Shown piece after piece: positions 1-23,254 of a DNA stretch of 23,254 bases (within the stretch, counting starts at the first letter, position 1; every line of letters starts with the position of its first letter). The stretch lies in IMG/VR virus record IMGVR_UViG_3300031660_000061, positions 1-23,254 of that record; one strand, given 5' to 3'. This DNA is from a virus. The notes below the pieces were generated by a model. That model had not been told where the DNA came from and ran no database searches. It saw only the letters and a list, made by a program, of their open reading frames with translations. The position numbers were made by a program, and so were the translations under genes.

Positions 1-103
1 TAGCAATAAACTGTGAAGCTTTTTTGGTTTTTGAGTTAGCGATTCTAATTTTAAAACCGCCATCTCGTCTACCTGTAATCTTCATATCATATTCGCCCCT
101 CAT
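1..103 (-). CDS. Partial small gene at left edge
   Basis: ATG at 103 overlaps the previous stop (TAATG). The frame stays open to the window edge, giving MRGEYDMKITGRRDGGFKIR and IANSKTKKASQFIA. A second ATG (85) would start at MKITG. The visible part is basic and may form beta strands. Too little remains to name it. Confidence 0.5.
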   Translation of the reverse strand, partial: MRGEYDMKITGRRDGGFKIRIANSKTKKASQFIA

Positions 104-408
104 TATGGCTTTATTAATTCTAAGTCAAATTGTTGCGCAACATAGTTGATATGCTTTTGCGTGGTCATACTCCAATATCCTAATTGAATAAGTTGTCCTC
201 CTGCAATTGTTGCTACGTGAGTTGTATAACTCCATACTTCGTCTCTGTCTACTCTTAAATTTTGCTTGTATCTTTCTAACATCTGTTCTGATTTTAAATT
301 AGTATTTTTCTCTGTTTTTATTGTCACAATCCTACCATTGACAAACTTAGTCGTGGTTCCATCTTTCCAATTCACTTCGTAAGTTTTAAAAGTAAATTTC
401 ATTCTCAT
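103..408 (-). CDS. 101 aa phage protein of unknown function
   Basis: The start is at 408 (MRMKF) or at the second ATG, 402 (MKFTF); both lie inside the previous gene. The N-terminal half has beta strands (EVNWKDGTTTKFVNGRIVTI). The second half, VWSYTTHVATIAGGQLIQLG then YWSMTTQKHINYVAQQFDL, fits a recurring small-phage-protein pattern (S-Y-x-T-x-V-A...W-S-x-T-T-x-x-H-I-N), known to me only as a domain of unknown function. Its TAA overlaps the next ATG (TAATG). The left-end genes form one small operon. Confidence 0.6.
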   Translation of the reverse strand: MRMKFTFKTYEVNWKDGTTTKFVNGRIVTIKTEKNTNLKSEQMLERYKQNLRVDRDEVWSYTTHVATIAGGQLIQLGYWSMTTQKHINYVAQQFDLELIKP

Positions 409-565
409 ACTCTAAACCTGTAATGTCTGCTAACGCTTCTTCGTAATTTGTGTAAGTAATCTCACGAATTAATTCGTTTGCTTCATCATTAGGTACTACT
501 GTAATTTCTACGCTACCATTATCTGTGATTGCTCTAAATAAGTTAATTTTTGTGTATTCTGTCAT
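386..565 (-). CDS. 59 aa acidic small protein
   Basis: ATG at 565, TAA at 386. The product is MTEYTKINLFRAITDNGSVE, then ITVVPNDEANELIREITYTN and YEEALADITGLEYENEIYF. It is acidic, with two to three beta strands followed by a helix. It is the first gene after the promoter at 631-662 and its end overlaps the next gene by 23 (or 17) bases. I do not recognise a family. Small acidic early phage proteins of this kind often bind host factors, but nothing here proves that. Confidence 0.6.
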   Translation of the reverse strand: MTEYTKINLFRAITDNGSVEITVVPNDEANELIREITYTNYEEALADITGLEYENEIYF

Positions 566-630
566 TTTGTTCTGATTTTAGTGAGGGGTGAGCCAAGTCC
601 CTCGGGGTTCTTATTCCTATTGCTCTTATT

Positions 631-662
631 CAAAGATACATTAAATAAACTTATAAACCAAA
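631..662 (-). promoter_or_regulatory. Host-type promoter for left-end small genes
   Basis: Minus strand: TTTG (662-659), 20 bp, TATCTTTG (638-631), an exact Bacteroidetes-type match. Transcription would start near 624, giving a leader of about 60 bases with a GAGGG/CCCTC hairpin before the 59 aa gene. Confidence 0.7.
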
Positions 663-686
663 TTATTAATAACTTATTTTTAAAAT

Positions 687-713
687 AAAAAAAAAGGGGT
701 TTTTAAGCCCCTG
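687..713 (-). terminator. Intrinsic terminator of short unit
   Basis: Minus strand: AGGGG / CCCCT stem of 5 bp with an 8-base A-rich loop, followed by nine T's. It ends the unit starting near 872 and lies just upstream of the next promoter. Confidence 0.75.
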
Positions 714-720
714 ATTATTA

Positions 721-845
721 TTATTCTTCAATCTCTACTGCAACCAATGTCAATCCCTTACAATTATTCTTGAGGTGATTAGATTATCAAACATATCAAA
801 AGTGTAAAGGTTTAAGTAACCCCTTGAAATTGACCTAGTATTCAT
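721..845 (-). pseudogene. Short frame, possibly frame-shifted, or small RNA
   Basis: ATG at 845, preceded by GGAG, opens a 31-codon frame (MNTRSISRGYLNLYTFDMFD, NLITS, then RIIVRD) that stops at 750. In another frame the DNA continues as KNNCKGLTLVAVEIEE and stops at 721, just before the terminator. Joining the two with a -1 shift around CTCAAGAAT would give a plausible ~41 aa protein. It may be a broken small gene, a sequencing indel, or a non-coding RNA between promoter and terminator. I cannot decide. Confidence 0.35.
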
Positions 846-878
846 CGCTCCTTCAAGCGTGACTTAATTGCCAACATT

Positions 879-909
879 CAAATATAAAACAAATAAAGTT
901 ATCCACAAA
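879..909 (-). promoter_or_regulatory. Host-type promoter of short unit
   Basis: Minus strand: TTTG (909-906), 19 bp, TATATTTG (886-879), an exact match to the Bacteroidetes TAnnTTTG -7 element with normal spacing. Start of transcription is expected near 872, about 185 bases before the terminator at 687. Confidence 0.65.
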
Positions 910-1013
910 GTATTTTATATGTTAAACTTTCTGAGTTATCTTATCATATCACCTTCCTTTTGTAAAGAAAATTGATTTTTTTATACATAATAGTTTATCT
1001 TTGTATAAATTTT

Positions 1014-1436
1014 TTAATTTTTATTTAAATTAATTATACTTGCATCGTTTTCTTGTAGTAAATAAACGTCTTTAAGCAATCTTTTCTTTGTCCACATTGT
1101 AGTGTCAGGACAATATTTTTTAACCGTTTCAGGCATCTTTAAAGTATTTAGCCAATACATAAAGTTTCCTTTCGTATCTGCTACAAAATAAATTTTTACA
1201 ATGTCATCGTCTAAAGACATTAATGCATCGTATTTATCTTTTTCAAGCATCTTGTCTTCATAATGCTTATTTCTGAATTTCATTTCAATAACACATTTTT
1301 TGCCTTTTGGAGTTGTTCCGTAAGCGTCATATCTTGAAGAGTCATTGTCAGGAAGTTTTAATTCCCACCCATCTAAGTTTAAAAGTAAGACTAAGGCTTT
1401 TTCGTATTCTTTAATCTTCTTTATTCCCAATGTCAA
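1014..1436 (-). CDS. PD-(D/E)XK nuclease-like protein
   Basis: About 140 aa. The central block SRYDAYGTTPKGKKCVIEMK, then FRNKHYEDKMLEKDKYDAL, contains a D...E-x-K pattern (D in RYDAYG, E and K in IEMKF) on adjacent strands, as in PD-(D/E)XK restriction-endonuclease-like folds. IVKIYFVADTKGNFMYWLN continues the core sheet. It may be a resolvase- or repair-like nuclease, or a catalytically altered relative. There is no ATG at the beginning: TTG at 1436 (or TTG at 1430) is the likely start, inside the end of the 75 aa gene, so translation is probably coupled. It is the last gene before the ~450 bp region with a short separate unit. Confidence 0.6.
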   Translation of the reverse strand: MTLGIKKIKEYEKALVLLLNLDGWELKLPDNDSSRYDAYGTTPKGKKCVIEMKFRNKHYEDKMLEKDKYDALMSLDDDIVKIYFVADTKGNFMYWLNTLKMPETVKKYCPDTTMWTKKRLLKDVYLLQENDASIINLNKN

Positions 1437-1638
1437 AGATGGTATTTAAATCTTTTATCCAACCCTTAATAATTTTAGTTGAGCAGGTGCAAGGTTTATA
1501 ATAACTATGCTTGTGATATTTTGAATGTAGTTGACAAACTAATTCAAACTCTGCTGCAGTTATTGTATCATTAGTTCCCATCCTGAAGAAGCCCCAATCC
1601 TTGTAATCTTCTTTTTCAAACTTCAATTTTATTCCCAT
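1411..1638 (-). CDS. 75 aa CxC protein
   Basis: A 75 aa protein: FEKEDYKDWGFFRMGTNDTI, TAAEFELVCQLHSKYHKHSY, then YKPCTCSTKIIKGWIKDLNT and IFDIGNKED. The block VCQLHSKYxxHxYYKPCTC followed by WIKDLN is one I recall from flavobacterial phages. Cys and His residues (C, H, H, H, CTC) could form a small zinc site. It overlaps the upstream CxC gene by 10 bases, and its end overlaps the nuclease-like frame by 26 bases. Function unknown. Confidence 0.65.
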   Translation of the reverse strand: MGIKLKFEKEDYKDWGFFRMGTNDTITAAEFELVCQLHSKYHKHSYYKPCTCSTKIIKGWIKDLNTIFDIGNKED

Positions 1639-1778
1639 CTATTAATTTTTATTTTGTTCCAATCCTGACGTCTTGAATCACATTTGCATTTTGTTCCTTT
1701 ATATTTATGATATTTTTCTACAAGCCATTTTATACCTGTATATTTCGTAATGTAAAATACTATGTCTCCGAGTCTCAT
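1629..1778 (-). CDS. 49 aa CxC protein
   Basis: ATG at 1778 in an ATGA overlap; the TAA at 1629 is 10 bases inside the next gene. The product is MRLGDIVFYITKYTGIKWLV, then EKYHKYKGTKCKCDSRRQDW and NKIKINRWE. I recognise the plan LGDxxxxITKxTGIKxLV...CxCxxRRxxWNKI from small proteins that are widespread in flavobacterial phages but uncharacterised. The C-x-C pair may bind metal or partners. The next gene product has a comparable CxC plus W motif, so the two may be related. Confidence 0.7.
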   Translation of the reverse strand: MRLGDIVFYITKYTGIKWLVEKYHKYKGTKCKCDSRRQDWNKIKINRWE

Positions 1779-2035
1779 TTGCTTTGTAATTTTTGAATGT
1801 ATAAACAAGCATCCATTAGTTCCTCTTTTAGATGTTGTAAAAAGTCATCTGTGCAATTATCTTGCAGAGTTGTTTTGTATTTGGTAATTCCTACGCAACT
1901 TCTAATGTCAAATTCTCTTTTTAAGTCTTCAACTATTTTATCACGTTTTGTTATTTTTTCTTTTTCAACTTTTTCAAAGTCTGTATTAAATTCACTTGCT
2001 AATTTAATTAGCGTACTCAATCCTGTTGTTTCCAT
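1775..2035 (-). CDS. Small helical protein, MazG-like segment
   Basis: An 86 aa helical protein. The first half is charged (FEKVEKEKITKRDKIVEDLK). The second half, ITKYKTTLQDNCTDDFLQHL then KEELMDACLYIQKLQ, matches a segment frequent in small phage proteins: (K)YxTTL...F..HLxEELMDAxxY(L/I)xKL. These resemble part of the all-alpha MazG/dUTPase nucleotide pyrophosphatase fold, where EExxD residues bind metal. Only one such motif is present, so enzymatic activity is uncertain. It is coupled to both neighbours (TAATG at the start, ATGA at the end). Confidence 0.6.
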   Translation of the reverse strand: METTGLSTLIKLASEFNTDFEKVEKEKITKRDKIVEDLKREFDIRSCVGITKYKTTLQDNCTDDFLQHLKEELMDACLYIQKLQSK

Positions 2036-2109
2036 TAGTAGTATATTGTTTTAAAATTATTATTTTCTTTACCATAATATGCCATTAGTTCAATATCATT
2101 AAACCTCAT
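2035..2109 (-). CDS. 24 aa microprotein frame, putative
   Basis: ATG at 2109 overlaps the sigma-like gene's stop by 11 bases, and the TAA overlaps the next ATG as TAATG. The frame would encode MRFNDIELMAYYGKENNNFK and TIYY. Double coupling is its only support. Its true role may be to pass ribosomes from the sigma gene to the next gene rather than to make a stable protein. Confidence 0.4.
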   Translation of the reverse strand: MRFNDIELMAYYGKENNNFKTIYY

Positions 2110-2608
2110 TTATTATAATTTTTAGTTTTCTTTTTACATTATGATATGTGTTGTAAAGAGAATAATATGGTATAAGTGATTTTCGTGACAATTCTGCAAT
2201 GCTCTCTCCGCCATTTATAATCTCGAAAACTTTTCTGTCGTACCAATACATTTTTTTTAAAGCATCTTGAACTTTAATGTAAGATTTTTCAAAAGCAACT
2301 GTCTCATCACTTTCTGTGTTAGCAAAATTTAACTTGCCAACGTCATCCATAGAAATGACAATGTTATTTTTGTTTTTTCTTTTAAGGTCTATAAAAACAG
2401 AATTTAGAGTTTTGAAAATATAGTAGTAATTTATTTCTTCTCCGTTATACATAAGGTTAACGTTCACTCCTTTTAAAAGTGTCTTATGTATTTTAATATA
2501 CATTTCTTGAGTGATATCTTCTGCGGTCTCATTTGAAACCCCAAACGACTTAACAATGTCAATCCAAATTAGGTGCTTCTTCGCAATCAACTCTAATGTA
2601 TGCTTCAT
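2099..2608 (-). CDS. Sigma-70-like transcription factor
   Basis: A 169 aa protein with two sigma-like parts. Residues ~10-85 resemble region 2 (FGVSNETAEDITQEMYIKIH, then YYYIFKTLNSVFIDLKRKNK). Residues ~112-165 resemble region 4 (VQDALKKMYWYDRKVFEII, then SIAELSRKSLIPYYSLYNTY, a helix-turn-helix, and KRKLK). The size and two-domain plan fit an ECF-type sigma factor. Diverged sigma-like proteins of this sort occur in many Bacteroidetes phages. It could direct host RNA polymerase to phage promoters; the repeated 28 bp element upstream of head genes is a candidate target (inference). It starts 1 base after the ATPase stop and overlaps a 24-codon frame at its end. Confidence 0.7.
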   Translation of the reverse strand: MKHTLELIAKKHLIWIDIVKSFGVSNETAEDITQEMYIKIHKTLLKGVNVNLMYNGEEINYYYIFKTLNSVFIDLKRKNKNNIVISMDDVGKLNFANTESDETVAFEKSYIKVQDALKKMYWYDRKVFEIINGGESIAELSRKSLIPYYSLYNTYHNVKRKLKIIINEV

Positions 2609-2609
2609 T

Positions 2610-3467
2610 TTATTTTAGTGGGTCATATAGGTCTCCTACAATTATTGGTAAGCCTTTTTCATTCACTTCAAAACTAAAGGTATCGAATGCGTAACCTCTG
2701 CTTCTGCCACATCTAACTGTAACCCAATTTTTGTTAACTGTGTTTGCTTCTAAACTTATAACTGTTTCGGCTTTTTTCTCTAAGAACGAACCCAAATGTC
2801 CTGTTCCTAATTTAGTGCTTCCGAAATTTTGATGTATAACATTGATAATGTGAACATTGTATTTAGCGGACCATTCCATTAGCTTCTGTACAACTTCGTT
2901 CGATTCCTGAATGTTATTTGCATCACTACATAAATCTGCAATGCCATCAATAATTACAAGTGATGGTCTATTTATTTTCTGACTTAGGTAGTACTCTATG
3001 AACTTAATTCTCGTTTTATAATTTATTGCTCTTAAACCAAAGGTATGATAATTTTCTGAATTAACATTTTTGTCCATATCATAAACTCTTTTAAAAACCT
3101 TTTGGCAATGCCATAGACCTTGCTCTGTATCAAAATGTACTAAACTACCATCGCCCCTGTGACCTTTTATATTTCCGCCATAAATATTACTGCCTGATAA
3201 ATAGACTGAAGCTAATAGTGATATAAAAAAAGTTTTCTTAGTTTTTGGTGGGGCAGTAACGACTGATAAATTACCATAAGTTCCAATTGGTATTGGTAAT
3301 ATAGTATCGCCATTATCTGACCTTAAAACCTTTTCGCCCATTGAAAGGCAAACAGGTGGGTATTCCATTTTCTTTTTTGTGTCCACAAAGCAATCCTGTT
3401 CAATAAACTGCATCAGCATATTGTGCTCTGTTTCTTTTTCTGTAAATTCAAGTTTGTTCTGTTTCAA
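2610..3467 (-). CDS. RepA/DnaB-like AAA ATPase
   Basis: A 285 aa ATPase of the RecA-fold group used by phages and mobile elements for replication. The P-loop is degenerate but recognisable: TAPPKTKKTFF (72-79), where the usual GxxxxGK(S/T) glycines are replaced, a form I also recall in Bacteroidetes elements (KSRKT-type). Other motifs are HFDTEQG (111-117), Walker B SLVIIDGIADL (169-179) and a sensor strand IINVIHQN (207-214). It is shorter than DnaB and lacks a primase domain. The frame has no ATG at its beginning: the first start is TTG at 3467, and the first in-frame ATG is at residue 17 (3419). It lies just before the sigma-like gene. Confidence 0.75.
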   Translation of the reverse strand: MKQNKLEFTEKETEHNMLMQFIEQDCFVDTKKKMEYPPVCLSMGEKVLRSDNGDTILPIPIGTYGNLSVVTAPPKTKKTFFISLLASVYLSGSNIYGGNIKGHRGDGSLVHFDTEQGLWHCQKVFKRVYDMDKNVNSENYHTFGLRAINYKTRIKFIEYYLSQKINRPSLVIIDGIADLCSDANNIQESNEVVQKLMEWSAKYNVHIINVIHQNFGSTKLGTGHLGSFLEKKAETVISLEANTVNKNWVTVRCGRSRGYAFDTFSFEVNEKGLPIIVGDLYDPLK

Positions 3468-3502
3468 ATTTTTCTGTTTTAAAGATTAGGTATAAAGATA
3501 AT

Positions 3503-3532
3503 AAAAAAGGGCAACGTATTAGACCGTTACCC
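3503..3532 (-). terminator. Intrinsic terminator after ssb
   Basis: Minus strand: GGGTAACG / CGTTGCCC, an 8 bp stem with one G-U pair and an 8-base loop, then six T's. It lies 10 bases after the ssb stop and 36 bases before the ATPase start. Confidence 0.8.
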
Positions 3533-3541
3533 CTCTCATTA

Positions 3542-3850
3542 TTAAAATGGCATATCGTCTTCGCCTACTGCACCGACATTTTCAGCAGAATCCTTTTTAG
3601 GTTCTTTTTCTGCTAAAGTTACTTTTCCATCTGTCCAAACTACTTTTCCGTTTCCTAAGTAATTCTTGGCTACTTTCGCATCCCTTTCTTCTTTGGTCTG
3701 TGAATCAGTAAAAGCAACATTGTTTCCAAATCTTGTTTCGTCTTGAACTGATATAGTCATATTGTAATAAACTGCCCCATCCTTTCCTTTGATGAATTTT
3801 TCCTTTGGTAACTTGTCTACTCTGATACTTGCATTAATTAATGTACTCAT
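3542..3850 (-). CDS. ssb: Single-stranded DNA-binding protein
   Basis: A 102 aa protein with short OB-fold-like strands (INASIRVDKLPKEKFI, VYYNMTISVQDETRFGNNVA, KVVWTDGKVTLAEK) and the hallmark acidic tip EDDMPF, equivalent to the DDIPF tail by which bacterial SSBs recruit partners. It is shorter than host SSB and diverged, as often in phages. It covers ssDNA in replication and recombination; neighbours are the possible annealing protein and the ATPase. A terminator follows it, which may raise its relative dose over the downstream ATPase. Confidence 0.75.
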   Translation of the reverse strand: MSTLINASIRVDKLPKEKFIKGKDGAVYYNMTISVQDETRFGNNVAFTDSQTKEERDAKVAKNYLGNGKVVWTDGKVTLAEKEPKKDSAENVGAVGEDDMPF

Positions 3851-3862
3851 AATTTTCTATTT

Positions 3863-4000
3863 TTATTTAGTTAATATTGATAATTCTTTTTTTAATAATA
3901 CGACTTTCCTTTTTAACGTCTCTATCGTTTTTCTGTCTCCGCCTTTATTAATAGTGGCTTTTAACAAATCTAATATTCGACAAATAGCTATTTCAGTCAT
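3863..4000 (-). CDS. 45 aa basic helical protein
   Basis: ATG at 4000 overlaps the preceding stop (TAATG); TAA at 3863 lies 13 bases before the ssb start. The product is MTEIAICRILDLLKATINKG, then GDRKTIETLKRKVVLLKKEL and SILTK. It is basic, with a helix-loop-helix look and leucine spacing suited to a short coiled coil. It might bind DNA or a partner of the recombination genes around it. I cannot assign a function. Confidence 0.6.
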   Translation of the reverse strand: MTEIAICRILDLLKATINKGGDRKTIETLKRKVVLLKKELSILTK

Positions 4001-4398
4001 TATTTTCTTTTAAAATCTTCAGATTCATCTTCGCCAAAAACTCCTAATTCGTAGAAACCTGCAAGTTTTAAAACTGCCCTGCTTAAAGCTCTTTTTTCAG
4101 CCATCTCCATAACATACCACGAGTTGCAATTCCCATCCTTAAAACTCAAGCCTTTAAGAGCAGAGCCAAACGTTTCTATCGTCTGTGCATCTTCTTTAAA
4201 CTGAATCCTTGCAAATGCTTTTACAACTGCAAAATTGGTTTCGCATTTTATGACTTCAAAATTAACCGCCATATTTTCTTTTGCTTGAATTTTCTCGATA
4301 CCTTGTCGAGTGATTATAACAAAGTGCTGATGCTTATAAACGTCATCTTTTGTTAATTCGTAATACTTGTACAATTCCTTTAGTTTTTCAATGTTCAT
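4000..4398 (-). CDS. Possible ssDNA-annealing / recombination protein
   Basis: A 132 aa protein. The order beta strands (HFVIITRQGIEKIQAKENMA, VVKAFARIQFKEDAQTIETF), then GSALKG, then a helix YVMEMAEKRALSRAVLKLAG recalls the core of Rad52-like and related phage annealing or mediator proteins. In those, a beta sheet is followed by a conserved (E)MAExRAxxRAxxxAG helix. The acidic end (FGEDESEDF) fits a protein working with SSB, encoded two genes later. This is a structural-pattern inference and homologues may be annotated only as hypothetical. Its TAA overlaps the next ATG (TAATG), and its own start overlaps the upstream stop (ATGA). Confidence 0.5.
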   Translation of the reverse strand: MNIEKLKELYKYYELTKDDVYKHQHFVIITRQGIEKIQAKENMAVNFEVIKCETNFAVVKAFARIQFKEDAQTIETFGSALKGLSFKDGNCNSWYVMEMAEKRALSRAVLKLAGFYELGVFGEDESEDFKRK

Positions 4399-4529
4399 TT
4401 TTTTAGTTTTAAATATTTATCATTCAATTGTTTAAGTTGTTCAATATGAGAAAGTAATGCTTCGATTCTATGCTCATAAGCAACCATTAATGTTTGGGCA
4501 GTTTCCTGCGAAAAATTAGTATTTACCAT
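4395..4529 (-). CDS. 44 aa helical protein, putative
   Basis: ATG at 4529 in a TAATG overlap, TGA at 4395 in an ATGA overlap with the next gene, so it is coupled on both sides. The product is MVNTNFSQETAQTLMVAYEH, then RIEALLSHIEQLKQLNDKYL and KLKK. It is one long amphipathic helix with leucine heptads, able to form a short coiled coil. Function unknown. Pairing with the preceding 49 aa helical protein is conceivable. Confidence 0.6.
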   Translation of the reverse strand: MVNTNFSQETAQTLMVAYEHRIEALLSHIEQLKQLNDKYLKLKK

Positions 4530-4678
4530 TATTTTATATTTATTAAGGTTGATTTAGCAATCTCTAACTTTTTAAACAAATCTAATTGTTCAAATGCGTC
4601 TCCATTGTAAACTGCGTGAGATAATGCCTTTTCAAGCACTTTAATTTCTTTGTGTAATGTGATGTCCTGTGTTTCCAT
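4529..4678 (-). CDS. 49 aa helical protein, putative
   Basis: The frame runs from ATG 4678 to TAA 4529; the stop overlaps the next ATG (TAATG). The product is METQDITLHKEIKVLEKALS, then HAVYNGDAFEQLDLFKKLEI and AKSTLINIK. It is helical and charged, with no Cys or membrane segment. It is the first gene after the promoter/terminator pair near 4800, so it may lead the replication operon. Coupling to the next gene supports translation. Function unknown. Confidence 0.6.
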   Translation of the reverse strand: METQDITLHKEIKVLEKALSHAVYNGDAFEQLDLFKKLEIAKSTLINIK

Positions 4679-4749
4679 TTTTATGATTTTAAAATTAATA
4701 TACCACGAATATACACAAAATAGTTAATAAAACCTAATTTTAAGGCAAG

Positions 4750-4776
4750 AAAAAAGGGTAAGCATAAGCCAACCCT
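4750..4776 (-). terminator. Intrinsic terminator/attenuator after NinG
   Basis: Minus strand: GGGTTGGC / GCTTACCC stem (one mismatch, one G-U), loop TTAT, then six T's. It lies only ~20 bases after the expected start of the promoter above, so it may attenuate that transcript as well as end the upstream operon. Confidence 0.7.
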
Positions 4777-4801
4777 CTTTAGTATTGAAAAACAGAACGT
4801 T

Positions 4802-4833
4802 CAAATGTACGGTTAAATTATGGTCTTTACAAA
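4802..4833 (-). promoter_or_regulatory. Host-type promoter at NinG 3' end
   Basis: Minus strand: TTTG (4833-4830), 20 bp, TACATTTG (4809-4802), matching the Bacteroidetes -33/-7 pattern. Transcription would start near 4795, within or next to the palindrome GAACGTTC (4802-4795), and run into the terminator at 4776-4750 and then the small replication genes. Confidence 0.6.
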
Positions 4834-5208
4834 TTTTTCGTAGTCTTTTATCATTTCCTGTAATTCTGAATCTGAAAGTTTTATTATTTGACCTGCTTGT
4901 ATCTGAAGATTCTCTGCAGTTCCTTTTCCGTATTTTAAATCTAAGTTTTTACTAAAAATAAATTGTTCTCCTTGCCTGAATACATTGCAACCTGCACATT
5001 GCACTTGGCAATTTACTTCGTCCCATCTTGTTGAATAATGTCTTCTGCTTTGAAAGTGTCCGTTTTGTAGTTTTTTCCAATGGTCAGATTTTCCGCAAGT
5101 GAAACAGGTTGCGTACTCATTTTCTGAATCTTTTAGTCTTATATACTGACTAAAAATTGTATCAAGTTTTTTAACAATCTTGCTTCTTGTTATCTTCTTT
5201 TTCGCCAT
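4813..5208 (-). CDS. ninG: NinG/Rap-like recombination endonuclease
   Basis: A 131 aa protein of the lambda NinG (Rap) family, which binds and cuts recombination intermediates. A basic start (MAKKKITRSKIVKKLDTIFS) leads to the zinc-binding/HNH-like core: C35 and C38 in ATCFTCGKSD, then QNGHFQSRRHYSTRWDEVN, then the Cys cluster around positions 67-74 (CQVQCAGCN). The C-terminus is helical. It is shorter than lambda NinG (about 200 aa), but the core is complete. A host-type promoter sits over its 3' end. Neighbouring SSB and a possible annealing protein make a recombination/replication module. Confidence 0.85.
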   Translation of the reverse strand: MAKKKITRSKIVKKLDTIFSQYIRLKDSENEYATCFTCGKSDHWKKLQNGHFQSRRHYSTRWDEVNCQVQCAGCNVFRQGEQFIFSKNLDLKYGKGTAENLQIQAGQIIKLSDSELQEMIKDYEKFVKTII

Positions 5209-5226
5209 CTCATTTTTTTGTTTAGG

Positions 5227-5260
5227 AAAAAAGTAATAACTTCGAATTTTTTTATTACTT
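5227..5260 (-). terminator. Weak AT-rich hairpin, possible terminator
   Basis: Minus strand: AAGTAATAA / TTATTACTT, a 9 bp stem with a 12-base loop, followed by a run of T's. The stem holds a single G-C pair, so its strength is doubtful. It lies between the lysis cassette and NinG and could weaken read-through there. Confidence 0.35.
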
Positions 5261-5278
5261 GAATTATTAGAAATATAT

Positions 5279-5323
5279 CAAAAATATAACTAAATATAAA
5301 ACTAAAATATAACCAAATAATAA
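5279..5323. repeat. AT-only iteron-like repeats
   Basis: Four degenerate tandem units of about 10-12 bp (AAATATAACT, AAATATAAAACT, AAAATATAACC, AAATAATAAC) lie in the 128 bp gap between holin and NinG. They could be an unwinding element, a binding site array or an UP-like promoter region. No clear -7 element with proper spacing goes with them. Confidence 0.4.
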
Positions 5324-5336
5324 CTTTGGGAATTTT

Positions 5337-5768
5337 TTAATTTTTTTTGTAGTTCTGAATAGTTTTTATTTTCTCCAATCCTCTTGAGCCAAAGTAAGCA
5401 CCAATAATTAAAGAAAGCACTCCTGTTATGTTTTCAAGCGAATAATTAAAAAACCATCCTGCTACGTAAGAAACCGAAAAAAAGATTAAAGTTATTGGTC
5501 TAACGTTTTTAGAAAGCCAACTATCGCTTTTCATATCCGAGTCCCATCTCTTTGTAACCTCTTGCATCTCCTGCATATCCAATTCAAGGTACTTTAAAGC
5601 CATTTTCTTTTCTTCTTCACTTAACGTGTTACTACTTTTAAGCAAGTTCTTTAAAACGCCTAGTAATCCATCATTAGGTAAAATAGTTTCTACTTTACTA
5701 AAAATATTTGAGCCGATGCTTTTTAAAAATTTACCAACTTTAGTTTCTGAAAACTTTTTTTTAGGCAT
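5337..5768 (-). CDS. Holin, 3TM / GTA-release type
   Basis: A 143 aa protein. The N-terminal half is amphipathic (VGKFLKSIGSNIFSKVETIL) and followed by charged helices. Next comes the family signature EVTKRWDSDMKSDSWLSKNV, and two clear membrane helices: PITLIFFSVSYVAGWFF (~91-107) and ITGVLSLIIGAYFGSRG (~114-130). This matches the holin family named for three membrane segments and gene-transfer-agent release. The protein should form inner membrane lesions that let the M15 endolysin reach the wall. It starts right after the small membrane protein gene. An AT-rich hairpin and an iteron-like stretch follow downstream. Confidence 0.8.
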   Translation of the reverse strand: MPKKKFSETKVGKFLKSIGSNIFSKVETILPNDGLLGVLKNLLKSSNTLSEEEKKMALKYLELDMQEMQEVTKRWDSDMKSDSWLSKNVRPITLIFFSVSYVAGWFFNYSLENITGVLSLIIGAYFGSRGLEKIKTIQNYKKN

Positions 5769-5924
5769 TTACTTATTTTTATTTTCGTTCATTAAATACC
5801 ACTTGTGACAAGTGTATAAAATAGTAACAGTTAATAAAACAATTTTTAAAAATATATCTATGTTCGTCATTGAAATTCCAAATGTTCCTAAGTTCAGAAC
5901 TAAAGTTTTGTAATCGTTATTCAT
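5769..5924 (-). CDS. Small membrane protein, lysis cassette
   Basis: I start the gene at the ATG at 5924 (MNNDYKTLVLNLGTFGIS), which overlaps the preceding stop as ATGAATAA. A longer frame starting at 5960 would run far into the 46 aa gene and is less likely. The 51 aa product has one transmembrane helix (IFLKIVLLTVTILYTCHKW) and a charged tail (NENKNK). The pattern LNLGxxxISxTNI followed by one membrane helix occurs in small proteins beside holins in flavobacterial phages. It may be a second holin, an antiholin or a spanin-like factor; sequence alone does not decide. The holin ATG follows directly. Confidence 0.65.
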   Translation of the reverse strand: MNNDYKTLVLNLGTFGISMTNIDIFLKIVLLTVTILYTCHKWYLMNENKNK

Positions 5925-6057
5925 CTTTAAGTTTTTGATACTCATTATAGCAAATTGCAATTGCCTGTTTCTTTGGATGAAACTCCATTAGTTGAGGTAC
6001 GCAACGTATCATATATTGCGACTGTTTTTCTCCACTCTTTTTTTTAGGAATAGGCAT
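5917..6057 (-). CDS. 46 aa protein with RC...AIC motif
   Basis: The ATG at 6057 follows the endolysin stop by 3 bases, and the TAA at 5917 overlaps the next gene by 8 bases (ATGAATAA). The product is MPIPKKKSGEKQSQYMIRC, then VPQLMEFHPKKQAIAICYNE and YQKLKDE. The pattern MPxPxxxSGEKxxx(Y/F)xxRC...Q(A)xAIC(Y)xxY is one I recognise as a short module often found inside or at the start of phage structural proteins. Here it stands alone. The two conserved Cys could form a disulfide or metal site. Its place between endolysin and holin is notable. Function is unknown. Confidence 0.7.
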   Translation of the reverse strand: MPIPKKKSGEKQSQYMIRCVPQLMEFHPKKQAIAICYNEYQKLKDE

Positions 6058-6060
6058 ATT

Positions 6061-6531
6061 TTAGCAATTTTTACAAATTTTATTTTTATCTAAAATTATA
6101 TATTTTGAACCTCTTAAAACTTTCAATATTTGATTGCGATTTTCTTTTTCTGACTTATACGATACGTGTAACCATTTTGGTTGTTCTCCATATTCCCAAA
6201 TTAATTGGTCAAAATCTAAATTTTCAACTATATAGTAAAACATCTCTAAATTAGTTTTTCCACCTAAAGATGTAATGTCTACTGCTTGACCTTTTAAATG
6301 GCTCGAATTATGGCTGCCCCTTAAAGCAGTATTTAATTCTTCAGACCTAAACATAGAGTTAACTTTTATAGGGTGTCCAACCCACTCACGCAAAGGTTCG
6401 AAAACCTTTTCAGCCAATAACTCCATATTTTTAATATGTTCTGCTTTGGGCTTATTGCTTATGCCATTTTCTTTAGCATAATTTGAATGGGTCGCTTCCT
6501 TATATGAAATGTGTTTACTTACTTTCTTCAT
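6061..6531 (-). CDS. Endolysin, M15 family peptidase
   Basis: A 156 aa protein of the M15 zinc peptidase family, which cut peptidoglycan stem peptides (L-alanyl-D-glutamate or D-Ala-D-Ala type). The metal site is visible: H78 and D85 in SSHLKGQAVDI and H122 in PKWLHVSY, with E113 in LIWEYGE as the probable catalytic residue. FRSEELNTALRG before the site is typical of the fold. There is no signal peptide, so export would depend on the holin encoded two genes later. The C-terminus is short, basic and Cys-containing (KNKICKNC). It overlaps the upstream coiled-coil gene and ends 3 bases before the next ATG. Confidence 0.88.
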   Translation of the reverse strand: MKKVSKHISYKEATHSNYAKENGISNKPKAEHIKNMELLAEKVFEPLREWVGHPIKVNSMFRSEELNTALRGSHNSSHLKGQAVDITSLGGKTNLEMFYYIVENLDFDQLIWEYGEQPKWLHVSYKSEKENRNQILKVLRGSKYIILDKNKICKNC

Positions 6532-6769
6532 TTTCTTCTTTGATTAATTCGTAAGAACCATCCTGAAGATTTATGTTTATTTTACCATAAACTTCTTCAA
6601 GTTCCTTTTTACCTTTTTCTTGTTCTACCATTAATTCTGCATAGTAGTGACTTAATGAATGTTTCTGAGTTTCTAGTAATCCCAAGTCGTGAAGGATTGC
6701 TCCTTTCTTTTGTTCTTGGTCTTGTAATTCTTTTAACTCAACTTCTGTAATTTTCAATTCTTTGGACAT
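6515..6769 (-). CDS. Small coiled-coil protein (84 aa)
   Basis: A charged helical protein: ITEVELKELQDQEQKKGAIL, then HDLGLLETQKHSLSHYYAEL, a long Glu/Lys coiled coil, and the conserved-looking end YGKININLQDGSYELIKEEN. I know this pattern (a helix pair around LGxLExQKH, then YGxIxINLxDGxY) from many marine and flavobacterial phages, where it lies near lysis or tail genes with no assigned function. It heads the lysis cassette and its end overlaps the endolysin start by 17 bases. Confidence 0.65.
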   Translation of the reverse strand: MSKELKITEVELKELQDQEQKKGAILHDLGLLETQKHSLSHYYAELMVEQEKGKKELEEVYGKININLQDGSYELIKEENEESK

Positions 6770-6807
6770 TTTATTTAATTTATGATTAAATGTAAAGATA
6801 ATGATTG

Positions 6808-6825
6808 TTAATATAATTATATTAA
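6808..6825. promoter_or_regulatory. Perfect 18 bp palindrome before lysis cassette
   Basis: TTAATATAATTATATTAA equals its own reverse complement. It lies in the 73 bp gap between the 110 aa gene and the coiled-coil gene. On the minus strand it is followed 7 bases later by TATCTTTA (6800-6793), one base off the host -7 consensus TAnnTTTG, but without a well-placed TTTG. It may be an operator or weak promoter. In such AT-rich DNA it could be chance. Confidence 0.35.
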
Positions 6826-6842
6826 TTTATTAGTTATTTTTT

Positions 6843-7175
6843 TTAAAAGCTATGTTGATGAAATTCTTTATCAATAAAATAATTAAAAATACCCCTTATA
6901 GAACCATTTTCTAAAGTAATATGAAGTCCCGAAATTTTAATTTCAGTGTCTTCTAAACCTTTGTTTTTTATAAAACCATTATAAATTTTATCTAACATTA
7001 CGACATCACTTTCGCTTGGAGTTGTTTCACATTTTTTATATAAATTTCCTAACGCAATTAACTCGTCATCTGATTTATTTTCTTTATCTACAAACTCCAT
7101 TTCTTCAACGCTTAGTGCATTATTAACTAATAATGACCAGTCACTATCCTCAGTTTTTTTAAAATCTTTAATCAT
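6843..7175 (-). CDS. Unknown 110 aa protein downstream of tail fibre
   Basis: I do not recognise this protein. It is acidic in the first 80 residues (KKTEDSDWSLLVNNALSVEE, LGNLYKKCETTPSESDVVML) and appears helical there. The end (KISGLHITLENGSIRGIFNY, then FIDKEFHQHSF) looks like beta strands with a His-containing tail. No signal or membrane segment is visible. It starts 15 bases after the fibre stop, so it is cotranscribed with the fibre. Small genes in that position are often fibre assembly chaperones, which is a guess from position only. An A/T-only gap with an 18 bp palindrome separates it from the lysis genes. Confidence 0.6.
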   Translation of the reverse strand: MIKDFKKTEDSDWSLLVNNALSVEEMEFVDKENKSDDELIALGNLYKKCETTPSESDVVMLDKIYNGFIKNKGLEDTEIKISGLHITLENGSIRGIFNYFIDKEFHQHSF

Positions 7176-7190
7176 AATTTTATTTTTTAT

Positions 7191-10100
7191 TTATCCTTGA
7201 TTTATTATAGTAAAACTACTATCTAAACAATTTCTATATTTACCCGTTCCTGAAACAGCACCTTGTCCACCAAAAGCACCAAACGAACAGTTATATGCTA
7301 ATCCACCATTTCCAGCACTATAATTATTCCAATTTATAGTTGCGTGGCAATTATAAAATTTACTTCCAATACCCACAGCATTAGTAGCGATGGTTGTACC
7401 TGTGCAATTATAGTAATTAGCGTTTGAAGCTAAATCACCGTTTAAAGGATTAGACCCAAAAGAATTGTTTCCATCTGAAGAACAATTATAAAATTTACCT
7501 GAATTATTAGTATTTCTATAAGCAAAAGATTGGTTACCACCTATACAATAATGAAACTCTGCATTTGTTGAACCTGTATTACCCGAAGCAAAAGATTGGT
7601 TACCACCTATACAATAATAGAAATACCCCGAGCAACTTACGCCCTCGTTACCAAACATACTACTAGGAATATATGTCCCACCATAAGAATCACGCGTTGC
7701 ACCACCACAATATTCAAACCTACCTGAAGTACTCCCTTTTCCACCAAATGCTCCGCCATTAGTTGTTAGAGATGTTACTTTACATCTTGTAAATAAACCT
7801 GCAGCAGTAACTCCCACACCACCACCAAAAGACCTAAAACCACCTATACAATCTTCAAAAACACCTGTTATAGAACCAGTACCACTAGGTTGTATGCTAA
7901 ATGAATTAGAGCCAATAGCCACACAATTTTTAAATGTTAAAAAAGATAAATTACTTTCTATCCATAAAGAACTAGTTAAATTCAAGCCAGTTACACTAAT
8001 TGGATGACTAGAATTATTAGCACCTGATTGTATTTTTACATTACTAGTGCTTATATTTACGTCTGCTTGACCAGTTAAAGAAGTTACATTGACTAAATTA
8101 TTTAATATGAAGTCAGATGCTATACTATAATCTCCTGGTGCTATTATTAATGTTGAAGGAGTTAGTACTGTTATTGAAGGAGTTGGAAAATCAGGAGCAC
8201 CAGGAAAAAAAATTGGGTTACCGTTTAAATCTGTTATGTCAACTGAAAAAGTAGATGGTCCCTGATTACCAACAGATATAACAGTTATTAATACTTGAGA
8301 ACCATCAAATGTAGCTTGATATTGTGGTCCAGGAGAAAAAGATACAGAATTATTTGCATACGCATCATATGAACTTGGCCCAGTCTGTTGGTAAAACTGC
8401 ATACCAATATTCGAGCCAGGAGTAGTTACATTACCAATTTTAGCAATTGCACTAGTAAGTCCCGCTAGTAATAAAACTCCATTTTGTGCTGCAGTTCCTG
8501 TCGGTGTAACATAAACTGAATTAGAACCACTAACTCCACCTGCAGCAGACACCCAAGTTGGACTTGCATTTCCATTAGATGTTAAAACTTGTCCAGTCGT
8601 TCCGTAAGCTGTTCCTGTAGAACCAAAGGATATTCCGCCACCTGAAGTAATACGCATTCTTTCAGTATCTGAACCTGAAGTAAAGATAACATCACCCACT
8701 CCGCTATTGCTTAGTATTCTAGAGCCTATTCTTAAACCGTGATTTTCCCATTGCATAAATTGAGAAGTTCCATAGTGATTCTTAACATTAACACCAGAAT
8801 TAGTATCTCCTGTTGATGTATTTTCTACAAGAAGCAAGCCAAAAGCATCATCTATTTTAGTGGTATTAGATACGTGTAACTTAGTATCAGGACTATCTGT
8901 TCCTATACCTACGTTGCCGCTTCTTTGGATAATCATTTTTTGATTAGCACCACCTATTCCACCTACTTGGAATCTTATATCCCCTCCTGCACCTACTGCA
9001 CCTTCATTAGCTGATAAATCTAAAGTATCTCCACGTTGAGCAAATCTGTTATAATAAGAACCATCAATTGTTTTAAATGCTTTAGAAGAACCACTGATAA
9101 CTACATCATCACCAAAAGTAGCACTTGTTCCTGTTAAAGCACTTGAAAAAGTCTTTGCACCACTTATTGTTTGCGTACCTGCTTTATAAACTACATCAGA
9201 TTCAAGTGTTGTAATATCACCTGAATTTGTGTCTATATTATTTTGTAAAACAGTATCTGCATTTGTTCTATTTACAATCTCTCCTGCAATATCAGCATCA
9301 TTACTTGAAATATTAGACGTATTGGTTGCTATATCCGTATCATTACTAGAAATGTTCGTTACATTAGTGGCAATATTAGTAATATTTGTATTAATTAAAG
9401 AAAGGTTTGAAGCAATATCTGTAGAATTAGTAGCTATATCTGCTACATTGGTCGCAATGTTTGTTACATTGGTTGCAATACCTGTTTGTAAAACAGTAGT
9501 ATCTACATTTAAATTGTTTCCTGAAGCTGTTGTGGTTGCTCCATTTGTTCCTGTAACAGATAAAATTTCACTATCTAAATCAATAGCACCACTTCCTGAA
9601 TTCCCTGTAAAATCTAAGTCTTGTATTGTTACTATATTATCTACATAAGATTTTGTAGCAGCATCTTGTGCTAATGTAGGGTCTGTTAATCCCGAAATCC
9701 TACCTGTAATAGCAACACCTGTGTTTGTGGTTTCAAACTTTTTAGCATTATTATAATTTATAATAACACCTAAATTATCATATGCTATAATATAAGATAA
9801 ACCACCACTACCTTGAAACCTTAATTTATTACTTTCAATAGTTAAAAGGTCTGCGGTATTATACACAGTACTAGTAGAACCATCGTGAAAAATTTGTAAT
9901 TCATTTCCTGAACCAAACAAAGCCTTACTAGAATCTGCAAAAGTAATATCATCTCCTGTGGAAACTACAATATCATTTCCGCTTGTTGAATTACCAAATG
10001 CTAAAACTTCCTGTAAAGTATCTGAACTTGCAAACTTAGTATCTACGTATAACTTGACTGCTGCACTTGTAGGTAATGAAGTGTTGTTGTCAAAGTTTTC

Positions 10101-10340
10101 AATACCATCTGTTGATGTTACAAAACGAGTTATAACAACCCCTGTTCCTGTATCTTTTAAAGAACCCCATTCTAGTACGGCACTTACTTTTAAATCACCT
10201 GCCGAATTAATATAAAGTCCCGACTGATTTCCTGCACCATCAGATATTTCTTTCAAGGTTGCAGATATAGCCGCATTATCAATGGTCTTAATTAGACCCT
10301 CGTAAGTAGCAGATATTTTAGTATTAAATAGAGTTGCCAT
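7191..10340 (-). CDS. Tail fibre with coiled coil and cysteine-ladder beta-solenoid
   Basis: A 1049 aa modular fibre. Residues 1-~280 form an N-terminal attachment and shaft region (PTSAAVKLYVDTKF, then ITGRISGLTDPTLAQDAATK and SYVDN, a common fibre motif). Residues ~286-382 are an Asn-rich trimeric coiled coil with I-x-x-N heptads (NIATNVADIATNSTDIASN). Around 474-490 comes SGNVGIGTDSPDTKLHV, widespread in phage fibres. From ~800 to the end, eleven repeats of 19-32 residues each carry (F/Y)-x-x-C or a close variant (Cys 806, 831, 853, 878, 910, 932, 953, 979, 998, 1018, 1038). This predicts a beta-solenoid with stacked cysteines, probably the receptor-binding tip. The leader is A-rich. The fibre should bind the host cell surface. 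Confidence 0.85.
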   Translation of the reverse strand: MATLFNTKISATYEGLIKTIDNAAISATLKEISDGAGNQSGLYINSAGDLKVSAVLEWGSLKDTGTGVVITRFVTSTDGIENFDNNTSLPTSAAVKLYVDTKFASSDTLQEVLAFGNSTSGNDIVVSTGDDITFADSSKALFGSGNELQIFHDGSTSTVYNTADLLTIESNKLRFQGSGGLSYIIAYDNLGVIINYNNAKKFETTNTGVAITGRISGLTDPTLAQDAATKSYVDNIVTIQDLDFTGNSGSGAIDLDSEILSVTGTNGATTTASGNNLNVDTTVLQTGIATNVTNIATNVADIATNSTDIASNLSLINTNITNIATNVTNISSNDTDIATNTSNISSNDADIAGEIVNRTNADTVLQNNIDTNSGDITTLESDVVYKAGTQTISGAKTFSSALTGTSATFGDDVVISGSSKAFKTIDGSYYNRFAQRGDTLDLSANEGAVGAGGDIRFQVGGIGGANQKMIIQRSGNVGIGTDSPDTKLHVSNTTKIDDAFGLLLVENTSTGDTNSGVNVKNHYGTSQFMQWENHGLRIGSRILSNSGVGDVIFTSGSDTERMRITSGGGISFGSTGTAYGTTGQVLTSNGNASPTWVSAAGGVSGSNSVYVTPTGTAAQNGVLLLAGLTSAIAKIGNVTTPGSNIGMQFYQQTGPSSYDAYANNSVSFSPGPQYQATFDGSQVLITVISVGNQGPSTFSVDITDLNGNPIFFPGAPDFPTPSITVLTPSTLIIAPGDYSIASDFILNNLVNVTSLTGQADVNISTSNVKIQSGANNSSHPISVTGLNLTSSLWIESNLSFLTFKNCVAIGSNSFSIQPSGTGSITGVFEDCIGGFRSFGGGVGVTAAGLFTRCKVTSLTTNGGAFGGKGSTSGRFEYCGGATRDSYGGTYIPSSMFGNEGVSCSGYFYYCIGGNQSFASGNTGSTNAEFHYCIGGNQSFAYRNTNNSGKFYNCSSDGNNSFGSNPLNGDLASNANYYNCTGTTIATNAVGIGSKFYNCHATINWNNYSAGNGGLAYNCSFGAFGGQGAVSGTGKYRNCLDSSFTIINQG
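7520..7618 (-). repeat. 33 bp exact direct repeat in fibre tip
   Basis: A 33 bp sequence occurs identically at 7520-7552 and 7586-7618, a 66 bp (22 codon) period. It encodes the repeated YYCIGGNQSFA-type turn of the solenoid (one copy reads FHYC, the other FYYC). Near-identical DNA between neighbouring turns suggests recent duplication or gene conversion of a solenoid coil. Confidence 0.85.
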
Positions 10341-10428
10341 TCTTTAATTTTTTTGTTTTATTGTTTTCAGATTTTTTTAAGAAAGTTTTAAGTTTCTTAA
10401 CATTTTTCTCTTTTGCTTTATAAATCAT
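10324..10428 (-). CDS. Tiny Lys-rich protein (34 aa), putative
   Basis: A frame of 34 codons whose ATG (10428) overlaps the connector stop as ATGA and whose TAA lies 17 bases inside the tail fibre gene. The product, MIYKAKEKNVKKLKTFLKKS followed by ENNKTKKLKNGNSI, is strongly basic with no hydrophobic stretch. It could be a real coupled microprotein, possibly nucleic-acid binding, or a chance frame in A-rich intergenic DNA, since an A-rich gap on this strand easily encodes lysines. The stop/start overlap is the main support. Confidence 0.35.
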   Translation of the reverse strand: MIYKAKEKNVKKLKTFLKKSENNKTKKLKNGNSI

Positions 10429-10934
10429 AGTACCCAACCATTAAAAGTTGCATCACTACTTGGGTAAATATCATCATTAATGTTATTTGTATATTCAGGA
10501 TATGTAGTTTGATTAAAACCCATAAAATCAATAAATCTTCTTGAATACCATTCTGCGTTTGTTCTTGCTTTTTCGACTAAATAGTCAACCTCTTCTTTGC
10601 TAACTGAGTCTGCATTTTCAGAACGATGTTTAAACATTCCGCCATTTTTTATTTGATAACTTGCAAATGGTATGTAATCCACTTGCGAAAACCAAATTAG
10701 CATTGATACAATGTAATCGTCAAGTAAAAGTTTCCATCTTGCGTTTGCAGGTTTATCTATTCCATCAACTAAAGCAGCAGTTAAGGCTTCATACATTTTT
10801 GTACCCAAATAATTCTGTATGTGAATTTCTTGAGCAAGTTTTATAAACTGAATATATTTGTCTGTGTCTACGTTGCCATCAATTATTGAGTTCCGAACTA
10901 AATCTGTTCTATTGATAAATAATACTGTTGCCAT
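10425..10934 (-). CDS. Head-tail connector-like protein (DUF6712-like)
   Basis: A 169 aa protein, mostly helical. The start LFINRTDLVRNSIIDGNVDT, then QFIKLAQEIHIQNYLGTKMY and YEALTAALVDG, is the pattern of the gp6-like/DUF6712 connector proteins of Bacteroidetes phages. These bind under the portal and form part of the neck. The C-terminus (KARTNAEWYSRRFIDFMG, then a Tyr/Asn-rich tail) is also typical. It follows the portal gene after 11 bases, the expected partner. Its TGA overlaps the ATG of a tiny Lys-rich frame (ATGA). The DUF number is from memory. Confidence 0.65.
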   Translation of the reverse strand: MATVLFINRTDLVRNSIIDGNVDTDKYIQFIKLAQEIHIQNYLGTKMYEALTAALVDGIDKPANARWKLLLDDYIVSMLIWFSQVDYIPFASYQIKNGGMFKHRSENADSVSKEEVDYLVEKARTNAEWYSRRFIDFMGFNQTTYPEYTNNINDDIYPSSDATFNGWVL

Positions 10935-10945
10935 AATTTTATCTT

Positions 10946-13060
10946 TTAAAATCCTTGTGGGTTATTAGGTAAAAATCCTTTATTCGGTAAATTTCTTGGT
11001 TGAATAGAAACTTGGTAAGGATTCGTAACTCTATATCCTAAAATAGCAGCCTGTCTTGTACCAATAATATCTTGTGCATTTTTAGTACTTGTTTTTGCCA
11101 ATTTACTCTTGTATGTAACTCGTCTCCACGAATGATGACAATTACCTCCGCCCTTGTATAACCATATCGAATATGTGTCAGAATTTCCTTTCGGTCCCCA
11201 TCCCTTGTTAACAGGTTCAGTACCCATTCGTATAATATCTTTTTTACGATATAATTTATTAGCCTGTTTCATTGCTCTACAAAATGTACGAGCATTATCG
11301 CCTACTTTTCGTGGACTATAATAATACCGTACTTTAAAATAATTTTCTCCTACTTTTTCATCTTGTGAAGATGGGCTGTTAGGGTAAGCACTTCCTGTAC
11401 TTACTAAATTTACAATTTTGCTTAACGTAGATAATTTATCTTTTTCTTGGTTGTTTAAATCTGTGATAATTCCATCAATGTTTTCTTCTTTTTGATAGTC
11501 GACATCTTGTTCAAAAATAGCTTCCCACTTAGTTTCGTCAATATCTTCGCCTAAAGCAATTAATTGAGCAGCAATTTCATCATCGTTTTCATTCGATTCA
11601 CTTGAGCAACATAATTTTTCTCGTGATAATGGTACACAATTAGGTACTTCTTTGCCATCTTTTGTCTTCATTCCTATCTGCTCGTAACCATCCCAACAAG
11701 GTGCTTTCAGTTCCGTATGATTTTCACAAGGCATAAAGTAAATTTCGCCCTCAATTTTCATTTCGTGAGAGCCTGAACAACCCAACTCTCTTGCTGCATT
11801 ATCTGCTTCTTCTTTTGTGTTATAAGCCTGTTGACCATCTATTGTTTGTAAAGACAGTTTTTCCATTTCAACACCTGTTTCCTCTTCAATCGTTTCTTTG
11901 TCTTGAATCTTTCTATCTACTTCTGTAAATTCTAATGGTTGTAAAGTCGTAAAGTAGAGGTTTAAGGCGATGTTATTATAAGCCAATAATACATCAAAGG
12001 AATCTATTAAAAGTTCCTGAAAAGGTCTTATAACCGTATTGTCCATCAATAATGATGATGTTTTAATTTCATCTGCATTGCTTGAAAATCCTGTACTTGT
12101 TTTTATACCTAATAAAAAAGGCGATACAACTCTATGAGCAACTTGAATCTTCGATTGTGATTCGTCAGATAAAAATTGGTATTGATTATGAGCATCACTT
12201 AATTGTACAGGTGTTATTTCTGCTTGTGATTCTTTATTGTCATTAAAAGCAAGTATAAATTTTCCTGCATTGCTTGAGCCTGAAAACTTCTGTGCTATTT
12301 TCTTTTCAATTAATTGTCTTTCTTCTTGGTTTGGAGTACCATTGTTGAAATTGATTAACATACTAGGTGCTAGACCATTAAGTATATTATTTAAGTGATA
12401 ATTGCTTACTTCTTCTTCAAGTTGAGCATACTGTAATCCACCCTGATAATCTACAGGCGAATAGTAATAAAATCCTGACTTATATGGTTTTATGTAATAA
12501 ATTTCTATGTTCTCTTTTGACATTCCAAAAGCAGGTATTCTTAAAGGCACATCGCTTCTTTTAATATTTACCCAATCTTTAAAATAGTAATATGCAGGAA
12601 TGTCTCCATCGTCATTTGCTTTTTCTGCTCTTAAAGTTTCAACAGGTAAATGCTCTATTTGAGCAATTGTCTTTCTGTCTTTTGAATATATTACTTGTAC
12701 CGCACATTGCCCCATTAATTTTAAGTCATAGCACAATTTTCTAACTACATTCTTCTTAAACAAAGAAATCATTTGTGCATACTGATTTGGTTTTCTGCTT
12801 GAATCTGTTGCATTTAAACCTTTTCCGTATATAGCTTGGCTAATTCCATTTATAGCAGCATTATTCGTTGGGCTACCATTGTACCTGTCAATTAGGTATT
12901 GAAAATAGTTATTATCTTCTCCGTATTCAATCCAATCTTCGCCATTTACTTCTTTAATCAATGGACTTGTATAAGTGCTTAAATTTACGAATCCAAATTC
13001 TGAAACCTTTGATGCTCTTTTAAATTGCCCTTTGTTATTCCTTAGTCTTTTATTTTCCAT
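10946..13060 (-). CDS. Portal protein with Cys-rich C-terminal extension
   Basis: A 704 aa protein. Residues ~40-385 have portal-like character: TNNAAINGISQAIYGKG, then AHRVVSPFLLGIKTSTGFSS, and SLLMDNTVIRPFQELLIDSF, which is typical of the portal stem and crown region. The rest is unusual. One Cys module spans about 411-447 (RELGCSGSHEMKIEGEIYF, then MPCENH) and another about 454-478 (PCWDGYEQIGMKTKDGKEV, then PNCVP). Next come an acidic linker (LGEDIDETKWEAIFEQDVDY) and a terminal domain at ~570-650 with FCRAMKQANKLYRKKDI, GWGPKGNSDTYSIWLYKGGG and NCHHSWRR. These modules also occur, in my recollection, in other Bacteroidetes phage head proteins. The portal forms the dodecameric DNA gate of the capsid. 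The gene starts 2 bases after the preceding stop. Confidence 0.75.
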   Translation of the reverse strand: MENKRLRNNKGQFKRASKVSEFGFVNLSTYTSPLIKEVNGEDWIEYGEDNNYFQYLIDRYNGSPTNNAAINGISQAIYGKGLNATDSSRKPNQYAQMISLFKKNVVRKLCYDLKLMGQCAVQVIYSKDRKTIAQIEHLPVETLRAEKANDDGDIPAYYYFKDWVNIKRSDVPLRIPAFGMSKENIEIYYIKPYKSGFYYYSPVDYQGGLQYAQLEEEVSNYHLNNILNGLAPSMLINFNNGTPNQEERQLIEKKIAQKFSGSSNAGKFILAFNDNKESQAEITPVQLSDAHNQYQFLSDESQSKIQVAHRVVSPFLLGIKTSTGFSSNADEIKTSSLLMDNTVIRPFQELLIDSFDVLLAYNNIALNLYFTTLQPLEFTEVDRKIQDKETIEEETGVEMEKLSLQTIDGQQAYNTKEEADNAARELGCSGSHEMKIEGEIYFMPCENHTELKAPCWDGYEQIGMKTKDGKEVPNCVPLSREKLCCSSESNENDDEIAAQLIALGEDIDETKWEAIFEQDVDYQKEENIDGIITDLNNQEKDKLSTLSKIVNLVSTGSAYPNSPSSQDEKVGENYFKVRYYYSPRKVGDNARTFCRAMKQANKLYRKKDIIRMGTEPVNKGWGPKGNSDTYSIWLYKGGGNCHHSWRRVTYKSKLAKTSTKNAQDIIGTRQAAILGYRVTNPYQVSIQPRNLPNKGFLPNNPQGF

Positions 13061-13062
13061 AT

Positions 13063-13497
13063 TTATGGTACTGTATAAGTATTATCAAATCCTTTGTACT
13101 CTGTAAATTGACCTTTGTTTAATTGGTAATGGTCATTGTCATTTAATTGGTCTATATCTTGGTCTGTACAAAATACTTTATCTCTGTAAATATCTTCTTT
13201 AAAGCCTGAATCTACTTGCCATAAAACATCGTATAAATTCCAAAAACTATTGTTTGTATTCCAAAAATCGTAATCAATGTACAAATGTATGTCAAAAAAA
13301 TGACCTTCAACCAAAACAGGGTTAAACACATTGTTAAAAGTCAAGTAGTTACCTACCGTTGTGCCTGATTTATTTTGGTATAATTTAGTGATATTTGTAC
13401 TGTCATCTCTAATAGACATTGTGAAATTACTGTCATCATACTGTCTAGGTATAATTGAGAGTGTTTGAGCAAGTGTAGATGTAGTTAGTATAATCAT
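13063..13497 (-). CDS. 144 aa structural protein of flavobacterial phages
   Basis: A beta-rich 144 aa protein with the start MIILTTSTLAQTLSIIPRQY and the segments FTMSIRDDSTNITKLYQNK, FNPVLVEGHFFDIHLYI and DIYRDKVFCTDQDIDQLN. I associate this combination with a small protein common in flavobacterial phage structural operons, of unknown exact function. An aromatic, Asn-rich insert (DFWNTNNSFWNLYDVLWQ) lies near residue 80. The first residues are hydrophobic but lack a clear signal peptidase site. The gene begins after a terminator and copy 3 of the conserved element, and ends 2 bases before the portal ATG, so it probably leads a portal transcript. Confidence 0.6.
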   Translation of the reverse strand: MIILTTSTLAQTLSIIPRQYDDSNFTMSIRDDSTNITKLYQNKSGTTVGNYLTFNNVFNPVLVEGHFFDIHLYIDYDFWNTNNSFWNLYDVLWQVDSGFKEDIYRDKVFCTDQDIDQLNDNDHYQLNKGQFTEYKGFDNTYTVP

Positions 13498-13503
13498 ATT
13501 ATC

Positions 13504-13531
13504 TATATAACGTAATAATTTTACATATTTG
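13504..13531 (-). promoter_or_regulatory. 28 bp conserved upstream element, copy 3
   Basis: Minus strand: CAAATATGT (13531-13523), 9 bp spacer, ACGTTATATA (13513-13504), then 6 bases to the ATG of the 144 aa gene. The proximal half-site is identical to the other two copies. The distal half keeps CAAAT and then diverges. Its place directly after a terminator fits a re-initiation point for transcription. Confidence 0.6.
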
Positions 13532-13546
13532 TAAAAGTAAATTTAC

Positions 13547-13574
13547 AAAAAAAAACCACCCTATAAAAGAGTGG
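13547..13574 (-). terminator. Intrinsic terminator after probable tail tube gene
   Basis: Minus strand: CCACTC / GGGTGG stem of 6 bp (one G-U pair), a 7-base A/T loop, then nine T's. It sits about 30 bases after the stop codon of the 177 aa gene and just upstream of copy 3 of the conserved element. Confidence 0.8.
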
Positions 13575-13602
13575 CTAATTTACTAACTAAATAAAGGTAT
13601 TT

Positions 13603-14136
13603 TTATACTCCTGTTGGTGCAATTTGTAATGCTGAAGCAGTTGGAGTTGCATCTAAGAAATAAGGTGCAGTTTCTTCCATTCCCTCGAACGTCAAAGTAA
13701 ATCCACTTAAGTCTCCTGCTGCTGCTCCTGTAACAACTGTTCCACCTGTAGCTTCCATTCCGTTTTCAAATCCACAAAGGAAACTGTTTCCGTAATAGTC
13801 AACCACTACAATGTAAGGTCTAGCTACTGCAAGTATTTGCAATTCTGCTTGAGTCTTAGCATCTAAATAAGTTAATGTTAAATTTAAAGTTTGAGTGTAA
13901 AAAGTAGTTCCATTCTCTCTGCTACTTGTTACAGTAGTTTCTAAAGATGAATTGCCTTTTACATCGTATTCATACCAAACAGGTGCAGCGCTTCCGTTTG
14001 TGATTGTTGCTTCTTTACTTGTTGAATCTACTGCAACACTTGCAATTGTTCCAAAGTCTGCAAATAATACGGTTTTAATTCCGCCAAATGCTGATTTACA
14101 AGGTACTTTTCTACCTGTGTTTAATGTGCACGCCAT
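13603..14136 (-). CDS. Probable major tail (tube) protein
   Basis: A 177 aa beta-rich protein starting MACTLNTGRKVPCKSAFGGI, a start I recognise from structural proteins beside the capsid gene in flavobacterial phages. The central part (SLETTVTSSRENGTTFYTQT, LNLTLTYLDAKTQAELQIL) and the end (FTLTFEGMEETAPYFLD) read as long beta strands, fitting a tail tube fold. Size, high expression context (just after the capsid gene and bounded by its own strong terminator) and composition make a tail tube protein most likely. A head decoration protein is the alternative. Cysteines lie at positions 3 and 13 and near the end of the middle region (FLCGFENG). Confidence 0.55.
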   Translation of the reverse strand: MACTLNTGRKVPCKSAFGGIKTVLFADFGTIASVAVDSTSKEATITNGSAAPVWYEYDVKGNSSLETTVTSSRENGTTFYTQTLNLTLTYLDAKTQAELQILAVARPYIVVVDYYGNSFLCGFENGMEATGGTVVTGAAAGDLSGFTLTFEGMEETAPYFLDATPTASALQIAPTGV

Positions 14137-14151
14137 ATTTTTTATTGTTTT

Positions 14152-14185
14152 AAAAAAAAAGGGTAAGTAGATAAACTACCTACCC
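14152..14185 (-). terminator. Strong intrinsic terminator after capsid gene
   Basis: On the minus strand, a 10 bp stem (GGGTAGGTAG / CTACTTACCC, one G-U pair) with a 5-base loop is followed by nine T's. It lies between the capsid stop codon and the next gene. With only about 15 bases between the T tract and the next ATG, there is little room for a new promoter, so the downstream genes probably depend on read-through. Confidence 0.85.
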
Positions 14186-14210
14186 TCGTTTTATTGATTA
14201 ATTTAATTGA

Positions 14211-15191
14211 TTATGCGTAAGTAACGATATCTGAAGCAACTCCAAATTGTACACTTGAGGTAAATCTCATTACCATACGTACATTGTTTGAAGCATCAAG
14301 GTCAGCCATATCCAAAACTTTTACAGTATTTGTATCATTCAACAAGCCTGTACCGAAATAAAGGTTTGAAGTTCTTGCAGCAATCATATCGTCATCAACT
14401 TGTCCCTGTGCTACGAACACTTTAACACCATTAATAGTTAAACTTCCGTTATTCCACCATTGCGTACCCATACTTTGAACACCATTTGCGCCAAGTCCGT
14501 TAGCAGCGAAGCCACCTAATGCTTGAACATACAATTTAGCAGCTTTAGAACTTACGTATAAGTATAAATCTTCTTTACCATATAGTGAAGATGGAATTGC
14601 AGCAACAACTTTGCTCATTTCTACAATAATATTAGCAGCATCTAATCCACCTGCAACCTTAGCAATCTGTTGAGCAGCAGGAATGTCCCCTGCAGCAGCA
14701 GAAGCAGCAATTAACTTGTTAAATCCATCAAATGAATTATTAGTTGCAGCAGCAGTATCTCCTTGCCAAATGTTAAATTCAGTATTTTGTGCAACTTCAG
14801 CAGCAACGTGTGCTATCATAAAGTCAGAAAATTTAGGAGGTAAAGTTTGACCTAAACCGAATCCCATTGATTGTGATTCCCAATCGCTTACGAAATCATA
14901 TTTACATAATTGTAAGTTAACTTGTAATTCAACAGGTTGAATAATTCTCTCTGTTAAAGTAACTGAAGAGTTTGGTGCAAAATCACATCCTGCAGCAGTA
15001 ACTAAAGCCCCTGTTGCTAATTTTTTAATTACTTCTTTAAAAGAAATGTTTGCTTTTACTGTTAAGCCACCATCGTCAATAGTTGATGCAGATAATAATG
15101 CAGCAGCGATATATTCGCCTGCAAATTGTCCTGCATAAGTCGTTGTAATGTTAGTAGCAGTAGCTAATTGTAGTTTGTCTAATTTACTCAT
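14211..15191 (-). CDS. Major capsid protein (HK97-fold type)
   Basis: A 326 aa protein of the length usual for HK97-type capsid proteins without a long delta domain. Features include an Ala/Gly-rich composition, an N-terminal TYAGQFAGEYIAAAL segment, and IIQPVELQVNLQLCKYDFVS, which looks like the E-loop/P-domain strand region. There is also WESQSMGFGLGQTLPPKFSD, a long P-domain helix (FMIAHVAAEVAQNTEFNIWQ), and a C-terminal A-domain (GVKVFVAQGQVDDDMIAART, ending VMRFTSSVQFGVASDIV). I recognise this pattern from flavobacterial phage capsids. A strong terminator follows immediately, and the leader is A/T-only. Two cysteines (in GCDF and LCKYDF) are present. Confidence 0.8.
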   Translation of the reverse strand: MSKLDKLQLATATNITTTYAGQFAGEYIAAALLSASTIDDGGLTVKANISFKEVIKKLATGALVTAAGCDFAPNSSVTLTERIIQPVELQVNLQLCKYDFVSDWESQSMGFGLGQTLPPKFSDFMIAHVAAEVAQNTEFNIWQGDTAAATNNSFDGFNKLIAASAAAGDIPAAQQIAKVAGGLDAANIIVEMSKVVAAIPSSLYGKEDLYLYVSSKAAKLYVQALGGFAANGLGANGVQSMGTQWWNNGSLTINGVKVFVAQGQVDDDMIAARTSNLYFGTGLLNDTNTVKVLDMADLDASNNVRMVMRFTSSVQFGVASDIVTYA

Positions 15192-15202
15192 TTTATTGTT
15201 TT

Positions 15203-15844
15203 TTATTTATTTAATCTATTTAATACCCTGTCCATTGCTGAACTTCCAAATTTATTTTTTATAAACTCGTGCTTTTTTACAGTTGTCCCAACAGTTTCAG
15301 GATTGTGTTTTATTGGTTTACTTGATGCTTCAGAAAGTTCTTCTTTTGAAAATTCTTCTTTTACAGTTCTCGATTTCAAAACATTGCTTTTTTCTTCGCT
15401 CATTTCTTCCTCTTCAACGTCTTCCATTTTAGCTTCCTTATCGCCTTTTAAATCAGCAATAGCATCTTCTAAATTTTGAATTCGTTTCTCCATTCCTCGC
15501 CAATCAGCAACATCTGCTTCGCCATCTTCTGCCATCTCTTTATCTTCTTGTTCTAAGTCAGAAGTAATTTCTTCGCCCTCTTCGTCTTCCTTTGCAGGAA
15601 CATCGTCAGCAACATCTCTAACGTCAGCAATTAGTCCCTCTTCAGAAACTACAATTAATCTACCATCTTCTAGTAAATATTCGCCAACAGGCATTGCTAC
15701 TTTTTCGTCATCTGTAACGATAAAAATTTCAGAGTCTTTTTCAAATGAGTCAGCCGATACGACTGTTCCATTTTCTAACTTCATTTCTTCAAGCTTAACC
15801 TGAATGTTTAGAAGTTCTTTAATTTGATTTAGTTTACTTTTCAT
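15203..15844 (-). CDS. Acidic scaffold-like head assembly protein
   Basis: A 213 aa, very acidic protein. Residues ~18-75 form a beta domain (EEMKLENGTVVSADSFEKDS, IFIVTDDEKVAMPVGEYLLE, DGRLIVVSEEGLIADVRDV). This domain I recognise from proteins beside the major capsid gene in Bacteroidetes phages. Residues ~80-155 are a Glu/Asp-rich linker and a coiled coil (MEKRIQNLEDAIADLKGDKE). The C-terminus turns basic (HEFIKNKFGSSAMDRVLNRL). The acidic coiled coil, basic tail and place between prohead protease and capsid fit a scaffolding protein. A head decoration role is the alternative. It is preceded by copy 2 of the conserved element and lies 11 bp before the capsid gene. Confidence 0.6.
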   Translation of the reverse strand: MKSKLNQIKELLNIQVKLEEMKLENGTVVSADSFEKDSEIFIVTDDEKVAMPVGEYLLEDGRLIVVSEEGLIADVRDVADDVPAKEDEEGEEITSDLEQEDKEMAEDGEADVADWRGMEKRIQNLEDAIADLKGDKEAKMEDVEEEEMSEEKSNVLKSRTVKEEFSKEELSEASSKPIKHNPETVGTTVKKHEFIKNKFGSSAMDRVLNRLNK

Positions 15845-15850
15845 ATTTAT

Positions 15851-15878
15851 TATATAACGTGGTTTAAATTAAAATTTG
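15851..15878 (-). promoter_or_regulatory. 28 bp conserved upstream element, copy 2
   Basis: Minus strand: CAAATTTTA (15878-15870), 9 bp spacer, ACGTTATATA (15860-15851), then 6 bases to the ATG of the scaffold-like gene. Both half-sites are identical to copy 1, while the spacer and flanks differ, so selection on the half-sites is likely. Confidence 0.6.
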
Positions 15879-15890
15879 CATTTTCGATTG

Positions 15891-16058
15891 TTATTCGCTT
15901 ACCGTTCCTGTGATCACTCCAATGCCTTGCGCTCTCATTGAGCCATCGCAACATTCTATTGAATACGTATTTTTATCCCAACATAAACAAGCTCTGTTAC
16001 TGCCTTTAGGCGAGGTTCTTGAGCCTATATAAATATTGTCCTCTGTATTATTTGACAT
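15891..16058 (-). CDS. 55 aa Cys-rich CDGS protein
   Basis: The start ATG at 16058 overlaps the protease stop (ATGTCAAATAA), and the frame ends with TAA at 15891. The product is MSNNTEDNIYIGSRTSPKG followed by SNRACLCWDKNTYSIECCDG and SMRAQGIGVITGTVSE. The four cysteines in C-x-C...C-C and the signature CCDGS-x-(R/Q)AQGIG recall small proteins I know from Bacteroidetes phages, whose function has not been assigned. The four Cys could bind one metal ion or form disulfides. Placement between protease and scaffold suggests a virion or head-assembly role (inference). The gene is too short for most gene finders. Confidence 0.7.
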   Translation of the reverse strand: MSNNTEDNIYIGSRTSPKGSNRACLCWDKNTYSIECCDGSMRAQGIGVITGTVSE

Positions 16059-16644
16059 CTGTTAGAATTTTTTTGATTTCATTTAATGTAATTTCTTCAG
16101 AATACTCTTCTTTTATAGATTCTTTTGGCGATTCTATTTTATCAGCAAAGTAACCCTCAATACTGAAGCCTTTTACTTTTCCTGTTTTTACGTAATCATT
16201 CCAAACATCTTCGTTTTGAACTTTTACCGAACCCATCCAAGTACCAACAGGTACGTCCAAACCATATAAAGCAGTTTTGTCTTTTTCCTTATTTTCTACA
16301 ATCCAACTTTCAACCAACGTTAAACCGTTTAAAGATTTTTCGTGTTCTAATGTGGTCTGTGATTGATTTCCGTTTTTAAGATATAATTGCGAAGCCTTTA
16401 CAACTGTTTCTTTTGAAAAGAAAATATAGTAATCGCCCTCGTCTCCTTTTCTGTAAATAGGTTTGTTAGGAATTAACAATGCACCCATCAATAAACGTTT
16501 CTCTTTATTTATTTCAGCAAGTTTAATTTCCTGATTTTTTAGAGCAATAAAGTCAGATTCAATCGCAGGGCTTTCAACTATTGAAATCGCTTCAATTCCT
16601 GCATCTTCTTGTTCTTCATCTAATATTAGTTCGATTATTCTCAT
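16048..16644 (-). CDS. XkdF-like prohead serine protease
   Basis: A 198 aa protein resembling the XkdF group of prohead proteases (S78-type fold), which trim scaffold and capsid proteins during head maturation. The start RIIELILDEEQEDAGIEAIS and the segment SIVESPAIESDFIAL are typical. A candidate catalytic His is H101 in TTLEHEKSL, and the candidate Ser is S161 in KGFSIEGYF, with LYGLDVPVGTWMGSVKV between them. It comes right before the scaffold-like and capsid genes, as expected for a maturation protease. The C-terminus is charged (KEEYSEEITLNEIKKI). It is preceded by copy 1 of the conserved element and overlaps the next small gene by 11 bases. Confidence 0.8.
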   Translation of the reverse strand: MRIIELILDEEQEDAGIEAISIVESPAIESDFIALKNQEIKLAEINKEKRLLMGALLIPNKPIYRKGDEGDYYIFFSKETVVKASQLYLKNGNQSQTTLEHEKSLNGLTLVESWIVENKEKDKTALYGLDVPVGTWMGSVKVQNEDVWNDYVKTGKVKGFSIEGYFADKIESPKESIKEEYSEEITLNEIKKILTDVK

Positions 16645-16647
16645 AAT

Positions 16648-16675
16648 TATATAACGTATTAATTTTTAAAATTTG
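16648..16675 (-). promoter_or_regulatory. 28 bp conserved upstream element, copy 1
   Basis: Read on the minus strand: CAAATTTTA (16675-16667), a 9 bp spacer, then ACGTTATATA (16657-16648). The ATG of the protease gene follows after 3 bases. The element fills almost the whole 38 bp gap between tape measure and protease. The same two half-sites with the same 9 bp spacer occur at 15851-15878 and 13504-13531. It may be a phage-specific promoter or a translation signal. It does not match the host TAnnTTTG type. Confidence 0.6.
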
Positions 16676-16682
16676 TATTTCT

Positions 16683-18653
16683 TTATCCAATTGTAGCACT
16701 CGTAACAATGTTTCTGTCTAAACTTTGCGAAGTAGTTACATCACTTGACACCACAAATGCCTGTACAGGTTGTGAAGCTTGACCGCCAATAGCATCCGCC
16801 AATTGATTGGTTTCACTTGCTCCTACCACGTTAAATGCAGGAGGTTCAGGAATCGCTGATGGCGAAGCACTTGCTGCTCCTGATGCAGGGTTAGTAGCCG
16901 AACCGCCACCTGCTTTTGGGTTAGTTGCTAAAATAGATTTTACCGACTTAAAACCAATCGCTGCAGTTGATGCAATATTTACAAGTTTTAAAGCAAATCC
17001 AAATGGTGTAACAGTCTTTGTAGCTAATTCCGCAGTTATACCCTGATAGGTATTTATTAATGCAGCAGCAGCAGCAGCAGCTTTTCCTGCTTTAGAATTT
17101 TCACCCAAAAGATTAGCTATTCCTGCAAAAGTACTTTTAGCCATATCTACTTCTGCATCTCTTTTTATACCCTCTATTTTAGTTTGTTCATCATTAAACT
17201 TTTTGCGTATTCGCATCTTGTCTTCTTCAGTTCCATTTAATCTTGTAACTTCAGCAAGTGCTTCATTCTTTTGTTCTTCTAATGTTAGTTCTTTTTTCTG
17301 TAATTCAGATTCTAAAAAAGCAGCTAATTTTTCGTCAGCAATTACTTTTTCTTCTTCTTCAATTATTTTCTTTTTTTCCTTAAATGCCTGTTCGACATCA
17401 ATCAGCATTTGTTGCTCTGTTTCTTTATCTAATTTTAGTTCTTCTAATGCTTTTATTCTGTCTGCTCTTTCTTGTTCGATATCAGCAAATTTATTCTCTT
17501 TGTCTTTTATTCTAAGTCCATCTTTAAAATCTTGTACTGCTTTTTCTTGTGCAATCTTTTCATTTGTTGCAGCTTCTTCTGCTGCTTTTGCTTCAGTATT
17601 TAATCCTATAATTTGAGCAGAAACCTCTCTTGCTTTTAAAAGTCTTGCAGATTCTAAAGCAATTATATTAGCCTTTAATTGTATTTCTTTTTTTAAATCT
17701 TCTTTGGTTGATTTTCCTAATTTATTTTCAGCAACTTGTGCAGCCAATCTTAATTTAGCAGCAGTCAATTGTTTATTTACAATTTCATCTTCAACAGTTC
17801 CTGCTTCTTTCAAAAAATCAATCCTTTCTTGTAATGAAAACTTTTCTTTATCAATCGCTTTATTAAGTAGTTCTGCCCTCTTTTTAATTGCTTCAGCATT
17901 TTCTAAAATCAAGTCCCTTTCTAATTTATCTGCTTGAGCTCTTTTATCTGCAATAGCTGCTGCACTTCTTGCATTATCTGCAATCTGTTTTGCTAAATCT
18001 TTTGATGCTTGAGTTAATTTTTTAGTACCTGCTATAACTCCATTAATTAAAATAACCGCAGGGTTCAATTCATTGTTAAGTCCGATAACTCCATCTTTTG
18101 CATCTTCAAATGCTCCTGAAAAATCGCCACTAAATAGTTTACTAATTGCCGAACCTAATAATCCAACGCTTTTCATTACTGCATCAAATTTGTCCATTAC
18201 AAATGTTTTGATACTTGTACCGAATGATTTTAGTGATTCAATAGGATTCGTAAAGACGTTAATTAGTAACATCCCTAAGTCCGCAAGTTTATCAGTAAAT
18301 ACCGTAACCACCGAACCAATAACAAGCATCATTTTGTTGAACTTGTTTTGTCCCTCTTCTGAAGATGTAAAGGCTGAAGCTAAAGCACCAACTGCTAAAA
18401 CTAAAGCACCAAGTCCTGTTGCGATTATTGCACCCCTCATAGTCTTAAAAGAGCCTGTAACTTTTTTCAAACCTTTACCAAGTCCTGTAAATCCTGAAGC
18501 AAGACCACCTGTCATTTTATCAAGTTGTCCGATAACTCCCTCAAATTGTTCAGTACTTTCTGTTGTACTTTCAATTTCTTTATTTAGGTTATCTACGCTT
18601 TTAACTGCACCCTTTGTATCTACCTTAATTACAAACGTTTTTTCTACTGCCAT
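16683..18653 (-). CDS. Tail tape measure protein
   Basis: A 656 aa protein with the composition of a tape measure. There is an N-terminal assembly segment (FVIKVDTKGAVKSVDNLNKE), then a Gly/Ala-rich hydrophobic part (TGLGALVLAVGALASAF and LVIGSVVTVFTDKLADLGML, residues ~85-140). Long charged coiled-coil helices follow at about 215-490, and a small-residue hydrophobic end (AGKAAAAAAALINTYQGI, then SATNPASGAASASPSAI) closes the protein. By the family rule of about 1.5 Angstrom per residue, the tail would be near 100 nm. The coding region contains a CAG/GCA-like repeat near 17060 encoding an Ala run. The gene ends 4 bases before the distal end of a conserved upstream element of the head operon. 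Confidence 0.9.
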   Translation of the reverse strand: MAVEKTFVIKVDTKGAVKSVDNLNKEIESTTESTEQFEGVIGQLDKMTGGLASGFTGLGKGLKKVTGSFKTMRGAIIATGLGALVLAVGALASAFTSSEEGQNKFNKMMLVIGSVVTVFTDKLADLGMLLINVFTNPIESLKSFGTSIKTFVMDKFDAVMKSVGLLGSAISKLFSGDFSGAFEDAKDGVIGLNNELNPAVILINGVIAGTKKLTQASKDLAKQIADNARSAAAIADKRAQADKLERDLILENAEAIKKRAELLNKAIDKEKFSLQERIDFLKEAGTVEDEIVNKQLTAAKLRLAAQVAENKLGKSTKEDLKKEIQLKANIIALESARLLKAREVSAQIIGLNTEAKAAEEAATNEKIAQEKAVQDFKDGLRIKDKENKFADIEQERADRIKALEELKLDKETEQQMLIDVEQAFKEKKKIIEEEEKVIADEKLAAFLESELQKKELTLEEQKNEALAEVTRLNGTEEDKMRIRKKFNDEQTKIEGIKRDAEVDMAKSTFAGIANLLGENSKAGKAAAAAAALINTYQGITAELATKTVTPFGFALKLVNIASTAAIGFKSVKSILATNPKAGGGSATNPASGAASASPSAIPEPPAFNVVGASETNQLADAIGGQASQPVQAFVVSSDVTTSQSLDRNIVTSATIG

Positions 18654-18784
18654 TTTGTATTGTTTTTAATTTTTTCAATCACTTCTTTAAAATCTTTTGG
18701 TAAAGAATTTTTACCTTGTGCGATTCTAATATTCTCTGTTTCTCCATCTGCTACTTGTAGCAACTCTAATATGTTTTTTATCAT
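18644..18784 (-). CDS. 46 aa protein between tail gene and tape measure
   Basis: A short gene: ATG at 18784 overlaps the upstream TGA (ATGA), and its TAG at 18644 lies inside the tape measure start, giving a 10-base overlap. The product begins MIKNILELLQVADGETENIR and ends KEVIEKIKNNTKWQ. It is charged and largely helical, with no Cys and no membrane segment. The overlaps on both sides are the best evidence that it is translated. A small protein immediately before the tape measure suggests a tail-assembly role (a chaperone-like position), but no function can be read from the sequence. Confidence 0.65.
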   Translation of the reverse strand: MIKNILELLQVADGETENIRIAQGKNSLPKDFKEVIEKIKNNTKWQ

Positions 18785-20928
18785 ACTTCGTTTAGTAATT
18801 CGATACTACTTTTTCCGTTCTGAAGATTTGTAGTAATTGAGTTAATAATATATCGTTGTGAATTTATTTCAAACGTGTCATTTAATTTAAAATCAAATAA
18901 TATCCTTAATGGTAAATATGCACTTACTTGTGTAATTCGTCTCCTTGTATTAAAAACATCTATAATGTATTCACTATGATAAACTGAAAATAAAGTGTCA
19001 GTAAAAGCATTTGTTCTTGTGTATTCATTTATTTCATTATTGAAATTTATATTTTGCTTACCTGTTGATGAATTTATAAATAAACTATTTGATGGTATTG
19101 TGTAATCCGATATAGGGAAAACAGAGGTATCAGTTGTTACCAAACCAATTGGTGTTAAGCCGCTACTTCTATATATAGCATAAAAAATTAAAGGTTTTCC
19201 TATGTATGGTTGTTTATTTTCATTTACAGAATAACCCCATTGAATTGTTGTGTCAACGCTACCTGTGACGTTAATTAACCTTTCGTATTTAAAATGCTCA
19301 AATGGTACTAAAACTTTATAAATCTCGGTAGAAGCATTATAATTTACACCCCCTGTTTGCCCTTGTGGGTCACCTGAATAACTTAAAGCTCCCCAATTGC
19401 TCCCTGCTAATTGATTATGTTGTTTAGCTAAAAAACTTCCTGTACCCTCATATCCGTAAACAATTTCGTTATAAGGTAATGCTATATTTACGTTGCTTTT
19501 AGTGGTATCTATAAAACTAGATATATTGTAATTTATTGGTGCATCATTACCGTTAATATCTGAATTTGTGTAATATGATAAATTATCTTCAGTACTGAAT
19601 TTAGATGCGTCAGTTGCTTCTAAAGGTCTAACTACTATCGTATTATTTTCATCTGCATAAGCAACTAAATTAAACATCTTAAATAATCCTGTAAGAAATG
19701 ACATTATAGTAACATCAGGTATTTGTTCTTTTACTAAAAAATCAAAATCGTTTGTAATCTGAAAAGAAGTTGTAGTTAATGTATCTGTGTAAAAACTTGC
19801 GCTACCACCTTGAACAAAATAATAAACACCGTCAAATTCCCATTCCACATTTGTGAAAGAAATAGTTGTTCCTGCTGTAACAAAAATATTAAAAACTCCG
19901 TTTCCTACTAATGCAAATTGATTTGTAAAAGTACGAGGTCCTGAAGCGCTTGTTGATTGCCAATATGGGCTTCCATTTAACGTTACATTTACTACATAGG
20001 CTGCTGCGCTTGAAGTTGCAAAACTTAAACTATGGCTTGTAACCCTATTAGGGTAAGTCAACATATCAGCAGGAGTAATAATATTAGCACCTGTTGAGAT
20101 TAAATGAGCATTTGGTGGTGAAGGTGTTGCAAAAGTAACTTGACTTGAAACAGATGTTATTTGCTCTGCAGGTTTTACTGCTCCACTTTTACGATGTAAC
20201 CACATATACAAATTGTAAAAACTAGGATTTGATGTATTAAAAAAATCTCTTGAAAAAACTATATTATTCGAGTAACCCTCCGCAATAGTGTACTTTGCTT
20301 CAATCTCTAAGATTAACTCATACAGTCTAATAGCGAATTTTAATTGGTCCCATTTAAGCCCCTTAATCACTCCGCTATTATAACTAACATTATTAGTCCC
20401 TGCAATATTTTGTCCTGAATTATAATAAATACTATCTGTATGAGTAATTAATGGAGTTATAATTTTACTGTTACCAACTGCACCCATATATGCTCTAATG
20501 TATGCAGCAGTATAAGGTATACTGTAATCTGAACTTGAAAAAAATAAAGAACTTAATTTATCTTCTCCTAAAATATCAGGTAATTCTACTGTATTACCAA
20601 AGAATGTAATTTTATAAGTATAAGCAATTCCATTTTTTAAAGCAACCCCCTCTAATCTAATTCGCCCTGTTTTGTATGGTATTGAATTTAATTCTATTCT
20701 TGAGTCTTTTTTTATCCTTGCATCAAATCCACCTACAATGTCAAAATTATAATAGTGTTTAAAAATCTTGTTATTTGTACTACTCGCAGGAATAGTAAAC
20801 GTCTTTGTAAATGAGGTAAATATTTTAGCTACATCTTTTACATTCTGAATTGTTTGAGTTAAAGAAACCGTTTCATCTTTGAATAAATCAATCCTTGTAC
20901 CCTCTATGTATAATTGTAATTCTTGCAT
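18781..20928 (-). CDS. Large tail/baseplate structural protein (715 aa)
   Basis: A 715 aa, mostly beta protein. The first ~130 residues carry a highly recognisable Bacteroidetes phage tail signature: LTQTIQNVKDVAKIFTSFTK followed by TFTIPASSTNNKIFKHYYN, GGFDARIKKDSRIELN and YKITFFGNTVELPDILGEDK. The middle (about 230-400) is variable and Ser/Thr/Gly-rich, and the end (LRILFDFKLNDTFEINSQRY) returns to conserved beta structure. From its place just upstream of the tape measure in the operon and its size, it is likely a distal tail or baseplate hub protein, perhaps carrying a host-contact domain in the variable middle. That role is inference. Its TGA overlaps the next small gene by ATGA. Confidence 0.65.
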   Translation of the reverse strand: MQELQLYIEGTRIDLFKDETVSLTQTIQNVKDVAKIFTSFTKTFTIPASSTNNKIFKHYYNFDIVGGFDARIKKDSRIELNSIPYKTGRIRLEGVALKNGIAYTYKITFFGNTVELPDILGEDKLSSLFFSSSDYSIPYTAAYIRAYMGAVGNSKIITPLITHTDSIYYNSGQNIAGTNNVSYNSGVIKGLKWDQLKFAIRLYELILEIEAKYTIAEGYSNNIVFSRDFFNTSNPSFYNLYMWLHRKSGAVKPAEQITSVSSQVTFATPSPPNAHLISTGANIITPADMLTYPNRVTSHSLSFATSSAAAYVVNVTLNGSPYWQSTSASGPRTFTNQFALVGNGVFNIFVTAGTTISFTNVEWEFDGVYYFVQGGSASFYTDTLTTTSFQITNDFDFLVKEQIPDVTIMSFLTGLFKMFNLVAYADENNTIVVRPLEATDASKFSTEDNLSYYTNSDINGNDAPINYNISSFIDTTKSNVNIALPYNEIVYGYEGTGSFLAKQHNQLAGSNWGALSYSGDPQGQTGGVNYNASTEIYKVLVPFEHFKYERLINVTGSVDTTIQWGYSVNENKQPYIGKPLIFYAIYRSSGLTPIGLVTTDTSVFPISDYTIPSNSLFINSSTGKQNINFNNEINEYTRTNAFTDTLFSVYHSEYIIDVFNTRRRITQVSAYLPLRILFDFKLNDTFEINSQRYIINSITTNLQNGKSSIELLNEV

Positions 20929-20944
20929 CTATGTTATTTCTGTG

Positions 20945-21958
20945 TTACCTTATGTTATTTATGTAATCAAACGCATCTTCAAATTCTATTGTATAATTAA
21001 TTAATCTGTTATTTAAAGATGTTTTTAATTCTATTCTTGAAGATTTAACTCGAACAGGTATGGTTAATTCACTCACAGGGTTTTCCTTTCTAAAAACTTT
21101 CATCCAAACATATTCGCTCAAAAGTAGTTGTTCAAAATATTCAGTAGCCCCCTCGGGGTAGTAACCTGAATTTAAAGTATATGTCTTTTTAGCAATGGTA
21201 TTAAAGGTACTTATAGGTGCTTCAGAAATTTGATAATAAGGCGGTGCATCGTCATAGTACAATGTATTTGACTTGTAATTTTCATTTTTACGACTTAGGT
21301 TTTGAGTTTCTTTTAAAGAAAACCAAAGGTCTTGTTGAGCGCCATATTTATTAATAAAAACTATCTCTCTGCCATTTCCGTATTTACTGCAATTTATACG
21401 AGTTATTTTTATGTCATCTGTTTGAGATGCATTTGAAACTTCAGTATCTGTGTCGCTATATATTTGTGTAAATACAGTACCTGAACTTGTAACTCCTGCA
21501 ACACGACCACTCACGCCAATAGGTACAAAAATTTCAAATTCATTACTCGAATAAGATTCTGTTTTTATTGGTGCAATTAACCAAGTTGGTACAGTCCTGT
21601 CTGCAGTGTTTATAGGGTTAGAACCATTAAGATACGTTCCGTATGCTTCCCATCCAACGTCACTAAAAACAACAGGTGTTCCCACTACGCTACCTGTTCC
21701 ATTTACACCATCATAATTTGTTAAGATTGAGCCAATGGATATGGTATTAGGCGTGTTGCTTCCTGAATAATATATCGTTAAATAATCTCTGCAAAGTTCC
21801 GATATTTCAAACGATGTATCTGAAAGCGAACTTTTATTTTTAGCAATTGTGTACCTTAAAATACCATCAATGGTAAGGGTTAATGTTGTAGATAGCACCG
21901 ATAATGATGATACATTTATGCTTTTAAACTGCGGACTTCTTAATGCTATGTTTGCCAT
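20945..21958 (-). CDS. Bacteroidetes-phage tail structural protein (337 aa)
   Basis: A beta-rich 337 aa protein with no signal peptide or membrane segment. Residues around 200-220 contain INKYGAQQDLWFSLKE, and the last 60 residues (RVKSSRIELKTSLNNRLINY, then TIEFEDAFDYIN) look like a beta-sandwich edge. I associate the combination of an N-terminal MANIALRSPQF-like start, a (F/I)xN(R/K)YG motif and this C-terminus with a protein that always sits beside the 700-residue tail protein in Bacteroidetes phages. Context between the gp10-like gene and the next tail gene argues for a distal tail or baseplate component. The exact role is unknown. The gene is preceded by an A/T-only leader (AAATAAATAAA) typical of this host group. 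Confidence 0.6.
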   Translation of the reverse strand: MANIALRSPQFKSINVSSLSVLSTTLTLTIDGILRYTIAKNKSSLSDTSFEISELCRDYLTIYYSGSNTPNTISIGSILTNYDGVNGTGSVVGTPVVFSDVGWEAYGTYLNGSNPINTADRTVPTWLIAPIKTESYSSNEFEIFVPIGVSGRVAGVTSSGTVFTQIYSDTDTEVSNASQTDDIKITRINCSKYGNGREIVFINKYGAQQDLWFSLKETQNLSRKNENYKSNTLYYDDAPPYYQISEAPISTFNTIAKKTYTLNSGYYPEGATEYFEQLLLSEYVWMKVFRKENPVSELTIPVRVKSSRIELKTSLNNRLINYTIEFEDAFDYINNIR

Positions 21959-21967
21959 TTTATTTAT

Positions 21968-22495
21968 TTATTTTGAACCTAATATAATTGCGTTTTCTAC
22001 ATCTAAAAAAAACCCATCTTCAATGTCTTTGTCTAATCCCTTTATTAATTCCTCATAAGGTTTTGTAAAAAATAGATTAGCCTTTAAGCCTTTATTGTAA
22101 ATACTTCGAGCAATTAAAAAACTCATTGTATCATAACTTAAAAACCTACCTTGTTTATCTCGCCATTGAAATCTTTTTTTATTCAGCCAATTTAAAATGC
22201 CTTTGGTTAAACCACCTTTCGGTCCTGTCCCACTTCCGTATTGAAAGACTGACATAGCACTTGCAGTTTCAGGGTAAACCGATGTTTTACCTCGTACACC
22301 TTTATCCACAAACATACCGTAAGGTTGCATCATAAAATCAACTAAGAAAATACTTGGTTCAACTGTCAAATCATATTTAAGAGTATCATACAATTCGCCC
22401 CTACTTTTCTTGTCGTCTACTAAATTCATTTTAGCTCTCCTGACAACTTCAGTTGCAAATCCGTTAAGTACTTTTTCTAATTCCTTGTTTTTCAT
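21968..22495 (-). CDS. HK97 gp10-like tail completion / head-tail joining protein
   Basis: A 175 aa protein. The N-terminal helix (NGFATEVVRRAKMNL), the central segment MQPYGMFVDKGVRGK and a C-terminal helix preceded by GLKANLFFTKPYEEL match the layout of HK97 gp10-type proteins: an N-terminal helix, then a Y-x-x-F/x-E/D-x-G strand motif, then a C-terminal amphipathic region. Such proteins act at the head-tail interface. The gene sits directly next to the tail terminator-like gene, the normal partner. The middle contains a Gly-rich loop (QYGSGTGPKGGLTKG) and a WxDKQGRF stretch. I place it in this family with moderate confidence. Confidence 0.6.
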   Translation of the reverse strand: MKNKELEKVLNGFATEVVRRAKMNLVDDKKSRGELYDTLKYDLTVEPSIFLVDFMMQPYGMFVDKGVRGKTSVYPETASAMSVFQYGSGTGPKGGLTKGILNWLNKKRFQWRDKQGRFLSYDTMSFLIARSIYNKGLKANLFFTKPYEELIKGLDKDIEDGFFLDVENAIILGSK

Positions 22496-22975
22496 TTATG
22501 GGCAAATATAAATATCGTTATAAATCTGAATATCCATTGTTGCACTCCAACCTGCTAGTTGGTTTTCAAATCTGTCATAAAATGGAGTAATACTCGGACT
22601 TCCGTTTAGCTGATACATCTCGGTATAAAGAGTTCCCTTTCTTAAACGTTGTATAAGGCGATTTAAGACCGCCAATTGCGTATTAAGGATATCTTGAACA
22701 TCATTGTTGCCAACGAACCTGTCAACCGTTAGTTCTTTACTTTGGTTCACAATATCACAAGCTAAAACTGTGATGTTAAAATCTAAAGTATTTTCGTTAT
22801 CAATTACGTTATTAATTATAATATGCCCAAGTGGGAACATATCTTGCTTATTCAGATTGACGTCTGTTATGTCTCCTGTTGTAACTGTGTTGATACTAAC
22901 ATCTTGTAAAAGTTCAGTCTTTATAGTTTCTGTTAATTGATAAAATCCTCTTACGCCTTGATTTAAGTTTGCCAT
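22496..22975 (-). CDS. Tail terminator / tail completion-like protein
   Basis: A 159 aa protein of the size usual for tail terminator (lambda gpU-like) proteins. It begins with a helix followed by GDITDVNLNKQDMFPLGHII, then a beta-rich core, a helix (LAVLNRLIQRLRKG) and a C-terminal strand region (RFENQLAGWSATMDIQI). This is the pattern I know from Bacteroidetes phage tail completion proteins. The protein would cap the tail tube and join it to the head. It starts with TAATG coupling to the upstream gene, and its TAA directly abuts the ATG of the gp10-like gene, as in the terminator/gp10 pairs of many siphoviruses. The family assignment is by pattern and context only. Confidence 0.6.
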   Translation of the reverse strand: MANLNQGVRGFYQLTETIKTELLQDVSINTVTTGDITDVNLNKQDMFPLGHIIINNVIDNENTLDFNITVLACDIVNQSKELTVDRFVGNNDVQDILNTQLAVLNRLIQRLRKGTLYTEMYQLNGSPSITPFYDRFENQLAGWSATMDIQIYNDIYICP

Positions 22976-23254
22976 TATTTAAATTTTTTCTTCATTTGAT
23001 TTGCTTCTATTTCTGCTTTGTCTTTTAAAAATGCTAACATCATAAAACAACTGTGGAAATTTAGTTTAGTGATATCTTCAAATCGTGTAATGTCGCCTTG
23101 AGCGAGTCCGTAAAGCGACTGATACCAACCCCATTTGGTTGAGAAGTTAGAAACTGCGTCAAGGCTTGTGTTTGCCCCTTGTCCAAAGAGTTCGTCATAA
23201 TTGTCGATAACTCGAGTCCTAAATTCCAAAAAAAAAAGATGGAACTCATAACTG
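22975..23254 (-). CDS. Small tail-module protein, 5' end outside window
   Basis: This gene enters from the right edge. The reading frame is open up to the last base, and the first possible start inside the window is a weak TTG at 23229, so the true start is probably upstream. The visible part has about 93 residues, with an aromatic segment KWGWYQSLYGLAQGDITRFE and a basic, helical C-terminus ending KKKFK. I associate this pattern with small proteins of flavobacterial phages that sit in the tail operon. Its position before the tail terminator-like gene would also fit an assembly chaperone, but that is inference. Its TAA overlaps the next ATG (TAATG), which suggests translational coupling. A run of ten T's (minus strand) at 23237-23228 lies inside the gene and could cause slippage. 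Confidence 0.6.
   Translation of the reverse strand, partial: SYEFHLFFLEFRTRVIDNYDELFGQGANTSLDAVSNFSTKWGWYQSLYGLAQGDITRFEDITKLNFHSCFMMLAFLKDKAEIEANQMKKKFK

Follow-up and report, generated by a model that had tools for sequence, protein, structure and literature searches.

Three copies of a 28 bp two-part element lie just upstream of head genes in the phage DNA analysed here, which raises the question of what the element does and which protein would read it. The window, i.e. the whole stretch under study, comprises the 23,254 bases of one IMG/VR record (G000) from a tailed phage with nearly all of its genes on the minus strand. Measured against related phages, which have about 32 kb, it is a genome fragment. 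BLASTn searches of the region against cultured phages gave no match. With high confidence we regard the three elements as late promoters, which would be read by the host core RNA polymerase (RNAP) carrying a small ECF-type sigma factor of the phage's own.

The two-part element in the window

The element consists of CAAA, a spacer of 14 nt and ACGTTATATA. The first-pass annotation had described three 28 bp copies situated 3, 6 and 6 bases from an ATG, and all three were found to be exact on the coding (minus) strand (Table 1). The ATGs that follow copies 1, 2 and 3 open ORFs of 198, 213 and 144 amino acids, respectively. The downstream half, reported to be unique on the coding strand, is unique in a wider sense, as outside the three elements ACGTTATATA does not occur exactly anywhere in the full 23,254-base record, whichever strand is read. 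A search for both halves together that allowed 3 mismatches at most returned exactly three matches, namely the three copies, compared with a mean of 0.25 in 100 shuffled sequences, none of which reached 3. Under an iid model, the chance expectation for exact CAAA-N14-ACGTTATATA on one strand of the window is 0.0007.

The TAnnTTTG box of the host primary promoter is absent from all three element sequences, as the annotation had also noted. Scanning for the host-type pattern TTG-N19/20-TAnnTTTG gave two tentative candidates in the early region, TTG-N20-TATCTTTG and TTG-N19-TATATTTG, and matches to E. coli-type sigma-70 promoters occurred only at the level of shuffled sequence.

Both the protease and the scaffold-like gene match phrog_24921, which is the protease-scaffold fusion of Nonlabens phage P12024S; the P12024S relative of the probable capsid protein gave a weak match to the major head protein phrog_10 (E=6e-4). 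The strong intrinsic terminator behind the major capsid gene closes the transcription unit or units starting at copies 1 and 2, neither of which has a terminator in front, and copy 3 directly follows a further intrinsic terminator.

Table 1. Coordinates of the elements, genes and terminators in the window
Feature	Position	Strand	Evidence and remarks
Proposed late promoter, copy 1	16648..16675	-	-35-like CAAA 16672-16675, 14-nt spacer, -10-like ACGTTATATA 16648-16657; protease ATG 3 nt on
Proposed late promoter, copy 2	15851..15878	-	exact match; 6 nt before ATG of 213-aa scaffold-like gene
Proposed late promoter, copy 3	13504..13531	-	exact match; 6 nt before ATG of 144-aa gene; directly after intrinsic terminator
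Head maturation protease, 198 aa, Peptidase_S78_2 / XkdF type	16048..16644	-	Pfam PF14550 E=2e-14; phrog_24921, phrog_3017; first gene after copy 1
Scaffold-like gene, 213 aa	15203..15844	-	matches phrog_24921 positions 203-277; after copy 2
Probable major capsid protein	14211..15191	-	phrog_11320; no element of its own
Strong intrinsic terminator after major capsid gene	14159..14187	-	12-bp stem and T-tract; -18.5 kcal/mol, z -5.4
Intrinsic terminator	13554..13576	-	9-bp stem, then T-tract; found by terminator scan, RNA fold z -2.2; copy 3 follows after about 22 nt
144-aa gene	13063..13497	-	after copy 3; portal gene next; homologues in 38/40 contigs
Portal gene	10946..13060	-	phrog_33693
Predicted ECF-like sigma factor, 169 aa, proposed reader of the element	2099..2608	-	family HMM E=6e-62; AF2; Foldseek
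Host-type promoter candidate, TTG-N19-TATATTTG, tentative	879..908	-	early region; pattern match in non-coding stretch only
Host-type promoter candidate, TTG-N20-TATCTTTG, tentative	631..661	-	early region; pattern match in non-coding stretch only

Conservation of the element and its surroundings in related phages

Relatives were gathered by three routes, namely by capsid/protease similarity, by the motif and by the sigma factor. A motif search in related phages had been named beforehand as one check of the promoter suggestion, and it revealed the element upstream of the same late genes in hundreds of related uncultured viral contigs, as well as a variant of it in the cultured P12024S. Among the relatives obtained by capsid and protease searches, 238 copies of ACGTTATATA were on the coding strand vs 3 on the opposite strand. 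Over 314 unique sites the conserved positions, counted from the first A, are T(-20), CAAA at -18 to -15 (82, 96, 99 and 98 %), T(-5) and ACGTTATATA. The spacer sequence is free, and in most cases an ATG follows after 3-5 nt. The distance from CAAA to CGTT is fixed, 110 of 142 unique sites sharing a single spacing of 19 nt from C to C. In line with the earlier description, spacers differ in sequence while half-sites are kept; within the upstream box of nine bases, only CAAA is conserved and the rest varies. In a wider set of sites the downstream core is CGTTA(TATA), the first A of which is lost in some lineages. A similar pattern with a spacer of 15 instead of 13 after AAAW, which serves as a chance control only, gave 80 scattered matches across all phyla.

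In long contigs the element was found at the protease gene (39/40), the scaffold-like gene (37/40), the 144-aa gene (35/38) and a 216-aa gene located outside the window (34/39), and near an 88-aa gene in many of the 40. A few genes in divergent phages lack it, such as the protease gene of G038. The -35 consensus reads TAAA at the 216-aa gene and CAAA elsewhere, which differs from the usual AAC motif of ECF promoters; the -10 box is of the CGT type found in ECF-type promoters, and CGTTA is kept across the phage group and P12024S. Each genome carries the element at about 3-6 genes, the capsid and portal genes not being among them. It invariably points to the gene it precedes, with the ATG nearby, and copies occur only where late genes start. 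A phage DNA-binding regulator, or a packaging or recombination protein, might likewise use a repeated two-part site as its operator, but the halves of the element are neither inverted nor direct repeats of each other, and this orientation and placement make such a role most improbable.

At two of these genes the element is preceded by a T-tract that stops about 15 nt short of CAAA, at 31/34 sites of the 216-aa gene and 33/35 of the 144-aa gene, compared with 52/942 control ORFs. The element cannot act as a leader signal in a transcript that has already ended at such a terminator, and it therefore more likely starts the next unit. This bears on the alternatives named in the first-pass annotation, a translation enhancer or a processing site, against which the evidence favours a promoter. 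An enhancer of translation initiation in the 5' leader of longer mRNAs would account for an ATG that is always near, in flavobacteria that have no Shine-Dalgarno sequences and use an A-rich upstream context (PMC6847099). It is nevertheless very unlikely, considering that only about 3-6 genes per genome are marked and the capsid and portal genes are excluded, that terminators end the upstream transcript just before the element at two genes, and that the CAAA half is situated further up, at fixed spacing across a free spacer. Furthermore, the A-rich context at -11 to -14 of other genes is absent from the element-bearing genes, in part by construction, the -10 box being located at just these positions. 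A site of RNA processing, or an RNA element with structure, would be consistent with sequence conservation near the start of translated regions; its probability appears minimal, since no RNA structure was found at copies 1 and 2 (fold z 1.8 and 0.0), at two sites the preceding terminators mean that hardly any RNA remains for processing, and the concerted change with a sigma helix described below would not be expected of it.

A predicted ECF-type sigma factor and its co-variation with the element

The proposed reader of the element is a 169-aa protein encoded in the window. A family model was built from six ORFs of 160-180 aa with weak Sigma70_r2 matches in relatives, and with this model a homologue was found in 39 of 40 long contigs, the window included. 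The one contig without it (G022) is a fragment that ends before the region in question, and the near-identical G043 has the gene beyond the break; in G021 the match is short and broken by a run of N. Capsid/protease similarity supplied ten contigs for full reading (G001-G009, G030); every one of them has both the sigma homologue and the element, and so have nearly all contigs from the three search routes. A phage sigma homologue and the same element before several late genes are hence present in one genome.

Members of the family are 159-180 aa long and show the predicted two-domain-plus-linker architecture of ECF (group 4) factors, which have about 160-200 aa and contain no domains other than sigma-2 and sigma-4. 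Sigma70_r2 was the Pfam family most often matched (11/20 members at E<=0.1), the best score of 19.8 bits staying below the curated cut-off of 24. Sigma70_r4_2 gave no match in 31 contigs, the corresponding region giving weak generic HTH matches instead. One family member matched the sigma factor family phrog_1740 (E=5e-6). In the AlphaFold2 model of the window protein (pLDDT 84), helical domains at residues 1-80 and 105-167 are joined by a low-confidence linker (81-104). A Foldseek search of the PDB with this model returned ECF sigma factors at ranks 1-14 (probability about 1.0, E 5e-4 to 1e-2), with SigL, SigE, SigH, AlgU and E. coli sigmaE among the top matches, and the named viral structure matches include 'Sigma70-ECF' entries. 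Whole-chain TM-scores are low (0.3-0.55 overall, 0.3-0.4 in this PDB search), the domain packing being uncertain; single region domains reached 0.53-0.70 by target length, the best fit being to 3hug (TMt 0.70). Taken together, profile matches and predicted fold point to a divergent two-domain ECF-type sigma factor that has been overlooked until now.

No match to the window sigma was obtained by tblastn against cultured phages. Among 50,697 phage records a sigma of this family was found only in P12024S and P12024L (JQ823122, JQ823123). In P12024S, which was reached through its capsid match, it is gene 33, annotated as 'containing Sigma-70 region 2', and the family HMM matched it with E=4e-12. 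The same phage has six ACAAA-N12-14-CGTTA-ATG sites on the coding strand and none on the other, where 0.04 would be expected, and a seventh CGTTA site with a weaker -35 precedes the protease-scaffold gene. At each of the seven start codons (179, 3031, 5412, 21280, 23961, 25201 and 26802), the first base of CGTTA lies 11-12 nt upstream, and the sites include those of the protease gene, the homologue of the 144-aa gene and a gene near the terminase. P12024S thus shares the sigma homologue and the CGTTA elements before start codons with the phages studied here; it differs in a capsid protein of 24 % identity, a core that is mostly CGTTAAT, spacers shorter by 1-2 nt and the fusion of protease and scaffold. 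We found no description of the P12024S promoters; the sigma gene is covered by its annotation only. Because of the relationship to P12024S, the host is probably a marine flavobacterium.

Alternatively, an ECF sigma of the host could recognise the promoters, or its primary sigma could do so with the help of a phage activator, the phage sigma homologue then acting elsewhere. Flavobacteria carry several ECF sigmas, one with a regulon marked by a CGT -10 box (PMC9723704), and the phage sigma profile resembles host ECF sigma genes and picks them up in searches. Against this, the element pattern gave 10 matches in 301 Flavobacteriaceae genomes, fewer than the reversed control and thus at chance level, and the TAnnTTTG box is missing at the elements. 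Moreover, element and phage sigma co-occur throughout, and changes in the promoters track the sigma. We therefore consider a host reader improbable. A search of 101 Flavobacteriaceae genomes at E<=1e-8, run without a positive control, detected the phage sigma in none of them as an integrated copy. A T7-type RNAP gene (PF00940) was not matched in 20 phage records, nor in the control genomes, and pattern scans identified no promoter for the sigma gene itself.

The changes in question are concerted within genomes. In G013 and G021 the spacer is 1 nt shorter at all four sites, and in G030 GTAAATA replaces the CAAA -35 at all three sites; the data for G030-like promoters come from one contig with three sites and one further contig with one site. 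In the G030 clade the sigma-4 helix reads YASLVRTY, where almost every other sequence has YYSLYNTY or something very similar. In several genomes the A before CGTT is replaced at all or most sites (protease vs 144-aa gene, Fisher p 2.5e-6, uncorrected for ancestry). Among 31 genomes, promoter distance follows sigma distance when capsid and portal distance is given (partial Mantel r=0.36, p=0.004), with the qualification that some shared ancestry is left in by the permutation, which does not model the tree in full. The ECF-type promoter suggested by the first-pass annotation has thereby gained in substance: the sigma gene, the terminator T-tracts, the fixed spacing with concerted change of the half-sites and the placement at the same genes in relatives all favour it.

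Proposed late transcription and comparison with known systems

Based on these sequence features, the early region would be transcribed by the host primary sigma, possibly from the two tentative candidates at 631-661 and 879-908. Once made, the phage sigma would take over the core RNAP and fire the late promoters, its region 4 binding the CAAA (-35) box and its region 2 opening the CGTTA(TATA) (-10) box; very probably, it is this small sigma that recognises the element and switches the head genes on late in infection. From the -10 core to the first transcribed base there would be about 6-9 nt, which puts the start at the ATG or immediately in front of it. mRNAs starting there would be nearly leaderless, as the first-pass annotation had also suggested, and from this geometry the late mRNAs of the protease, scaffold/capsid and 144-aa/portal units probably are. 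Such messages would be unusual in flavobacteria, where F. psychrophilum has 5.5 % leaderless mRNAs (PMC9723704) and F. johnsoniae has leaders of >10 nt for 87 % and of 10 nt or less for 13 % (PMC6847099).

Phage sigma factors with late promoters of their own are already known, two of them being gp36 of phiEco32 and gp47 of phage 7-11 (PMC8948821). The mapped start sites of both lie 6-9 nt past the -10 core. The late sigma of phage 7-11, SaPh711_gp47, reads bipartite promoters of the form GTAAtg-(16)-aCTA. As in the scheme proposed here, a phage sigma acts with the host core RNAP on several bipartite late-gene promoters, and from one related phage to another the sigma has diverged along with its promoters. 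The host of 7-11 belongs to another phylum, its motif is different, and a position next to the ATG is not reported in the text consulted. According to the same source, phiEco32 gp36 is likewise dedicated to a set of phage genes, middle and late ones, with starts 6-8 bp downstream of a single-element promoter, tAATGTAtA. It has no recognisable region 4 and its promoters have no -35, whereas both halves are conserved here and a region-4-like domain is predicted. On the host side, the CGT -10 box marks ECF promoters in F. psychrophilum; the SM6 promoters of this species, which were compared by their -10 box only, precede chromosomal genes that include components of type IX secretion (PMC9723704).

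To our knowledge, little is known about gene timing in Bacteroidetes phages. A full-text literature search found no description of their late promoters, nor any publication on the element or the promoter, within open-access literature and outside most subscription journals; the letters of ACGTTATATA appeared in unrelated papers only. New in the present case are the phage group, the divergent sigma family, the bipartite CAAA/CGTTA promoter at the ATG and the way in which this promoter co-varies with the sigma. For the group as a whole, which is large, probably flavobacterial and almost wholly uncultured, we lean towards a general scheme in which late genes are expressed from promoters for an ECF sigma that directly adjoin the start codon, head mRNAs are leaderless, and sigma and promoters have co-diverged into several specificity variants that differ in -35 box, spacer length and -10 edge. 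If so, head proteins would be made from leaderless mRNAs in organisms where these are rare, and leaderless translation during infection would become directly testable. A phage group that is represented by hundreds of contigs, with P12024S as a cultured relative, now has a concrete sigma/promoter pair proposed for it, and the concerted promoter changes, together with the matching change in the sigma-4 helix, constitute a natural data set for ECF sigma specificity.

Variation in the putative sigma-4 helix and the proposed late promoters

One clade (L478/L479 of G030, together with L516-L520) carries a sigma-4 recognition helix rewritten to YASLVRTY, and the -35 boxes of the same clade read GTAAATA. 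Judged from these sequences, the combination of altered helix and altered boxes would represent a natural specificity variant. A difference in spacing was observed in two other related contigs, G013 (L512/L513) and G021 (L289/L290), where every one of the four late promoters has lost one base from the -35 to -10 spacer length seen in the other members of the group.

Organization of the protease and scaffold-like genes

In the Nonlabens phage P12024S, protease and scaffold-like protein form a single 349-aa gene (phrog_24921; L595 179-1228), whereas in the window group they are two genes, separated by a small ORF and a late promoter. In the window a small Cys-containing ORF begins within the last part of the protease gene, which it overlaps, and occupies the gap preceding promoter copy 2; relatives have a resembling sequence at the equivalent position.

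Other neighboring genes

The start of the sigma gene adjoins the stop of an AAA_25-type ATPase gene, and in the relative L395 sigma is likewise preceded by a similar ATPase gene. The portal protein gave a DUF3721 match (2.5e-11) past its portal domain.

Coordinates of the features in the window
Feature	Position	Strand	Remark
AAA_25-type ATPase gene	2610-3467	-	directly upstream of sigma gene
Portal protein	10946-13060	-	portal domain; DUF3721 match in C-terminal half
Protease and scaffold-like genes	15203-16644	-	
Small Cys-containing ORF	15890-16060	-	reads MSNNTEDNIYIGSRTSPKGSNRACLCWDKNTYSIECC...
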